Part shown: in pieces, positions 1-64,000 of the stretch
How positions within the stretch are numbered: the stretch's first letter is position 1
How the letters are laid out: every line of letters begins with the position of its first letter
Source of the DNA: Poriferisphaera corsica
GTDB taxonomy: Bacteria > Planctomycetota > Phycisphaerae > Phycisphaerales > Phycisphaeraceae
Assembly (NCBI RefSeq): GCF_007747445.1
Contig: NZ_CP036425.1
Coordinates: 1,410,175 to 1,474,174 of the forward strand
DNA length: 64,000 nucleotides
Direction of reading: 5' to 3'
The notes under the pieces: model-generated
Seen by the model: the letters and a program-made list of their open reading frames with translations, nothing else
Database searches by the model: none
Told to the model about the DNA's origin: nothing
Made by a program: the position numbers and the translations under genes

Positions 1-137
1 GCAGAAAGAGCTGTTTTTCTGGCTGCCCCTAGAGCTGGCAAGAGAATACCAATTAATAAAGCAATAATAGAAATAACAACAAGTAATTCAATCAGCGTAA
101 ACGCTTTTTGATAACGATTGCGGAAGAATAGAAGCAT
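1..137 (-). CDS. Type IV prepilin-like / pseudopilin N-terminus (partial, runs off the window)
   Basis: Only the first 45 or so codons are inside the window. The protein starts with a short basic leader and then the prepilin signature [20 protein letters not shown], in which processing is expected just before the F and the following E is the conserved Glu5 of pseudopilins. The hydrophobic stretch forms the N-terminal helix that anchors in the inner membrane and packs the pilus core. The next residues, [12 protein letters not shown], are nearly the same as in the complete gene at 63077-63916, so the two are paralogues of the large planctomycete DUF1559-like pseudopilin group. Start ATG at 137 with AGGA about 11 nt upstream. 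Substrate or pilus system cannot be told from this fragment. Confidence 0.85.
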
Positions 138-652
138 GATCCAAAATTCCTAAATATTGTGTGTGGGATAAAACATCCTGCGGCAAGTGTAATGTTTTTC
201 ATTTATGCAACAATTGGCAATAATAAGATAATTAACTCTTATATAACGATAGCTGTACGAAAACCATTTTTAAGATTTCACAAACGGTATTGAGTCCATT
301 CGAATATTTTCGGAAATACTAAATACAAACAGAATCTGAATATTTGGCTGCAAGATATCCACAAGAATATTTTGTTGGGTTGAGGGATGTTGGTTGGTTT
401 TTGTGAGTTGATAAATCACGATGCTGTAAAGGATAAATGTGAAAATGGGGAGGAGGGGAACGCTGCTAAGTTTATCGAGATGAAGTCAGGTGTCATGATC
501 GTGGGTATTACAGTTGCTTTGGATGAAATTTTGGTTTTGGCGGTTATATACACCCCATAGCTGGCAGTCATGGTCTTGATACCTTTAGAAATAGACAAAG
601 CTCGACGGCGGCGTCGAGCTTTGTTAGTGGGTGATGCTGAGGGGGGATTGGG
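138..652. other. Non-coding spacer between prepilin gene and deacetylase gene
   Basis: About 515 bases with no convincing gene. The left part is AT-rich and must hold the promoter of the minus-strand prepilin gene, but I could not single out a good one. A 60-codon minus-strand frame (416-598) exists, but it starts inside the terminator hairpin region and resembles nothing. The only clear structure is the hairpin at 595-624. Confidence 0.5.
595..624. terminator. Perfect 13-bp inverted repeat, likely terminator of the deacetylase gene
   Basis: Arms acaaagctcgacg (595-607) and cgtcgagctttgt (612-624) are exact reverse complements around a 4-base loop. The repeat lies 28 bases past the stop codon of the minus-strand gene that ends at 653. 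On that strand the second arm ends in a short T-rich stretch, so it can act as a rho-independent terminator, although the U-run is short. Confidence 0.6.
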
Positions 653-1522
653 TTATTGAGCGGTTTTGATGAGTTCGTCGACTTTTGTGTAGCTGAAGAA
701 GTCGAGGCGGGTGAGGTTGTATTTGTCGTAGTCACGCTCTGTGGAGAGGATGTTGGGGCGGGCGGTGGTGAAGGTGAAGCCACATTCTCGGGCGATTTGT
801 TCGGCGGTGTCGTTGACGACGCCATTGGGGTATGCGAAGAGGTAGGGTTTGTTGCCTACGTTTTGGTAGATGAGGTCGTTGAGTTTGGTGAAGTCTGTGC
901 GAAGGCGGGTTTTGTAATCTTCGAGAGATTCACCTTCAAATTGGCCGACGCCTGAGCCATCGATTTTGTGAAGGTCGTATGAGTGGTTTTGGATGGAGAT
1001 GAGGCCTGAGTCGACCATTTCGCGAGCTTGTTGCCACGAGAAGTGTGGGGTGATGTTTTCGTGGACACCGACGCTGACGCCAATGATGCAGATGGCGACT
1101 TTGGCGTTGTATTTTTTGATGATTGGGAAGGCGAGTGTGTAGTTGGAGAGGTAGCCGTCGTCGAAGCGGATGGCGTATGGTTTTTCGGGGAGCGGTGCGC
1201 CTTTGTCGAAGTGATCTATGATTTGTTTGTGTGTGACGTTGTTGTAGCCTTGAGCCTTGAGGTATTGCAGGTCGGCTTCGAATTTGTGTATGTCACGTGT
1301 TACGGCTGAGGCTTTGACGTTTTCGTTTTCTTTGAAGTGGTGGTATGTGAACTCGAAGATTTGTGGTTTTTCTTTTGTCGTGAGAGAAGAGTGTGATGGG
1401 GGAGAGGCTTGGGTTGATGCTTGTTTTGTGGTCATAGCTGGTGGTTGCTGCGTGCATGCGGTGATTAGGAGTATGGAGAGAAGTAGGCAAATCGTGTTAA
1501 GGATTGGATGGTGGTTGGACAT
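653..1522 (-). CDS. Lipoprotein polysaccharide deacetylase (NodB-type, carbohydrate esterase 4)
   Basis: 289 residues. The N-terminus is a hydrophobic signal with lipobox ITAC (Cys23), so the enzyme should be lipid-anchored in the envelope. NodB motif 1 is seen as RFDDGY (FDDGY from residue 120), where the two Asp act as base and metal ligand. Motif 2 is NHSYDLH (His180 and His185, metal ligands) and motif 3 is FAYPNG near 229. All key residues are present, so an active metal-dependent deacetylase of an N-acetylated polysaccharide (chitooligosaccharide, peptidoglycan or an exopolysaccharide such as PNAG) is likely; the substrate is not readable. It lies about 100 bases downstream of a paralogue (1625-2467) on the same strand, so the two are probably tandem duplicates in one transcription unit. 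Confidence 0.85.
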   Translation of the reverse strand: MSNHHPILNTICLLLSILLITACTQQPPAMTTKQASTQASPPSHSSLTTKEKPQIFEFTYHHFKENENVKASAVTRDIHKFEADLQYLKAQGYNNVTHKQIIDHFDKGAPLPEKPYAIRFDDGYLSNYTLAFPIIKKYNAKVAICIIGVSVGVHENITPHFSWQQAREMVDSGLISIQNHSYDLHKIDGSGVGQFEGESLEDYKTRLRTDFTKLNDLIYQNVGNKPYLFAYPNGVVNDTAEQIARECGFTFTTARPNILSTERDYDKYNLTRLDFFSYTKVDELIKTAQ

Positions 1523-1624
1523 TGCTATGTATCCGTTTTATTTCTGATTCAGTTTGAATTCAAATCGGTTACGGCGAGGTGGTGAGAGAGCGATTCGCTT
1601 GTAAAGTAATTTTCATGTTTTGCT

Positions 1625-2467
1625 TTAATTAAGCAGGTCGCTGAGTTTTGAGTTGCTGTAGATCGAGTAGCGTTTGAGGTTGTATTTTTGGTTGGATGTT
1701 TGTTGCGGGATGGTTTCTGGGCGAGCGGTGGTGAAGGTGTAGCCACAGTCTTGGGCGACTTGTTGGGCGATGGGGTTGCAGACGCGATTTGGGAAGGCGA
1801 GGAGGTAAGGCTTGTAGCCGAGGTTATATTCGATGAGGGTATTGATTTTGAGGAAGTCTTTTCGGAGGCGAAATTTGTATTCTTGAGTTGATTCGTTTTC
1901 GAATCGAGTGACGCCTTGAGGGTCGGGTTTGTGTAGGTCGTAGGTGTGGCTTTGGATGGAGACGAGGCCGGTGTTGATCATTTCGCGGGCTTGGGCCCAG
2001 GTGAAGCGTGGGATGACGTTTTTGGATTTGCCGACGTGGACGCCGATGACGCAGATGGTTGCTTTGGCGTTGTACTGTTGCATGACGGGGAAGGCGAGGG
2101 TGTAGTTGGAGAGGTAGCCATCGTCGAAACGCATGACGTATGGTTTGGGGGGGAGGGGTGTGCCTTGGTCGTAGTGGTTCATGACGTCTTGATATGAGAC
2201 GGCGGTGTAGCCTTGCTCTTTGAGGTACTGCATGTCGATCTTGAAGTTGGCGATGGTGCGGGTTGCGCCGGAGACAACGCCTGCTTCTGTTTCGCAGAAA
2301 TGGTGGTAGACGAGCAGGGGGATTGGGTCTTGGTGCTTGGGTGCGTAGGTGGTGGGCTTTTGGATTTGTGTTGAGGGTGAGGCGGGTTGCGTTGATTGGC
2401 AGCTGAGGAGGGGGAGTAGGGTTATTGATAGCAGCAGGATACAAATGCAAGGCGTGTATTTTAGCAT
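1625..2467 (-). CDS. Lipoprotein polysaccharide deacetylase, paralogue of the next gene
   Basis: 280 residues from the ATG at 2467, which has GAGGAT about 10 nt upstream; an ATG eight codons earlier lacks a good site and would add residues in front of the signal. The hydrophobic leader ends in lipobox LLSC (Cys23). NodB motifs: RFDDGY (FDDGY at 114-118) and SHTYDLH (His174, His179). The third motif is changed to LLAFPNRVCN, with Arg where the neighbour has Gly, which may affect activity or specificity. The two proteins align along their whole length, including the SNYTLAFP segment after FDDGY. Role: envelope-anchored deacetylation of an N-acetyl-sugar polymer, substrate unknown. Confidence 0.85.
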   Translation of the reverse strand: MLKYTPCICILLLSITLLPLLSCQSTQPASPSTQIQKPTTYAPKHQDPIPLLVYHHFCETEAGVVSGATRTIANFKIDMQYLKEQGYTAVSYQDVMNHYDQGTPLPPKPYVMRFDDGYLSNYTLAFPVMQQYNAKATICVIGVHVGKSKNVIPRFTWAQAREMINTGLVSIQSHTYDLHKPDPQGVTRFENESTQEYKFRLRKDFLKINTLIEYNLGYKPYLLAFPNRVCNPIAQQVAQDCGYTFTTARPETIPQQTSNQKYNLKRYSIYSNSKLSDLLN

Positions 2468-2604
2468 GATATTATAATCCTCATGGAACAATATAAGTCT
2501 TCATGATACAAAATTGGTGGCGGATGGGTAGATGAAATGGCTGATGAAAGGGAAAAGGGGGGGTGATGTCGCTTTTAAGTCTCCAAGCGGGGTTTGGGGT
2601 TGGA

Positions 2605-2613
2605 TGTTATAAT
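2605..2613 (+). promoter_or_regulatory. Extended -10 promoter element for prfB
   Basis: TGTTATAAT matches the extended -10 form TGnTATAAT exactly. No good -35 hexamer is seen at the right distance, which is usual for extended -10 promoters. It lies in the spacer between the divergent deacetylase gene and prfB and predicts a leader of about 140 nt before the TTG start at 2758. Confidence 0.45.
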
Positions 2614-2757
2614 GATGGGCTGAATGGGGCGGAGGTGCGGTCATCTGGATGATGATTGCGATGACACTCCCGAGAAGATCTCCGGCACCGGCGGTGCGGG
2701 GTTTGGAAGATGTGTCTGAACTGATTCGAATTACTGCTAACGCTTTGGAGACGAGCC

Positions 2758-3874
2758 TTGAAGCACGAAAATATTGCTGGTTTGCTCAAGGATATGGAGG
2801 CGCGAATTTTAACGACTCGCGACTCTCTTTAACTACGATGCACAAAAAGAGCGCTTCAATGAGTGCGAAGAAAAGATGGGGGCGATGGATTTCTGGGATA
2901 ATCAGGAGAAGGCGAATGAGATCGTTGCGACGCTGAAGGGGATTAAGGCGAAGCTGGGGCCGTTCGATGAGATTGCGCAGAAGGTTGAGGATGCGGTGGT
3001 GTTGTGGGATATGGCGGAGGAGATGGACGATCAGGATAGCCGGGATGAAGTGGACGGCATGATTGATGATCTGCATCAGGAGTTGGATCGTTTGGATACG
3101 ATGCTGCTGCTGTCTGGTAAGTATGATGACAGGAATTGTTATCTGTCGCTGTACTCGCGCGAAGGCGGGACGGAGGCGCAGGACTGGACAGAGATGATGA
3201 TGCGGATGTACTTGTATTACTTTGAAAAGATGGGTTGGGATGTCACGGAAGTGAATAAGACGCCCGGCGAAGAGGCGGGGTTGAAGGATGTGACGTTGTA
3301 TGTGAAGGGCGGGATGGCGTATGGGTATTTGAGTGCAGAGCGCGGGACGCACAGGCTTGCGCGCGTGAGTCCATTTAATGCACAGGGGAAACGGCAGACG
3401 AGTTTTGCGGCGGTGGATGTGATTCCGGAATTTCCTGATACGGGCGGGTTGGAGATCCCGGATGGTGAGCTGGAGATCACGCCGTTTGCGAGGTCGAGTG
3501 GGCCTGGCGGGCAGAACGTGAATAAGTTATCGACAGCGATCCGGTTGGTGCATAAGCCAACGGGGATCATGATCGTGTGTTCGGCTGAGCGTAAGCTGGA
3601 GCAGAACAAGAAGCGTGCGATGTCGATCTTGAAGGGTAAGCTTGAACTGCTTGAGGAAGAAAAGCGTCAGGCTGAGCTGAATAGTGCGACAGGCGGGAAG
3701 ATGGAAATGGGCTGGGGATCACAGATCCGCAGTTATGTTTTCTACGATAACCGTGTGAAGGATCACCGTACGAACTACGAGCAATCAAATCCACAGAATG
3801 TGATGGATGGTGACCTGCAAGGGTTTATCGATGCGGAATTGCAGCGGAGAGCGAAGGCTGCCCCCGGAGTGTAG
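2758..3874 (+). CDS. prfB: Peptide chain release factor 2, made by +1 programmed frameshift
   Basis: RF2 releases the nascent protein at UGA and UAA stop codons. The main frame carries the codon-recognition motif SPF (in RVSPFNAQG) and the catalytic GGQ loop ([11 protein letters not shown]). The first 24 codons are in another frame: TTG at 2758 with GGAG 7 nt upstream, reading [20 protein letters not shown] then RDSL, then CTT TAA at 2827-2832. A +1 slip on CTT continues at AAC (2831) as NYDAQKERF, which matches the LDYDAKKERL type sequence that follows the shift in other bacteria. The joined product, join(2758..2829,2831..3874), is about 371 residues, the normal RF2 length. The zero frame is closed upstream by TGA at 2722. 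The stop at the shift site is UAA, not the usual UGA, and the usual Shine-Dalgarno-like stimulator is missing. Confidence 0.9.
2827..2833 (+). promoter_or_regulatory. prfB +1 frameshift site (CTT TAA C)
   Basis: Slippery CUU U followed by an in-frame UAA and C. In known prfB genes the site is CUU UGA C, with an AGGGGG-like element three bases upstream; the stop is read only by RF2, giving autoregulation. Here UAA could be read by RF1 as well, and the bases before CTT (cgactcgcgactct) contain no Shine-Dalgarno-like run. The nearest GGAGG is about 25 bases upstream, too far to act in the known way. Confidence 0.8.
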
Positions 3875-4048
3875 TCTCAGAATTCACATCGGGAATTTCC
3901 TTGGAGTCTTCGTTGTCAATTAGTTGAAGATTGAGCAGCCCGGCTGAGAGGTCGGATTTTTTGGTGGGGGCTACCACCGAAATATAGTGATTCAATTGTC
4001 AACAGCGGTGTATATGATTGAGGGACTTGCCGCTTTTGATTTTTTCTC

Positions 4049-4495
4049 TCAGAATTTATTTCTGAAATTTATATGATCTATCAGATTTTTGGCAGATTGT
4101 ACCTGTACGGCTCCACTGAAGAACACTCTAAGAGTTAGCGCTTTATCGTTGTAAAATGCGTACACGCACTCTTGGCCGTTGTTAAACGATCCTAATTCCC
4201 ATCGCATATTGTATTCACTGATGTAACTTTCCTGGTCACCGTCAAATAAAGAAATATATGCGTCATTACCTTCCAAATTCCCTAAAAAGACTTCTGCATA
4301 CCCGTTTAGAAGTTTGATTTTGTAATAATCCTGAATTTTTGTAATCTTATATGAAGATTTAATATTGAATGCATCGAAGATCTGGTTGGTCTGTGGGGAT
4401 CTGGAATATAGATATAATAATGAAATTACGAAAAGCGCACTGCATATCGTTGCGCCTAATCGTTTTATGCCGATTGTCTTTAAGACTCCATTCAT
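4049..4495 (-). CDS. Hypothetical membrane-anchored protein
   Basis: Not recognised. From the ATG at 4495 (MNGVLKTIGIKRLG) it has a basic start, one hydrophobic segment of about 18 residues (ATICSALFVISLLYLY, residues 15-30) and a soluble C-terminal part of about 115 residues, probably outside the cytoplasm, with several aromatic residues and one Cys. An ATG 12 codons earlier (4531) is also possible; neither has a strong ribosome binding site. The DNA from 4030 to 4930 is clearly more AT-rich than the flanks and its codons end in A/T, which suggests recent transfer. No family assigned. Confidence 0.5.
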   Translation of the reverse strand: MNGVLKTIGIKRLGATICSALFVISLLYLYSRSPQTNQIFDAFNIKSSYKITKIQDYYKIKLLNGYAEVFLGNLEGNDAYISLFDGDQESYISEYNMRWELGSFNNGQECVYAFYNDKALTLRVFFSGAVQVQSAKNLIDHINFRNKF

Positions 4496-4564
4496 ATGAA
4501 ACTCATCATTATTCCTGGTTATTTGTCGCATTGCTAATAATTACATAGATCGAAATTGCGCGTA

Positions 4565-4921
4565 CTACCTTTTTCTTTCTTCAGCACTGATAATTGCCTC
4601 AATTACCTTTCGCAGTTCGTCATAATCCGAGTCTGAAAGTTTATAATTCTCACCGCCATCTGGATTGGAATAGCTACAACTACACCTTGTTCCTTGATTA
4701 GGTCTACTGAAATTTTTATTAATGACTATGCCATATGTATACTTGGTATTAGTTACCCGCGATCTGTTTTCCGGGAAATTCTTGAATACGCCTGTGACTC
4801 GATTTTTCCAGCAACACCCTCGCCTTGAATATTTTGTTTTTTCCCATTTGCAGCGGCATCTGTAGTAAGTTCCATAAAGTAGATCGCTCATAATTTTGTT
4901 TGGTGATATTCCACCTGGCAT
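4565..4921 (-). CDS. Hypothetical cysteine-rich small protein
   Basis: 118 residues, not recognised. It is rich in Arg, Lys, Tyr and Cys; pairs such as RCRCKW, GCCWKN and RCSCSYS could bind metal or form disulfides, but no known zinc-finger spacing is evident. The C-terminal 35 residues look helical and charged (LRKVIEAIISAEERKR). Start uncertain: ATG at 4921 with GGCGGAGA just in front, or ATG ten codons later. It lies in the AT-rich islet together with the gene at 4049-4495. A partly overlapping minus-strand frame (4749-5054) could mean a frameshifted longer gene, but neither reading matches a family I know. Confidence 0.35.
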   Translation of the reverse strand: MPGGISPNKIMSDLLYGTYYRCRCKWEKTKYSRRGCCWKNRVTGVFKNFPENRSRVTNTKYTYGIVINKNFSRPNQGTRCSCSYSNPDGGENYKLSDSDYDELRKVIEAIISAEERKR

Positions 4922-5511
4922 TCTCCGCCAATCTATATACTCTAAGTCCAGATCTACGCGCTATATCAGTGTACAGGAAAATCACTTCGTGTAATGATGC
5001 TGATCTGCAGTTGGTGTACAGCGATTTGCCAAGCTGTGGCTGCTTGATAAGCACGGTTGAGGGGTTGGGATCTTATTGTGTGGCGGTGAATGAGGTGGGT
5101 GGGGGTTAGGTTCGGAATCAGCTGAAACCCGGTTACTGAAGTTGCGATGGTTCCAACCTAATGCACTGCGAAAGGGGCGGTGTGACTGGATACTTTTAAA
5201 TGCTTCCGGAGCTAGGCTACTGGGTAAGAGCTTCCGGGGGGGGCGCAGGTCCAGATAATTTCAGGGTTTGTGGTTTTTTGTTAAAGGAATTATTGGCCCT
5301 TTGTCGATATGTAAAACATCAAACAGGGTTCAGCATGCGCGATCGGTGGATTTGTTACACGCACCGGGCTTGTTTGGAGAAGCTGGCGGGGTGGGATGAT
5401 AGGGGGGAGGGTGAGGGGCTGAAGGCAATGGATTGCCTTTGGTTTGAAATTGGAAGTGGTCATTGGCTTCCGGGGGAATGGAATGGATTCCGAAATGTTG
5501 AGGTGCTCAGA
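4922..5511. other. Spacer before the MerR-type gene
   Basis: About 590 bases. The plus-strand frame of the downstream gene stays open back to 5200, but the added residues resemble nothing and lack a ribosome binding site, so I treat them as chance. The promoter of the flagellar-region leader operon should be here; no clear sigma-70, sigma-54 or sigma-28 element was found. Confidence 0.4.
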
Positions 5512-5787
5512 ATGAGTATGGTTGCAAACATAAAGCTCCCGCCTAAGAGGTATAAGGTCGGTGAGCTTGTTGCGTTTACAGGGTTGACGCGGCAGACAAT
5601 ACATAATTACACACGGTGGGGTTTGATCGATGAGGTGGCGTGGACGGAGGGTGGTCATCGTTTATATGACGAGGCGGTATTTGAGCGGCTTGCACGGATT
5701 GTTGAATTGCGTGAGGTGCATGGCGTGGATGAGATGCGTGAGATACTGACACGTGAGTACGTCAATCAGGTCGTGAAGGAAGGATAG
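5512..5787 (+). CDS. MerR-type helix-turn-helix regulator, HTH domain only
   Basis: 91 residues. After a short lead, YKVGELVAFTGLTRQTIHNY is a MerR winged-helix HTH, followed by the wing and the typical GGHRLYDEAVFERL segment with a helix reading ARIVELREVHGVDEMREIL. There is no long dimerising coiled coil or effector domain, so it is a minimal MerR-like DNA-binding protein. Start ATG at 5512, with GAGGTG 9 nt upstream; an ATG two codons on is also possible. The next gene starts 5 bases after its stop, so it heads an operon with the TPR protein and may control it or the flagellar genes that follow. That role is an inference from position. Confidence 0.8.
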   Translation: MSMVANIKLPPKRYKVGELVAFTGLTRQTIHNYTRWGLIDEVAWTEGGHRLYDEAVFERLARIVELREVHGVDEMREILTREYVNQVVKEG

Positions 5788-5792
5788 GTTCT

Positions 5793-8375
5793 GTGGCAAG
5801 AGAGCAGGAACAATCTGGATTGCCTGAAGATATTGATGGCGATATCGAGGGGGTTGAAGAGGATATTGCGCCGGCGCGCGTGGTGTCGTTTAATGAGTTG
5901 CACTGGTCGCAGGTGTGGCAGTTGCCGCTGTTGTTGCTGGGGATGGGGTTGTTTTTTGTGGGGATATGGTCGGTGTGGCCGGAGAAGCCGAACCATGATT
6001 TTGATGGGAAGCTTGAGGGGGCGGCACAGTATTTGGCGGCAAAGAATCTGGAAGAAGCGGGACGTGAGTTGGATGAGGTGAAAGATGTGCTTTTTGCAGA
6101 GGATCAGGGCGGGAAGGTCGAGCAGCAGGGGCGGTATTATCACTTGCTTGGGGATTTGCTTTATCTGAAATATGAGGATGATCGTGGGGCGAAATCGACG
6201 CAGACGTTGGAGAATAATCGCGCGGTTGTGACGATGTATGATGAGGCGGTGGATCGTGGTGAGAAGCTTGGGCCGATCTCTGTGCAGCGAAAGGCTGAGA
6301 CGCTATTGGCGATGGGGAAAGTGGAACGGGTTTATGATGAGCTTAAGGCGCTTGGGGATGTGGATGCGGGGACGAAACGTAAGATTTACAAGCGGCTAGT
6401 GGAGTATCAATATGGGCGGCGGTTTGATGCGGATATTAATGAGTTGTTGGGCTTGATTTCGCGGTATGGCGAGATGCTTGAGGGGATGGGCAAGGCCGAA
6501 CGTTTGGGTGAGGAGATCTGGATCGCGGAGCTTAGTGCGCAGTTGATGCTGGAATCTGAAGATGGTGAAGGCGCGATTGATTACTTGAATAAGAAGATTA
6601 TTCGTTTTGGTCGTGGGGCAGGGGCTGATGCCTTAGCGGGGCTGAAGGTGAAGTTGGCGAAGGCGTATGATTTGGTGGGGGAATTGGGGAAGGCGAAGCA
6701 TTATTATGAAGTGGTTCAACAGCTGATTAAGCCGAATGATGCGTTGAATGCGGATGTGTACGCTGGGCTGGGGATGATTAAGTTGTCGGAAGGCGACAAT
6801 CAGAGTATTGCGGTGGCGCGTGAGTATTTCACGGTCGTGACGAAGCAATTCCCGGATGTTGGCAGCAATGCATATGTGCAGTCGTTGATTGGTTTGGCTG
6901 ATTGCGAGGCGCGGCTGGGTGAGTATCCGGCGAGTATGGATCACTTCCGGCAGGCTGTGGCGTTGTTGTTGAGTCAGAGTGGTGATGGGGGAATGGTGGA
7001 TCGCAGGAAAGAGCGGCTGAAAGAGATTATTCAGGCGCATATTCGTTATGCGATGGAGCGCAGGGCGTATGAGCAGGGGTTGGAATATTTGCAGACGATG
7101 TTGCCGCTGTTTGGGCAGGATGTGCCGGCAGATGTGTTGCTGTCGTTTGCGATGACGCATGAGAGGATTGCGGAAGTCTATGATGTGAAGGCTCAAGAGA
7201 TTGATCCGAAGCTGACGAATGATTTTCGGCCAGAGAAAGAGAAGGCGTGGCGGTATCGAAATCAGCAAAGTGTGATTCATTATGGCAAGGCGGCGGGGCG
7301 GTATTTGGAGCATGCGCGTGCGGTGACCATTTCGAATAACAAGCTGCATGGTGAGAGTTTATGGGCAGCGGCGCAGAATTTTGACAAAGCGAATTTGTGG
7401 CAGAAATCCGTGAATGTCTATGCGGAGTTTATGGAGACACGTGAGAGTGATCCGAGGCGGCTGCGTGCGATTGTAAATCATGGGAAGGCGCTGTTTGCGT
7501 TGGGGCAATATGATGCGGCGGGTGAAGATTTCAGGTTAGTGGTGAAGGATCATCCGCGTACGCTTGAGGCGTACGAGTCGAGGGTGATGTTGGCGAGAAC
7601 ATTTGAAAAGCAGGGCGAGATTGATAAAGCGCTGCGAGGACTGGAGCAGGTCATTGAAGATGACCCGGTGATTACGCCGGACAGTAAGCAGTATCGTGAA
7701 TCGCTGATTGAGCTGGGCCGGTTGTATTACCAGCAGGTGGCGAAAGATGTAGAGCGATCAGAGAATGCGATCGAAGTATTGACGAAAGCGGTGGAGCGAT
7801 ATGGTGATCGCGGTGAGGGTGGAAAGCTGCGGTATTGGTTGGCGGATTCGTATCGTCAATCTGTGAAAGCAATTGATGATGAGATGGCGAGGCAGTTGTC
7901 ACATAAGCGGCAGTTAGAATTGAGCAGCGAGCGTAATAGGAGGCTGCAGAAGGCGCAGGAGTTTTTCCAGTCGGCTAAGCGTCAGTTAGAGTTGCGGGAT
8001 TATGAATCGTTGTCGCCGCTGGAGAAGATGTACCTCAGAAATAGTTATTTTTACAGGGCTGATTGTGCATTTGATATGCAGCATTATGGGCAAGCGATCG
8101 CGTTGTACGATGAGGCTGCGAGGCGGTGGGAAAAGGATCCAGCATCGATGGTGGCCTTGATTCAGATTGTGAATTCTTATTGTGAGTTGGGGCAGTTTCG
8201 TGAGGCGAAGATTGCGCATGACAACGCGTATTTGCAGTTGAAACGCATTCCGGATGAAGAATTTGAGAAGCCGGGGCTGCCGATGACACGGAAACTGTGG
8301 GAGGATTGGTTGCGATGGGAGAGTGAATTGCAGTTGTTTGAAACCTCTGATGAAATGGCGGAGGCTGGTGGGTGA
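5793..8375 (+). CDS. Large tetratricopeptide-repeat membrane protein
   Basis: 860 residues. An acidic N-terminal tail (about 45 residues) precedes one membrane segment, LPLLLLGMGLFFVGIWSVW, and the rest is a helical solenoid. TPR-like signatures with A/G, Y and A spacing recur, for example LGKAKHYYEVVQQL, ALFALGQYDAAGEDF, QGEIDKALRGLEQVI and QHYGQAIALYDEAARRWEKD. Such proteins are scaffolds for protein complexes; the solenoid should face the periplasm if the N-terminus is cytoplasmic. It sits between a MerR-type regulator and a FlgN-like gene at the head of the flagellar region, so a link to flagella or to envelope assembly is possible but not shown. Operon: 5 bases after the upstream stop. 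Confidence 0.75.
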   Translation: MAREQEQSGLPEDIDGDIEGVEEDIAPARVVSFNELHWSQVWQLPLLLLGMGLFFVGIWSVWPEKPNHDFDGKLEGAAQYLAAKNLEEAGRELDEVKDVLFAEDQGGKVEQQGRYYHLLGDLLYLKYEDDRGAKSTQTLENNRAVVTMYDEAVDRGEKLGPISVQRKAETLLAMGKVERVYDELKALGDVDAGTKRKIYKRLVEYQYGRRFDADINELLGLISRYGEMLEGMGKAERLGEEIWIAELSAQLMLESEDGEGAIDYLNKKIIRFGRGAGADALAGLKVKLAKAYDLVGELGKAKHYYEVVQQLIKPNDALNADVYAGLGMIKLSEGDNQSIAVAREYFTVVTKQFPDVGSNAYVQSLIGLADCEARLGEYPASMDHFRQAVALLLSQSGDGGMVDRRKERLKEIIQAHIRYAMERRAYEQGLEYLQTMLPLFGQDVPADVLLSFAMTHERIAEVYDVKAQEIDPKLTNDFRPEKEKAWRYRNQQSVIHYGKAAGRYLEHARAVTISNNKLHGESLWAAAQNFDKANLWQKSVNVYAEFMETRESDPRRLRAIVNHGKALFALGQYDAAGEDFRLVVKDHPRTLEAYESRVMLARTFEKQGEIDKALRGLEQVIEDDPVITPDSKQYRESLIELGRLYYQQVAKDVERSENAIEVLTKAVERYGDRGEGGKLRYWLADSYRQSVKAIDDEMARQLSHKRQLELSSERNRRLQKAQEFFQSAKRQLELRDYESLSPLEKMYLRNSYFYRADCAFDMQHYGQAIALYDEAARRWEKDPASMVALIQIVNSYCELGQFREAKIAHDNAYLQLKRIPDEEFEKPGLPMTRKLWEDWLRWESELQLFETSDEMAEAGG

Positions 8376-8483
8376 TATCGGAGGAGGGAGAGCGGATTCG
8401 TTTTTGATTCGCACTGGTAGAAAATGATACGGCAGCGTGGATCGTTGCTGCTTGCAGGGAAGACTGCAAGGGAAAGGGTCAGG

Positions 8484-8987
8484 ATGACCATAGGCATGAA
8501 GACTGTTGTGAACGCGAAGCCGGCTGGCGATATACCGATGGTGTTGAAGCTGCTGGTGAGGCAACGTGATCTCTATAAGCTGATGGGTGAGTTCAGTGTG
8601 CAGCAGGCGGAGTGTGTTGAGAAGGGGGAGACGGAAGAGCTGCTGAAGGTGTTGTCACAACGGCAGTACCTGGTTGATTCGTTGATGGAGACGAATGCAG
8701 AGTTGACGCCCTATCGTGAGCGGTGGGATTCGATCGTGGCGAATATGACAGAGGGGATTAAGACGCAGGTGAATAGTTTGGTGGATGAGGTAGAGGGGCA
8801 ATTGCGTGAGATCTTGAAGCGGGATGATGTGACACAGAAAAATTTGCAGGCGGCCAAGGCTGAGGTTGGACAGCAATTGCAACAGTCCCGGCATACAGGT
8901 GCTGCGATGGGCGCGTATCGTGGTGCGGCTGCGGGCGCCTATGCTGCGAATCAGGTGGCGGCTCGTTATATGGATAACCGTGGATAA
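8484..8987 (+). CDS. FlgN-like helical protein, probable flagellar export chaperone
   Basis: 167 residues from the ATG at 8484, which follows GGAAAGGG; an upstream in-frame ATG at 8424 lacks support. The first 115 residues are amphipathic helices, with a pattern like FlgN (LKLLVRQRDLYKLMGEFSVQ, then VLSQRQYLVDSLMETNAEL and WDSIVANM). FlgN keeps the hook-filament junction proteins FlgK and FlgL soluble before export. The C-terminal part is Ala/Gly-rich (AAMGAYRGAAAGAYAANQVA). The assignment rests on helix pattern, size and position just upstream of flagellar regulators; sequence similarity is weak, so it may be another coiled-coil protein. Confidence 0.5.
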   Translation: MTIGMKTVVNAKPAGDIPMVLKLLVRQRDLYKLMGEFSVQQAECVEKGETEELLKVLSQRQYLVDSLMETNAELTPYRERWDSIVANMTEGIKTQVNSLVDEVEGQLREILKRDDVTQKNLQAAKAEVGQQLQQSRHTGAAMGAYRGAAAGAYAANQVAARYMDNRG

Positions 8988-8992
8988 ATGAG

Positions 8993-9017
8993 TGCTAGTG
9001 CTAGATATTGGTGCTAG
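8993..9017. repeat. Three copies of gtgctag
   Basis: gtgctag occurs at 8993, 8999 (sharing a base with the first) and 9011, directly upstream of the histidine kinase gene. It could be an operator-like direct repeat or simple chance. Confidence 0.25.
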
Positions 9018-9076
9018 AGAAGATGTAAGCGGATGAGATTGATTCGGGTTTCATGCCGATTAATGTTGGAGCTTAG

Positions 9077-10078
9077 ATGTCGGGATTAGAGGGACAACTT
9101 GAAGTGGGCGGGCAGGGCGAGCAAGCGGTTGCTGGGCAGGACGATCCGCGGATGGCGGAGCTTGCGCAGATTATCAATGCGTATAACGAGGTGACGGATA
9201 AACTGCAGCAGAGTCATGAGAAGCTGCAAGATGAGGTGTTGCGGCTGCGAGAGGAACTCGCGAGCACAAATGCACAGTTGCAACGATCGAAGCGGCTGTC
9301 GGCTTTGGGGGAGATGGCGGCGGGGATTGCTCATGAGATTCGAAATCCGCTGGCGGCGATTCAGTTGTATGCGTCGATGGTTGAAGAGGATTTGGGGGGT
9401 GATGATGGTGATGTTTCTAACCGTGAGTTAGCGGTGGATAATACGCGAAAGATTGCGAGTGCTGTGCGTGGTTTGAATGGGATTGTGAATGATGTGCTGA
9501 CGTTTGCAAGAGGGATAGAGTTGGAACGCCGGGAGGTCTATGTTTGTGATTTGTTTGATCGGGTGATGGAGACACATCGACCGGCAATTCGTGAATCGGG
9601 GATTGTGGTTGAGCGAGATGATGTGGCGTGTGCGGATCTACGGATTAATGTTGATGAAGGGATGATGGGGCAGGTGTTGTTGAATTTGGTTCGTAACGCG
9701 GTGGATGCGATGGGGGATGTTGAGGGGGAGATGCGGATTATGAGAACAGATGTGATGGTGAAGGAGGAGGATCGGATGGTGGTGTTGGTGGTGAAAGATA
9801 GTGGGCCGGGGATTGGTGAAGCGGATGTGGATCGTATTTTTAATCCGTTTTTTACGACACGAAATGCGGGTACTGGATTGGGGTTGGCGATTGTGCACCG
9901 AATCGTAGATGCGCATGGGGGCGCGATTGTGGTGAGGAATGAGGGAGAAGCAGGGGGGGGAGCGGTGTTTGAGATTAGCTTACCGATGGAATTGAATTCG
10001 GTGAGTTTTAGTGAAGAAGATCAAAGCGTCGGCGGAGCTGACGAAGTCATCATGGAAGATGGAGTTAGGGATGAGTAA
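9077..10078 (+). CDS. flrB: Flagellar sensor histidine kinase (NtrB/FlrB-like)
   Basis: 333 residues, soluble, no membrane segment. A coiled coil (residues 40-72) leads into the HisKA domain with phospho-acceptor His86 in GIAHEIRNPLAAIQ. The ATPase domain has the N box (LLNLVRNAVDAMG), G1 (DSGPGIG), F box (NPFFTTR) and G2 (GTGLGLAIVHRI). This is the layout of FlrB/FleS/NtrB kinases, which phosphorylate a sigma-54 activator; the partner gene overlaps its 3' end by 8 bases. Start ATG at 9077 with GGAG 7 nt upstream. In polar flagellates this pair turns on the hook-basal-body genes, which fits the sigma-54 element found upstream of flgB. The symbol is by analogy. Confidence 0.85.
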   Translation: MSGLEGQLEVGGQGEQAVAGQDDPRMAELAQIINAYNEVTDKLQQSHEKLQDEVLRLREELASTNAQLQRSKRLSALGEMAAGIAHEIRNPLAAIQLYASMVEEDLGGDDGDVSNRELAVDNTRKIASAVRGLNGIVNDVLTFARGIELERREVYVCDLFDRVMETHRPAIRESGIVVERDDVACADLRINVDEGMMGQVLLNLVRNAVDAMGDVEGEMRIMRTDVMVKEEDRMVVLVVKDSGPGIGEADVDRIFNPFFTTRNAGTGLGLAIVHRIVDAHGGAIVVRNEGEAGGGAVFEISLPMELNSVSFSEEDQSVGGADEVIMEDGVRDE

Positions 10079-11657
10079 TAAAATTCTGGTTGTCGATGAT
10101 AAGCAGATGATGCGTGACAGTGTGGGCGCGACGTTACAGCGTGGCGGTTTTACGGTTGTGGTGGCGAGTAATGGGAAGGTGGCGTTGGATATGGTGGCGA
10201 AGCATCGTCCGGCTGCGGTGATTACGGATTTGAAGATGCCGGAGATGGACGGGTTGGCGTTATTGAAGGCGCTTAAGCAAGCGGATGATCAGTTGCCGGT
10301 GGTTTTGATGACGGCGTATGGAAAGATCAATGATGCTGTGGCTGCGATGAAGGAGGGCGCGTTTGATTTTATACAGAAGCCGTTTGAAGGTGATCAGTTG
10401 GTGGTGGTGATGAAGCGTGCGGTGAAGCATCGGCAGCTGGTACAGGAGAATACCGCGTTGAAAACGGCGTCAACGATGCTGGAAAATTCGCCGACGATGA
10501 TTGGTACGAGTGCTGGGATGAGGCGGGTTGCGCAGCAGATTCATCAGATCGCAAATTCATCGGGAACGGTTTTGATCTGTGGTGAGAGTGGCACGGGTAA
10601 AGAGGTTGTTGCGAGGACGTTGCATGCCCATAGTGCGCGGCGGAATCGACTGATGTTATGTTTGAACTGCGCGGCGCTATCGAGCAGTTTGCTTGAGTCG
10701 GAATTGTTCGGGCATGAGCGTGGCGCGTTTACAGGCGCGGATCAGTTGAGGAAGGGGCGGTTCGAATTGTCGGATGGCGGAACGCTCTTGCTTGATGAGA
10801 TCAGTGAGATCAGTCCGCAATTGCAAGCGAAGCTGTTGCGTGTGTTGCAAGAGGGTCAGTTTGAGCGTGTGGGTTCGAGCTTGACGATGAATGTGGATGT
10901 GCGTGTGGTGGCGACGACGAACCGAGATTTGGCGCAGAGTGTTATGGCTGGAGAATTTCGGCAGGACTTGTATTACAGGTTGAATGTGTTGCCCGTTTAT
11001 CTGCCGCCGTTGCGGGAACGAGAGAAGGATATTCCGCTTTTAGCTGAACATTTTCTGAATCGTGTTGCGCTACGAGAGGGTAAAGAGTCGAAACGTTTCG
11101 ATGATGAAGCGATTGGTGTGTTGAAGAGCTATGCGTGGCCGGGGAATGTGCGTGAACTGCAGAATATTTGTGAGCGAGCGAGTGTGCTGAGTCGTAGCCA
11201 GGTGATTGATGCTGGGTTGATCCAGCCGTGGTTGATGACGCCGTCGATGCCGGTGGGTGGATTTTATACGCCGGCGCCAAACGCGATGAATGGGGGGCAT
11301 GTGAATGGCGGTGGCGTCCAGGCAAGAGGCGGGCATGGCGGAGTGCCGCCGCAGATGGGTGGATATAACGGCGCGGTGGTAAATGGTGCGGGAGTGGGAC
11401 AAGCTGCAGTTCAACCTCAAGCGATGACAAATGTTCAGGAAGTGCCGATGGCACATTCGTCGGCGGGGAATACGGGTGGATTGACACCTGAGGTGCGGTC
11501 GTTGGAAGAAATTGAACGCGAGCAAATCATTAAAACGCTGGGGCATTTTGGTGGGAATCGGCAGCAAACAGCGGAGGCGTTGGGAATCGGGGTGCGAACG
11601 CTTGGGCTGAAACTGAAGAAGTGGAAGGAATTGAATTTAGTGGCTCAGACGATTTAG
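10071..11657 (+). CDS. flrC: Sigma-54-dependent flagellar response regulator (NtrC/FlrC-like)
   Basis: 528 residues. The receiver domain has Asp53 (ITDLKMPEMDG), Thr81 and Lys103. The AAA+ domain has Walker A GESGTGKE (171-178), the sigma-54 contact loop GAFTGA (218-223), Walker B LLLDEI (239-244) and the arginine-finger region. A Gly/Val/Met-rich linker of about 80 residues follows, then a Fis-type HTH (GGNRQQTAEALGIGVRTLG). It converts closed sigma-54 polymerase complexes to open ones when phosphorylated. Start ATG at 10071, with GGAG and AGGG in front, overlapping the kinase stop by 8 bases; an ATG 20 codons earlier lies inside the kinase gene and would add unrelated residues. The long linker is unusual for NtrC proteins. 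Confidence 0.9.
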   Translation: MSNKILVVDDKQMMRDSVGATLQRGGFTVVVASNGKVALDMVAKHRPAAVITDLKMPEMDGLALLKALKQADDQLPVVLMTAYGKINDAVAAMKEGAFDFIQKPFEGDQLVVVMKRAVKHRQLVQENTALKTASTMLENSPTMIGTSAGMRRVAQQIHQIANSSGTVLICGESGTGKEVVARTLHAHSARRNRLMLCLNCAALSSSLLESELFGHERGAFTGADQLRKGRFELSDGGTLLLDEISEISPQLQAKLLRVLQEGQFERVGSSLTMNVDVRVVATTNRDLAQSVMAGEFRQDLYYRLNVLPVYLPPLREREKDIPLLAEHFLNRVALREGKESKRFDDEAIGVLKSYAWPGNVRELQNICERASVLSRSQVIDAGLIQPWLMTPSMPVGGFYTPAPNAMNGGHVNGGGVQARGGHGGVPPQMGGYNGAVVNGAGVGQAAVQPQAMTNVQEVPMAHSSAGNTGGLTPEVRSLEEIEREQIIKTLGHFGGNRQQTAEALGIGVRTLGLKLKKWKELNLVAQTI

Positions 11658-11760
11658 GGGGCCGAGCGGTTTTTGCTGAACATTGGCAGGAATTGCGCGT
11701 GTTTAAAAGTCGTTTGTTTAGAAATCAGGGCTAGGGGGTTGCCAGCGGGGGATTAAGGTT

Positions 11761-11775
11761 CGGCACGGCATTTGC
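11761..11775 (+). promoter_or_regulatory. Sigma-54 promoter of the flgB operon
   Basis: cggcacggcatttgc followed by T matches the sigma-54 consensus TGGCACG-N4-TTGCW at all but the first base, and the GG and GC dinucleotides have the exact -24/-12 spacing. Transcription should start near 11787. That places the ATG at 11782 upstream of the transcript and supports the TTG start at 11824. The genes for the activator and kinase lie directly upstream. Confidence 0.8.
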
Positions 11776-11823
11776 TGCGTATTGGTGCTGGATTGTTTTT
11801 TAGAATTTTTTGGGAGTTTTCGT

Positions 11824-12261
11824 TTGATCGCAGGTTTGTTAGATAGTGGTGCATTGCCAACTTTGGAACGCTTCGTGCAGTTCGCGGGTGAGCGTCATCG
11901 TGTGCTGACAAACAATATTGCGAACTTGGATACGCCGTACTTTAAGCCACGTGATTTGAGTGTGAATTCGTTTCAGGCAGAGCTAAGTAAAGCGATCGGC
12001 GATCGGCGTGAGCAAAAAAATCCACTTCGGGGTGAGTTGAACCTTATGGAAACGGATCAGATTCGATTTGGAAAAGATCGTATTGAGACGAAGCCTGAGG
12101 CGATGAATGAGGGAATCATGTTTCATGATCGGAATAATCGTGATTTAGAAGTCACGATGAAAGATCTGGCTGAGAACGCGATTGCTCACAATGCGGGGGT
12201 TGAATTGCTGAAGAATCAGTTCGAGATGTTGAAGATGGCGATTCGAGGTCAGGTGAGTTAA
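11824..12261 (+). CDS. flgB: Flagellar basal-body rod protein FlgB
   Basis: 145 residues. FlgB is one of the proximal rod proteins that join the MS-ring to the axial structure, exported by the flagellar type III apparatus. The rod-family signature is near the N-terminus (HRVLTNNIANLDTPYFKPRD), and the C-terminus has the usual helix (NAGVELLKNQFEMLKMAIRGQ). Start TTG at 11824 with GGGAG 7 nt upstream; an ATG at 11782 lies upstream of the predicted sigma-54 transcription start. First gene of the hook-basal-body operon; flgC follows after 54 bases. Confidence 0.9.
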   Translation: MIAGLLDSGALPTLERFVQFAGERHRVLTNNIANLDTPYFKPRDLSVNSFQAELSKAIGDRREQKNPLRGELNLMETDQIRFGKDRIETKPEAMNEGIMFHDRNNRDLEVTMKDLAENAIAHNAGVELLKNQFEMLKMAIRGQVS

Positions 12262-12315
12262 GCCAGGCCGGTGAACATTGTTCGTGATAGATTTTAAATA
12301 AGGCAAGAAATAGAC

Positions 12316-12720
12316 ATGTTTGGATCTTTGGATATTTCAACTTCGGCTTTGGTCGCACAGCGGACGCGCATGGAGACGATTTCCGCAAACTTAGCGAACA
12401 AAGACACGATTCTGAATCCAAAGAACGAATATGAGCCTTATCGTAGGCGAATGGTTGTGTTTGGTGAGGGAGATGCGCGGACTGGTAAGGATGGTGGGGT
12501 ACACGTACAAGAGATTTTGCTGGACGATGCACCGTTTAAAAAGTTCCTTGATCCAAGCAATAAGTTTGCGGATGAGGAAGGATATATTTATAAGCCGAAC
12601 ATTGATTCTGCGATTGAGCAAATCAATGCATTGGAAGCGGCAAGATCTTACGAAGCAAATATTACTGCTGCAGAGGCAACCAAGTCGATGTTACAAACAA
12701 GCTTGCGCTTGTTGGCATAA
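12316..12720 (+). CDS. flgC: Flagellar basal-body rod protein FlgC
   Basis: 134 residues, the usual FlgC length. The rod-protein N-terminal motif is seen in ALVAQRTRMETISANLANKD, and the C-terminus has the flagellar axial helix (EAARSYEANITAAEATKSML). FlgC assembles with FlgB and FlgF in the proximal rod. Follows flgB in the operon, with AAGG in front of the ATG. The following 190 bases carry two small hairpins (12744-12763 and 12828-12845) before fliE; neither has a T-run, so they may only process or stabilise the message. Confidence 0.93.
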   Translation: MFGSLDISTSALVAQRTRMETISANLANKDTILNPKNEYEPYRRRMVVFGEGDARTGKDGGVHVQEILLDDAPFKKFLDPSNKFADEEGYIYKPNIDSAIEQINALEAARSYEANITAAEATKSMLQTSLRLLA

Positions 12721-12912
12721 TTGATACAATACATATATACGCTCAAGTGTGTGTGAACACTTGGGTTTAGAGCGTTTAGCGAAAAGATTTCTTCGTTGGT
12801 CAGCAGGCCGACAATGTGATTACAGATTCTCAAACAGTTTTGAGATTAGAGAGTCAAAAACATTCTGAGGAAGTCTTGACGCAAACGGCTGTAGAGCAAG
12901 TAGGACATTGAA

Positions 12913-13239
12913 ATGTCAGATCCATTAGGACTCATTAACAGCACACAAAATCTTGGCGGCATACAGCCGGGCAAGATTGCGAAGCCAGCAGGGCCGGAGG
13001 TTCCGGGTGCGCCGGAAGGGCCTAGCTTCAAAGATGTGCTGATGAAGAATATTGAGCAGGTGAATCGCATGCAGCAGGACGCTGAGATGGCGATTGAAGA
13101 CCTGGCAAGTGGGAAGCGGGATGATATGGATGCTGTTTTGATGGCGAAACAGAAAGCAGATATTGCTTTCCAAACGCTGCTTCAGGTACGCAATAAGTTG
13201 ATGACTGCGTTCGAAGAAGTGAAACAGATCCGTGTCTGA
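12913..13239 (+). CDS. fliE: Flagellar hook-basal body complex protein FliE
   Basis: 108 residues. FliE is the MS-ring to rod adaptor. The C-terminal half is typical: SFKDVLMKNIEQVNRMQQDA, then DAVLMAKQKADIAFQTLLQV and a final helix reading RNKLMTAFEEVKQI. The N-terminal 30 residues are Pro/Gly-rich. It lies between flgC and fliF, the conserved order of the hook-basal-body operon in many phyla. Confidence 0.93.
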   Translation: MSDPLGLINSTQNLGGIQPGKIAKPAGPEVPGAPEGPSFKDVLMKNIEQVNRMQQDAEMAIEDLASGKRDDMDAVLMAKQKADIAFQTLLQVRNKLMTAFEEVKQIRV

Positions 13240-13393
13240 TGTTGAAAGATGGGGGATAAAGGGGCGATGGAGCACTGGTTTTTGTCTTGCATTGGAAATG
13301 CTGGACATGGGCTGGTGAAAGGAGAAAATTGCTCGTAGGAAAATAAGCGGAGCTTAATGTAGCAATATAAGACGGCATGGAGGCCGGCACGAC

Positions 13394-15037
13394 ATGGAAG
13401 TCTTGAAAAGAAGTTGGGCGCAGATTGCAGCACTGTTTGGCGGCTTGAATAAAGCTGAACGGGCGCTGATTATTGCGTTGTTGGTGATTGTGGTCGGCTT
13501 CTTATGGGGAATCGTCATCTGGTCGGGGCAAACGGATCAGGTACGGTTGACAGGGATTCCTTTGGGAACCACATCTCAAGCGGCTCAGCAGCTCAAACGC
13601 TTCGGAGTCCAGTACGAAATCAAAAACGACATGATCTATGTCAGTCAGGCCAAGTATCTTGATGCGTTGGCTTATTTAAGTATGTCCGAAGTCATGCAGG
13701 TGGATTTGGATGCCGCATTGCTGGAGATGCAGGCAAATCAGAATGCGTGGATGACCGAAGCGCAGATCAAAAATAACTATCGCATTGCGGTGCAGCGGGT
13801 TTGTGCGGCTGTGATTTCGAAAATGACGGGGATTAAGTCAGCGACCGTACAGGTAGGTGAGCCAACGAAGGAAGGGTTTGGGGCGGCAAATATTCAGCCG
13901 ACAGCTTCGGTAAGTGTGATTCTGGATAGTGCAAACGATCGCTTGAATAAGAAGCAGGTTGAGTCGATTGCAGGCGTGGTGAGTGGGCCGTTTGCGAAGA
14001 TGGATAGCACGAATGTGTCTGTGATCGATCTAACGAATGGTGAGACGCATCGTGTGGGTGGTGTAGATGAGATTGATACAAATGAAATTCTTGCACAGCG
14101 CCGTCGTGGTGAGACAGAATTGCGGAATAAGATTTTGAATCTGGTCTCTGAGTTTCGAGGTGCAAAAGTTGAGGTCTCGATTCAGACCGACAATATCGCG
14201 AAAAAAGAAACAAATATTTATACATATGATAAAGATCCGCTGAGTACACAAGAGAAGCGAACGAATCGTGAGCGGCAAAATATTGCGGATTCAGGTGAGC
14301 CGGGCGTGACATCGAATACCGGATTGAGTATTGCGGGGTCGCAGCAGGCGGGGATGAAGGAAACAGAAGAAACATCTGACACGGTTAACGGTGAGCGGCC
14401 GATCACTGAAGTGAGCCATGTGGTGAAGGGGGCTCCGGAAGTTGTCCGCGTATCGGCAACGGTGAAGCTGCCACGCAGTTTCTTTGCGACCAAGTGGAAG
14501 ATTGAAAATCCGGATAATGAGGATGAGCCGAAGGATGCGGATTTGTTGCCGCTGGTTGGACCGAAGTTGACTGAGATTGAAGAAGATGTGCTGAATCTAT
14601 TGAATATGGCTGATCAGCAATCGGCGAATGTTCGCGTATCGATGATGGATGACACGATGGTGTTAGCAGCAGCGAATGCTGGATCAGGCATGGGCGGGCC
14701 GGTCGGCACATTGGTTGAGTTGGGTGTGATGAAGCATGCGGGTAGTATCGCTTTGGGCGTTGTGGCTGTTGGATTGATGTTATGGATGGTGAGAAGCGCG
14801 ACCAAGCCAGAGAAATTGCCGACAGTAGAGGAGCTTGCAGGCATCCCACCAGAATTGCCATCTGAGGAAGATCTGGTTGGCGAAGTTGATGAACAAGAAA
14901 CAACAATGGCTGGCTATGAGCTTGATGAAGGCGAATTGCAGTCACGGCGTATCGCGGAACAGATCAGTGATTTGATTAAGAATAATCCAAACGAGGCGGC
15001 GAACATTTTTGGCCGCTGGGTGAGGACAGACGACTAA
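13394..15037 (+). CDS. fliF: Flagellar MS-ring protein FliF
   Basis: 547 residues. FliF forms the membrane-supramembrane ring that houses the export gate. It has an N-terminal membrane segment (ALIIALLVIVVGFLWGIVIW), ring-building motif domains with the secretin-like fold (GIPLGTTSQAAQQLKRFGVQ; TASVSVILDSANDRLNKKQV), a periplasmic loop rich in Thr, Glu and Ser, and a second membrane segment near 460 (SIALGVVAVGLMLWMV). The cytoplasmic tail ends in NPNEAANIFGRWVR, the FliG-binding segment. Start ATG at 13394 with GGAGG 9 nt upstream. Confidence 0.95.
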   Translation: MEVLKRSWAQIAALFGGLNKAERALIIALLVIVVGFLWGIVIWSGQTDQVRLTGIPLGTTSQAAQQLKRFGVQYEIKNDMIYVSQAKYLDALAYLSMSEVMQVDLDAALLEMQANQNAWMTEAQIKNNYRIAVQRVCAAVISKMTGIKSATVQVGEPTKEGFGAANIQPTASVSVILDSANDRLNKKQVESIAGVVSGPFAKMDSTNVSVIDLTNGETHRVGGVDEIDTNEILAQRRRGETELRNKILNLVSEFRGAKVEVSIQTDNIAKKETNIYTYDKDPLSTQEKRTNRERQNIADSGEPGVTSNTGLSIAGSQQAGMKETEETSDTVNGERPITEVSHVVKGAPEVVRVSATVKLPRSFFATKWKIENPDNEDEPKDADLLPLVGPKLTEIEEDVLNLLNMADQQSANVRVSMMDDTMVLAAANAGSGMGGPVGTLVELGVMKHAGSIALGVVAVGLMLWMVRSATKPEKLPTVEELAGIPPELPSEEDLVGEVDEQETTMAGYELDEGELQSRRIAEQISDLIKNNPNEAANIFGRWVRTDD

Positions 15038-15076
15038 TCGTTGGTTAGTTGTTTGAATACGAGGTAAACGAACAAG

Positions 15077-16114
15077 ATGACAGTAGCAGGCGCACCTGTG
15101 ACAGAATCGGTGAATGAGATGCCGGGCATCCGCAAAGCGGCGATCCTGTTGCTTGCGCTTGATCCTGAAGCGTCAGCCAATGTGTTGAGTTCGATGCCGG
15201 GCAAAGCAGTTGAATCAGTGACGCGTGAGCTAGCAAGTTTGGGAGATATCCCGAAAGGCACACGAGATTCAGTGCTGCAGGAGTTTTATGATCTTGCGGT
15301 CGCACAGTCGTGGGCAAGTGAGGGAGGGCTGGATTATGCACGTTCTTTGCTGATGAAATCACTTGATCCGAAGGAAGCCGAGCGGATTATTCAGCAGATC
15401 AGCCAGCAGGTTCGCAAGACGCCATTCTCGTTTTTGCAGAAGGCGGAAGCGGGCAACCTGTTGACGTTTATTCAAGATGAGCATCCACAAACAATCGCGC
15501 TGATTGTCTCGCACCTTTCGTTCCACAAGGCATCCGAAATTTTAGCGGGTTTGCCAACGCCGAAGCAGATTGAGGTGGTCAAACGTGTTGCGAATATGGA
15601 GCAGACCAACCCTGAGGTGATTAGTGAAGTGGAGAAGGGTTTGGAATCACGTTTGGCAAACATGCTGAATCAGTCATTCGAAAAGATTGGCGGCGTAGAA
15701 ACCGTGGCCGAGATGCTCAACTTGGTCGATCGTACGACAGAAAAGTCGATCATGGAAGGCCTCGAAGCAGAAGATCCGGATCTGGTCGAAGAAATTCGCA
15801 GGCTCATGTTCGTCTTCGAAGACATTCTGCTTGTCGACGACAAGGGGATTCAGGCGGTTCTCAAAGAAGTGGACAACGACGAACTCGCACTTGCACTCAA
15901 GACAGCGTCGCAAGAACTCAAAGACAAGATCTTTGGGAATATGTCCGAACGTGCTGCGACACTCATTGGCGAAGATATGGAATTCATGGGCCCTGTACGT
16001 GTCAGCGATGTCGAGGCTGCTCAGCAGCGTATCGTGGATATCGTGCGGCGGCTTGAAGATGCGGGCGAGATTATCGTCAGCGGTCGTGGCGGCGATTCGG
16101 ATGTTGTGGTCTGA
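15077..16114 (+). CDS. fliG: Flagellar motor switch protein FliG
   Basis: 345 residues, usual length. FliG sits on the FliF ring and takes torque from MotA. The N-terminal FliF-binding domain begins GIRKAAILLLALDPE; the middle domain carries the EHPQTIALIVSHL motif (the EHPQ loop that binds FliM); the C-terminal domain has the charged torque helix (EEIRRLMFVFEDILLVDD). GAGGT lies 11 nt before the ATG. The stop of fliF and the spacer contain the small repeat ctaatcgttggttag. A hairpin (16139-16157, ggaac/gttcc arms) lies between fliG and fliH. Confidence 0.95.
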   Translation: MTVAGAPVTESVNEMPGIRKAAILLLALDPEASANVLSSMPGKAVESVTRELASLGDIPKGTRDSVLQEFYDLAVAQSWASEGGLDYARSLLMKSLDPKEAERIIQQISQQVRKTPFSFLQKAEAGNLLTFIQDEHPQTIALIVSHLSFHKASEILAGLPTPKQIEVVKRVANMEQTNPEVISEVEKGLESRLANMLNQSFEKIGGVETVAEMLNLVDRTTEKSIMEGLEAEDPDLVEEIRRLMFVFEDILLVDDKGIQAVLKEVDNDELALALKTASQELKDKIFGNMSERAATLIGEDMEFMGPVRVSDVEAAQQRIVDIVRRLEDAGEIIVSGRGGDSDVVV

Positions 16115-16173
16115 TCTGCTGTGCATGAACTGATAAACGGAACATATATATAGTTCCAGACGGGTAAGAGCAT

Positions 16174-17214
16174 ATGGGCGTTCTAAAACATGAATCCGCG
16201 ATTTCGGCTTTGAAGCAGGCTGTCGTGCTTGATCTGAGTGACATCAACAAGCAGGCTGCAAAATTGCGTATGCGCGCCGAGGCAAAAGCCGCTGAGATTA
16301 TTGCTAAAGCCGAAACCGATGCTCGGCAGATGGTTCAGGATGCGAAGGAAGCTTTTGAACGTGGGCAGCAAGAAGGTTTTGAAGATGGGCAATCACGCGG
16401 CATGCAAGCTGGCATGAAGCAAGGGTATGACCAAGGTTTACAGCAAGGTTATGACGAAGCATTTCAGCAGAAGTTTGAATCACTTCAGCAAGTGCAAACC
16501 GCTTGGGCGGATGTGATTCATCAATGGGATGCGTATCGCACACGTATGGAAGTCGAATCCAGCGAAGCGGTGACTGAGTTTGCACTCAAATTAGCAGAAC
16601 GATTGGTGCACCGTGTGATCGAGGTGGATCACACGGTGATTGTTGATCAGGTTGCGAATGCGTTTTCATATATTTTGCGTCCGATGGATGTGGCGGTTCA
16701 GATCAATCCGGATGATAAACCGATTCTTGAAGAAGCAATTCCTAATTTAATGGGTGAATTCCGAAATCTGAAGCATATTGAGTTAGTAGAAAATAAGGAT
16801 GTGACGCGAGGTGGTTGCGTGGTGGTATATGGTCGAGGCGAAGTCGATGCTCAGATCGAAACGCAGATTGAGCGAGTGATCGACATGATCTTGCCGGAAG
16901 AGCCGATTGGCGCGTTTGATAATTCTGGAGTTTCCGAGATGGAAACTGAGCAAGCAGCGCCATCTCCAGACGAATCACTTCAGGCCGCAATGCCGACTGA
17001 GATGACGGAAGTCAGCGATGTAAGCAATATTTCAGGCATAGTTGAGAATCATATCACACCAGAAGAATTGGTTATGCCGGATCTATCTGAAGATACGGTC
17101 TATCTGAATGAGCAAATGATGGCTCAATCAGAAGATTTAGATGCAGACCATCAAGAGCAGCCCGTGGTTGAGCCAGTTGAAGATGAGTCTGCAACTGATC
17201 CATTGCAAGGGTAG
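16174..17214 (+). CDS. fliH: Flagellar export ATPase regulator FliH, with long acidic C-terminal extension
   Basis: 346 residues, longer than the usual 230-280. FliH dimers hold the ATPase FliI and link it to the C-ring. Residues 40-100 contain the Gly-x-x-x-Gly repeat helix typical of FliH (QQEGFEDGQSRGMQAGMKQG and onward), and residues 120-240 the FliI-binding domain (ALKLAERLVHRVIEVDHTVI; RGGCVVVYGRGEVDAQIETQ). The last 100 residues are a low-complexity, Glu/Ser/Met/Pro-rich tail with no known domain, probably disordered. Next gene fliI starts about 95 bases on. Confidence 0.9.
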   Translation: MGVLKHESAISALKQAVVLDLSDINKQAAKLRMRAEAKAAEIIAKAETDARQMVQDAKEAFERGQQEGFEDGQSRGMQAGMKQGYDQGLQQGYDEAFQQKFESLQQVQTAWADVIHQWDAYRTRMEVESSEAVTEFALKLAERLVHRVIEVDHTVIVDQVANAFSYILRPMDVAVQINPDDKPILEEAIPNLMGEFRNLKHIELVENKDVTRGGCVVVYGRGEVDAQIETQIERVIDMILPEEPIGAFDNSGVSEMETEQAAPSPDESLQAAMPTEMTEVSDVSNISGIVENHITPEELVMPDLSEDTVYLNEQMMAQSEDLDADHQEQPVVEPVEDESATDPLQG

Positions 17215-17280
17215 GGCGGATCGATCGAATTATTTGTGAAACGAATTTTTTGCGCATTTAATTGGTGCAATTAGGTTGTT

Positions 17281-17295
17281 TGGCGCGCCATTTGC
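17281..17295 (+). promoter_or_regulatory. Sigma-54-like element in front of fliI
   Basis: tggcgcgccatttgc followed by T keeps the GG and GC pairs at the exact -24/-12 distance and differs from TGGCACG-N4-TTGCW at one base. It would start transcription at about 17307, three bases before the fliI ATG at 17310, giving an almost leaderless message. That makes it doubtful as the main promoter; it may be chance. Confidence 0.35.
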
Positions 17296-17309
17296 TAGAA
17301 GTACCAAGT

Positions 17310-18710
17310 ATGACGGTTTTATCTCAGCAAATCGAGATGTTGGAGGCTGCTGCCCCGCTAGAATTGCGCGGCACAGTTGTCGAAGTGCGCGGACTTGCGC
17401 TTCGTGTTGCTGATTTACCCGTCCCGATTGGCTCGATGGTTCGTATAACACCACGTGGAGGTCGTCAACAATCATCATTCGTGCTGGAAGGTGAAGTTGT
17501 CGGATTTGATGAAGATGTCACGATTGTGATGCCGTTTGGTGAGCTGACAGGTGTGAAACGTGGTGATCGTGTGATTGCGACACAGTTTGCTCAGTATGTG
17601 CGTGTTGGTGAAGCTTTATTAGGTCGTGTCTTGGATGGCTTAGGCCGTCCAATCGATCATCTCGGTCCTGTCGGTGATACGGTCGCTCGGCCTCTGAATC
17701 CCAAACCGGTCGATCCACTTGATCGTCCTCGTATTGACGAACCTCTCGCGACTGGCGTTCGAGCTGTCGATACCATGATGTCGGTTGGTCGTGGCCAGCG
17801 TGTGGGTGTTTTTGCCGGACCGGGTATGGGTAAATCAACTTTGCTCGGCATGATGGCAAAGCATACCGCAGCAGACGTGAGTGTGATCGCACTCGTTGGT
17901 GAACGTGGCCGTGAGGTAAAAGATTTTGTTGAAGGGATTCTTGGGGCTGAAGGTTTAGCACGATCAGTCGTTGTTGTCGCCACCAGTGACGAGCCTGCGC
18001 TTGTTCGCATTCGCTCAGCTTTGGTCGCCACAGCGATTGCTGAATTCTTCCGTGATCAAGGTTTAGACGTGCTAATGATTATGGATTCTGTCACACGCTT
18101 CTGCCAAGCCCAAAGGCAAGTCGGCCTCGCAGCCGGTGAACCACCAACCACCAAAGGCTTTCCGCCAAGCGTATTCGCGATGTTGCCTCGTCTGCTCGAA
18201 CGATCAGGCCGCACAAATAAAGGCTCCATCACTGGCCTATATTCGATCCTCGTTGAAGGTGAAGATATGACCGAGCCAGTTGCCGATGCATGCCGAGGTA
18301 TTCTTGACGGTCATATTCAGCTTTCTCGCAAACTTGCCGAGCAAGGCCATTATCCCGCTATTGATGTGCTTGGTTCTGTTAGCCGTGTGATGGATGATGT
18401 GACCATGCTCGATCACCAGAAAGCTCGCCGCGAGATCATCAAGCTCCTGTCGTCATACGCACAGGTCGAGGATCTCCTCAATATCGGCGCCTACACACCT
18501 GGTTCAAACCCCGACTTTGATCTTGCAATCGCCTGCAAGCCGGCCATCGATCGTGTGCTTCAACAAACACGTGATTTTGATCCGGAACTCAGCAACTTTG
18601 AAAGAACACGTGCAATGCTCTTAGCGCTGAATAGTAATATGGATTCAGCCCGCCAACAGCTTGCACAACAACAGCTTGGCATGCAAACGAACATGCAGAT
18701 GCCAAGCTAA
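17310..18710 (+). CDS. fliI: Flagellum-specific ATP synthase FliI
   Basis: 466 residues. FliI is the hexameric ATPase of the flagellar type III export apparatus, related to F1-beta. It shows Walker A GPGMGKSTLLG, the GERGREVKDFVE motif, Walker B (DVLMIMDSVTRF) and the family segment PPTTKGFPPSVFAMLPRLLE. Start ATG at 17310; the frame is open to a TTG at 17262, but that would add 16 residues not found in the family. C-terminal tail is Gln/Met-rich. Followed by fliJ. Confidence 0.95.
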   Translation: MTVLSQQIEMLEAAAPLELRGTVVEVRGLALRVADLPVPIGSMVRITPRGGRQQSSFVLEGEVVGFDEDVTIVMPFGELTGVKRGDRVIATQFAQYVRVGEALLGRVLDGLGRPIDHLGPVGDTVARPLNPKPVDPLDRPRIDEPLATGVRAVDTMMSVGRGQRVGVFAGPGMGKSTLLGMMAKHTAADVSVIALVGERGREVKDFVEGILGAEGLARSVVVVATSDEPALVRIRSALVATAIAEFFRDQGLDVLMIMDSVTRFCQAQRQVGLAAGEPPTTKGFPPSVFAMLPRLLERSGRTNKGSITGLYSILVEGEDMTEPVADACRGILDGHIQLSRKLAEQGHYPAIDVLGSVSRVMDDVTMLDHQKARREIIKLLSSYAQVEDLLNIGAYTPGSNPDFDLAIACKPAIDRVLQQTRDFDPELSNFERTRAMLLALNSNMDSARQQLAQQQLGMQTNMQMPS

Positions 18711-18803
18711 TCAGTGAGGACGCTTCAGAGGTGAGAGCCTGAAGCATTGATGAAAGAATCGGTAGTCGGAGGATCCGGCCACCACAGAAAGAGGAATTGG
18801 GCA

Positions 18804-19265
18804 ATGCCCCGTTTTCGTTTCAAACTTGATGTACTACTTAAGCACCGTGCTTCGGAAGAAGAACTGTGTCAGAGAGATCTCGCGCGTCTTCTACGATCAC
18901 GGATGATCTTCGAAGATGAACTCCGCAGGATGCAGCAAACTATTTCACAGTCCAAGCATCAGCTTGGTCAAAGTCTTCTTGGTAAAGTTGAAATCAGCCG
19001 TGTTGCTGAGTTTGCAAGTTATAGCGGCCAAACCACGATGCGTGGCCATCAGATCGTTAACAAGATGGCTGAGTTGGAACAACACATTCTGATCGCCCGC
19101 GAAAAATTGCTCGAAGCAACCAAAAAGCGCAAAGCGCTTGAGTTACTCCGAGATAAACAGAAAGCGGAATGGATTGCGGCAGAAAATAAGCGCGAAACAG
19201 CTGAACTCGATGAGATTGCCACCCAGAAATACGCACGCGTTATGGCGATGGGAGGTAATGTATGA
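18804..19265 (+). CDS. fliJ: Flagellar export protein FliJ
   Basis: 153 residues, almost entirely helical coiled coil, the FliJ stalk that sits in the FliI ring and couples it to FlhA. The N-terminus MPRFRFKLDVLLKHRASEEE is the standard FliJ opening. Start ATG at 18804 with AGAGGA about 10 nt upstream; an earlier ATG (18747) adds 19 residues that do not fit. The stop overlaps the next start as ATGA. Confidence 0.88.
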   Translation: MPRFRFKLDVLLKHRASEEELCQRDLARLLRSRMIFEDELRRMQQTISQSKHQLGQSLLGKVEISRVAEFASYSGQTTMRGHQIVNKMAELEQHILIAREKLLEATKKRKALELLRDKQKAEWIAAENKRETAELDEIATQKYARVMAMGGNV

Positions 19266-19957
19266 TTCGATCAATCCGCTTCATTGTTGTCGCGCTTCTA
19301 CTGGCTCATATGGTTCTTTTGTTGGCAGGTATGGGCTGGCTGGCAGCATCCGGTCGTCTTAATCGTGAACGTTTTGATAATGCTGTTGAGATCTTCAAGC
19401 TCACCATCGAAGATCAAGCGAATCAAGAAGAGACACAGTTTGCCGAGGCGCAAAAAGCAGACGAACAATTACAGGAAGCGCTGCGTCTGCAGAGTGCTTC
19501 CAATGGCTCTCAATCTTTTGATCAGTATCTCGGCCGTTCCCAAGCATCAGCTGAAGTGGCGATGGAACAATACGCTCGATTGACCCGTGAAATCAAAGAT
19601 CTTGAACGACGTATCCAGGTTGATAAACAGATTATTGAGCAGCAAAAAAAGAAGCTTAAAGAAGATCGCGACACACTCGAACAAGATCGTATTCGTTATG
19701 CAAACGGCAATAGTGACGAAGATTTCCAACGTACTGTTACGATGTTTACAAAGATCCCTTCAAAGCAAGCCAAACAGATCATGCAGCAGATGCTTATGGA
19801 AGACAAGCTCAACGATATTGTTGACTATCTCAACGCGATGGGTAGCACAAAATCTGCAGGCGTTCTTAGAGAATTTAAATCACCAGCAGAAATCGATCAG
19901 GCTAAGCAGATTATTGAACGCATCCGCACACGCGGTCAATTAGCACAAGGGCAATAA
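19262..19957 (+). CDS. MotE-like protein: membrane anchor, coiled coil and MgtE-N-like domain
   Basis: 231 residues. One N-terminal membrane segment (FIVVALLLAHMVLLLAGMGW), a long coiled coil (residues 40-155, IKDLERRIQVDKQIIEQQKK in its middle), then a helical domain of the MgtE N-terminal type (VTMFTKIPSKQAKQIMQQML, then DKLNDIVDYLNAMGSTKSAG). Such proteins are found between fliJ and fliK in many flagellar operons and have been named MotE or FliG-like; in some bacteria MotE acts as chaperone for motor proteins. Translationally coupled to fliJ (ATGA overlap). Exact role here is inferred from position. Confidence 0.75.
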   Translation: MIRSIRFIVVALLLAHMVLLLAGMGWLAASGRLNRERFDNAVEIFKLTIEDQANQEETQFAEAQKADEQLQEALRLQSASNGSQSFDQYLGRSQASAEVAMEQYARLTREIKDLERRIQVDKQIIEQQKKKLKEDRDTLEQDRIRYANGNSDEDFQRTVTMFTKIPSKQAKQIMQQMLMEDKLNDIVDYLNAMGSTKSAGVLREFKSPAEIDQAKQIIERIRTRGQLAQGQ

Positions 19958-19969
19958 AGGGCACGGATC

Positions 19970-21436
19970 ATGAAAACACTACTTCAAACACTTGATACCC
20001 CACGCGTCGCTATGAAAGATGCACCACGTACTTCTTCTCGAAAGAATGCGGATAATGCTGATACGACCAATTTTAAACAATCACTCAGCAGTGCAACAAA
20101 AGAATCAAGGCCTAGTGAGTCAACGGCTAATAAAGCCGAAGCAGAATCAAATACGCGTGATGCTATAGAGACTGTTGAAAAGCCTCAACACGAATCTCAA
20201 ACGCAAAACACGGATAAGACACAAAACAGCGAATCGAATACTGACCAAGAGACCAATGAGACGACAGAACCCGTCGAAATTAGTGAAGATTCCGAGGTCA
20301 AGCAAGAAGTCAACGCTGACGCAATAGCAGATGTAATGACCATTCAAATTGATGCTCAATATATCCAACCTGAGCAACAACAGGATGGCCAAAGTAAAGT
20401 TCCTACTATCCAGGACTTGCAGAATATCGTTGAAGAGGTTTTTAATACTTCCGATGTTGAGATTAAGATTGAGAACGAAGTTGATGTTAATAAACAATCA
20501 CCTGTTGCTCAGCAACTTCAGCAGGAACAAACAATTGAAGTAGCCGATCAGATTCAAGTTGTTACCGAGAATACAACACAAACATCAGAACAGACAACAA
20601 CTCAAACAGTAGTGTCCGAATCGCAAAGCAAACAAGCGACCCAAGCATTAGAGCAAAGTCAGACTGAACAAGCAGACGTCGTAACAAATACTCAAGAGCA
20701 ATCGCAAAAGCAATCTGAAGTCGGCCCACTTGATCAGAAACAAGCTAAAACAACACAAACGCAAAAATCAGAATCAGAATCCATAATCGCTGCCGATGGT
20801 TTCAAGCATGAGAGTAAGAAACAGGATATTAAGCAGAGTGATCGACCCGAAGCAGCATCCTTACGTGATCCTGCAATGAGGGACGCAGCTCCTATGCGTG
20901 TAGATGACCATACAAATGGCGCAATCAAAATTAACACAATGAATACGACGCCAGAACGTGCAACACAGCAGGTTCAACTCCCAACCACTGGCACGGATAA
21001 CGAGCAGCTAAATATGGCACGTGTTGCTCGTGGTCTCCAGTCTGCAATTCATCAAAACGGTGGTAACCTAACACTTCGTCTAACACCGGAATCGATGGGC
21101 ACTGTACGTATTCAGCTACAGATCACCGGCGCTCAGGTCAATGTTCAGCTACATACTGAACATGAATCAGCACGTTCAATGCTCAATCAACATATCAGTA
21201 ATCTTCGCCAGTCATTAGAACACCAAGGCCTGAGTGTTGAACGTATCGGTGTGCAAAGCATGCAAAACAGTTCACAGTCAAATACGAACTCGCAATCTGA
21301 TATGAGCCAATCCGATGGCCGTAGTCGTGGAGAATACTCTGGTCAGCAAGGCCAAAATAATCAAGACAACCAACAAGATCGCCAGAAGCAAAATAACTCA
21401 TTTACTGATTTATTCGCCGAAGAATCTGCCGCTTAA
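19970..21436 (+). CDS. fliK: Flagellar hook-length control protein FliK
   Basis: 488 residues. The first 330 residues are low-complexity and very rich in Gln, Thr, Ser, Glu and Asn, the disordered molecular ruler. The C-terminal domain has the FliK core: GGNLTLRLTPESMGTVRIQL, then VNVQLHTEHESARSMLNQHI and LRQSLEHQGLSVERIGV, which contacts FlhB to switch export specificity when the hook is complete. The tail is again Gln/Ser/Asn-rich. The DNA has higher A content than the neighbours because of Gln and Lys codons. Starts 12 bases after the MotE-like gene. Confidence 0.9.
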   Translation: MKTLLQTLDTPRVAMKDAPRTSSRKNADNADTTNFKQSLSSATKESRPSESTANKAEAESNTRDAIETVEKPQHESQTQNTDKTQNSESNTDQETNETTEPVEISEDSEVKQEVNADAIADVMTIQIDAQYIQPEQQQDGQSKVPTIQDLQNIVEEVFNTSDVEIKIENEVDVNKQSPVAQQLQQEQTIEVADQIQVVTENTTQTSEQTTTQTVVSESQSKQATQALEQSQTEQADVVTNTQEQSQKQSEVGPLDQKQAKTTQTQKSESESIIAADGFKHESKKQDIKQSDRPEAASLRDPAMRDAAPMRVDDHTNGAIKINTMNTTPERATQQVQLPTTGTDNEQLNMARVARGLQSAIHQNGGNLTLRLTPESMGTVRIQLQITGAQVNVQLHTEHESARSMLNQHISNLRQSLEHQGLSVERIGVQSMQNSSQSNTNSQSDMSQSDGRSRGEYSGQQGQNNQDNQQDRQKQNNSFTDLFAEESAA

Positions 21437-21472
21437 TCACATTGAACTCATTAACCGACTCAGGAGTCAATC

Positions 21473-22141
21473 ATGACAACAACAGGTGTCTCAGCAACCG
21501 GTACTCAATCGACAACTTCAACGAGTAGTAAATACACCGAGATGGACAGCGGTCAGTTCGTTAAGCTCATGGTAGCTGAACTCACGAACCAAGATCCTTT
21601 TGAGCCAAATGATACCTCCGCACTCATGGAACAACTCAGTTCGTTGCGTAATATCGAAAGCCAAAACGCACTTCAAGCATCGCTTGAATCGATGGTTAGT
21701 CAGCAATCAATCTCACAGGCCAGCGGTCTTATCGGCTACGAAGTCACGGGCCTCGATGATAAAAATAATACCGTTACAGGTATTGTTCAATCGATCCGTG
21801 TCGTTAATGGCAAAGCGCAGCTTCAACTCAACAACAACAAGATACTTGGTATGAGCCGGGTCACCGACATTAAAGTCCCGACAAATACAGATGAAGAAGC
21901 GCCACTGCTCTGGGATACCAATGCGGATGGTGAGGTCACCACGGATGACTACAACGAGTGGTATACACGTTGGGAGAAAAACCGTGATAAGGATCCTGAA
22001 GTCGGTTCGGATGGCAAGATTAAGACATGGCAGTTTATCGACGGTGATTTCACCGGCGACGGTAAGGTCGATATGACAGACCTCACATTATTACAACGTG
22101 TTTTTGCCGAAATCAATAACCCCACAACCCCCTCAACATAA
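21473..22141 (+). CDS. flgD: Flagellar hook capping protein FlgD with C-terminal dockerin-like Ca-binding repeats
   Basis: 222 residues. FlgD caps the growing hook. The N-terminal signature is clear: FVKLMVAELTNQDPFEPNDT (residues 30-48), then MEQLSSLRNIESQNAL. Residues 84-135 are the small beta domain (GYEVTGLDDKNNTVTGIVQS). Where FlgD normally has its Ig-like part there is instead a pair of EF-hand-type loops, DTNADGEVTTDD (148-159) and DFTGDGKVDMTD (192-203), the second followed by LTLLQRVF, as in dockerin repeats. Each loop has Asp/Asn/Thr at positions 1, 3 and 5, Gly at 6 and Asp at 12, so calcium binding is expected. AGGAG precedes the ATG. The next gene starts 2 bases after the stop. 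Confidence 0.9.
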   Translation: MTTTGVSATGTQSTTSTSSKYTEMDSGQFVKLMVAELTNQDPFEPNDTSALMEQLSSLRNIESQNALQASLESMVSQQSISQASGLIGYEVTGLDDKNNTVTGIVQSIRVVNGKAQLQLNNNKILGMSRVTDIKVPTNTDEEAPLLWDTNADGEVTTDDYNEWYTRWEKNRDKDPEVGSDGKIKTWQFIDGDFTGDGKVDMTDLTLLQRVFAEINNPTTPST

Positions 22142-22143
22142 TC

Positions 22144-22455
22144 ATGGCAAACGGATCGGACTTATTGAGAATGCTTGAACCTGCCATTCGGCCGGTACGA
22201 ACATCCTCTGCCGATCAAACCTCAGCCCCCAAGCAGCCCTTTGAAAAATCTGATTTCGACCAGCTTCTCAAAGATGCTCAAGAAATTACACTCGCAAAGC
22301 CTGTGCAAACGAACACTCAAAAAACTCAATCCGCCGCAACTCAATTACCCGCCAACGTGCTTTCAGATCTTTCCCGCATCGATTCCGTTGAGAATGCATC
22401 GCTACGATCAATCCTTAACGCAAACATGACGCCGAATCTGAAAGAAGCAAGCTAG
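22144..22455 (+). CDS. Small flagellar-operon protein between flgD and flgE
   Basis: 103 residues, not firmly recognised. It starts 2 bases after flgD, and flgE follows, the place where many operons have a small protein (TIGR02530, flagellar operon protein). Residues 30-50 (PFEKSDFDQLLKDAQEITLA) fit the front of that family, but the FSxHAxxR-like core is not visible, so it would be a shortened or diverged form. The rest is Gln/Thr/Ser-rich and ends in MTPNLKEAS. Probably soluble. Confidence 0.6.
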   Translation: MANGSDLLRMLEPAIRPVRTSSADQTSAPKQPFEKSDFDQLLKDAQEITLAKPVQTNTQKTQSAATQLPANVLSDLSRIDSVENASLRSILNANMTPNLKEAS

Positions 22456-22465
22456 ATAATAATCA

Positions 22466-22482
22466 CTGCACAGGATGTGCAG
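22466..22482. other. Small hairpin before flgE
   Basis: Arms ctgcac (22466-22471) and gtgcag (22477-22482) around aggat, between the small gene and flgE and just upstream of the flgE ribosome binding site (caggag). No T-run, so more likely a message-stability or translational element than a terminator. Confidence 0.3.
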
Positions 22483-22506
22483 CCTTGAATACAGCAGGAG
22501 CTAACT

Positions 22507-24219
22507 ATGGGACTTGGAACTTCGATGTACACCGCGTTGTCAGGTTTGACATCAAACTCTCAACTTTTGAGCGTTTCCGGTAACAACATCTCCAATGTGA
22601 ATACAACCGCTTTCAAGCGTACTCAGGTATCGTTTGAAACCCAGATCTCCACCACCCTGAAAAGTGGCTCCTCACCAACCGATTCGCTCGGCGGCACCAA
22701 CCCGGTTCAACTCGGCCTCGGCGTTCGAATGGGTTCGACCCGTAAAGACTTCACCAGCGGTACACCACAACCAACTGGCATCAGCACCAACATGGCCATC
22801 GACGGCAACGGCTTCTTCATCGTCGAACAAAACGGCTCACGTTTCTTTACACGTGACGGCGGCTTTGTCCTTGACCGTGATTTTAACCTTGTCTCTCCTT
22901 CTTCCGGTGCTCTTGTCCAGGGTTACCCCATCGACAATGATTACAACATCGTTGAAGGTGTCTTCCAGCCCATCAATATCCCAATTGGCGTCATGACCAT
23001 TGCGGAGAAAACTGAAAACGTCAATCTCTCAGGCAACCTTAATGTAGGCGGTGATATTGGCACGCAAGGTTCAACACATGAATCGCAAGTTATGTACTCC
23101 GACGCAGCCGGTACCACAATCGCAACAGAAACAACACCTCTCGATTCACTCTACAAAGCCGATGGCACCAAAATGTTCAATGTTGGCGATGTCATCACGA
23201 TCGAAGGTGTGACACGCGGCGGAGCAACCGTCACCAAAATGACCTTCGAAGTCGGCGCCACTAATACCACTGATAGTGATACCAATGGCACAACCCTCCA
23301 AGAATACATGGATTTCATGCAGGGTTCGCTTGGCATTGATACGACACAAACTGGTGCTGGCGTAACGCTCAATGCGGGTAAGCTCACCGTCACAGGGAAC
23401 TACGGCACAGGCAACGAATACCGTATTGAAGATGGCAACATCATCGTCAATAAAGGTGCATCGCCTACCGTCCCATTTGATATGAGCATTACCGAACACG
23501 CAGTTGGTGAATCTTCGAAAACCAGCTTTATCGTTTACGACAGTCTCGGTAACGAACTCAAAGTTAACATGACTTACGTCCTTGAAAGTCGTGACGACTC
23601 AGGTTCCACCTGGCGATTTTATGCTCAATCAGACCAAGACACGGATATCGACACCGTCATCGGTACCGGCACCATTCAGTTTGATAATAACGGTCAATAC
23701 ATCGGTGCTGCGGACGCTGAAATTATCCTCAACCGCGATGGCACTGGCGCCGAAACGCCACAATCCATCAACCTCAATTTCAACGCACCAAACGGACAAA
23801 TCACTTCTCTTCAAAGTACCGCCGGTCAGGTTTCGATGATCCTCCAGGACGGCTCAGCTCTCGGCACGCTCGAAGACTTCACTGTCTCCGCAAACGGCGT
23901 CATCACTGGCGTCTTCTCAAACAGCCTTCTTCGTAACCTCGGCCAAATCCCACTCGCTATGTTCGCAAACAATGAAGGCCTCGAAGAACTCGGCGGTAAC
24001 CTCTATCGCGCCTCAACCAACTCCGGCACACCCATCATGGTCGCACCAACTTCCGGTGGTTCTGGCAAAGTCATTGGCCGTGCTGTTGAAGGTTCCAACG
24101 TCGACCTTGCTGAAGAATTCCTAAACATGATCAACGCATCCACCGGCTTCTCCGCCAACTCACGTGTGATGTCCACCAGCAACTCCATGATGCAAGAATT
24201 GCTCTCAACCATCAGGTAA
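22507..24219 (+). CDS. flgE: Flagellar hook protein FlgE
   Basis: 570 residues. FlgE polymerises into the hook. N-terminal rod/hook signature: MYTALSGLTSNSQLLSVSGN followed by NISNVNTTAFKRTQVSF; then the D1 and D2 domains (TNMAIDGNGFFIVEQNGSRF, and SSKTSFIVYDSLGNELKVNM). The C-terminus has the flagellar axial motif VEGSNVDLAEEFLNMINAST, GFSANSRVMSTSNSMMQELL. Start ATG with AGGAG 7 nt upstream. From here on, codons end mostly in C. A hairpin (24242-24256, actggt/accagt) follows the stop. Confidence 0.95.
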   Translation: MGLGTSMYTALSGLTSNSQLLSVSGNNISNVNTTAFKRTQVSFETQISTTLKSGSSPTDSLGGTNPVQLGLGVRMGSTRKDFTSGTPQPTGISTNMAIDGNGFFIVEQNGSRFFTRDGGFVLDRDFNLVSPSSGALVQGYPIDNDYNIVEGVFQPINIPIGVMTIAEKTENVNLSGNLNVGGDIGTQGSTHESQVMYSDAAGTTIATETTPLDSLYKADGTKMFNVGDVITIEGVTRGGATVTKMTFEVGATNTTDSDTNGTTLQEYMDFMQGSLGIDTTQTGAGVTLNAGKLTVTGNYGTGNEYRIEDGNIIVNKGASPTVPFDMSITEHAVGESSKTSFIVYDSLGNELKVNMTYVLESRDDSGSTWRFYAQSDQDTDIDTVIGTGTIQFDNNGQYIGAADAEIILNRDGTGAETPQSINLNFNAPNGQITSLQSTAGQVSMILQDGSALGTLEDFTVSANGVITGVFSNSLLRNLGQIPLAMFANNEGLEELGGNLYRASTNSGTPIMVAPTSGGSGKVIGRAVEGSNVDLAEEFLNMINASTGFSANSRVMSTSNSMMQELLSTIR

Positions 24220-24291
24220 TCAACAGTTAGACGAATCACATACTGGTGGAACCAGTAGTGCAGAATCACGGATGATAAGGCAACATAACTT

Positions 24292-24489
24292 ATGATTACG
24301 GTGACAAGACTCAACGGAAAAAAACTCGTCGTCAATGCGGAACTGATCCGCACAGTCGAAGAGAATCCCGACACCACGATTAAGCTCATTAATGGCGACC
24401 ACATCATCGTCAAAGAGCCTATGCATCGTGTCGTTGAACTCACCGTTGAATACGGGCGAAGCCTTCGGAGATTGCTTCCCCCTTCATAA
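24292..24489 (+). CDS. flbD: FlbD family flagellar protein
   Basis: 65 residues, a short beta protein typical of the FlbD/SwrD family found between flgE and motA. It begins MITVTRLNGKKLVVNAELIR and contains VEENPDTTIKLINGDHIIVK. In Bacillus the homologue SwrD raises motor power; in other bacteria the name FlbD has also been used for an unrelated sigma-54 activator, so the names should not be confused. Position and sequence agree well with the family. Confidence 0.88.
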   Translation: MITVTRLNGKKLVVNAELIRTVEENPDTTIKLINGDHIIVKEPMHRVVELTVEYGRSLRRLLPPS

Positions 24490-24649
24490 CTGCAGGATGC
24501 AGGAACACGCATGAACTCACAACGTCTGATAACAAATGATCAGGCAACCGAAATACCTGTGCAACGGATGGCACTGTCGCTTGAATACGTCCAATAACAT
24601 GGCCCAAACTCACAACAAGCACCTTTAACCCAACACTCACACTTTCCCA

Positions 24650-24678
24650 CAAAAGCTCACCCCCAACACGGCCGATAA
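24650..24678 (+). promoter_or_regulatory. Sigma-28 (FliA) promoter of motA
   Basis: The -10 element gccgataa at 24671-24678 is an exact match to the sigma-28 consensus GCCGATAA. Fifteen bases upstream lies caaaag (24650-24655), one mismatch from CTAAAG. The start of transcription would be near 24686, about 30 bases before the motA ATG. The gene for the matching sigma factor is at 40166-40990. Confidence 0.65.
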
Positions 24679-24717
24679 ACAAAACGTATTCTCGCTCGTA
24701 CGAAAGAGGTAACAAGG

Positions 24718-25491
24718 ATGGATCTCGGTATCCTATTTGGTTTTATTGGTACATGGGTACTTGTCTTCTGGGCTCTGCTCTCAGGCGGCCAGATCGGTAT
24801 GTACGTCGATGTTCCTTCGGTCATCATCGTTGTCGGTGCATCTTTCACCGTCACTTTCTTTGCGCTCCCCGCCAGTACCGTCAAAGGCATTATCGCCATC
24901 ATACGTAAAGCCGTATTCTGGCAGTCCGCCCCCGTTGAAAAACTCATCGAAGATATGGTTTCCTACGCCGAGATCGCTCGCCGTGACGGCATCCTCTCTC
25001 TCGAAAATTCAACCAAAGACATCGATGACCCCTTCATCGTTCAAGGCATCCAAATGGCTGTCGATGGCACAGACCCAGAACTCATCGAACAGATCATGAC
25101 CACTGAACTCGAAAATCAGATGGAACGTCATGACACCGGCAAAGCCATTTTCGACACCGTCGGCAAGTACGCACCCGCCTTCGGCATGATCGGTACGCTC
25201 GTTGGCCTCGTCGCCATGCTCGCCGACCTTTCCGACCCATCAGGCATCGGTGCTGGTATGGCCGTCGCTCTGCTCACAACACTCTACGGTGCGCTCATCT
25301 CAAACGCACTCGCACTCCCTATCGCCGACAGACTCGAAAAACGTTCTGCCGAAGAAGTCCTCTACAAAACAATCATCATCAAGGGCGTCATGTCCATTCA
25401 ATCCGGCGACAACCCCCGTGTTGTCGAACAAAAACTCCGTACCTTCCTCCCACCAGCACTGAGGCCGCAAGAAGAAAAAGAAGCAGCCTAA
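24718..25491 (+). CDS. motA: Flagellar motor stator protein MotA
   Basis: 257 residues. MotA forms the five-subunit ring of the ion channel and pushes on FliG. Four membrane segments are visible: LGILFGFIGTWVLVFWALLS, VPSVIIVVGASFTVTFFALP, then the pair around PAFGMIGTLVGLVAMLADLS and AGMAVALLTTLYGALISNAL. The cytoplasmic loop carries the charged residues (VQGIQMAVDGTDPELIEQIM). The family is MotA/PomA/TolQ/ExbB; the short N-terminus and next gene motB fix the identity. Predicted sigma-28 promoter just upstream. Confidence 0.93.
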   Translation: MDLGILFGFIGTWVLVFWALLSGGQIGMYVDVPSVIIVVGASFTVTFFALPASTVKGIIAIIRKAVFWQSAPVEKLIEDMVSYAEIARRDGILSLENSTKDIDDPFIVQGIQMAVDGTDPELIEQIMTTELENQMERHDTGKAIFDTVGKYAPAFGMIGTLVGLVAMLADLSDPSGIGAGMAVALLTTLYGALISNALALPIADRLEKRSAEEVLYKTIIIKGVMSIQSGDNPRVVEQKLRTFLPPALRPQEEKEAA

Positions 25492-25564
25492 TCATCGGTT
25501 AGTTCCTTGTGAGCAGTGTCCAGATTTAGTTCTGACTCACACCCCGCATTAAACGGTTTTCATC

Positions 25565-26311
25565 ATGGCTAAGAAGCACAAATGCCCACCCGCTGGCGCA
25601 CCCGACTGGATGGTCACGTTCTCCGACATGACCACCCTCCTCCTATGCTTCTTCGTCCTCATTATCGCCTTCTCCGAAATCAAAAAAGAAGATGAGTTTC
25701 AAGCCGTCGTCGAAGAAGTTAAAAAAGCCTTCGGCATGAAAGGTGGTGGCGGTCGTCTCCCAACCAACGACGACCCCGAACTCACACTCATTCAGCGACT
25801 CGAAGCGCTCAACCTGCAACGCCAGAAAATGGAAAATGAGTCTAACACCGAAGATCCCGGCATCGAAGGCAAGGAACGCGAAACAACCGTCATTCGCCCC
25901 GGCATGCTCATTGTCCTCGGCGGGCCCATCACATTCGAGCACGGCTCCGCAAACCTGACGCAAAAAGCAAAAGAGCAACTCGACTTCATCGCCACACAAA
26001 CTCGAGGCAACAACAACCTCATCGAAATCGCCGGGCACGCCGCTTCAATGGAATCACGCGATCTCCCCGCACGCTTTACAACACTCTGGGATCTCAGCTA
26101 CGCTCGCGCCAACGCCACACTCGACTATCTAACCAGTGATAAAGTCGCGCTCAATCCCAACCGATTTAGATTAATCAGTAACGCCGATCGCGAACCCGTT
26201 GTTCGCAGACTCTATTCACCCGATCAGCAGGCACCAAACCGCCGCGTCATCGTCCGAGTCAGCGAGTCCATCGTCCGAGATTACACACAACCCATCGCAC
26301 TAGGCCATTGA
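25565..26311 (+). CDS. motB: Flagellar motor stator protein MotB
   Basis: 248 residues. MotB provides the ion-binding Asp and anchors the stator to peptidoglycan. The N-terminus PDWMVTFSDMTTLLLCFFVL holds Asp21, the carrier of the proton or sodium ion. The C-terminal half is an OmpA-like peptidoglycan-binding domain (FEHGSANLTQKAKEQLDFIA; LIEIAGHAASMESRD; SYARANATLDYL; PNRRVIVRV). Follows motA by about 70 bases that include the repeat ctaatcatcggttag at the motA stop. No clear ribosome binding site, as for several genes in this C-rich stretch. Confidence 0.93.
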   Translation: MAKKHKCPPAGAPDWMVTFSDMTTLLLCFFVLIIAFSEIKKEDEFQAVVEEVKKAFGMKGGGGRLPTNDDPELTLIQRLEALNLQRQKMENESNTEDPGIEGKERETTVIRPGMLIVLGGPITFEHGSANLTQKAKEQLDFIATQTRGNNNLIEIAGHAASMESRDLPARFTTLWDLSYARANATLDYLTSDKVALNPNRFRLISNADREPVVRRLYSPDQQAPNRRVIVRVSESIVRDYTQPIALGH

Positions 26312-26360
26312 TACATCTATATAGATAGATAAGTAGAGCAGAGAAAGACAGGACATCACC

Positions 26361-26885
26361 ATGCCTGAAGATAAAACAACAGAAGATCAAACCGATCAGC
26401 CGCAGAAGAAACTTCCCATCAAGGCCCTCATCGCCGTTGTCGCCGTGCTCGTCATCGAAGCCGTCGCCATCTCCGCAGTTTTTCTTCTCAATAACCAACC
26501 CGATGCAGCCAAAGCCGATACCACTGCGGTGGATGAAGCCGCCGCAGCTGAAAAAGAAATGGAACAGCTCCTACTGCAGGACAAGTTCCAAAATACCCGC
26601 ACCGGCCGCGCCTATCTTTACGACACAACCATCTACTTCACCGTTAAGAACAAAAACCTTGCAACCGTTGAAGATAAAATTGAGATCAATCGTGCACGTA
26701 TCGAAGCCGACATCTCTTCAATCTTCCGCAAAGCCGAACCAGCCTACCTCATGGAGTTCGAACTCTCCACACTCACCCGTCAGATCAAAGCCGTTCTTGA
26801 TGACCGTATCGGCACTGACCCCGTTGAAGACAAACCTTTTATCACCGACGTCATCATGCGTATGAAACGTTTCCGCGCCGATTAA
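26361..26885 (+). CDS. fliL: Flagellar basal body-associated protein FliL
   Basis: 174 residues. One membrane segment (IKALIAVVAVLVIEAVAISA) after a short acidic, Gln-rich cytoplasmic tail; the periplasmic domain has FliL features (YLYDTTIYFTVKNKNLATVE, then RARIEADISSIF and a C-terminal VIMRMKRFRAD). FliL surrounds the stators and supports motor output. Placed after motB, as in many operons. Low sequence conservation of the family lowers certainty a little. Confidence 0.85.
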   Translation: MPEDKTTEDQTDQPQKKLPIKALIAVVAVLVIEAVAISAVFLLNNQPDAAKADTTAVDEAAAAEKEMEQLLLQDKFQNTRTGRAYLYDTTIYFTVKNKNLATVEDKIEINRARIEADISSIFRKAEPAYLMEFELSTLTRQIKAVLDDRIGTDPVEDKPFITDVIMRMKRFRAD

Positions 26886-26963
26886 GCCGCGCCCTATCAT
26901 AAACTCCACATTCTCATATTCGCACTCAAAATCATTTCAATCTTCGGTTACAATGGCATCCAT

Positions 26964-27434
26964 ATGGCAGAAGACACGCAACAATCCACCAACGACATGA
27001 CCCAGGACACATCCGTCCAGGATGCGCTCGATCAAGCTCAAGCTTCGGTCAATGAAATCAAAGATCAGGTCGATCAGGTGAACGCGGACTTCAACCTCCC
27101 CGACTTCACTTCAATCCCCGAAGCTGAAGGCATTGAAATGCTCTCAGACGTCGATCTCGGCGTCACCATCGAACTCGGACGCACCGAAATGCTCGTCGAA
27201 GATGTACTCCGACTCGCAAAGGGTTCCGTCGTCGAACTCGACAAGCTCGCAGGCGACCCCGTCGATGTTCGCGTTAACGGCCGTCTCGTCGCGCGTGGCG
27301 AAGTCCTCGTCCTCAACGATAACTTCTGTATCCGTATCTCAGAAATCGTTGCCAACCTCGACGAACCCGTTGAATCCCTCATCCCCGGCCTCGAAGCCCC
27401 TAGAACTCAACCCGAAAATCAACCCACTTCCTAA
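26964..27434 (+). CDS. fliN: Flagellar motor switch protein FliN
   Basis: 156 residues. The C-terminal 75 residues are a SpoA (surface presentation of antigens) domain: [20 protein letters not shown], then [20 protein letters not shown] and [20 protein letters not shown]. FliN forms the bottom of the C-ring and binds FliH. The N-terminal 55 residues are acidic and Gln/Asp-rich. In most operons fliM lies between fliL and fliN; here only 78 bases separate them and no FliM-like CheC/SpoA double-domain protein is in the window. Followed by a strong terminator (27463-27491). Confidence 0.92.
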
Positions 27435-27462
27435 CTCAACCAAAACAAAATAACACCAATAG

Positions 27463-27491
27463 CTGCATCTCAACGAGATGCAGTTTCTTTT
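27463..27491 (+). terminator. Rho-independent terminator after fliN
   Basis: Nine-base arms ctgcatctc and gagatgcag around aac, followed by tttctttt. It closes the motA-motB-fliL-fliN transcription unit, so fliO onward needs its own promoter. Confidence 0.85.
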
Positions 27492-27999
27492 GGTACACAT
27501 CACATATCCCTTTGATATATCCTTTCAAGCCTGCCACCGCCGGTGGCAGGGTGTTTGGAAATTAAGTGTTGGTCATCTTTGTTAGCTTAATATGAAAACC
27601 ACATATCCAACGTAACAATTTAACTAGAGCAAGTTGCGTGATTATTCCCAGGTCTTATCAAAGTGTGTAAACAGCAAAATTACTCACAATACCTCAGTTA
27701 ATCGTAAACAACCTTATGGTCAACAAGTGGGCATTTACGCAAAACGCTCTAGATGTAAGTCATCACGCCTTCTCTCGTAATGACGACGTCAAACCCGATA
27801 TTCATTATCCCCAAAAATTTCCTACTACATCTCCCGCCCATCTTGTTAAAATAGTTACCAGACAAAATGAATTGTCACCAATTGGTATGTGCATCCCCAT
27901 TCAGTACACGCACATACACCAAACCAGCGGAGGATCCGCTGCAACTCTCGGCTACCGCGCTTCCTGCGCAACAGCCCGCGGCCATGGAGGGCCAGACAC
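27492..27999. other. Spacer between fliN and fliO
   Basis: About 500 AT-rich bases, with a palindromic repeat at 27530-27550. The promoter for the fliO-flhA block should lie here, but no sigma-54 or sigma-28 element with correct spacing was found. A plus-strand frame from 27716 runs into fliO in another phase; it resembles nothing and is treated as chance. Confidence 0.45.
27530..27550. repeat. Palindromic repeat, copy 1 (REP-like)
   Basis: Arms cctgccaccg and cggtggcagg around one base, followed by gtgtt and preceded by tttcaag. A second copy of the same plan is at 34621-34641. Both contain the core caccgccggtg. Confidence 0.65.
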
Positions 28000-28932
28000 G
28001 TGCTTCATCGTTTCGCACACATCCTTATCCCCATCGCATGCCTCATCATCTCGCCGATCCTCTGCGCGCAATCCGACTCTTCCGCCAATCAAAGCCTCGA
28101 CATTCAAATCAATCTCCCCGAAAATCGCCCAACCAAACCCGCCGCACCGTCCTACCAAACCCTCACCTCCGACGTCACCCCAATCACCACACCTTCACCA
28201 AACCAAGCCCGCACCCGCATCCAAAGCATTACCCGCAAGCTGCACAACACCAATCCACAAACAGACACCATCTCCCAAGTTCCAATCGTGCAATCCGTCG
28301 CCGCTCCCGACACACTACCCCCGACCACTGATGCCGCCGCTCAAACGCCCCTCACCGAGTCACCCACACGTGCACTTCTTGAACGCAACAGATCTGGCAA
28401 CGATCCCACCGCCTCCAGTTCACCTGGCAATCAAACACCCGGTGCTTCCCTCGTAACTGGCAATTATCTACTCCAAACCATCACCGCCCTCGGCATCGTC
28501 ATCGGCCTCCTTTTCCTCATTCGATATCTATACGCCAAAGCCACCGGCCACGTCACCACCTCCAGCGCTGCCGCCGTTCAAGTTCTTGCCCGAACATCCA
28601 TCGCGCCTCGCAATCACATCATCATTCTTCGCGTCGGTTCACGCATCCTCATCTGCTCCGACTCATCCCACGGCACACGCACCCTCTCTGAAATCACTGA
28701 CCCCGAAGAAGTCGCTCAACTCCTCGCCGAAACCTCTGCCGCCAAAGAAAACTCCATCACCAAATCATTCAACAACATGCTCGGCCGCTACGGCGCCGAC
28801 TACGATAAACAAGGTCGTCATCCCGAAGAAGGCCTCGACACCGTCGAATTTCAATCCGATTCCGCACGTGAATCCGTCTCCAAACTCCTAAGCCGTGTCC
28901 GCGATCTCGCCGGCAAGGGAGGTCCTCAATGA
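28000..28932 (+). CDS. fliO: Flagellar biosynthesis protein FliO-like
   Basis: 310 residues. The N-terminal signal (LHRFAHILIPIACLIISPIL then CAQS) is followed by about 150 residues of Pro/Thr/Ser-rich periplasmic sequence, one membrane segment (LLQTITALGIVIGLLFLIRY) and a FliO/FliZ domain: VQVLARTSIAPRNHIIILRV, GSRILICSDSS. FliO helps assemble the FliP-FliQ-FliR gate. Start GTG at 28000 with GGAGG 9 nt upstream; the frame is open upstream, but the added residues do not look like protein. FliO is weakly conserved, but location directly before fliP (ATGA overlap) and topology fit. Confidence 0.8.
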   Translation: MLHRFAHILIPIACLIISPILCAQSDSSANQSLDIQINLPENRPTKPAAPSYQTLTSDVTPITTPSPNQARTRIQSITRKLHNTNPQTDTISQVPIVQSVAAPDTLPPTTDAAAQTPLTESPTRALLERNRSGNDPTASSSPGNQTPGASLVTGNYLLQTITALGIVIGLLFLIRYLYAKATGHVTTSSAAAVQVLARTSIAPRNHIIILRVGSRILICSDSSHGTRTLSEITDPEEVAQLLAETSAAKENSITKSFNNMLGRYGADYDKQGRHPEEGLDTVEFQSDSARESVSKLLSRVRDLAGKGGPQ

Positions 28933-29804
28933 TCCGCATCACACACATCCTCCTCATCATCACCGCGATCTTCCTGCCATCTCTGACACTCACCGCTCAA
29001 TCCACCGCGACAAACGCCGACGAGCCCAACACAAACATACAACTCGACCTCACAAACCCCGTCTCCATCCTCAAAGGTGCCGAAGACGCCATCGCTGCCA
29101 TGCGCAGTGACGGAAATACTCAGTTCGACCGATCACAGGGGCTCTCCTCAACCCTTTCCGTCATCATTCTCCTCACCATTCTTTCGCTCGCGCCCGCTCT
29201 GCTTGTGCTATGCACCTCATTCACGCGCATCATCATCGTATTGGCACTACTCAGGCAAGCCATCGGCACGCAATCCCTCCCCCCCTCGCAAGTCATCATC
29301 GGCCTCGCACTCTTCATGTCATTCCTCATCATGTACCCCACCTTCCAACGCATCAACGACACCGCCATCGTTCCCCTTAATGCAGGCACAATCGACGAGT
29401 TTTCCGCTTGGGAGAACGCTAAAGAACCACTCCGCGAATTCATGTTCGACCAGATCAGCTATGCCGGCAACTGGGAGAACATCTACATGATCCTCAACTA
29501 CCGAGGCGTCGATACCTCCGAACCCGAAACACTCACCGACGACGATGTCGACATGCTCACGCTGATCCCAGCCTTCATCCTCTCTGAGCTCAAAGTCGCC
29601 TTCCTCATGGGCTTCCGACTCTATTTACCATTCCTCGTCATCGACATGGTCGTCTCTTCGATCCTCATCTCGATGGGCATGATGATGCTACCACCCATCA
29701 TGATTTCCCTCCCCTTCAAACTCCTCATGTTCGTCCTCGTCGATGGCTGGATGCTCGTCGCAGGCAACCTACTCAACTCCTTCTCAATCCCCGGCGTAAC
29801 TTAG
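28929..29804 (+). CDS. fliP: Flagellar type III export gate protein FliP
   Basis: 291 residues. A cleavable signal peptide (ITHILLIITAIFLPSLTLTA), typical for FliP, then the family core: LSVIILLTILSLAPALLVLC, TSFTRIIIVLALLRQAIGTQ, SLPPSQVIIGLALFMSFLIM, and near the C-terminus FILSELKVAFLMGFRLYLPF and MVVSSILISMGMMMLPPIMI. FliP forms the core ring of the export gate with FliQ and FliR. Start ATG overlaps the fliO stop; AGGGAGG lies in front. Confidence 0.96.
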   Translation: MIRITHILLIITAIFLPSLTLTAQSTATNADEPNTNIQLDLTNPVSILKGAEDAIAAMRSDGNTQFDRSQGLSSTLSVIILLTILSLAPALLVLCTSFTRIIIVLALLRQAIGTQSLPPSQVIIGLALFMSFLIMYPTFQRINDTAIVPLNAGTIDEFSAWENAKEPLREFMFDQISYAGNWENIYMILNYRGVDTSEPETLTDDDVDMLTLIPAFILSELKVAFLMGFRLYLPFLVIDMVVSSILISMGMMMLPPIMISLPFKLLMFVLVDGWMLVAGNLLNSFSIPGVT

Positions 29805-29870
29805 CGACCTCATCCTCAAAACCCTTTAAAATAAGCCATAAAACCCCATCAATCCGCTCGCAGCATCACC

Positions 29871-30125
29871 ATGACAGAAGCACAAGCCATCGAATTTGTC
29901 CGCGAAACACTCACCCTCATGCTACTCCTCTCGCTCCCCGTCCTCGCCGCCGCGCTCATCGTCGGCCTCACCATCTCCATCTTCCAAGCAGTCACTCAAA
30001 TCCAGGAACAAACCCTCTCATTCGTCCCCAAAATCCTTGGCATGGGCATCGTCGCCATACTCGCCATGCCGTGGGTTGTTTCCAAGATCCTCGAATTCGC
30101 CAACCGAATGTTTTCTGGCTTCTAA
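29871..30125 (+). CDS. fliQ: Flagellar export gate protein FliQ
   Basis: 84 residues, two membrane helices (ETLTLMLLLSLPVLAAALIV and LGMGIVAILAMPWVVSKILE) with the family motif FQAVTQIQEQTLSFVPKI. Part of the FliPQR gate. No strong ribosome binding site. The stop is followed by the small repeat ctaatcatctgttag. Confidence 0.95.
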   Translation: MTEAQAIEFVRETLTLMLLLSLPVLAAALIVGLTISIFQAVTQIQEQTLSFVPKILGMGIVAILAMPWVVSKILEFANRMFSGF

Positions 30126-30154
30126 TCATCTGTTAGCCCATTAACACAACCATC

Positions 30155-30961
30155 ATGCCCGTCGATCTCACCGCCATCCTCCCGCACCTCCCCGCCTGGC
30201 TACTTGTCCTGTTCCGACTCTCAGGCATCTTCTTTTTCGCACCTGTCCTCGGCTCGCAACTCGTCCCCCGTCACATCAAAGTTTACCTCGTCCTCGGCAT
30301 CTCCTTCTGTGTCTACCCCGCACTCCTTAATCCGCAGCACGCTTCCGCATCCTTCATCAACAACGTCATCGATCACCCCCTCTCCCTCTACTACCTCATC
30401 CCCGTCATTGCCGTCGAACTCCTCATCGGCTTCGTCATCGGCTTCGTCGCCAACCTCCCACTCATCGGCATGCAAATCGGCGGCCAAGTCATCGACCAAC
30501 AAATGGGTCTTGGCTTTGCACAAGTCTACAACCCCGACACCGGCGACCAATCTTCACTCGTCGGACGCGTCCTTTTCCTCCTCGCTCTCGTCATCTTCAT
30601 CATCCTTGGCGGCGAGCGTCTCCTCTTCAATGCACTCGTCAATTCATTCAACCATATCCCGCTCGGCGGCTTCACCGGCTTCGCCGCCGTCGTCGACCTC
30701 GCTCTCGGCGTTCTCTCAATTATTTTCGAACTTGCGCTTCAAATCGCCGCACCCATCATCTGCCTCATGTTCCTCGTGACCTTCGCCATGGGCTTCATCA
30801 ACCGGTCCATGCCACAGTTCAACATCCTCTCCGTTGGCTTCTCCATCCGTATCCTCGTCTCCGCGCTCATCCTCATTGTCATCATCCCCACTATGGAAGG
30901 CACTTTCATCTCAATCTGCCGACAGATTTTCTATCAACTCGGAAAATTCGTTGGCCTCTGA
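30155..30961 (+). CDS. fliR: Flagellar export gate protein FliR
   Basis: 268 residues with six hydrophobic segments. Family features: LVLFRLSGIFFFAPVLGSQL at the start, then VELLIGFVIGFVANLPLIGM, QIGGQVIDQQMGLGFAQVYN and the later GFINRSMPQFNILSVGFSIR. FliR completes the gate with FliP and FliQ and contacts FlhB. No good ribosome binding site. Confidence 0.95.
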   Translation: MPVDLTAILPHLPAWLLVLFRLSGIFFFAPVLGSQLVPRHIKVYLVLGISFCVYPALLNPQHASASFINNVIDHPLSLYYLIPVIAVELLIGFVIGFVANLPLIGMQIGGQVIDQQMGLGFAQVYNPDTGDQSSLVGRVLFLLALVIFIILGGERLLFNALVNSFNHIPLGGFTGFAAVVDLALGVLSIIFELALQIAAPIICLMFLVTFAMGFINRSMPQFNILSVGFSIRILVSALILIVIIPTMEGTFISICRQIFYQLGKFVGL

Positions 30962-31105
30962 GAACCAATTTCGTGTAAACTAACCATACATGTTTCAGGC
31001 GCGCAACTCGCCGCCTACACAAACAGTTAGGGCAGGATGCCCGCTCAGTTCAGTGTCCCGATTGGATAATCGTTTCAGTGACACGAACTTAAAACAACGT
31101 CATGG

Positions 31106-32203
31106 ATGACAATGGCTGAGAGTGACGCAGAAAAAACAGAATCACCCACACCCCGCCGTCTTGCCGAAGCTCGCAAAGACGGTAATGTCGCGCGCTCACC
31201 CGACCTCACCGCCGCACTCGTCCTTCTCGCAACCACAATCTTCATCTACTACGCAGGCCAACAAGTCTTCGGCGGCATGCGCCAATACCTCACCGATTAC
31301 CTCTCCGCCTCGCACGCCAAAAACTTCAACCCAACTCAACTCTCCGCACTCAGCGAGATGCTCTACTACGGCCTCTACATGTTCCTCTTCACCATCGGCC
31401 CCGTCCTCCTCGCCGTCTTCGGCATCTCACTCATCGCCACCGTCTCGCAAGTCGGCTTCCTCATCACAACCAAACCACTCGAACCAAACTTCGGCCGCAT
31501 GAACCCCCTCAAGGGTGTCGCCAATCTCTTCAACGCTCGGGCCGGCGTTCGTCTCGGCATGTCTCTCCTCAAAGTCCTCATCATCACCATACTCGCCATC
31601 CTCCTCATCAATTTCGACCTCGACGCCATCGTTCACATGGCCTCGCTCGCACCAAGGCAAGCCTTCCTCCTCACCGGCCAGCTCGTTTTCGCGTTCTCTC
31701 TCAAAATTGTCGCCGTACTTCTCTTCCTCGCCATCATTGACTTCGCCTTCCAAAAATGGCAACGTGCACGCGAACTCCGCATGACCAAACAGGAAGTCAA
31801 AGAAGAAATGAAAGCCATGGAAGGCGACCCCATGATCAAGCAGCGACGCTCTCAAGTCGCCAAACAACTCGCCATGCAACGCCTCTCACAAGCCGTTCCC
31901 TCCGCAGACGTCATCGTCACCAACCCCACACACTTCTCAATCGCACTCAAATACGATTCCAACAACATGCGCGCCCCCACCGTCGTCGCCAAAGGCGCCG
32001 ACTTCATGGCCATGCGCATCCGACAAATCGCCAACCTCCACGATATCCCCATCATCGAACGCAAACCTCTCGCCCGCGCCCTCTTCGCTACCTGCGAAAT
32101 TGGCGACGAAATCCCCGCAGAACACTACGCCGCCGTCGCCGAAATCCTCGCCTACGTCTACCGCATCTCCTCAGGTTCAAAACAACCCGCCATGGCAACA
32201 TAA
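31106..32203 (+). CDS. flhB: Flagellar export switch protein FlhB
   Basis: 365 residues. FlhB closes the export gate and switches substrate class from hook to filament. N-terminal signature ESDAEKTESPTPRRLAEARK; four membrane segments; the cytoplasmic domain has the self-cleavage site NPTH (about residues 273-276, in VIVTNPTHFSIALKYD). Start ATG at 31106, or the ATG two codons on. The preceding 145-base spacer contains minor hairpins only. Confidence 0.96.
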   Translation: MTMAESDAEKTESPTPRRLAEARKDGNVARSPDLTAALVLLATTIFIYYAGQQVFGGMRQYLTDYLSASHAKNFNPTQLSALSEMLYYGLYMFLFTIGPVLLAVFGISLIATVSQVGFLITTKPLEPNFGRMNPLKGVANLFNARAGVRLGMSLLKVLIITILAILLINFDLDAIVHMASLAPRQAFLLTGQLVFAFSLKIVAVLLFLAIIDFAFQKWQRARELRMTKQEVKEEMKAMEGDPMIKQRRSQVAKQLAMQRLSQAVPSADVIVTNPTHFSIALKYDSNNMRAPTVVAKGADFMAMRIRQIANLHDIPIIERKPLARALFATCEIGDEIPAEHYAAVAEILAYVYRISSGSKQPAMAT

Positions 32204-32210
32204 CCAAACC

Positions 32211-32227
32211 CACACGTTTCGCGTGTG
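32211..32227. repeat. Small palindrome flanking flhA, copy 1
   Basis: Arms cacacg and cgtgtg around tttcg, between flhB and flhA. A near-identical copy (one base change and shared flanks) lies after flhA at 34563-34579. Confidence 0.55.
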
Positions 32228-32286
32228 AACGAACGCAATACTGAACCCTTAACACACAAACCTAAAACTAAAACCCCTAACGCACA

Positions 32287-34515
32287 ATGCCCCCAGTTCA
32301 AATCACACTCAACAACTTCATCAACCAACTCAAGCAGCCCGAAAAGCTGCGCTCGATCATTGTGCCCATTCTCTTCGTCCTCATGCTCGGCGTCGTCATC
32401 GTCCCCATCCCGCCGGCGCTCATGGACGTCTTCATCTCAGCCAACATCGCACTCTCAGTCCTCATCCTCCTCACCACACTCTACGTCGAGCGCCCCCTCG
32501 ACTTCTCCGTCATGCCCTCCCTCCTCCTCGGCACGACACTCTTCCGACTCGTCCTCAATATCGCAACTACGCGTATGATCCTTTCCGCCGATGCCGCAAC
32601 ACCCGATGAAGCCACCGCTGTCGCCGGTGACGTCATCGCTTCCTTCGCCGAATTCGTCGCAGGTGGCAACGCCGTTGTCGGCATCATCCTCTTCGTCATC
32701 CTCATCATCGTGCAGTTCGTCGTCATCACCAAAGGTGCAACACGCATCTCCGAAGTCGCCGCGCGTTTCACCCTCGACGGCATGCCCGGCAAGCAAATGG
32801 CCATCGACGCCGACCTCAACGCCGGCATCATCTCCGAAGAAGAAGCTAAGACACGACGCGAAAATATCTCACAAGAAGCCGACTTTTACGGAGCTATGGA
32901 CGGTTCCGCCAAGTTCGTTCGCGGCGACGCCATCGCCGGCATCATCATCACCGTCATCAACATCCTCGGTGGCTTCGCCATCGGTATGGCCATCAAAAAA
33001 TGGTCTTTCTCTGATTCCATCGAAGTCTTCACCATGCTCACCATCGGTGACGGCCTCGTCTCCCAAGTCCCCGCATTCATCATCTCCATCGCCTCAGGCC
33101 TCATCGTCACACGCTCTTCCTCACGCAACGATCTCGGCACCGAACTCACCACGCAGCTCACCGCTCGCAAAGCCGCACTCGGCATCACCGCCGGTTTCCT
33201 CGTTCTCCTCGCCTTCACCGGACTCCCCAAACTCCCGATGCTCACCCTCGCTTTCGCCATTGGCGCCATCGCATACATCCTCAACCGCGCCTCCAAACGC
33301 GCCGCCCAACAAGCCGGCAGCCCCGCACAACAACAAGCCCAACAAGATGCCGCCGCCGCAGAACCAGAACCCGTTGAAGCCGCACTCAAAGTTGACACAC
33401 TCGAACTCGAAGTCGGTTACGGCCTCGTCAAACTTGTCGACAAAGGGCAGGGCGGCGACCTTCTCGATCGCATCTCCATGATCCGTCGCCAACTCGCCGC
33501 CGACCTCGGCCTCGTCATGCCTCCCGTCCGCATCCGCGACAACATGCAACTCCAACCCAACGACTACAACATCAAAATCCGCAACAACACCATCGCTTCA
33601 GGCGACATCCATCCCGGTCACTACCTCGCAATGGACGGCGGCCTCGCCACCGAACCCCTCGAAGGCATCCCCACCACTGAACCCGCCTTCGGACTCCCCG
33701 CAACTTGGATCGAAGCAGGCCAAAAAGAACGCGCCGAATCACTCTCCTACACCGTCGTCGATCCCTCCAATGTTCTCACCACTCACCTCATCGAAGTCGT
33801 CAAAAACCACGGCCACGAACTCCTCACACGCGAAGAAACAAACAACCTCCTCACACAACTCAAAGAAACCGCACCCAAACTCACCGAAGAAGTTCTCACC
33901 GCAGAAAAGCCACTCATCAAGCCCGGCGAACTACAAAAAGTACTACAAAACCTGCTCCGCGAGCGCGTCCCCATCCGCGACATGGAATCCATCGTCGAGA
34001 CCCTCGGCGACTGGTCGCCGCGCACCAACGACCTCGAAGTGCTTACCGAATATGTCCGCAACGCGCTCCGCCGCACCATCTGCAATCAATACGCAATCCG
34101 TCAGCCCGAACAGAGCGACGACCTCACCCAAACAGGCCGCCTAGTCTCACGCCTCTACTGCGTCTCACTCGATCCCATGCTCGAAGATCAAATCATGGGC
34201 TACATCCAGCGCACCGCTGATGGCACATCCATGACCATGCCTCCGATCATCGCCAATCGCATCACGACATCGATCGTAGAAGAAATTCAAAACTTGGTGC
34301 AGATGGGTCATCAACCCGTCATCCTCGCATCACCTCAAGTCCGCGCCCAGATCCGCCGCCTGATCGAACCGCAACTGCCCAACGTCGCCGTTCTCGGCTA
34401 CAACGAAGTTTCCAAAGGTGTCCAAGTCGAGTCCCTAGGCCTAATCCAAGCCGTCCAAACCACCGATCAGCAATCCCCTGCTCAACCCACCATCCCACAG
34501 CCCAACCCCGCCTAA
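32287..34515 (+). CDS. flhA: Flagellar export gate protein FlhA
   Basis: 742 residues, about 50 longer than usual because of a Gln/Ala/Pro-rich linker (residues 340-365) between the membrane part and the cytoplasmic domain. N-terminal half has eight membrane segments and the FHIPEP features (TTLFRLVLNIATTRMILSAD; GDAIAGIIITVINILGGFAI). The cytoplasmic domain (ELEVGYGLVKLVDKGQGGDL and onward) forms the nonameric ring that receives chaperone-substrate complexes. No ribosome binding site is seen before the ATG. Confidence 0.96.
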   Translation: MPPVQITLNNFINQLKQPEKLRSIIVPILFVLMLGVVIVPIPPALMDVFISANIALSVLILLTTLYVERPLDFSVMPSLLLGTTLFRLVLNIATTRMILSADAATPDEATAVAGDVIASFAEFVAGGNAVVGIILFVILIIVQFVVITKGATRISEVAARFTLDGMPGKQMAIDADLNAGIISEEEAKTRRENISQEADFYGAMDGSAKFVRGDAIAGIIITVINILGGFAIGMAIKKWSFSDSIEVFTMLTIGDGLVSQVPAFIISIASGLIVTRSSSRNDLGTELTTQLTARKAALGITAGFLVLLAFTGLPKLPMLTLAFAIGAIAYILNRASKRAAQQAGSPAQQQAQQDAAAAEPEPVEAALKVDTLELEVGYGLVKLVDKGQGGDLLDRISMIRRQLAADLGLVMPPVRIRDNMQLQPNDYNIKIRNNTIASGDIHPGHYLAMDGGLATEPLEGIPTTEPAFGLPATWIEAGQKERAESLSYTVVDPSNVLTTHLIEVVKNHGHELLTREETNNLLTQLKETAPKLTEEVLTAEKPLIKPGELQKVLQNLLRERVPIRDMESIVETLGDWSPRTNDLEVLTEYVRNALRRTICNQYAIRQPEQSDDLTQTGRLVSRLYCVSLDPMLEDQIMGYIQRTADGTSMTMPPIIANRITTSIVEEIQNLVQMGHQPVILASPQVRAQIRRLIEPQLPNVAVLGYNEVSKGVQVESLGLIQAVQTTDQQSPAQPTIPQPNPA

Positions 34516-34562
34516 TCACCCCCCTTTTTTTGAATCACGTGATAACCTCATTTCTTCAAGTC

Positions 34563-34579
34563 CACACGTTCCGCGTGTG
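34563..34579. repeat. Small palindrome flanking flhA, copy 2
   Basis: Arms cacacg and cgtgtg around ttccg; the surrounding ccacacgttccgcgtgtga matches copy 1 at 32211-32227 with one substitution. Confidence 0.55.
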
Positions 34580-34620
34580 ACGCAATGATATTTCATGAAA
34601 TGGCACATATATCCATCAAG

Positions 34621-34641
34621 CCCCGCACCGCCGGTGCGGGG
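34621..34641. repeat. Palindromic repeat, copy 2 (REP-like)
   Basis: Arms ccccgcaccg and cggtgcgggg around one base, followed by gtgtt and preceded by atcaag, the same plan and flanks as 27530-27550. Base changes in one arm are matched in the other, which points to selection for pairing. Confidence 0.65.
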
Positions 34642-34976
34642 GTGTTAATACAACGCGCTTCCCCGTGACTTCTATTAGCGTTATCCTTCCAATAGCGATA
34701 TTTATTCAACCCTCTGCAGCAGCGAGTTTGCAACGCAAATGCTCCATGCTTCCAATCAACCGCATTTCATGCAACTTAAATAGCCGCCGATCCAAAATTG
34801 ACCAAACCCGCAATCGCGATAGACAACTAGAAGCATTTCAGCCATACACTGTGCTTTCTCAACTATGGCGATCACCACAAGACGCTGTACCTTAGCTTTC
34901 ACAGTGACACGTTCACTTCATCTAAAACATCTAATACCCAGACGCTCTTATCACCCTTTCCAGGAGAATAGCAACG

Positions 34977-35900
34977 ATGAAACCCGTGAATTTTCTCAAG
35001 TCAGCCCTCCTGTCCGCCGCAATAGCGATGATCATTCCCACCGCTAACGCTCAAACGGTTGCACATTGGAACTTCGAGAGCGCAGTCAACCACAACACGA
35101 CTGAACCCGTTGCACTCTCCGACGATCACATCCTTCAGTCTCAAACAGACCCCGGACCCGGAGGCCCCGAATACGTTCCCGATATCTCTGGCAACGAAAA
35201 CCATCTGGTTCAATATGACAATGCTGGCGCCTTCGCCACCAATGTGCCATACTCCGTAACGCCACAGACTGGTGATAAAAACCAATTCTCATGGAACACC
35301 AAAGACGGCTACGACCTCTACGAACAATCTCCCGGTGCTGATGGCAACCCCATGAGCTTGGGCGAACTCATGAGCGGCCAAACCCACTTCACCATCGAAG
35401 TCACATTCAAACAAATCAATGGCGGCGGTTTTCAGGCCCTCGTCGCGCATGATCGAGAGTTCGGCGATAGCGGCGATGATGACACACCGCTCGGCACTTT
35501 CTGGCTCGGCATCAGCGAAGACAGCAAAATACACTACTACAGCTACAACCCCGACGACACCATCTCAATCACCGACGACACGCAAACCGGTTTCGGAGAG
35601 TTTGGCGTCGGCCCATTCATCGAACTCGATCAATGGTATTCCGTCGTCATCACCGGTGATGGCTCAAAAGCCAATATCTACCTCAAAAAAGAGGGCGACA
35701 CAGACTTCACCTTAATTCACACGCACGACATCATTGGCCTCGCAAAAAGCTCCGCAAGCTGGACCATCGGCCGCGGATGGTTCGAAGGCCCAGCAGACAG
35801 TTTTAAAGGCCTCATCGATGACGTTCGCATCAGCAGTTCGGTTCTCGCTCCCGAAAACTTCCTCGCCTCACCTGCTCCCAAACCCGCAAAAACGGATTGA
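34977..35900 (+). CDS. Secreted LamG-like (concanavalin A fold) protein
   Basis: 307 residues. Signal peptide with cleavage expected after TANA (residue 25). The mature part looks like one LamG/concanavalin A-like jelly-roll: early TVAHWNFE and YVPDISGNENHLVQYDNAG, then HFTIEVTFKQINGGGFQALV, ELDQWYSVVITGDGSKANIY and at the end DSFKGLIDDVRISSSVLAPE. Such domains bind sugars or proteins at the cell surface. No sortase or PEP-CTERM anchor is visible. AGGAG 10 nt before the ATG. It sits between flhA and flhF, but palindromes and long spacers on both sides make membership in a flagellar operon unlikely. Confidence 0.8.
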   Translation: MKPVNFLKSALLSAAIAMIIPTANAQTVAHWNFESAVNHNTTEPVALSDDHILQSQTDPGPGGPEYVPDISGNENHLVQYDNAGAFATNVPYSVTPQTGDKNQFSWNTKDGYDLYEQSPGADGNPMSLGELMSGQTHFTIEVTFKQINGGGFQALVAHDREFGDSGDDDTPLGTFWLGISEDSKIHYYSYNPDDTISITDDTQTGFGEFGVGPFIELDQWYSVVITGDGSKANIYLKKEGDTDFTLIHTHDIIGLAKSSASWTIGRGWFEGPADSFKGLIDDVRISSSVLAPENFLASPAPKPAKTD

Positions 35901-36758
35901 GCAGGATTTAATTCAGCACTCGCAGCATCGCATCCCAAAATACACCATCAACGATCATGATTTCCCCATTTCAAGAATCTGCGATTTATAAGTTCGCAGA
36001 CTCTTGTGCGTGTTTTCTTCAACCCCACCCGCTCCGCGCAGGGCAGCATGCTTTCAATCAACGCCATGGGTATCCCATGCCAAACCACTTACGAAACAAA
36101 ACGTGCGCACAAACTCAAAAATCCCTGCAAAAACCGTTCAATTCAGATCTCATTTCTCACGATTTCTAACCCAAAACAACCCAAAACTCGCAATAACTGT
36201 GAATTTTTGATTCAAAACCCATACGGGTAAATCACGAAAAATGAAAAACAGTGCGCACAAACGCGTTTGTTCTTCAAGCGTTTCTCACCAAAACAATCCA
36301 AACCATCACCATTTCAAATCACTTCTCCCCAAAACGAATCAAACCGAAATCGCAACCCAATTTTTTTGGCTCCGATTTTCATCGCGCATAAAAACAACAA
36401 ATAAAAATTTTGTGCGCATATCCACGATCTAGCTTTTTGGTTTTCACTAATCACAACATCTTGTGTGCGCATGCAACGATATCTTGTATTCCCCACGCCG
36501 CATTTCAATCTACAGATAAGCCAATGAAAACTTAGGAAAAATAAGCGATTTTGATTCCCGCATGTCTTACGTAACATAGAGAAAAATGGTACACTTACAC
36601 CAACATTTTCTTTCACAATTAGCAACCCACACAGTGCCTCAATCATTCCCATAGATCATTCATTTGATCCCATGTTTTCATCGGCCCAAAGATTCTCGCA
36701 CTCTGTGAAATGCTCAGGCAGCGTAAACCCGTCAGGATGACACAAAAGGGGTTAACAG
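35901..36758. other. AT-rich spacer upstream of flhF with TGTGCGCA repeats
   Basis: About 860 bases without a gene I can support. The palindromic core tgcgca, mostly as tgtgcgca or gtgcgcacaaac, recurs: gtgcgcacaaac is exact at 36103-36114 and 36251-36262, and tgtgcgca occurs near 36411 and 36465. The stretches after the first two copies also share tttctcac and caaaacaa-ccaaa words, as if a unit of about 150 bases had been duplicated and drifted. The flhF promoter should be here. Confidence 0.5.
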
Positions 36759-38312
36759 GTGAATATCAGGACGTTCACTGCTCGCTCAATGGCAGATGCA
36801 CTACAACTTGTAAAAGACGCTTACGGCTCAGACGGCGTCATCCTTCATACCCGTACTTACAAACAAGGCGGTATCTTAGGGTTCGGTGCGCGTAACCTCG
36901 TCGAAGTAACCGCGGGTTGCGGCCAAGACATCGGACGCCAAAAGCGCCGCTCTGCGCAGCAATCCCCTCGCGCCGTTGCGCTCGCGAATGCAGCTGAACG
37001 CCGCCGCAAGCTTCTAGTCCAGCAGCAAAAACAACAGCAAGAAGAACAAAAGCAACTTGAACAAGTTCACGGCACGGCCGGCGATCTGATCAAGAAAACT
37101 TACGCTGCCGCTCGCGCTGAATTGCAAACCAATCAAACCACCACTCTTCCTGCGACAGCCAACGAAGTTGCCGTTGCGCAGCACGCCGCTGCAGCGATCA
37201 CGCGTTCAGCACCATCGATCGCGCCCACGCGTCTGACATCAAACGATGTTCAATCTGTCGTTAATCATCCCGCGTTAACAAAATCGGCACCTGTTCAACC
37301 TGCTGCATCAACACAACCTCAAGTCGTGTATGCACAACCTGCGACCGCCTATGCTGGCAATAGCTCCGGGGAGGCGAATGAGCAGATGGCGGATGAACTT
37401 AAAGCCGTGAAACGCATGGTCAGCCAGATGATGCGGGAGCAGAATTCGCGGATTGCAAAAACTGAAAACAAACCCGATGTTCCTGATCAACTATTCGATC
37501 AGTACCTCGCTTTGCTCGAGCAGGAAGTTTCTGAGGAGCTGGTACAAGAAATTATTGCACAGGTTCGCGAAGAATTAACAGAAGAACAGCTTTCGGATGA
37601 CAAAGCCTGCAAAGAAGCGCTTCGTAAAGCGATTGCTGAGCTGATTCCGACGGATTGCGGCTGCGATTCGAATGTTAATCCGTTTGAGATTGACCGCGCG
37701 AAGCTGGGGGGGCGTCCGAAGACGATCGCGCTGGTTGGGCCGACGGGCGTGGGCAAAACAACAACGATCGCGAAATTGGCTGCGACGTTTAAACTCAAGC
37801 ACGATAAGAAGGTAGCGCTGGTGACGCTGGACACGTACCGCATCGCGGCGGTCGATCAGCTTCGCACTTATGCGGGCATTATTGGTGTCGATTTGCATGT
37901 GGTGACGTCTCCTGCAGAGTTGCAGGACACGCTTGCTCGCACGGCTGATTGTGATGTGGTGCTGATTGACACAGCGGGTCGCGCTCCGAGAGACGATCAA
38001 AGACTTCAGGAACTTTCCCAATTTATCCAAGCTGCCCAACCTCATGAGGTTCACTTAGTGCTGTCATCTACATGCACGCAAAATGTACTTATGGAGGCTG
38101 TAGAACGGTTTTCAAAGATCCGCACAGACCGTATCATCTTTACGAAGCTTGATGAAGCTGTGACCTTTGGGGTTGTCCTCAATGTTGCCAGAAAGGTCAA
38201 TAAGCAGTTAAGCTACATCACCACGGGACAGGAAGTTCCACACCAGATCGAGCCGGGTCAATCCGATCGGCTCGCAGCCTTGGTGATGGGAGAGGGAGAG
38301 CTCGTATCATGA
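36759..38312 (+). CDS. flhF: Flagellar biosynthesis GTPase FlhF
   Basis: 517 residues, SRP-type GTPase that places the flagellum at the pole. The N-terminus NIRTFTARSMADALQLVKDA is the FlhF opening. Residues 70-215 are a Gln/Ala-rich B region, and the NG domain has G1 GPTGVGKTTT (about 326-335), DTYRIAAVDQLRTYA, DTAGR and the TKLDEAVTFG segment. Start GTG at 36759 with AGGGG about 7 nt upstream. Within this gene the codon usage changes: the first 200 codons are C- and A-rich, and from about 37370 they are G-rich. flhG overlaps its stop (ATGA). Confidence 0.95.
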   Translation: MNIRTFTARSMADALQLVKDAYGSDGVILHTRTYKQGGILGFGARNLVEVTAGCGQDIGRQKRRSAQQSPRAVALANAAERRRKLLVQQQKQQQEEQKQLEQVHGTAGDLIKKTYAAARAELQTNQTTTLPATANEVAVAQHAAAAITRSAPSIAPTRLTSNDVQSVVNHPALTKSAPVQPAASTQPQVVYAQPATAYAGNSSGEANEQMADELKAVKRMVSQMMREQNSRIAKTENKPDVPDQLFDQYLALLEQEVSEELVQEIIAQVREELTEEQLSDDKACKEALRKAIAELIPTDCGCDSNVNPFEIDRAKLGGRPKTIALVGPTGVGKTTTIAKLAATFKLKHDKKVALVTLDTYRIAAVDQLRTYAGIIGVDLHVVTSPAELQDTLARTADCDVVLIDTAGRAPRDDQRLQELSQFIQAAQPHEVHLVLSSTCTQNVLMEAVERFSKIRTDRIIFTKLDEAVTFGVVLNVARKVNKQLSYITTGQEVPHQIEPGQSDRLAALVMGEGELVS

Positions 38313-39337
38313 TCGTTGACCAAGCACAATCACTGCGTCAACTGGCAGCGGAGACTGAGATGAAAACAGAAAACGCATCCGGTCTTTCCCTGAGCCGAAA
38401 AATTTCTGACGCACCTATTTTGAGGGGGGGAACCTCAGATATGGATGAAATTGAAACCGCTGCGCCCCCAAGACGAGCGCGGATTATTGCGGTGAGTTCG
38501 GGCAAGGGCGGCGTGGGCAAAACCACCATGTCAGTCAACCTCGCGGTGCAGCTTTCGAAGCTCGGACGTAAGGTTGTTTTGCTGGATGCTGACCTGGGGA
38601 CAGCGAATGCGGATGTGATCTGCAACGTTGCGCCTTCCAATAATCTGGCCCATGTTGTAGCTGGGCGCAAAACAATCGATCAGGCGATTATCAATGCACC
38701 GGGCGGCTTCGAGTTGATCCCAGGTGCATCGGGTTTGGCGCAGATCGCGAACTTATCTGACTTCGAACGAGCCCGTCTGATGCAGCAGATCAAGACGCTG
38801 GAAGACACGCGGGACGTGATCATTATTGATACGGGTGCTGGGGTTTCGCCTAATGTGCTGGGATTCTTGGCAGCGGCAGATGAGATCTTACTTGTGACGA
38901 CACCTGAGCCGACGGCGATCACGGATGCGTATGCATTGGTTAAGACGCTATCCCGAAAAGTCGATATGACTGGCACAGGCCGAACTGGATCGCAGGTAGG
39001 CGGCGCAGCAACCGGTGAAACAGTGATCCCTACGGGGAGTGGCCTGAGAATCTTGGTGAACATGGTGCGAGACGAGGCTGAGGCCAAGATTATTTACGAT
39101 CGCATCTCTGCAGTTTGCAAAAAGTTTCTAGGAATATCGCCAAGGTTTGCCGGGCACATTGTTTCGGATCCGAGGGTACAGCTCTCGATTCGTCGCAGGA
39201 AGCCGTTCACGCTGGAGTCACCGAATACGATGGCTTCGAATTGCATGAATCAGCTCGCCCACCGCATGGATCGGCACGCGACCGAGCCACCATCCGCAGG
39301 ATTACTAAAACGGATGGCGGCATGGCTGGCAGGTTGA
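38309..39337 (+). CDS. flhG: Flagellar number regulator FlhG (MinD/ParA-like ATPase)
   Basis: 342 residues. Deviant Walker A GKGGVGKTTMSVNLA (about 64-78) with the signature Lys, then VVLLDADLGTANADVIC and VIIIDTGAGVSPNVLGFLAA. FlhG limits flagellar number together with FlhF, and in some bacteria restrains the sigma-54 flagellar activator. The N-terminal 20 residues include a Gln-rich DQAQSLRQLA segment that in FlhG stimulates the FlhF GTPase. Translationally coupled to flhF. A stem (39356-39371) without T-run follows. Confidence 0.93.
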   Translation: MIVDQAQSLRQLAAETEMKTENASGLSLSRKISDAPILRGGTSDMDEIETAAPPRRARIIAVSSGKGGVGKTTMSVNLAVQLSKLGRKVVLLDADLGTANADVICNVAPSNNLAHVVAGRKTIDQAIINAPGGFELIPGASGLAQIANLSDFERARLMQQIKTLEDTRDVIIIDTGAGVSPNVLGFLAAADEILLVTTPEPTAITDAYALVKTLSRKVDMTGTGRTGSQVGGAATGETVIPTGSGLRILVNMVRDEAEAKIIYDRISAVCKKFLGISPRFAGHIVSDPRVQLSIRRRKPFTLESPNTMASNCMNQLAHRMDRHATEPPSAGLLKRMAAWLAG

Positions 39338-39593
39338 TACATCTCACGTAAGCGCTTCCCGATAACGGGAAAACAAAGTCGTAATTTTTTGATTGATACC
39401 CACTTGGGTACTTCACAGCGCGCGCGCCAGGCTTTAAAATGAACTCTGTTCTATCTCCCTCCTCCCGGGGAAGATATTATCGGCGACGGAAGGAACCGTT
39501 GGTCGGTGAATGGTGTTTGTTAAGTTCCCGGATTGATTGCCGGGCTTTGTTGAACTTTCCGTTGAAAGTTTGACTGAACAGGGAGGGAATTGT

Positions 39594-39998
39594 TTGGATC
39601 ATTCTGATCATCAGGCATACAAGGACAAAGGAGTGTCCACTATCCCAGCTAGAGTCATCGCAACTTCATTCTCACTTGTCGCGTTTGCATTGTGTCTGAT
39701 CGCGGGCACCTATGCAGGTAATGATTATGCGACGGTGCTGTCTCGCTCGATTATGGTGATGATGTTGACATGGATTGTTGGCCGCATCATTGGAACGGTG
39801 ATGCAGGCAACGGTTGAGGATTACATCAATCGGTATAAAGTGGCGAAACCCGTACCGGTCGTGGAATTGTTGTCGGATGACTCGGCGGATTCAGAGTATG
39901 CGAAGATGGGTGAAGAAGTCACGGTTGATGTTGATGAGGAAAATCAGCGTCTATCGAATGACGACATCGACATTGAAGAATTGCTCAATGCGGCGTAA
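39594..39998 (+). CDS. Small membrane protein between flhG and fliA
   Basis: 134 residues from the TTG at 39594, which has GGGAGG 7 nt upstream. Two membrane segments (VIATSFSLVAFALCLIAGTY and VLSRSIMVMMLTWIVGRIIG) are followed by an acidic cytoplasmic tail (about 65 residues, rich in Asp and Glu, ending DIDIEELLNAA). Not assigned to a family. Lying between flhG and the sigma-28 gene, it may belong to the same regulon; nothing in the sequence shows its role. Confidence 0.7.
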   Translation: MDHSDHQAYKDKGVSTIPARVIATSFSLVAFALCLIAGTYAGNDYATVLSRSIMVMMLTWIVGRIIGTVMQATVEDYINRYKVAKPVPVVELLSDDSADSEYAKMGEEVTVDVDEENQRLSNDDIDIEELLNAA

Positions 39999-40165
39999 TG
40001 ATTAGCAGGTTCGCGAGAATTCGTTTCGCAAAGCGCTTTTGACTTTTAAATTGAATCATCATCTTTGAATTTTTTCTGCGCCTTCTTATTTCTTTTTCTC
40101 TGACTCATGTCACATTAATAGCCGCACGGATGGGCAGCGGCCACAGCCAGGTCAAGGAGTAGACA

Positions 40166-40990
40166 ATGGCAAGAATTCGATCAAGATCAATCACGAGAAA
40201 GCCTTCGCCAGAAGCAGAAAAACGCATCAAAGAGGTTTGGCAGATCTATAAGACCGAGGGTGCGACTGAGCCGCTGCGTAATGAGTTGATGGAGCATTAT
40301 TTGCCGCTGGTGAAATATAATGCGGAGCGGATCCACACCAAGTTGCCAGACGAAGTGGACGTAGAAGATCTGATGTCGGCAGGCATCTTTGGACTCATGG
40401 ATGCGATCGATGCGTTTGATCTTTCACGCGGTGTGAAGTTCGAAACGTACTGTGCTCCGCGTATCCGTGGGGCGATTTTGGATGAGTTGCGATCGATGGA
40501 CTGGGTGCCGCGTTTGGTGCGGTCTAGGTCGTCGCAGGTGGATCAGGCGCGAAAGCGACTTGAGATGGCGAGCGGTCGCAAAGCCACGCATGACGAATTG
40601 CGTGAAGAATTGGGTGTGGATAAAGACGAATACGAAAAGATCAGACGTGATGCTGGTGCGGTCGGCGTTGTGTCGCTGTCACGTAAATGGTTTGAAACTG
40701 ATTCGAATAAAGATGTGCGCGAGATTGATGTACTCAAAGATCAGAAGCAGATCAATCCATTGTCTGCTGTACAGAAGCGCGATCTGAAGGATATGATCAC
40801 CAAGGGTTTGACCCGGGCTGAGCGATTGATCGTGGTGCTTTACTATTATGAAGAGATGACGATGAAGGAGATCGGCGTGACGCTTGACCTCTCCGAATCT
40901 CGCGTATCGCAGATGCACTCATCAATTTTGGCGAGGCTCAAAGCGCAGCTGCAGCATCGTTCAGTTGAATTACAAACCGAATCAGCATAA
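40166..40990 (+). CDS. fliA: RNA polymerase sigma-28 factor FliA/WhiG
   Basis: 274 residues. Region 2 is clear: HYLPLVKYNAERIHTKLPDE, EDLMSAGIFGLMDAIDAFDL, RGVKFETYCAPRIRGAILDE, LRSMDWVPRLVRSR, all hallmarks of FliA/WhiG/SigD. Region 4 ends with LIVVLYYYEEMTMKEIGVTL then SESRVSQMHSSILARLK. It directs transcription of late flagellar and motor genes; a matching promoter lies upstream of motA. AAGGAG 7-8 nt before the ATG. A terminator follows at 41059-41085. Confidence 0.95.
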   Translation: MARIRSRSITRKPSPEAEKRIKEVWQIYKTEGATEPLRNELMEHYLPLVKYNAERIHTKLPDEVDVEDLMSAGIFGLMDAIDAFDLSRGVKFETYCAPRIRGAILDELRSMDWVPRLVRSRSSQVDQARKRLEMASGRKATHDELREELGVDKDEYEKIRRDAGAVGVVSLSRKWFETDSNKDVREIDVLKDQKQINPLSAVQKRDLKDMITKGLTRAERLIVVLYYYEEMTMKEIGVTLDLSESRVSQMHSSILARLKAQLQHRSVELQTESA

Positions 40991-41058
40991 TCCCCCTCCC
41001 GCTTGTGATGTGTTTTCTCTTGGCGGTTGGGTATGGAAAGAACAATTGTGAAATAAGA

Positions 41059-41085
41059 CTGCGGCTGTGATGGCCGCAGCTTTTT
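41059..41085 (+). terminator. Terminator after fliA
   Basis: Arms ctgcggc and gccgcag around seven bases, followed by cttttt. Marks the right end of the flagellar region. Confidence 0.8.
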
Positions 41086-41143
41086 CATCTGGTATGTCAT
41101 GTTGGATCATAAAATATAAAGATAAAAGCATAAGGGGTTGGCG

Positions 41144-41383
41144 ATGAAAATCAGTTTAAAATGGTTGCTTTGGTTTTTGATTTTTGGTGTTTGCTGTACG
41201 GCTTTGATTGTTGGTTTCGCATTGCGGATCGTCGATCACGGGGCTTTGGATGGTTGGGATCTCATTCAATTGGTGGTCTTTGGTGCGGTGCTTGTGGTTG
41301 TTTTTGTGAGATTGCTGCGAGTGACAAGGAGAGAATTTTTCGGGGCCAAGGCTTCGGATGGGGGGCAGGGTCGATCTGAATAG
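41144..41383 (+). CDS. Small two-helix membrane protein
   Basis: 79 residues, not recognised. Two membrane segments (WLLWFLIFGVCCTALIVGFA and LIQLVVFGAVLVVVFVRLLR) and a short basic, Gly-rich tail. Start ATG at 41144 with AGGGG 8 nt upstream. It lies alone between the fliA terminator and argS, on the same strand. Confidence 0.6.
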   Translation: MKISLKWLLWFLIFGVCCTALIVGFALRIVDHGALDGWDLIQLVVFGAVLVVVFVRLLRVTRREFFGAKASDGGQGRSE

Positions 41384-41559
41384 ATGGGACAGCGGAAGCG
41401 ATTGCGTGTGGTAAGATTGATGGATTGAATGCTTGCAGCGGAAGGCTGCGTCTTGTGGTCTGGTTTTCACTCAGCCCCCTGATTGCATTACAATATGCGA
41501 TCTTGTACGCAAATACCGCGATTATTGCTTGTGATCGCTTTTCAAAGGATTTTGTCGCT

Positions 41560-43314
41560 GTGCCGAATATTCAGAAACGCATCGAATCGATTTTGTCTGA
41601 CGCTGTGGTGGCCGCATTTGGGCCTGAGCATGCTGACGCAGATCCGCTGATCAATCCGACCAAGGACCCGAAATTTGGCGACTATCAGGCCAATCTTGCG
41701 ATGGGGTTGGCTAAGAAATTGGGACAGAAGCCGCGTGATATTGCGACGGCGATTGTTGAGAAGATCGATGCAGATGATCTGTTCAGCAAAATTGATATTG
41801 CTGGGCCAGGCTTTATCAATTTGATGCTTACGCAAGAGACGGTCAATCAGTCGGCAGAAACGATCTTGGCAGATCTTGATCGGTTGGCGGTCGCTGAAGT
41901 GGATGAGAAGCAAACGGTCGTCGTCGACTTTTCCTCGCCTAACGTGGCGAAAGAAATGCACGTTGGGCATATTCGGTCTACGGTGATTGGCGATGCGCTG
42001 GCAAGGATTTTTAAGTTTTTGGGTCATGACGTGATCAAGCAGAATCATGTTGGAGATTGGGGTACGCAGTTTGGCATGCTGATTCAATATATGGATGAGA
42101 TGCCGGAGGCTGATCGGGAAGCGCATGAGGCGGGGGAAGGTGATACGCTCAATACGATCTATCAGAAGTCTAAACAGCGTTTCGATGCAGAAGATGATTT
42201 TGCACAACGAGCGCGTGAGCGTGTGGTGGCCCTACAGGCGGGCGATGAAGAAACGCTGGTTGTTTGGCAGAAATTGGTGAATGAATCCGAGACATATTTC
42301 GATGCGGTTTATAAGCGATTAGGCATTGATCTGTCGCTCGATGATATCAAAGGTGAATCGTTCTATAACCCACGATTGGGCAACGTGATTAAGGATCTGA
42401 AAACGGCGGATCTGTTGAAGGAATCGCAGGGTGCGGATGTTGTTTATCCTGAAGGGTTCAAGGATCGTGATGGAAATCCGATGCCGATGATTGTGCGGAA
42501 ATCAGATGGTGGGTTCCTGTATGCGACGACGGATTTGGCGGCTGCCCAATACCGTATCAATGACTTGAATGCAGATCGGATTGTTTACGTGACAGATAGT
42601 CGGCAGTCACAGCATTTTTCGATGGTGTTCCAGACTTTGCGTGAAGCGGGGTGGGCGCCGTCTAATGTTCGATTAGATCACGTGCCGTTTGGGACGATTA
42701 TGGGTAAAGATCGTAAGCCATTCAAAACAAGATCGGGTGAGACGATCAAGCTGGTCGATCTGATTGACGAAGCGGAATCGCGTGCAGCTGGCATTTTAGC
42801 GGATAAAAATCCAGATATGGACACAGATACCGCTGCGGAAGTTGCTCATACAGTAGGTATTGGCTGTTTGAAGTATGCAGATTTGTCGAATGATCGTATC
42901 AAGGATTACATATTCGATTGGGATCGTATGCTTTCCTTTGACGGGAATACGGCTGCGTACTTGCAAAACTCATATGTGCGGTGCATGTCGATTTTCCGTC
43001 GCGGTGAAGTTGATCCATCATCTCTATCCGGTGCTAAGATTTTGGCAACTGAGCCAGCGGAGCGGTTGATTGTGCTGAAGTTATTGCAATTACCAAACGT
43101 GTTGCAATCAGTTGCGGATTCACTTGAGCCGCATCGTTTGACAAATTATCTTTATGAGTTGGCTTCGCTGTATCACTCGTTCTACGAGAAATGTCCGGTG
43201 CTTAAATCGGAAGGTGAAACTAAAATTTCCCGACTCGCGTTGTGTTTGCTCACAGCTCAAACGATCTCAAACGGTCTTGCTTTGTTGGGTATTGATACAC
43301 CACCGCAAATGTGA
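41560..43314 (+). CDS. argS: Arginyl-tRNA synthetase
   Basis: 584 residues. Charges tRNA-Arg with arginine in the cytoplasm. The N-terminal additional domain (NIQKRIESILSDAVVAAFGP; DYQANLAMGLAKKLG; GPGFINLML) is specific to ArgRS. The class I HIGH motif is seen as HVGH (134-137) in SSPNVAKEMHVGHIRSTVIG. The KMSK position has the relaxed form found in many ArgRS (GKDRKPFKTRSGETIKL). Start GTG at 41560 with AAAGGA 10 nt upstream; the frame is open to 41425, but the extra residues do not fit the family. Confidence 0.95.
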   Translation: MPNIQKRIESILSDAVVAAFGPEHADADPLINPTKDPKFGDYQANLAMGLAKKLGQKPRDIATAIVEKIDADDLFSKIDIAGPGFINLMLTQETVNQSAETILADLDRLAVAEVDEKQTVVVDFSSPNVAKEMHVGHIRSTVIGDALARIFKFLGHDVIKQNHVGDWGTQFGMLIQYMDEMPEADREAHEAGEGDTLNTIYQKSKQRFDAEDDFAQRARERVVALQAGDEETLVVWQKLVNESETYFDAVYKRLGIDLSLDDIKGESFYNPRLGNVIKDLKTADLLKESQGADVVYPEGFKDRDGNPMPMIVRKSDGGFLYATTDLAAAQYRINDLNADRIVYVTDSRQSQHFSMVFQTLREAGWAPSNVRLDHVPFGTIMGKDRKPFKTRSGETIKLVDLIDEAESRAAGILADKNPDMDTDTAAEVAHTVGIGCLKYADLSNDRIKDYIFDWDRMLSFDGNTAAYLQNSYVRCMSIFRRGEVDPSSLSGAKILATEPAERLIVLKLLQLPNVLQSVADSLEPHRLTNYLYELASLYHSFYEKCPVLKSEGETKISRLALCLLTAQTISNGLALLGIDTPPQM

Positions 43315-43370
43315 TCATTGATTCACCATTAGTCAGTTTGTGTACATCATGAAGCTTCCGGATCATACGC

Positions 43371-44465
43371 ATGGCAGATAAACTTTTGAATATTGATGAG
43401 GCGTTTACCACGCTTGATCTCAACAGTAAAACCTACCTCCCTTGGCGGGTGCGTTGGGATGAATCTTCTGCTGCATACGATTCAGATCGATTGGTGATTT
43501 TTGACGAAGCGGCTACGCGTGAACGGTGCAAGTGGCTTGGGTATGATGATGATTACGCCGCTCAAATTATAAGTCATCGTGAGGAGATGTTACAGAATAA
43601 AGCCATGATGCAGTTGCTATGGCATATTTTTTATTGCATGTCGCATCCGACAAACCCCATGCCGGCAAATTACGATACGTCCGTCAATCTGCCGGAATCG
43701 CTTGGGCATCAGGGGGAAATGTTTTACATTTATCTGTATTTATGTTTGGTTGAGCATCCGATTGCGATGGCAGAAGCTCGCGATGTTCCGGAGCAGATTA
43801 CACGTGATACGCTCTATGACATTGTGCGGTGGACGAAGTTTAACTCCGAGGATAAGAAACGGTTGGCTCTGACCCAGGGTGTGTGGCTGAATCACCATAT
43901 TGGTGGGCGTATTCATACGATAGGTCGATTACAACACGAACGCCGAGCGTGTGATTATGCGGCGATACTCGCGCGTGATCCGGAAACAGGTAAGCTCAAT
44001 GCTTATCGAGAGGATGAATATGATCAGGTAAGGGGTGAGATCTATTTGCAAAAAGATGATCCGATCATCTCGATTCATATTCCGCGTTCAGGGGCGATGG
44101 ATCACGAGGCGTGTACGCAGTCATTTGTTGATGCGAAGCATTTTCTTAAGATGCATTATCCTGAGTTTCAGCCTAAGGCGTATTGCTGTTTTTCATGGCT
44201 GACCAATCCGCTTTGGTCGGAGTATTTGTCGGCAACGTCGAATGTGCGAAAATTTGTTGAGCGGTATCATTATTATCCATTGCCTGATCGGGAGGATACG
44301 GGGCTGTGGTATTGGCTGTACCAGACGTGGAAGCCACATGAGAATCTGGATGATGCGCCACAGGAGAGCTCGGTACAGAAAGCGTTTATAAAGCATCTCA
44401 AGTCGGGTAAAAAATGGATGGTTTCTGGCGGGTATATTTTGCCGGAGGAGATACCGGATAAGTAA
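43371..44465 (+). CDS. Acyltransferase-like protein (NAT_N plus GNAT-like C-terminal domain)
   Basis: 364 residues, soluble. The C-terminal half has the pattern ISIHIPRSGAMDHEACTQSF, FLKMHYPEFQPKAYCCFSWL and NPLWSEYLSATSNVRKFV, which I associate with the GNAT-like C-terminal domain found with an N-terminal NAT_N domain in planctomycetes and actinobacteria. The N-terminal half is helical (KAMMQLLWHIFYCMSHP) and has a long His/Arg-rich run (WLNHHIGGRIHTIGRLQHER). The substrate is unknown; the family call is from memory of the motif and not certain. Lies between argS and a DUF1802 gene, 17 to 44 bases apart. Confidence 0.6.
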   Translation: MADKLLNIDEAFTTLDLNSKTYLPWRVRWDESSAAYDSDRLVIFDEAATRERCKWLGYDDDYAAQIISHREEMLQNKAMMQLLWHIFYCMSHPTNPMPANYDTSVNLPESLGHQGEMFYIYLYLCLVEHPIAMAEARDVPEQITRDTLYDIVRWTKFNSEDKKRLALTQGVWLNHHIGGRIHTIGRLQHERRACDYAAILARDPETGKLNAYREDEYDQVRGEIYLQKDDPIISIHIPRSGAMDHEACTQSFVDAKHFLKMHYPEFQPKAYCCFSWLTNPLWSEYLSATSNVRKFVERYHYYPLPDREDTGLWYWLYQTWKPHENLDDAPQESSVQKAFIKHLKSGKKWMVSGGYILPEEIPDK

Positions 44466-44509
44466 TTGGAATTAGTTATTGATTGGGTGTTGCACGAGGA
44501 GTCAAAAGC

Positions 44510-45088
44510 ATGCTCGATATTGCGTTAAAAGAATGGGCAGTCATCACTGATCTGCTGCTATCAGGTGATCAGGTGATTCTGCTTCGTAAGGGTGGGATTC
44601 ATGAGTACGATGGCCCGGGGCGTTTTGCACTGGAAAATGAGCGGTTTGCGCTGTTTCCTGCTTGGGAGCATCAGAAAACTGACTGGGTTAAACCGGAGTA
44701 TCAGGCGCTAGCTGAGGAGTTTGATTCTGAGCCGCAGTCCTTTGATCTTAAAGGTATCGGAACGGTGACGCCGGGGTATATCTGGACGGTGCCGTCACGC
44801 GAAGCGTTTGATTCGTTGGATGATCTACACGCATGGTTACCGCCGCAGATTGATATGCGGTTTAACTATAAGCCAGAGCGGCCTCTCTATCTCATGGCTG
44901 TACGTGCTTATAAGCTGAATACGCCGAAGACGATCACGATGAATGATCATTATTGGGGATGTAAATCGTGGGTTGATTTGGAGTCAGATCATCAAGTTGA
45001 TGATTCATATGAAAATCTGACACCTGCGATTGATGACGATCGATTCGAGTCGATTGTAAAGCGGATTGCTGAAGCGATGAGGGGATGA
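44510..45088 (+). CDS. DUF1802 family protein
   Basis: 192 residues, cytoplasmic. DUF1802 features: ALKEWAVITDLLLSGDQVIL, LRKGGIHE, FALFPAWEHQKTDWVKPEYQ, and the later ERPLYLMAVRAYKL. The family has no known function; in cyanobacteria and planctomycetes it is often a single-domain protein. Start ATG at 44510 with GAGGAG 9 nt upstream. Probably one transcription unit with the preceding gene; terminator at 45108-45134. Confidence 0.8.
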   Translation: MLDIALKEWAVITDLLLSGDQVILLRKGGIHEYDGPGRFALENERFALFPAWEHQKTDWVKPEYQALAEEFDSEPQSFDLKGIGTVTPGYIWTVPSREAFDSLDDLHAWLPPQIDMRFNYKPERPLYLMAVRAYKLNTPKTITMNDHYWGCKSWVDLESDHQVDDSYENLTPAIDDDRFESIVKRIAEAMRG

Positions 45089-45107
45089 ATGATATTAAGG
45101 TAAGATC

Positions 45108-45134
45108 AAAGCGCGGCTTGGCCGTGCTTTTTTT
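45108..45134. terminator. Terminator between convergent genes
   Basis: Arms aaagcgcggc and gccgtgcttt (one mismatch) around ttg, followed on the plus strand by tttt. It ends the DUF1802 unit and overlaps the stop of the convergent glycosyltransferase gene, for which it may also serve. Confidence 0.8.
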
Positions 45135-46764
45135 ATGACGCCGTTTGGGCCATGCTTAGTCGGCTGCTTCGCCATGCCTGGATGTGCCACCACAAACTTG
45201 TGAGCCCGACATACCAGTAGCCGGCTGCGAAGAGAATAAGAAATGGCAGGCTGACAACCGTGCGGCTATGAATCATCGACAGGCGGATACACTCAAGAAG
45301 ATACACGCCCATTGCAATCTCTAATAGGCAGATAGATAGTTTTTGCGTTGGGATCGCGATGACGCCGAATCGTTTTTTGTTTGTTTGCGGTGGGGATATG
45401 TGGGTGTGGGAGGTGGGTGGTGATATGGGTGCTGAGGAGGGGGATAGAGGAGGGGATTGGACGTTGTATTTGGGGGTTCGGACGAATGCGCTGTCATGCC
45501 CGATGAGGGCTTCGAGAACAGCGATTGCGTTATTAACCGCGATACCGATGCCGATGGCCATGAGCATTGGGATTAGTGCAAGTGTTGAGAGTAGTCCGCG
45601 TTTTTGAACGCGCTGACTGATGACGTAGAAGAAGCCGCCAGATACTGTGCCAAGCGCAAAGAAGGTCATGCCAAGCAATATCCCGGTAAGCCGACCGCTG
45701 CCTGTTGTGTTCAGGTTGACGTAAATTGCAGGGTAGAAGAGCAGGGCAAGTAGCGTGACGTAAAGATATACCATCGGAGCGGTCAGATGAAAGAACGCTT
45801 CGATTTTGATGCGCAGATCGATATTTGATGTGAAGATGCGGGGAAGCAGTTTTTTCGCGGTTTGGATGGATCCCTTTGTCCAGCGATGTTGCTGGCTCTT
45901 GAATGAGTTGATCTCGGGAGGCAATTCAGCGGGGCAATCCAGCCATGGCAAAAACAGAAAATCCCATCCAGCTAACTGGGCACGGTACGAGAGATCGACA
46001 TCCTCAGTTAATGTGTCGTGCTGCCAGCCGCCTCCCGCCTCGATTGCTTCACGACGCCAGATGCCCGCGGTGCCATTGAAATTGATCCAGGCGCCAGAAC
46101 GGTTGCGTGCGGTATGCTCGATGACAAAGTGGCCATCAAGGAAAATGGCTTGTCCCTTAGTGAGCAACGAATCATCACGGTTCAGATGGCCCCATTTACA
46201 CTGCACCATGCCAAGTGTTGGATTGGTGAAGTAATGCACTGTTTTCCGTAAAAAATCGCGAGGTGGCACAAAATCCGCATCGAAGATCGCAATCAAATCC
46301 CCCTTTACACTCGTCATCCCCGCTTCAAGTGCGCCAGCCTTAAACCCCACCCGATCAATCCGGTGTAGGTATTCAATGTCTATCCCACGATTAGCCCAGT
46401 ATTTGCATCTGGCTTCAGCGATTTCGCGTGAACTATCGGTTGAATCGTCTAAAACCTGGATTTGTAATCTATCGCTCGGATAGTCAATCTCGCAGGCGGC
46501 ATCGATGATCCGCTCAGCCACCATTTCTTCATTGAACATGGGCAATTGCACGGTCACGCGTGGCAGCTTCTCAAACCGCTCGCCAGGTCGCTTGGATTGA
46601 CGTAAGTGTTTGCGAAAAAGAAACACCAGCCAATAACGATGCAGGCCGTACATGGATATGATACTGATCAGTCCGATGTAACCGGCTGTCAGCAACCAGC
46701 CAGTGGCCTCCCAAAGTGTTCCAGATTCTTGCCCTAACAGCATCATCAACGCGCACCCTGACAT
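45133..46764 (-). CDS. Membrane glycosyltransferase, family 2 (cellulose synthase-like)
   Basis: 543 residues. Processive GT2 motifs: VQLPMFNEE, VLDDSTD, FDADFVPPRDF (DxD for the nucleotide-sugar), TEDVDLSYR (catalytic Asp region) and QQHRWTKGSIQ (the QxxRW motif of processive synthases). One membrane segment lies before the catalytic domain, and at least three after it (VYLYVTLLALLFYPAIYV; GILLGMTFFALGTVSGGFFY; LLSTLALIPMLMAIGIGIAV), with a variable Pro/Ser-rich loop. It resembles the CESA-like group making beta-glucan or mannan. The polymer cannot be told; the deacetylases at 653-2467 are too far away to be linked. Start ATG at 46764 or the ATG-ATG pair 18 bases on, which has AGGG in front. 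Confidence 0.88.
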   Translation of the reverse strand: MSGCALMMLLGQESGTLWEATGWLLTAGYIGLISIISMYGLHRYWLVFLFRKHLRQSKRPGERFEKLPRVTVQLPMFNEEMVAERIIDAACEIDYPSDRLQIQVLDDSTDSSREIAEARCKYWANRGIDIEYLHRIDRVGFKAGALEAGMTSVKGDLIAIFDADFVPPRDFLRKTVHYFTNPTLGMVQCKWGHLNRDDSLLTKGQAIFLDGHFVIEHTARNRSGAWINFNGTAGIWRREAIEAGGGWQHDTLTEDVDLSYRAQLAGWDFLFLPWLDCPAELPPEINSFKSQQHRWTKGSIQTAKKLLPRIFTSNIDLRIKIEAFFHLTAPMVYLYVTLLALLFYPAIYVNLNTTGSGRLTGILLGMTFFALGTVSGGFFYVISQRVQKRGLLSTLALIPMLMAIGIGIAVNNAIAVLEALIGHDSAFVRTPKYNVQSPPLSPSSAPISPPTSHTHISPPQTNKKRFGVIAIPTQKLSICLLEIAMGVYLLECIRLSMIHSRTVVSLPFLILFAAGYWYVGLTSLWWHIQAWRSSRLSMAQTAS

Positions 46765-47586
46765 GTGATTCTAAAATATTCTGTTCGCATACGCAGATTC
46801 ATTTGTCCCTCTCCCGAGCAATCGCGTAACGGTAAAAAAACATCAGATGTTGCCTGCAGCAACAACTCAGGCATCTTACGCTTCTTCATATTTAGGAATC
46901 ATGAACCAAACACAACAACGCCCGCTACTAACACAAGTAGCTAACACAGGCTGCGTGTTTCGTATGATCAAAACACACTTCGAGGCCCCGCGGCAAACGA
47001 ATCATACTTAATTATCATCGTCGCACTTAATGGATAACCACAATAGGGGATTCGCCTCGACATCAAACCAACCGCCCTCACTGACGATTTATTGCACTCA
47101 CTGCAGTTTGCATGCGATGCTCAGTTTCATCAATGTACGCTCCGCAAAATCGATGAACTCGGCGGCAATCGCTTGGTCAGTCAACTGATCAGCAAAAACA
47201 GCATTCCATCATAAAGATGAATTGCTGCATCTTTTTATGCTCCTCGTCTTCACCTGGCAATAACAAAGACCCATAGCAAATCGTGTGAACGATATTCACT
47301 TCGCCCTTTTTAGTCTTGCCTGACTATATAACTTCCTTTAGTGAGACCATCGCGCAGTCCGATAAACACTAAATCGCGGCCCATTGGAGAAATAACCCCC
47401 ACATGTCCCGATAAAAGACTAGCACATGCGTGCAGATTGCGTGTTTTATCGCACATAACACATAGAAGTGAATTGTGTGAAACACCGAAATCGTGAACTC
47501 GACGTCATTTATCCACGATTTTCACCTTTTAGGTATACGCAATCGGCAAATACGACCTCAGCCTACCGTGCTGGAAGGAGCCGACG
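46765..47586. other. Long spacer with an orphan frame and a terminator
   Basis: About 820 bases between divergent genes. At 47047-47214 there is an open frame of 55 codons (reading DDLLHSLQFACDAQFHQ in its middle) without an ATG start, closed upstream by TAG at 47044 and followed at once by a good terminator (47213-47236). This could be the tail of a decayed gene or a short non-coding transcript. The rest has no recognisable gene; a tatataac-like -10 lies near 47325. Confidence 0.4.
47213..47236 (+). terminator. Terminator after the orphan frame
   Basis: Arms aaagatg and catcttt around aattgctg, followed by tt. It overlaps the TAA of the frame at 47047-47214, and no other plus-strand gene lies close upstream. 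Confidence 0.6.
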
Positions 47587-48852
47587 ATGAAACGACTCAC
47601 ATCACTTGCCGCTTTACTTGCTGCATCAGCCACACTGATTGCTGGATGCACACAATCTTACAATGGCGGCCTCGGGTTCACTGATTCATTGACCTCTCCA
47701 CTTGAAGTGCGTGAGTACCAAAAGCTGAAAAAAGAGCAAGCTACACAACTTCAATCTGGCCGCATGACTCAGAAGCGTGCGGGCCGCGTTGACTTCGGCG
47801 ATTCAACGATCGCTCCGACCGATCGTGGCATGATCTATAACACCGCATCCACCAGTGTCGATCAGCTCGGCATGTACGGTCAGATTGATGCATCGCAATC
47901 CCACTCGGCGATCAGCCCGATGGACGCTGGCGGCAACGCATCCAAGATCACGAATACCGAAGAAGGCGGCGACTTTGATCCTGAAATCAACCGTTCAGGG
48001 CAATGGATGGTCTACTCATCCACACGCCATCGCCAGACCGCAGATATCTACAAAAAACGCCTCGGCTCAGCATCTCTCATTCAGCTCACCAATGACCCAG
48101 CGGAAGATCGCATGCCGACTTTTTCGCCTGATGGCAAGCTGATTGCTTTCTCATCAAACCGCTCTGGTAATTGGGACATTTACATCATGGACTCAGACGG
48201 CGGCCCCGCTCGCCAACTCACCAGCAGCAACGATCTCGACGAGATTCATCCATCATTCTCGCCAGATGGTTCGAAATTGGTCTACTGCACCTTCGGCGGC
48301 CCATCGGGACAGATGGAAATGGTCGTCATCGATATCAACAGCCCAACAACCAAACGTTTTATTGGCTACGGAACACTCCCAGCTTGGTCGCCTTCCGACA
48401 ATACCATCCTTTTCCAGCGAGCCCGTGAACGCGGTACCCGTTGGTACTCCATTTGGTCGGTCACACTGCTGGAAAACGGCAACGTCACACCACCAACTGA
48501 GCTGGTTTCTTCAGCCAACGCTGCGGCCATCACCCCAAACTGGTCGCCTGACGGTAAGTACATTGTTTTTTGCACTGTTATCGACCCAGAGTCCGATGAT
48601 TATCAGAGAATGACCAAGGCAGATGTTTGGGTCATGAATGCCGACGGCTCCGGTCGTGCCAGAGTCACCGCCGGCCCATATGCTCACCAACAGCCAGCCT
48701 GGTCCGCGGACGGTTCAATCCTCTTCGTATCAGACCGTGCTGGTGAAGAAGCGAAAAACATCTGGTCACTGAGACCAGACCGTGCACTCAGGCTTGCCTC
48801 GCCAGGCAACAATAACCTGAACGCACCTTCAGTCATGGTCCCGACACAGTAA
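47587..48852 (+). CDS. TolB-like WD40 (PD40) beta-propeller lipoprotein
   Basis: 421 residues. Signal with lipobox LIAGC (Cys21). Repeats of the PD40/TolB blade motif are easy to see: SPDGKLIAFSSNRSGNWDIY, SPDGSKLVYCTFGG, SPSDNTILFQRARERG, SPDGKYIVFCTVID and SADGSILFVSDRAG. It thus forms a six-bladed propeller in the periplasm, anchored by lipid. TolB proper works with Pal in outer-membrane maintenance but is not a lipoprotein and has an extra N-terminal domain, so this is a TolB-like protein and not a certain TolB. AAGGAG 9 nt before the ATG. Confidence 0.85.
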   Translation: MKRLTSLAALLAASATLIAGCTQSYNGGLGFTDSLTSPLEVREYQKLKKEQATQLQSGRMTQKRAGRVDFGDSTIAPTDRGMIYNTASTSVDQLGMYGQIDASQSHSAISPMDAGGNASKITNTEEGGDFDPEINRSGQWMVYSSTRHRQTADIYKKRLGSASLIQLTNDPAEDRMPTFSPDGKLIAFSSNRSGNWDIYIMDSDGGPARQLTSSNDLDEIHPSFSPDGSKLVYCTFGGPSGQMEMVVIDINSPTTKRFIGYGTLPAWSPSDNTILFQRARERGTRWYSIWSVTLLENGNVTPPTELVSSANAAAITPNWSPDGKYIVFCTVIDPESDDYQRMTKADVWVMNADGSGRARVTAGPYAHQQPAWSADGSILFVSDRAGEEAKNIWSLRPDRALRLASPGNNNLNAPSVMVPTQ

Positions 48853-49006
48853 TTAATCTGGGCCTGACTTGAAGTTTTCAGATTTTTTTCCAACAGCCGT
48901 GTTTCGTGAATGGATTTCACCCTCGGCTTAGGAAAATCGGGTCCAGAACATGAAGACTTACTCGCATCAGCGGAGGCTGATGCCTAATAACCCCAGGCAG
49001 GATGCC

Positions 49007-49828
49007 ATGACAAGTAAACAGGTCATGTTGATACTCGCGGCCACCCTTTTGCTGCAGGTACTCGCAGGATGCACGCTCTTTCAATCTGAAAAGATTGATC
49101 CCATGGATGTGCAATCCACCGGTATCTACCCACGCAGACAACTCTGGGCTGTCGTGCCACTCCGCAATGAATCAGGCTCTGCCCTCGATCCAGACCGTGG
49201 TGCACGTATCGCCGACACACTCGCAGGAAGACTCGAGACCCAGCCGGGGATTGATGTTTTGCCGGTAAACCGTGTGTTGGCCGCGATGGAATCTCTGCAG
49301 ATGACAGAGATCACCACCCCCGCCGAGGCGCTGACACTCAGGCATGTGCTTGAAGTAGATGCCCTTGTCGTTGGCACCATTAGCGCGTTTGATGCTTATG
49401 ATCCACCAAAACTGGGTCTTGGGATTGAACTCTACGTTGATGATAATTTGCCTTGGTTCCGTGGTGTGGGCGATCTTTCCACTTTGCAGCAATCCAGTAC
49501 GGACACACTTTCGCGTCCGGTTGGATCGAATAATTCCGCCTATCAGCAGAATAGATCACATCAGCCGCTCACAGTAGCCGTCGGATATTTCGACGCAGCT
49601 GAGCCCGGCACGCGTGATCTACTCAAGCAATACGCCAAAGACCGCGGGGTGAAGCCCAGCGATAAAAACAATTGGCGTCTGTATCGCATCAACATGGATC
49701 TGTATACCGAATTTGTAGCCCACATTGTGAGCGACCGGTTGATGCAGTCTGAGACGCTTCGTCTCAATCCGCCACCGCCGCTCGCACCGTCACACGTTGA
49801 CGAAGATATAGACCCCGAATTCTTCTGA
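49007..49828 (+). CDS. Envelope lipoprotein, unknown family
   Basis: 273 residues from the ATG at 49007, which has AGGA 5 nt upstream; an ATG 19 codons earlier would put a basic stretch before the signal. Lipobox VLAGC (Cys22). The next part, LWAVVPLRNESGSALDPDRG, ARIADTLAGRLETQPGIDVL, PVNRVLAAMESL, followed by VDALVVGTISAFDAYDPPKL, has the layout of the CsgG/LpoB/TolB-N type domain that reads out a summed list of periplasmic factors, but I cannot name the family. Forms a likely unit with the TolB-like gene before it. Confidence 0.7.
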   Translation: MTSKQVMLILAATLLLQVLAGCTLFQSEKIDPMDVQSTGIYPRRQLWAVVPLRNESGSALDPDRGARIADTLAGRLETQPGIDVLPVNRVLAAMESLQMTEITTPAEALTLRHVLEVDALVVGTISAFDAYDPPKLGLGIELYVDDNLPWFRGVGDLSTLQQSSTDTLSRPVGSNNSAYQQNRSHQPLTVAVGYFDAAEPGTRDLLKQYAKDRGVKPSDKNNWRLYRINMDLYTEFVAHIVSDRLMQSETLRLNPPPPLAPSHVDEDIDPEFF

Positions 49829-49863
49829 TCCGGTTCACGCCGGCAGAAGCCGGAGCGAACCGA

Positions 49864-50154
49864 ATGTCCGATTCATTCAAAATTTCACACGATGACTTTG
49901 ACGAAAATTGTATGTTCGAACTTCGTGATACCGATCACGGTAATGAGTTCGAGCTTATTTTCGTTAAGCACGGCACACGGTATACATTCCGTTGCCGGCA
50001 CGGACAGGAAGCCGAATTGCTCGGCGAGCTGGCCGATCATGTCCGTGATCCCGATAACAAGCTCGATTGGTTCGATGCGGCGGTGATATCACATCAGATG
50101 GGGCTCAAACTTAAAGAGCGGCTTGGGCAGATGGTAAAACGGAAAACAGGTTGA
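49864..50154 (+). CDS. Small conserved-looking soluble protein
   Basis: 96 residues, not recognised. Mixed alpha/beta, acidic start (SDSFKISHDDFDENCMFELR), a beta-rich centre (GNEFELIFVKHGTRYTFRCR) and a helical end (GLKLKERLGQMVKRK). It lies 35 bases after the lipoprotein gene, on the same strand, with GGAG in front of the ATG. Its regular codon use supports it as a real gene. Confidence 0.65.
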   Translation: MSDSFKISHDDFDENCMFELRDTDHGNEFELIFVKHGTRYTFRCRHGQEAELLGELADHVRDPDNKLDWFDAAVISHQMGLKLKERLGQMVKRKTG

Positions 50155-50312
50155 TAAAAACACTTATCAAGCAAGAATATTCAAGATTTAGTAAGCGCAG
50201 ATTCGAGCGTAGTTAATACGCAACAAAGGCGTGAAGTAGACAATCAAAGGACTGTCAGCTCGTCAGGGGCCCGCGGGTATTGGCGAAACAGCGTTTATGA
50301 GGAACCATAGTT

Positions 50313-51290
50313 ATGTCAGGTGAAATCGCATTAATTGAGCAGTTCGTATCATACCTGCGGAATGAGCGGCACTTCAGCCCTTACACCGCAAGATGTTACG
50401 GCGCTGACCTCCGTCAGTACGCGGAGTACATCGCTACGACTCGCACCAGTGGGGAAAATGAGCAGCAGGACGCAACCGAGATGACCACAGACGAGATCGG
50501 GCAGCGCATGCTGACCGGTGACGCCATGCTCATCCGAGGCTTCCTCACGCATCTGGATCATTTCGGTTACTCACCCGCGACAACCGCTCGTAAGATTGCG
50601 ACCCTTCGCAGTTTCTACAAGTGGATGCTCAAGCGTGAGATGATCGAGAGCAATCCGATGATGCTCATCCGTACCCCGAAGCAAACCAAACGTCTGCCCA
50701 AGGCGATTTCGGTCGATCAGGTTGAGAAGCTTCTCGCTGCTCCTGACAACCGTGACACACTGGGCGCCCGTGACCGCGCGATCCTCGAAACCCTTTATTC
50801 CACAGGGGTTAGAGTGAGCGAATTGGTCGACTTAAACCGTTCTGATCTTGACTATGCATCGCAGACATTGCATGTGCGTGGTAAGGGTAAGAAGGAACGC
50901 ATCGTGCCGTTGGGCTCGCATGCGATGGCGGCGATCCGTCATTACTTGACGCTGCTTGAGCCAGATCCCCGCTTTACGCATCTGCGTCAGCAGTCGATGG
51001 TGGAGACGATTGTGCCGTTGTTTGTGAACAAGAACGGTGGTCGTCTGTCGAGCCGCTCGGTGCGTCGTAAGCTCGATAAGTACCTGAAAGAATCAGGTTT
51101 GGATCTGACGATCAGCCCGCACACACTGCGTCACAGCTTTGCAACGCACTTGCTGGACAACGGTGCGGATCTCCGCAGTGTTCAGGAACTGCTTGGGCAT
51201 CAGTCACTTAGCACGACACAGATTTATACTCATCTATCATCGATGCGTATGCGTAGTGCTTATGACGAAGCTCATCCACGAGCAAGTTAG
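50313..51290 (+). CDS. xerD: Tyrosine recombinase XerC/XerD
   Basis: 325 residues. N-terminal SAM-like DNA-binding domain (FVSYLRNERHFSPYTARCYG), with an acidic insert (residues 45-70) not found in most Xer proteins. The catalytic set is complete: Arg167 (STGVRVSELVDL), Lys in the beta-hairpin (GKGKKERIVPLG), His270 and Arg273 (HTLRHSFATHLLDNG), the later His (LGHQSLSTTQ) and the Tyr nucleophile (IYTHL). The role is chromosome dimer resolution at dif. XerC and XerD are hard to tell apart; no other Xer gene is in the window. No sign of an integron or phage context. Confidence 0.88.
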   Translation: MSGEIALIEQFVSYLRNERHFSPYTARCYGADLRQYAEYIATTRTSGENEQQDATEMTTDEIGQRMLTGDAMLIRGFLTHLDHFGYSPATTARKIATLRSFYKWMLKREMIESNPMMLIRTPKQTKRLPKAISVDQVEKLLAAPDNRDTLGARDRAILETLYSTGVRVSELVDLNRSDLDYASQTLHVRGKGKKERIVPLGSHAMAAIRHYLTLLEPDPRFTHLRQQSMVETIVPLFVNKNGGRLSSRSVRRKLDKYLKESGLDLTISPHTLRHSFATHLLDNGADLRSVQELLGHQSLSTTQIYTHLSSMRMRSAYDEAHPRAS

Positions 51291-51381
51291 TCAAACGGTT
51301 TGTGTTGGGGTCTAATCGCAGATTAGATGACGCGACATGAGGCGGTTGGATTCCTCATACGCGAATAATGATACTGACGAT

Positions 51382-51413
51382 CGGCTCCTTCCTTTAAGGA
51401 AGGAGCCGTTTTT
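51382..51413 (+). terminator. Terminator after the xer gene
   Basis: Arms cggctccttcctt and aaggaaggagccg are exact reverse complements around one base and are followed by ttttt, a textbook rho-independent terminator. Confidence 0.9.
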
Positions 51414-51675
51414 GTGCGCGCGTTTGGTTGTGTGCTCATGTGCGCGCGAATAGCAATTTGAGTGGGACATATTTGTTAAATCGTTTACTAATTAAAAGTT
51501 GCGAATTTATGGAGTATAAGATGTGTCAAAATGACAGTGGCCAGAAATGATCAGGAATGAAGCGGTTTTAGCTAAAAACGGTTCGTTTGGGTTGCGTTTT
51601 TGAAAGAAATGGGTGAGAAAAATGAACCACAAAAAAACGGTGCGCGGTCAGGCTTTCAGATGCATGGGATAAAAA

Positions 51676-51714
51676 CAGTGGACTAATCAATGATTAGTCC
51701 ACTGTTGGTTTTTT
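51676..51714. terminator. Bidirectional terminator before the pirin stop
   Basis: Arms cagtggactaatca and tgattagtccactg are exact reverse complements around one base; ttggtttttt follows on the plus strand and, on the minus strand, a run of five T. It can end transcription from both the plus side and the minus-strand pirin gene 160 bases away. Confidence 0.85.
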
Positions 51715-51876
51715 GGGAAATGGTTGAGGTGTTTTGAAGGTTGAGGTTGGCCTCAGTGCGTTTCGCGAAAATATCTGGAGCGTTGATCACGAGGTTGTTT
51801 CGTAAAGGTAGCGACTATACGAATTGGCTGATGTGCTCTGAATATTCGGATGTTTCAGCGAGTCTCGCAACTAGCT

Positions 51877-52650
51877 TTAGTCGAGATCGAAGTGGAGGAG
51901 TTGAGTGTTCGGGGCGGTGGAGGTGAGTGTGAACTGGGTAGGGGTGGAGAGTGCGAGTGCGTCGCCGGCGCTTAGGGTAATGAAGTTGGGGGCTGCAACA
52001 GAGGTAGATGAGGAGGATGATGGGTGTGGGGGGGATGGGGTGAGTGTGATTGAGCCGGTGTTGATGTGGAGGTATGTGTGCCGGGAGGGTTGGTTGATGA
52101 GAGGAATGCTGTGGCCGGGGGTGAGGTCGGTGATGTAGAGGTTGAGGTCTTGGTTGATGGTGAGTGTGTCGGATGAGGGGGTTGTGGTGATGAGTGGGAG
52201 CCAATGGTCTTGGCGTGATTCTTGGGAGAAGTGTTTTTGTTGGTATGCGGGGGTGAGGTTGAGTTTATTGGGGGTGACCCAGATTTGGAGGAAGTGGGCG
52301 GGATCGGTTTTTGAGGGGTTGAATTCGCTGTGTCTGATGCCTTGACCTGCGGTCATGATCTGGAGATCGCCGGGGGCGATGATGTGGTGTTGGTGGGTGG
52401 AGTCGGCGTGCTCGAGTTGGCCTTGGAGAACCCATGAGATGATTTCCATGTTGGCGTGAGGATGTTCGCCGAAGCCTTGATCGGGTGAGACGATGTCTTC
52501 GTTGAGGACGCGGAGTGCGCGGAAGTTATTGCGTTTTGCGTTTTGGTAGTGGCCGAAGGAGAAGGCGTGATGGCTCTGAAGCCAATCGATTTGTGTGATG
52601 CCTCGTGTGCCGGCCCTTCGGATGTCGAGTTGTGCTGTCAGGTCTTTCAT
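51877..52650 (-). CDS. Pirin family bicupin protein
   Basis: 257 residues. The N-terminal cupin has the pirin signature FGEHPHANMEIISWVLQG, in which the two His and the Glu are metal ligands together with the His in GIRHSEFNPS. The C-terminal cupin is shorter and lacks a clear metal set (LYITDLTPGHSIPL), as in YhaK-like quercetin 2,3-dioxygenases. The physiological substrate is unknown. No partner gene nearby; the DNA on the coding strand is C-rich, the complement of the very G-rich plus strand. Confidence 0.88.
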   Translation of the reverse strand: MKDLTAQLDIRRAGTRGITQIDWLQSHHAFSFGHYQNAKRNNFRALRVLNEDIVSPDQGFGEHPHANMEIISWVLQGQLEHADSTHQHHIIAPGDLQIMTAGQGIRHSEFNPSKTDPAHFLQIWVTPNKLNLTPAYQQKHFSQESRQDHWLPLITTTPSSDTLTINQDLNLYITDLTPGHSIPLINQPSRHTYLHINTGSITLTPSPPHPSSSSSTSVAAPNFITLSAGDALALSTPTQFTLTSTAPNTQLLHFDLD

Positions 52651-52817
52651 GGTTCTGTTCCTTTGGATAGGTAACAGCCAAGTTGGCGGGAGTATTTCAA
52701 GGAGTTTTGCGGGGTATCGGTTGGAACGATGGGGTGGATGAAATTTATGAGGGGTGATTTCGTCTATTGATATGATGGTGGGGCATAATCTTGGAGCTAT
52801 TTGCGTGAGGTAAGCTG

Positions 52818-54233
52818 ATGCGGAAGATTGAAATCGTAATGGATGAATGCGAGAGAGAAGTGGTGGAGGTTGATGTGGTTGACGGGGATGATGTGGTTAG
52901 TTGGGTGAGCAAGTCTATGCGCCAATTAGATCGAGGCGAGGGGGTAGGCAGGGGGATAAGTGGGGGGGGGGTGGCGGATGGTGTTGATGAGTTTGGGGAT
53001 GGGGATTGTTTGGCCGAGGTAGGTGACGAGGCGGGCAGGGGAGATGAGTTGGTGGATGGTGGGGCTGCTGCATGTGCTTGGCTGGGCGGTCAGTGTGATT
53101 GGGTATGGGGTGTGGCGCGGTTTTGATTTGGATGTGATGAAGGGGGATATGGGTTGGCAGTGGTATGGGTGGAATGGTTTAGTGGGGATGTGGGCGGCGA
53201 TCGAGGCGGGGTGGCTGTTTGGGATTGTGGTGATGAGTGGTTGGGGGGCGCGGCCTTGGGAAGGTTTTGGTGAGAGTGTGCGGCGGGGGTTGAAGCGGGG
53301 GCTGAGTGTGACGGTGTTTGGTGGTGTGATTTTGGGGTTTGTTGCGGTGGGTGTGGAATGTGTGCATGTCATTTTTGATACGGCGAATGTCGGGTATGGT
53401 GATCCGGCTGGGTTGTATATGATTGCAGTTTTTGGTGTGTTTGTTGTGGGGTGCTGGGTTTGGCCGGGACTGGTTTTGGTGTGGGCGATGGGTGTGGGGA
53501 GTAAGGGATGGGACTGGCAGACGGGCGAGGGGATGCGCGAGTTGTGGCCGCTGCGTTGTGAGGGGGAGGAAGGGAAATGTGGTTATCAGTTGGTGAATTT
53601 GAAACGTGGTACGAGTTGTCCTGAGTGTGGGTTGGCTGTGAAGGGGAGTGTTGAGAAGAAGTGTGAGCGGTACGCGGAGATGGATGGCGGGGTGTTTTGG
53701 TGGGAGGATGGATGTGGGTTTGCCGCGGGTTTGGAAGACGGGGAAGATTGTTAGTGCGATGATCGTTGGGTTGTTGGTTAGGGTGGTGAGTGCGTATGTG
53801 ATGGGTGGTATTGTGATGTTGGCGACGTGGTCGCCGTATTCGAATGGATCGGAGTTTTGGGTTGGTGTTGTGATATTGCCGACGATGATGACGGTTGCGT
53901 GGAGCGTGGAGCGTGGTGTGTTGGATGAGTTATGGGGCGATGCAGGGGTTGTCGTTTTTGCTGGGAATGTTGATTGCGATGGGTGGTGGGGGGAACAGGT
54001 TGTATGCGCTGCAGCGGCTGTTGTGTGAGCAGGCGTGGGTGGGCGTGTTTGGGACGCTGTTGGGTTTGTTGGTGGTGATCATTTCACTTTTGGTGATGCA
54101 GATCGCCAGCGGGGGCGGTGGTGCGTTGATGGCGGCGGCGGTGATGAGCTTGAGCGGGCTGTTTTTTGTGTGGCTTGGTGTGGTGTTTTTGGTGTTGCAG
54201 GTGATGGGGGTGAAGGGTGTGAGGGGGGGATGA
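52818..54233 (+). pseudogene. Decayed paralogue of the zinc-ribbon membrane protein
   Basis: The whole stretch can be aligned in pieces with the intact gene that follows (54372-56036), but needs several repairs. Frame 1 starts at ATG 52818 with GAGGT in front (MRKIEIVMDECERE, DDVVSWVSKSMRQLD). A ten-G run at 52962-52971 marks a shift to the next frame (WRMVLMSLGMGIVWPR), where TAG at 53020-53022 replaces the Trp of WPRW. The reading goes on from 53023 (GLLHVLGWAVSVIGYGVWRG; zinc ribbon ending GTSCPECGL), then moves to another frame near 53700 (MDVGLPRVWKTGKIVSAMIV) and again near 53920 (GLSFLLGMLIAMGGGGNRLY) up to 54233. Thus three frameshifts and one nonsense codon. Confidence 0.8.
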
Positions 54234-54371
54234 GGGGGGATGGGCATTTGGTTTTGTGTTGAGGTTGTGGGGTCCGGGATCAGGTGTGATCCCGGCTGAT
54301 GGGGAGAGGGGGTGTTGAGGGGGGATGTTGTGGGGGTGGGCTTAGCGTTTGGGGGGAGGTATGATGGGGGG

Positions 54372-56036
54372 ATGAGTGAAGTAGCGACAGATATTGTTTC
54401 GGGCGAGCAGGCGGAGGGAGCGGCTATTGGTGTGGTAGGGGAGCAGACTGCGGAAGGGTGGTTAATAAGAAAAGAACTGTGGGTGGGGGGGGCTGGTGGT
54501 GATGTGGTGGATACGGTTGTGGGTGCGGTGGGTGAGACTATGCGCCGATTAGATGGTGGGCGGCGGATGCAGAAAAATGCTGCAGAAAAGAAGGGGGAAA
54601 GCAGGGGGGGGATGGGGATGTTGAAGTGTTTGGTTGTGGGTGCGGTTTGGCCGCGATGGGCGGTGAGGGTGAGTGAGGGGATGAAGGCGTGGGAGTTGTG
54701 GCTAGTACATGTGCTGGGTGTGGTGATTGCGGGGGGGATGATGCTTTTGTTTGGGGTTTGGCAAGAGCAGGTGACGCATCGTGGGCGATATGTATTTGAT
54801 CTGTGGGGAGAGCTGTTTGGAGCATTTACGGAAGGGGTTGGCGAGTTGTTTTGGGCGATGAGCGGTGGTTTTTGGTGGCAAGCGGCGCTGGGGTTGGTGT
54901 TTGGGGTGGTGCTTATTGAGGTGGGGATTGTGTTTGCGGGGTTATTGTTGATGGGTTGGGGGGCGCGGCCGGGAGAGAGGTTGCGGGAGACGATGTTGCG
55001 GGGGGTGAGGCGGATGTGGGCGATGAGCGGGCTTTTTATTGGTGTGGTGAGCGTGATGGGTTTGATGTGGCTGATTGGGTTTCCGTTTTACTGGTTTGAG
55101 TGGGTGGATGACACGTTCCGCAATGGGGTAATGGAAACGCTGGCGATGTCGGTCATGATCGGGATGGTTTGGCTTGTCGCGCTGGCGGGGATTTTGTGGG
55201 TGATGGTAGGCACGCTTCGGGGGGTGAGTGTTGGAGGGAAAGGATGGGATGCGGAGTTGGGCGAAGGGATGCGGGAGGCGTGGCCGTTGCGGTGTGAGGG
55301 AAATGAGGGAGTGTGTGGATATCAGCTTGTTGAGGTGGAGGAAGGGGTGAGTTGTCCGGAGTGCGGGATGGATGTGATGGCGAGCGTGAGAGTGAAGCGT
55401 GGGCGGTATGGGAAATGGGGGAGAGAAAGCTTGTGGGAGAAGGTGGGCGGATGGTGGGGCTGGTCGGCGAGGCAGTCATTGGTGCAGCCAAGAAGATTTG
55501 CGCGGGGGATTGAGGTTCATTTGCCGCGGACTGGAGGGGGGTGGATGATGGCAGGAAGTGTGGTGCGGATGATGGTGTTGGCGGTGATAGGCGCATGGGC
55601 TTTTATTTTGTTTGAAACAGTTATGCGTGGGCAATGGTATGCGTTTCGTGATTTTGAAGATGTGTTGGCTTTTGTGTTTGCGCCAATGATGATTGTGAGT
55701 GTGATGGGGCTATGGATTTTGGGGTGGTTGCTCGGAGTGTTGGGTTTTTATGAGTTAGTGCTGGGGGTGGTGATCCGGATGTTTGGTGGGCGGAATCGTG
55801 TTTACGAGTTGCATCAGATTGTTTGTGGGCAGTGTTTGCTGGCGTTTATTGGGGTGTGTGCTGTGACTGGGCTGATGATGTTTGGGTATGAGATTTTGCG
55901 GATGATGGGTGGTCAGGGATTGGGATATAGGCAACTGGAGACTTACGCGTTCATGGCGATGTGGGCATTTGCGTTGTTGCAGTTTGTGATGTTGATCGTT
56001 GGGGTGATGGGTTGCCCGCGAAAGGTGGAGGGTTAG
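54372..56036 (+). CDS. Multi-pass membrane protein with cytoplasmic zinc ribbon (intact copy)
   Basis: 554 residues, function unknown. A Gly/Val-rich cytoplasmic start is followed by at least three membrane segments (WLVHVLGVVIAGGMMLLFGV; ALGLVFGVVLIEVGIVFAGL; GLFIGVVSVMGLMWLIGFPF). Then comes a zinc-ribbon segment: RCEGNEGVCGYQLVEVEEGV then SCPECGMDV, resembling the CGYxL-CPECG ribbons common in planctomycete proteins. Further membrane segments follow near the C-terminus (MMVLAVIGAWAFILFETVMR; LAFVFAPMMIVSVMGLWILG). Start ATG at 54372; the frame is open upstream to 54312. Paralogue of the pseudogene just before it. The coding strand is extremely G-rich. lnt follows after about 80 bases. Confidence 0.75.
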   Translation: MSEVATDIVSGEQAEGAAIGVVGEQTAEGWLIRKELWVGGAGGDVVDTVVGAVGETMRRLDGGRRMQKNAAEKKGESRGGMGMLKCLVVGAVWPRWAVRVSEGMKAWELWLVHVLGVVIAGGMMLLFGVWQEQVTHRGRYVFDLWGELFGAFTEGVGELFWAMSGGFWWQAALGLVFGVVLIEVGIVFAGLLLMGWGARPGERLRETMLRGVRRMWAMSGLFIGVVSVMGLMWLIGFPFYWFEWVDDTFRNGVMETLAMSVMIGMVWLVALAGILWVMVGTLRGVSVGGKGWDAELGEGMREAWPLRCEGNEGVCGYQLVEVEEGVSCPECGMDVMASVRVKRGRYGKWGRESLWEKVGGWWGWSARQSLVQPRRFARGIEVHLPRTGGGWMMAGSVVRMMVLAVIGAWAFILFETVMRGQWYAFRDFEDVLAFVFAPMMIVSVMGLWILGWLLGVLGFYELVLGVVIRMFGGRNRVYELHQIVCGQCLLAFIGVCAVTGLMMFGYEILRMMGGQGLGYRQLETYAFMAMWAFALLQFVMLIVGVMGCPRKVEG

Positions 56037-56117
56037 GGAGGGGATGCGAGTGGGGAAGATGGGTGGGCGTAAGTTTAGAGGGGTGATGTTTGTTGAAGTG
56101 GTGTAAGATGTGGGTGT

Positions 56118-57956
56118 ATGGAGAGTTCAATGAGACGATCAGGGATGAGTCGTGGTAAGCCTCAGATGACGGTGCAAACGGTCTGGGGTCATGGTGTGTT
56201 GTTGGGGTTGAGTGCGGTATTGTTGGGCTTAGCGTTTCCGCGGCCGGGGATGTGGCTGCTGGGTTATGTGGCACTGGTGCCTTGGGGTTATGCGTGTGTG
56301 CGGAGTGAGAAGTTGTGGCGGCTGTGTTGGACGAGTTTTGTGGTGTTTATGTTGTTTTGGCTGGTGCGGGTTGGCTGGGTGATACCGGTGACAGCGGCGG
56401 GGTATGTGGTGTTGAGCGGGATTATGGCGGGGTATGTTGCGATTGGAAGTGTGCTGCTGTGGTTGATTGCGCGGCGGACAAGGTTGTTGATGGTGGTGGC
56501 TGTGCCGGTGGTTTGGGTTGGGATGGAGTTTTTGAGGAGCCATTATCCGGCGGGCGGGTTTGGATGGTTTACGTTGGGGTATGCGGTGGGAAGTTATCAG
56601 GAGGGGCAAGGCGCGGGGATTGTGGCACAGATCGCGAATGTGTTTGGGGTTTGGGGTGTGAGTTTTGTGGTGGCGATGACGAGCGGTCTTATCGTTGATT
56701 TGATGACGCAAAAGATGCTGCATATGCGGCGAACGGGTGCGAAAACAGTACGAAAGACGGTGCGGGGTGCGGTGGTGATCTGGGTGCTGGTGTATGGGTG
56801 TGTGATGGTGCATGGTTTGGTTTCGGTGGGGCGATATGACCGGATGATTGAAGAAGCTGGGGACAGGGTGCGTGGTGTGACGGTGGGGGTGGTGCAGACG
56901 GATGATGTTTTGAGTAATACTTCTTTTCGGGATCAGGATGAGTTATGGCGGGATTGGGGTGAGTTGGTTGAATGGACGCGTGAGGTTGGGATGCAGGAGG
57001 TGGATGGTGAGCGGGTTCAGATTGTGGTGTGGCCGGAAAGTGTGGCGCCGACGTGGGGGCTGAATGCGGAAACGCGAGCGTTCTTGGCGCCGTATGGTGG
57101 GATCATTAGTCCGACTGATATTCATGAGCAGATCGGGCGGCTGGCGAGGGAATATGGGCTGAATGTGTTTGTGGGGGCGCAATCGCAGAGCGAGTGGGGG
57201 TTGCGTACGGTGCAGCGGAAGACATTCCCGGTGGCTGAGGTGAAGTCGAATTCGACGTATTTGTATTATGCGGATGGTGTGCAGTCGCCGACGCGATATA
57301 GCAAGATGATTTTGGTGCCTGTGGGTGAGTATTGGCCTTGGATTGAGAATTGGCCGGGATTGAAGAATTGGATTATTGAGAAATTTAGTCCGTGGGGAGA
57401 TTACACGTTGGATGCGGGGGAAAGGGTTGTTGTGTTTGAAGTGCCGGTGTTGGGCCGGGATGTTGAGGGGATGCGTGAGGTGGAGGTGGTGAAGGCAGTG
57501 ACACCGATCTGTTATGAGGATGTGGTGCCTTGGCAGGTGAGGCGGATGGTGTATGAGGGAGGTAAGAAACGCGCGGATCTGATCGTGAATCTGACGAACA
57601 GTGGGTGGTATAGCGGGATGTCGATGCGTTTGCAGCACATGCAGATTGCGGCGATGCGGAGTGTGGAGAACGGTGTGCCGACGGCGAGGAGTGTGAATAC
57701 GGGGGTGAGTGGGTTTGTAGATGCCGTTGGGCGGGTTGTGAAGGTGGTGAAGGATGAGGAGGGTGAGGTGCAGTATGTGGGCGGGAGTGCGGCGGAATTC
57801 GTGAGATTTGACGAACGGGTGACGGTTTATGGGCGTATAGGTGATGTTGGGGCGTGGGTTTTGGTGGGTGTGTTGTTAGTCGTGACGGTCATGTGTGTGT
57901 TTGGCCGCGGTGGGGAGAGAGGTGTGAGTGGTGTTGGGGGGATGGGGGTGAGATAA
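56118..57956 (+). CDS. lnt: Apolipoprotein N-acyltransferase
   Basis: 612 residues. Adds the third acyl chain to the N-terminal Cys of lipoproteins in the inner membrane, which fits the many lipoproteins encoded here. N-terminal membrane segments (GVLLGLSAVLLGLAFPRPGM, then LVPWGYACVR and onward) are followed by a nitrilase-like domain with the catalytic triad Glu307 (VVWPESVAPTWG), Lys396 (RYSKMILVPVGEYWPW) and Cys465 (VTPICYEDVVPW). A last membrane segment ends the protein. The length is above the usual 510 residues because of an extended loop. Start ATG at 56118 lacks a strong site; ATGs 5 and 10 codons on are alternatives. Confidence 0.93.
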   Translation: MESSMRRSGMSRGKPQMTVQTVWGHGVLLGLSAVLLGLAFPRPGMWLLGYVALVPWGYACVRSEKLWRLCWTSFVVFMLFWLVRVGWVIPVTAAGYVVLSGIMAGYVAIGSVLLWLIARRTRLLMVVAVPVVWVGMEFLRSHYPAGGFGWFTLGYAVGSYQEGQGAGIVAQIANVFGVWGVSFVVAMTSGLIVDLMTQKMLHMRRTGAKTVRKTVRGAVVIWVLVYGCVMVHGLVSVGRYDRMIEEAGDRVRGVTVGVVQTDDVLSNTSFRDQDELWRDWGELVEWTREVGMQEVDGERVQIVVWPESVAPTWGLNAETRAFLAPYGGIISPTDIHEQIGRLAREYGLNVFVGAQSQSEWGLRTVQRKTFPVAEVKSNSTYLYYADGVQSPTRYSKMILVPVGEYWPWIENWPGLKNWIIEKFSPWGDYTLDAGERVVVFEVPVLGRDVEGMREVEVVKAVTPICYEDVVPWQVRRMVYEGGKKRADLIVNLTNSGWYSGMSMRLQHMQIAAMRSVENGVPTARSVNTGVSGFVDAVGRVVKVVKDEEGEVQYVGGSAAEFVRFDERVTVYGRIGDVGAWVLVGVLLVVTVMCVFGRGGERGVSGVGGMGVR

Positions 57957-58046
57957 GCCTGGGCTTGTTGCTTGGGCGGTTTTGGATTGAGATTTCGGGC
58001 TTTGATTTGAGTAGCACCGGGGCGAGCGAATTGGACGCAGGGTGCG

Positions 58047-59240
58047 ATGAAAGGGATGAACGACATGGGTTTGAATGTGAGAAATGTAAGTGCGCATCTT
58101 GTGATGGCTGGGGCTGTCTTTATGGGTGGTGAAGGCGTTGTGATGGGGCAGGCGCTCGAAGAGGCGGTGAGTGGTAAGCCAGCTGCAGAAATAGCGGAGA
58201 CGGCTGCTGAGCAGACGCTCAGTGTGGACGAGATTTATATGGGTGGGAGGGCGAGAGCAGTTGAGGTGGTGCTGAATGCGTCACGGAGTGCGAGCCCGTT
58301 TTTTAGAGCGAATGCAATGGAAGCGGCGGCCTATACGGGTGATCGTGCACTTCCGTTGTTGCAGTTGGGGCTGGATGATCGCAGTGAAGTGGTTCGATTT
58401 GCAGCACTGGTTTCGATCGGCAAATTAGCGGATCCGGCGCTAGGCAAGAGTGCGGCAGCGTATGTGAATGATTCAGATCCATCTGTGCGTGCTGCGGCTA
58501 TTTTTGCAGCGAAAAAATGCGGTGCAGAAGTGAATGAAAGCTACTTAGCAGAGCTTTTAAATTCGAAAGATGCGCGGCAAAGGCGTAATGCGGCATCGGT
58601 ATTGGGATGGCTGGGCAATAAGAGCGCTGTGCCGATGCTTCGTGAGGGATCTTGGAAGGGGAGGATGCGGAATCCAAATGAGTATGAGATTGACCAGATC
58701 GCGTTTGCCGAGGCGATCGCGCGACTGGGAGAAGAAACAGCTTTGGACGTTATTCGAGGCAAGTTGTATACAGGTGGAGCCCCGGACGAGACCCGCGTTT
58801 ATGCGGTGACGGTTTTGGGGGATCTAGGTGATGCGAAGATGGCTCGTGTATTTGAGAATATGTTGAATGATACGAACATGCAGGTCAGGATTGCGGCGGC
58901 GACGACGTTGACGAAACTGGGATATGGGGTTGGCGGTACGGTTTTGTTGGATGCGAGTCATTATGATGGGGAGCGGGTCGAGATGGATATAAAGTCGTAT
59001 TTGTCGCAACACAAGAATCGTGAGGATAACGAGACGTATCGTCGGCTGTTGGCAAGTGACAAAGCGTTGGCTGAGCTTGCGGGGCAGATCCGTGGTCAAG
59101 CGGCGTTTGGGCTGGCGATGGTCGGTAATGCAGGGGCTGCACAGCGGGTTGTGGCGATGCTGGATGATGAGATGGAACAGGCTCGATTGTCGGCTGCGGC
59201 AGCAATGCTGAAGGCTCTTACGGGGCAGGGAGTTAAGTAA
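58047..59240 (+). CDS. Exported HEAT-repeat protein
   Basis: 397 residues. A likely signal (VSAHLVMAGAVFMGG then EGVVMGQA) is followed by a solenoid of HEAT/PBS-lyase-like repeats of about 30 residues: FRANAMEAAAYTGDRALPLL, SEVVRFAALVSIGKLADPAL, SVRAAAIFAAKKCGAEVNES, RQRRNAASVLGWLGNKSAVP and MQVRIAAATTLTKLGYG. Such solenoids bind other proteins; function unknown. Start ATG at 58047 or at 58065. Codon usage here is less G-extreme than in lnt. Confidence 0.75.
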   Translation: MKGMNDMGLNVRNVSAHLVMAGAVFMGGEGVVMGQALEEAVSGKPAAEIAETAAEQTLSVDEIYMGGRARAVEVVLNASRSASPFFRANAMEAAAYTGDRALPLLQLGLDDRSEVVRFAALVSIGKLADPALGKSAAAYVNDSDPSVRAAAIFAAKKCGAEVNESYLAELLNSKDARQRRNAASVLGWLGNKSAVPMLREGSWKGRMRNPNEYEIDQIAFAEAIARLGEETALDVIRGKLYTGGAPDETRVYAVTVLGDLGDAKMARVFENMLNDTNMQVRIAAATTLTKLGYGVGGTVLLDASHYDGERVEMDIKSYLSQHKNREDNETYRRLLASDKALAELAGQIRGQAAFGLAMVGNAGAAQRVVAMLDDEMEQARLSAAAAMLKALTGQGVK

Positions 59241-59285
59241 ATCACAGAATGTGAGAAAAAAGGGACTTTATGGGGTGATGAATGG

Positions 59286-59314
59286 TTGACAATTTTAGCA
59301 ATTTCCGGTAAATC
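59286..59314 (+). promoter_or_regulatory. Sigma-70-like promoter for the coiled-coil gene
   Basis: An exact -35 TTGACA at 59286-59291, 17 bases and a weak -10 TAAATC at 59309-59314, about 85 bases upstream of the TTG start at 59398. Confidence 0.4.
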
Positions 59315-59397
59315 TTACACTGTCGTAAAGGCGCCTATCGAGGGAATTGTGAGCGTCTTCCTTCCTTTTCGCATTCCTCGCTCTGAGAGGTAGCACA

Positions 59398-60273
59398 TTG
59401 AATCTCCTGACCAAAGTATTTGTTGTTGTCGTCGCGTTGCTGTCGGTGTTGCTTGTCGCACTGACTGTTTCGTTTGTTGCAAACACTGAGAACTACAAGG
59501 AAAAGGCGAATGAGTATAAGGGCGAAAAGCTCGCTGCTCAGAATCGCGTGACCATCTTGCAGGACGAAGTGGCGAAGCTTAACACTGAAAAAGCTGCAGA
59601 CGCGATCGCGATCAGCAACGAGAATGCAGAACTGAAGGCAACGATCGTTCAGCTCCGTGGCACGCTTGCTACTGAGCAGATGAACGGCCAGAAGCTTGAA
59701 GCAGATCTTGCAAGCATGAAAGCATCGGTTGACCGCATGAGCGCGACTGGCAAGCTGAACGTGACTTTGCTTGAGAAGGTGAATGGCGAGCTGAATGTAA
59801 GCCGCGGCAAGTTGGTTGGAACTGAGCAGAAGCTTGCAGAGGCTCTGGATAAGATCAACGAACTTAAGACCGAAAACGAAGGCGTGATCCGCCAGCTATA
59901 CCAGAACAAAGAACAGGTTGTGGCGCTTAAGGGCGAGTTGGACAAGCTGAACGGTGGTATCGCAACACTTTCAGACGAACAGAAATCAATGATCTTCGCA
60001 GCAATGGAAGGTACAGCTAAGGTTGTATCAGAAGTCCAAATCGCTGGTGAGATCGTTCAGGTTGTCGAAGACAGCGGCGTGACACTGGTTCAGTTGAACG
60101 TTGGTCAGAGCGACGGTGTGAAAGAAAACATGGAATTCATCGTGCACCGTGGTGCCGATTATCTGGGCACAATTGTTGTGTCAAAGGTTGATGCTAGCCA
60201 GGCTGCTGGTCAGCTCACAGAAGCGAACGGTGCAATCACTGTTGGCGACAATGTGATGTCAGGTATCAACTAA
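59398..60273 (+). CDS. Membrane-anchored coiled-coil protein
   Basis: 291 residues. N-terminal membrane segment (VFVVVVALLSVLLVALTVSF) followed by a coiled coil of about 150 residues (ILQDEVAKLNTEKAADAIAI and QKLAEALDKINELKTENEGV are typical heptad segments). The C-terminal 70 residues form a small beta domain (VQIAGEIVQVVEDSGVTLVQ; VGQSDGVKENMEFIVHRGAD), as in envelope proteins with an SH3/FlgT-C-like fold. Start TTG at 59398 with GAGAGG 8 nt upstream. It precedes mreB by 750 bases, so a link to cell shape or wall synthesis is possible. A strong terminator follows. Confidence 0.75.
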   Translation: MNLLTKVFVVVVALLSVLLVALTVSFVANTENYKEKANEYKGEKLAAQNRVTILQDEVAKLNTEKAADAIAISNENAELKATIVQLRGTLATEQMNGQKLEADLASMKASVDRMSATGKLNVTLLEKVNGELNVSRGKLVGTEQKLAEALDKINELKTENEGVIRQLYQNKEQVVALKGELDKLNGGIATLSDEQKSMIFAAMEGTAKVVSEVQIAGEIVQVVEDSGVTLVQLNVGQSDGVKENMEFIVHRGADYLGTIVVSKVDASQAAGQLTEANGAITVGDNVMSGIN

Positions 60274-60291
60274 ACCTACTCAGAGATTCGT

Positions 60292-60321
60292 CACAAGGTG
60301 AGCTGAAAGGCTCACCTTGTG
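60292..60321 (+). terminator. Terminator after the coiled-coil gene
   Basis: Arms cacaaggtgagc and gctcaccttgtg are exact reverse complements around six bases and are followed by ttt. Very stable; the short T-run is the only weak point. Confidence 0.8.
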
Positions 60322-60443
60322 TTTCACCAAATATTCCGTGCTTTTTGGGGCTAAGGGTGTTGGCCTGAGCACGATGCGAAGGTAAAGACGGAATCAAGGC
60401 TGGGTGAGCCAAAACGGATTGTTGTTACACAACGTAAATTGAG

Positions 60444-60459
60444 ATCGGTCAAGACCGAT
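60444..60459. promoter_or_regulatory. Hairpin directly before the ribosome binding site of the small protein
   Basis: Arms atcggtc (60444-60450) and gaccgat (60453-60459) around two bases, followed by the ggag of the small open reading frame. It could affect translation of that frame. Confidence 0.35.
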
Positions 60460-60474
60460 TTGGAGTAACAAGAC

Positions 60475-60597
60475 ATGGATTCAGAAAACGGTATTTACAC
60501 AGTTCTCTTGGCAGTCGCATCACTGTCACTGCTAGTAGCAGTTGGCTTTGTCGCGATGTGTGGCATGGACCTGTATGGTGGCCTGTTCATCTCCTAG
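60475..60597 (+). CDS. 40-residue membrane protein
   Basis: Starts ATG at 60475 with GGAG 9 nt upstream. It begins MDSENGIYTVLLAVASLSLL, then has a hydrophobic run continuing through VAVGFVAMCGMD, so it forms one membrane helix with a few outer residues (LYGGLFIS) at the end. It is flanked by a terminator (60292-60321) and the hairpin at 60444-60459, so it is a separate unit between the coiled-coil gene and mreB. No known family; it could interact with the envelope proteins encoded next to it. Confidence 0.65.
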   Translation: MDSENGIYTVLLAVASLSLLVAVGFVAMCGMDLYGGLFIS

Positions 60598-61033
60598 TAG
60601 ATGAATGGTTGCAGATATCACAATCGACTTTAGGAGCGTTTCAGTGAGACAGATCAGTATGTCCGCATTGCGGATAGGACTGTGGGAGACTGAAGCGTTT
60701 TTTTGTAGGGGGTGGGGAAATGGCCTTTGTTGTGTGTAGATTTTGGGCTTTGGTATGATAGAAATCATATTGGAGCGCATGAGGTACGTGGGGTAGGCAC
60801 TTGCGATGTGAGTGTCGAATCGAAACTCCGAAAGGACTTGGAGGCTGACATTTCTTTTGGCGTAAGGTCAGCCATTTATACAGCGTGATGTACCGTTGAT
60901 AATTAGCGGCATGAATCATGCCTTGAAGTTTGATCCAGATGTGATCGATGCAAGGCTTAAGGAATTGTTCGTTGATTGTTTATAGTTGTCATGTTACAGC
61001 AGCCCATGAAGTGTAGAAATGGGGATCAGCTAA
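60598..61033. other. Spacer upstream of mreB
   Basis: About 435 bases. Some T-rich stretches (cgtttttttg near 60693) and no gene that I can support. The mreB promoter should be here; none was picked with confidence. Confidence 0.5.
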
Positions 61034-62086
61034 TTGATTCTGGACAGTGTACTGAGCTTGTTTAGTGTGGATATGGGGATTGACCTTGGCACGTGTAACA
61101 CGTTGGTGTGTGTACGTGGTGAGGGTATTGTGCTGAACGAGCCAAGCGTCGTGGCGGTGAAGAAGGGGACCAACCAGGTTTTGCAGAATGGCAATGCGGT
61201 AGGTTGGGTTGCTAAGGAAATGCTGGGTAAAACGCCGGGCTCCATATCGGCAATCCGTCCGATGAAGGACGGCGTGATCAGTGATTTCGAAATTACTGAA
61301 GCGATGTTGGCGTACTTTGTGCGTAAGGTGAACGGGAAACGGCCATTGGTTAGGCCACGCGTGGTGATTGCGGTGCCGAGTGGTATTACAGCAGTTGAAA
61401 AGCGTGCGGTGCTAGATAGTGCTGAGCGTGCGGGTGCAAGGCGGGTCTATCTGGTTGAAGAGCCGATGGCTGCAGGTATTGGCGCGGCACTCCCGATTGT
61501 TGAAGCGACGGCCAGCATGATCGTCGACATTGGTGGTGGTACAACGGAAGTGGCGATTATGTCGCTGGCCGATATTGCTCAGTGTGAATCGGTGCGTGTT
61601 GCGGGTGATGATATGGACGAGGCGATCATCAATCACATGAAAAAGGCTTACAACCTGATGATTGGTGAGCAGACTGCTGAGCGGATTAAGGTCGAAATCG
61701 GCTCGGCTGCGCCAGACGGTGATGAGCGGAGCATGGAAGTTCGTGGTCGTGATATGATCTCAGGCTTGCCGCGAAAGACGGTGATCACGAGTGAAGAAAT
61801 TAGGGAAGCACTTCAGGAACCACTCAGTGCGATCATCGAAACAGTAACACGTACGCTTGAACGTGCTGAGCCTGAATTAGCTGCGGACTTGGTAGATAAC
61901 GGTATTGTGCTTGCGGGCGGTGGCGCACTGCTTCGTGGAATTGATATTGTGATCAGCAATGCAACGGGACTGGATTGCCGAATTGCAGATGACCCGCTGA
62001 CTTGTGTGGCCCGTGGTACTGCGATCTATTTGGAGCACTTGGAAGAGTGGAAACAGACGATGGAAAGTGATATGGACGAGCTGTAG
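61034..62086 (+). CDS. mreB: Rod shape-determining protein MreB
   Basis: 350 residues, actin-like. It forms membrane-bound filaments that guide wall synthesis. Phosphate 1 motif GIDLGTCNTLVCV, connect 1, IVDIGGGTTEVAIMS (phosphate 2), adenosine motif LAGGGALLRGID. An N-terminal amphipathic lead (ILDSVLSLFSVDM) is as in other MreB. Start TTG at 61034 with GGGG upstream, which gives the usual N-terminus. It is alone here, without mreC or mreD following; the next gene is convergent. Terminator at 62110-62140. Confidence 0.95.
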   Translation: MILDSVLSLFSVDMGIDLGTCNTLVCVRGEGIVLNEPSVVAVKKGTNQVLQNGNAVGWVAKEMLGKTPGSISAIRPMKDGVISDFEITEAMLAYFVRKVNGKRPLVRPRVVIAVPSGITAVEKRAVLDSAERAGARRVYLVEEPMAAGIGAALPIVEATASMIVDIGGGTTEVAIMSLADIAQCESVRVAGDDMDEAIINHMKKAYNLMIGEQTAERIKVEIGSAAPDGDERSMEVRGRDMISGLPRKTVITSEEIREALQEPLSAIIETVTRTLERAEPELAADLVDNGIVLAGGGALLRGIDIVISNATGLDCRIADDPLTCVARGTAIYLEHLEEWKQTMESDMDEL

Positions 62087-62109
62087 AAATCTTTGTCATA
62101 ATGAATATA

Positions 62110-62140
62110 AAAAAAGCCGAGCGAAATGCTCGGCTTTTTT
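62110..62140. terminator. Bidirectional terminator between mreB and the convergent gene
   Basis: Arms aaaaaagccgagc and gctcggctttttt are exact reverse complements around five bases, with a T-run on either strand. It serves both mreB and the minus-strand gene ending at 62150. Confidence 0.92.
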
Positions 62141-62149
62141 GTGCTTAGT

Positions 62150-62863
62150 TTATTCAATCGGAGTGATGGATCCATCGGAAGGTGTGTATGTGTAGACGAC
62201 TTCCAAGTTGCCCGCAGTTGTTGTGTGTGCGGATGCTGTGAATGCCGTACATACCCATGTTTCTGGACCGGTGTAATGATCATCTATTTGGCAATACCAC
62301 TGGCCGTCCATGTATACATCGGCTTCAACTTCTATTGCGATTTGATTTGATACTGTTGTGCCAACAAAGTTATTCGGATTCGAGATCGTGCTTGATTGAT
62401 CGGGAAGCATGATGATTCTGTTGTTCGCCCATTTGAAGGATGTGTAATCAATGATGCCGCCGCTTAGGTCTTCTGTCTTTAGAAGCAGTTGTTGATTGAA
62501 ACTGCCATTTTGCAGTAGTGATATTTTTACTGCATGACCACTCTTGCTTTGACCGGGCATGCCATTGCCTTGGAATGCAGAACCTTGTGAGCCGGAGTTC
62601 ATTGATAGCTGTTTTGTTCTGATCTCAACTTTTTCAAGTGTCCCTTTTGAGCTATCAAATGCTGGGATATCAATCACTTCGTTCATAAGATTTGCATTTT
62701 CAGAGACGATAATCCATCCTGGTATGTGGTGTGTTTCTCCAATAACTGGCGTGGTAATCGATACTGTGATCTCATGAACTTCTTCTTTCATTTCGGCGTA
62801 AGATGATGATGAAAATAATAGCAAACAAAGTGATGTGGTGATAACAGATAAGTTTTTAAACAT
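62150..62863 (-). CDS. Exported protein, choice-of-anchor E-like
   Basis: 237 residues. Signal peptide (SVITTSLCLLLFSSSSYA, cleavage after residue 23). The mature part is beta-rich, with VIDIPAFDSSKGTLEKVEIR and later AIEVEADVYMDGQWYC, the layout of choice-of-anchor E domains (a beta-sandwich found in PEP-CTERM and other surface proteins). No C-terminal anchor is present, so secretion or loose surface attachment is likely. AGGAG 7 nt before the ATG at 62863. Lower G+C than the neighbours. Confidence 0.65.
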   Translation of the reverse strand: MFKNLSVITTSLCLLLFSSSSYAEMKEEVHEITVSITTPVIGETHHIPGWIIVSENANLMNEVIDIPAFDSSKGTLEKVEIRTKQLSMNSGSQGSAFQGNGMPGQSKSGHAVKISLLQNGSFNQQLLLKTEDLSGGIIDYTSFKWANNRIIMLPDQSSTISNPNNFVGTTVSNQIAIEVEADVYMDGQWYCQIDDHYTGPETWVCTAFTASAHTTTAGNLEVVYTYTPSDGSITPIE

Positions 62864-63022
62864 AGAACTGCTCCTATAGAAAAATGAATCATAAAGTGTA
62901 CATGTAATGTAGAAGCGACAAATAGATAGTTCAATGAAAAAACAAATCGTGTATTAATCCACACAATAGGTTAGCACGAGATTCTTTGGTGTTATGTGGT
63001 CGGCGTATGATAAAAACGGAGA

Positions 63023-63041
63023 GCTTAGCTCTAGGAGCTAA
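63023..63041 (-). terminator. Hairpin after the prepilin gene
   Basis: Arms ttagctc and gagctaa around three bases, about 35 bases past the stop of the minus-strand gene at 63077; on that strand five T follow after a short gap. Confidence 0.5.
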
Positions 63042-63076
63042 ACCCTCGCGATGCATGTTTAAGTTGTTGTTATGAT

Positions 63077-63916
63077 TTATTGCAGCTTAGGATCGAGATC
63101 TGACCAGAGTACATCAAGTGTGCTGGTTTCATCGCCATGATTGACGACGCCCTCGTCATCGTAGATTGAAACGTGGCCATCAACAAAAGAGAAGTTGGCT
63201 TTGCCATCTGCTTTTAATTCGTCTTCACCGCCATGACGGGACCAGTCGATTGCAGATTCAGTTGGGTTGCCTGAGAAACGACCGGCGCTGAAGCCATGTT
63301 TTATGAATCGGTTATAGAGGCTGCCGAAAGTGCCGTAGTAGTTACCCGACCAGTAAAGCCTATTGTCGCCGGCAGGTCCCCAGACTGAATGAAGTTCTCC
63401 GTAAAGCAAGATTGAAGATGAGTTTCTTGGGGCATCGGTGAAGAAGGTACCGACATCATCACTTGCATTTGCACCTGCCCATGGTGAGCCGTCACGGACG
63501 AGTTGATAGCCAGATGATGAGAAGCCGTTAATGGTGTAGCTGCGGCCAGCTTCATCAATATCACTTGGGCAGACTAAGACTGTACCGCCAATTGAAGCAT
63601 TGGGATCCGTGCTGGTGTTCGCTGTTGTTTCTGCTGCAGGTAGATAGGCTCCCAGAGTTTTGTATTGATACCAATAGTACTGTTGATTTTCGTTTGAGTT
63701 TTGGGCGTTTAAAGGGAATCTTCCTTTGTTATCTGTGGCGTATGTAACTGTTGCAAGCGTTAACTGACGCATGCGACTTGCGCATTGGACTGTCATTGCT
63801 GTTTTACGTGCTGCACCGAGAGCTGGCAAGAGGATTCCAATAAGTAACGCAATAATTGATATAACAACAAGTAACTCTATGAGCGTAAAAGCAGATTTTT
63901 TGTGAAGTGTAAACAT
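63077..63916 (-). CDS. Type IV prepilin-like protein with H-x9-DG-like C-terminus
   Basis: 279 residues from the ATG at 63916, with AGGGA 6-8 nt upstream; an ATG seven codons earlier has no site. Prepilin signature [20 protein letters not shown] with cleavage expected before the F, then the segment [20 protein letters not shown]. The C-terminal part has KANFSFVDGHVSIYDDEG, the type of VDGH motif that ends planctomycete DUF1559-like proteins, and many Ser, Asn and Tyr. These proteins occur in large families with unknown roles in secretion or surface structures. Nearly the same N-terminus as the partial gene at 1-137. Confidence 0.88.
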   Translation of the reverse strand: MFTLHKKSAFTLIELLVVISIIALLIGILLPALGAARKTAMTVQCASRMRQLTLATVTYATDNKGRFPLNAQNSNENQQYYWYQYKTLGAYLPAAETTANTSTDPNASIGGTVLVCPSDIDEAGRSYTINGFSSSGYQLVRDGSPWAGANASDDVGTFFTDAPRNSSSILLYGELHSVWGPAGDNRLYWSGNYYGTFGSLYNRFIKHGFSAGRFSGNPTESAIDWSRHGGEDELKADGKANFSFVDGHVSIYDDEGVVNHGDETSTLDVLWSDLDPKLQ

Positions 63917-64000
63917 TTCAATCCCTATCTCTAGCAAAGCTGTTTTGTTTCAACGCGATTTCCGTATACATCTTGCGAGTCGCATTGGGTGTTTCATTTA

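Follow-up and report, generated by a model that had tools for sequence, protein, structure and literature searches.

A conserved hairpin upstream of the prfB shift site in Phycisphaerae as a probable replacement for the Shine-Dalgarno stimulator

The prfB locus

The window, by which we mean the whole stretch of 64,000 nucleotides of the Poriferisphaera corsica genome (one contig of 4.29 Mb) that was analysed, carries on its forward strand a prfB gene laid out in two reading frames, the prfB frameshift being the standard bacterial example. A zero-frame lead of 24 codons runs from a TTG start to a CTT (2758-2829), the shift site CTT TAA C lies at 2827-2833, with CTT at 2827-2829, TAA at 2830-2832 and C at 2833, and the main frame, which encodes the release factor RF2, is read past the +1 shift from 2831 to 3874. 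This +1 frame is open from 2813, following a stop at 2810-2812, to a TAG at 3872-3874, and it holds no ATG, GTG or TTG 5' of 2876. When CTTT is counted as one leucine, the fused RF2 has 371 aa; residues 6-363 align with solved RF2 chains (best chain 9fy1_8) and residues 11-361 match the prfB model TIGR00020 at 414.8 bits (cut-off 370), the junction being included in both cases. An earlier note, made from the letters of the window, had proposed that RF2 needs a +1 slip at CTT TAA C from a TTG-started lead of 24 codons, with matching protein on both sides, and the frames, the solved chains and the model all bear this out. A genome of the same genus (G001) encodes an RF2 that is 96% identical and shares both the CTTTAAC and the lead, except that GTG stands where the window has TTG; most of the other close relatives compared start with ATG one codon 3' of the window's TTG.

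The genome also holds RF1 as an intact, separate gene (prfA, 360 aa), a tRNA-Leu with the anticodon GAG and a 16S rRNA whose 3' end retains the anti-Shine-Dalgarno (anti-SD) sequence CACCTCC intact, so the parts needed for the mechanism proposed below are available. SD sequences were counted at 29 of 45 start sites in the window, against 22 of 45 after shuffling, and by a rough tally, 27 of the window's 49 long open frames examined end in TAA, 13 in TGA and 9 in TAG. On the minus strand, at 653-1522 and 1625-2491, lie two adjacent and alike genes with a RFDDGYLSNYTLAFP motif, which we take to be probably polysaccharide deacetylase-like lipoproteins that originated by duplication.

Upstream of the shift codon, the prfB lead can form a hairpin from a 5' arm CGCGAAT (2801-2807), a loop of 7 nt in the class consensus (2808-2814) and a 3' arm ACTCGCG (2815-2821), both arms showing class-wide covariation, and a 5-nt spacer ACTCT (2822-2826), which includes the E-site codon TCT, joins it to the CTT. 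Counted from the C of CTT as 0, the 5' arm occupies -26 to -20, the loop -19 to -13, the 3' arm -12 to -6 and the spacer -5 to -1. In the window's own stem, five pairs are followed by an A.C mismatch at 2806/2816 and this by a T-A pair, and since A2806 and C2816 are unpaired, the predicted loop in the window is larger than 7 nt; at -4.7 kcal/mol, this hairpin is the third weakest of 207. The earlier remark that the spacer has no obvious pseudoknot was fair, but the hairpin just upstream, at 2801-2821, had been overlooked. A search of window positions 2600-3100 against Rfam 15 gave no curated match, only three matches to snoRNA models, all far under the cut-offs.

Comparison with related loci

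The class of the window, Phycisphaerae, was judged by named relatives. A class-wide search matched 185 of the 198 class genomes, and 120 new regions were taken from among the matches listed, the incomplete matches G299, G302 and G334 being left out of the class sample. Outside the class, only the most similar loci were drawn, from a phylum sample of 149 genomes. Loci with repeated sequence were removed before any count was made, and 272 distinct loci were kept. The class sample, in which, from the way it was gathered, the window's own family (36 loci) is over-represented, comprises 174 distinct loci; 163 of these are frameshifted and 11 are not, and among the 163 the stop is TAA in 41 and TGA in 122. 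In the window's family, 28 of the 36 loci sampled are frameshifted and eight are not, with TAA in 23 of the 28 and TGA in five.

The stop at the window's shift site is UAA, read by both RF1 and RF2, in place of the RF2-specific UGA. The earlier note had pointed to UAA in place of the usual UGA, and had suggested an alignment with related Phycisphaerae at base 2831 and a single-base sequence error as one explanation. The alignment shows TAA also in G001 and in 23 of the 28 frameshifted family loci, which upholds the first point and contradicts the error. When the frameshifted loci of every source (240 in total, 71 with TAA and 169 with TGA) are placed on a tree, at least 21 switches between TAA and TGA are required. 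TAG is the stop at none of these 240 sites, C follows the stop in 237 of them, and the shift site is equally far from the RF2 body in all 240. TAG is likewise found at 0 of 8,164 frameshifted prfB sites in the accessible text of a published survey, in which CTTTAA makes up 1.4% (Prince et al. 2025, PMC12421855), and the GeneTack motif for the site is given as YTT_TRA_C in the part of PMC3711429 available to us. The hairpins at UAA sites are not stronger than the others (-9.70 versus -10.53). In raw counts, 65 of 67 UAA loci have a hairpin without GGGA; this association was gone when independent pairs were compared (1.5 for, 1.0 against), and so nothing is claimed from it. Four Lachnospiraceae prfB loci (L102, L105, L109 and L111, three of them titled Eisenbergiella) combine CTTTAAC with a strong SD (-12.8), so UAA and the absence of an SD are separable.

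At least six of the seven pairs, in a single register, are formed at 148 of the 163 frameshifted class sites. When 712 registers were scanned, 91% of the 163 class loci had at least six pairs at this site, against 35% for the next best register. The most frequent form is CGCGGAT-N7-ATCCGCG-ACTCT-CTT, and the variant stems include CACGGAT/ATCCGTG, CCCGGAT/ATCCGGG, CCCGCAT/ATGCGGG, CGCGCAT/ATGCGCG and CGCGGGT/ACCCGCG. In an alignment of 82 sequences, which took in only rows with at least six pairs, the column pair 6-24 is GC in 52, CG in 12, GU in 12, AU in three, UA in one, UG in one and unpaired in one. A possible extension of the stem, GAG/CTC (columns 1-3 with 27-29), was rejected, as it is paired in just 55 to 73 of the 82 rows and its bases adjoin or enter the E site. 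In the loop (2808-2814 in the window, and its equivalents in relatives), leucine is written as TTA or TTG in 66 of 111 hairpin loci, and these codons account for about 10% of the leucine codons in these genes.

Most of the seven pairs are supplied by the peptide Ala-Arg-Ile..Ile-Arg-Asp, so that a test of the pairing has to use the synonymous positions, namely the pairs Ala3/Arg'3 and Arg3/Ile'3. Under a null that fixes the amino acids and samples codons by the usage of the gene in question, both synonymous pairs would be expected in 19.4 of the 163 class loci and are present in 145, and all seven pairs would be expected in 12.0 and are present in 131. Within the window's family the figures for both synonymous pairs are 27 of 28 against 3.7, and among 110 loci outside the training of the covariance model they are 94 against 13.0. 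The null test was first made on rows chosen for at least six pairs and was rerun without that choice. On the tree (a quick LG tree with one parsimony reconstruction, restricted to the 207 rows with at least six pairs), double changes on the same branch number nine at the pair 2802-2820 (random mean 0.99) and seven at the pair 2805-2817 (random mean 0.87). Fifteen of these 16 double changes exchange one Watson-Crick pair for another, and 25 of the 31 single changes at the two synonymous pairs enter or leave G-U. Pairing is also retained where the protein changes: in L037, L087 and L093, Ile is replaced by Met and the Arg codon is CGC for CGG, and L011 keeps pairing with amino acid changes to Val and Thr. 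The excess of synonymous pairs, the double changes and the single fixed register argue that RNA pairing itself is under selection, and on this comparative evidence our confidence is high that selection maintains the hairpin as an RNA element of prfB frameshifting.

The selection on the pairing goes with the frameshift: in the 11 class relatives whose frame is uninterrupted, the number of pairs is two to five and never higher. Among them, L008 has lost the frameshift and kept Arg-Ile..Ile-Arg-Asp-Ser with five of seven pairs, and L027 still forms both synonymous pairs, also with five of seven overall.

The AGGGGG-like SD element 3 nt upstream of CUU is absent from the window. A duplex between the window's site and the 16S tail of the same organism has an energy of +0.1 kcal/mol, against -10.7 kcal/mol for the Escherichia coli site, in agreement with what had been noted before. 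Taking a duplex energy above -3 as no SD, a threshold of our own choice, 117 of 234 Planctomycetota frameshift sites have no SD pairing, and 115 of these carry a hairpin of at least six pairs; the hairpin is present in 88 of the 110 sites with weak and in four of the seven with strong SD pairing. Many other families of the class have CCCGGAT/ATCCGGG, which leaves the GGGA of the 3' arm near CTT. A middle pair that is mostly G-C, as seen in the window's order and in family f82, does away with the GGGA and leaves the stem in place, as would be expected if the stem, and not a residual SD, is what matters. The frameshift persists alongside five pairs or fewer in 15 of the 163 class loci, 12 of which have a weak CGGGA, AGGGA or AAGGA and three a CGAGA. 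The reverse is seen in families f88 and f80, which have no stem and one of CGGGA, AGGGA or AAGGA; such frameshifts without a hairpin, with AAGGA or CGGGA/AGGGA near CTT, were seen in L345 and L349 (f80) and in L332, L336, L340, L342 and L370 (f88).

A covariance model of the site has matches in 168 of the 198 class genomes. In a phylum sample of 294 genomes it has matches in 37, of which 20 belong to the window's class. Ten of the 17 matches outside the class were inspected; eight are prfB sites, and seven of these have two to five pairs. The remaining one, L260 (genome G439, family f103, of another class), reads CGCGGAT-N7-CTCCGCG-ACAGT-CTTTGAC, with six of seven pairs and no SD pairing (-0.9). 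Six or more pairs are formed at none of 12 frameshifted Planctomycetota loci that were chosen from outside the class for the similarity of their proteins, and among these L158, L164 and L168 have a clear SD. As L260 is the only six-pair site outside the class among those inspected, the hairpin is nearly, though not wholly, limited to the class. Three records titled Isosphaera, Leptolyngbya and Alphaproteobacteria (L075, L082 and L096) hold a Phycisphaerae-type prfB with the hairpin, and are probably mislabelled MAGs.

Discussion

The earlier note had offered, as one possibility, that another stimulator replaces the missing SD, and the covarying hairpin, which throughout the class stops 5 nt short of CTT, lends weight to it. 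We put at roughly 0.82 the probability that the site is an autoregulatory prfB +1 frameshift in which a 5' hairpin stands in place of the SD as stimulator, and our confidence that the hairpin is the stimulator itself, as the comparisons suggest, is fairly high.

The window shares with E. coli-type prfB a lead of about 25 codons closed by an in-frame stop, CUU_U, a C that follows this stop, an RF2 continued in the +1 frame and tRNA-Leu(GAG); it differs in having UAA and not UGA, no AGGGGG 3 nt upstream and a hairpin 5 nt upstream. The closest parallel for the hairpin is artificial. In E. coli extract, an upstream hairpin stimulates +1 frameshifting at CUUUGA with about 60% of the SD effect, as described in the available portion of Huang, Cho and Chang 2018 (PMC6321510), where it has 12 bp and its effect is seen only without RF2. 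That hairpin shares with ours the place just upstream of the E site, the shift codon and the proposed mimicry of the SD duplex, whereas its stem is designed and GC-rich and that of the class is a natural 7-bp stem kept by compensatory change. A further likeness is offered by the 5' stem-loop of T4 gene 60, which a review proposes to pull the mRNA 5'-ward by re-forming at the mRNA exit; bypassing there is long and involves a take-off stem and nascent peptide signals, unlike the one-base slip of prfB (PMC5009743, as far as its accessible text goes). The same 2016 review says that 5' mRNA structure only 'perhaps' stimulates +1 frameshifting. According to the accessible sections of a 2013 paper, an SD duplex is possible at a distance of 5 to 6 nt on the 5' side of the P site, which overlaps the place of the stem of a refolding hairpin, and either pulling or a 'wheel chock' is offered as mechanism (PMC3639245). 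The CTTTAA minority of Prince, Lin and Feaga (2025, PMC12421855) resembles the window in that UAA replaces UGA; it is described as not fixed in clades, whereas in the window's family UAA is the majority and the SD is missing. That paper terms the SD-like element of prfB hyper-conserved and almost universal, and its main text contains neither 'Planctomyc' nor 'hairpin'. In the literature covered, which lies mostly outside subscription journals and was available in part, we found no report of natural prfB frameshift sites that contain a hairpin, nor of prfB frameshifting in Phycisphaerae.

In the mechanism that we propose, the ribosome translating the 24-codon lead would unwind the short hairpin at 2801-2821, and with CUU in its P site and UAA in its A site the hairpin could form again in its wake. 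Five nucleotides would then separate the base of the refolded hairpin from the P-site codon downstream, which puts the base at about the position of an SD/anti-SD duplex, and refolding might drag the mRNA 5'-ward or prevent backward movement. With termination slow at UAAC, tRNA-Leu(GAG) could re-pair from CUU to UUU, and RF2 would then be made in the +1 frame. Action of the hairpin on the ribosome, the pulling step and feedback by the level of RF2, and at UAA also of RF1, would all belong to this mechanism. We give even odds to the fuller statement that the class has replaced mRNA-rRNA pairing by a refolding 5' hairpin that pulls the ribosome one base forward, with a UAA version sensing RF1 plus RF2; under it, a sensor stop of UAA, as in the window's order and scattered elsewhere, would make the switch read total class-I release factor. 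The earlier suggestion of feedback through RF1 plus RF2 at UAA is, on the sequences compared, possible. RF1 can compete at UAA, and the feedback there may be either weaker or responsive to the total of release factors.

Several observations count against the hairpin explanation. RF1 also reads UAA, which makes an adequate supply of RF2 puzzling; the window's stem is weak, 15 class loci do without it and 88 sites combine it with weak SD-like pairing; L027 retains both synonymous pairs with the frameshift gone; and the hairpin tried in vitro has 12 bp and is effective only without RF2.

Among the alternatives, the one that survives best, which we nevertheless regard as unlikely, is that the hairpin is real and acts indirectly, by slowing trailing ribosomes, by insulating the site from misfolding or through transcription or mRNA decay, and that the frameshifting depends on nothing more than CUU, the weak E-site codon UCU and UAAC/UGAC. 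It would account for the 15 of 163 class loci that manage without the hairpin and for the conservation of the spacer ACTCT itself (169 of 207 hairpin loci), and the case for direct stimulation is one made from sequence comparison; yet an indirect role sits poorly with the one fixed 5-nt spacing, with the weaker pairing where the frameshift has been lost and with the hairpin at 115 of the 117 SD-less sites. It is much less probable still that the inverted repeat is a by-product of the conserved Ala-Arg-Ile..Ile-Arg-Asp codons, complementary by chance. The amino acids alone do set most of the seven pairs, and Arg-Asp-Ser-Leu occurs in Lachnospiraceae prfB too, but both synonymous pairs are present in 145 of 163 loci where 19.4 are expected, they change together on the tree, and L008 kept the peptide, lost the frameshift and has only five of seven pairs. 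A vestigial frameshift, with RF2 starting internally at ATG 2876, seems very improbable: a 332-aa frame with that start exists, but it drops 39 N-terminal residues of the 371, most of them aligned with solved RF2 chains, and the lead, the shift site and the hairpin are all conserved class-wide. A sequencing or assembly error that hides CTT TGA or an open frame can be dismissed: a single genome could not have excluded it, and UGA is the rule elsewhere, but TAA is present in G001, in 23 of 28 family loci and in 41 of 163 class loci from separate genomes.

If a 5' hairpin is indeed the stimulator, this natural and class-wide case with its compensatory changes would make the idea of mRNA tension testable with one shift codon and two kinds of duplex. 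The loci compared also indicate that prfB frameshifts cannot be recognised from an SD-like motif and UGA alone, and they raise the question of autoregulation where RF1 reads the sensor stop.

Outside the Planctomycetota, a clostridial family (that of L098/G506) was represented by 30 loci, 24 of them frameshifted, with an SD in 20 and none in four. Three of the SD-less loci, L382, L383 and L409, have an upstream fold of -14.6 to -14.8 kcal/mol that ends directly beside the shift codon, against a mean of -4.8 in the SD group, and the fourth, L387, has a weaker one of -8.3. The contrast gives p 0.0014 in a rank test made post hoc, with L382 and L383 being close kin, and the folds of L382, L383 and L409 may possibly reflect an independent swap of the SD for a hairpin.
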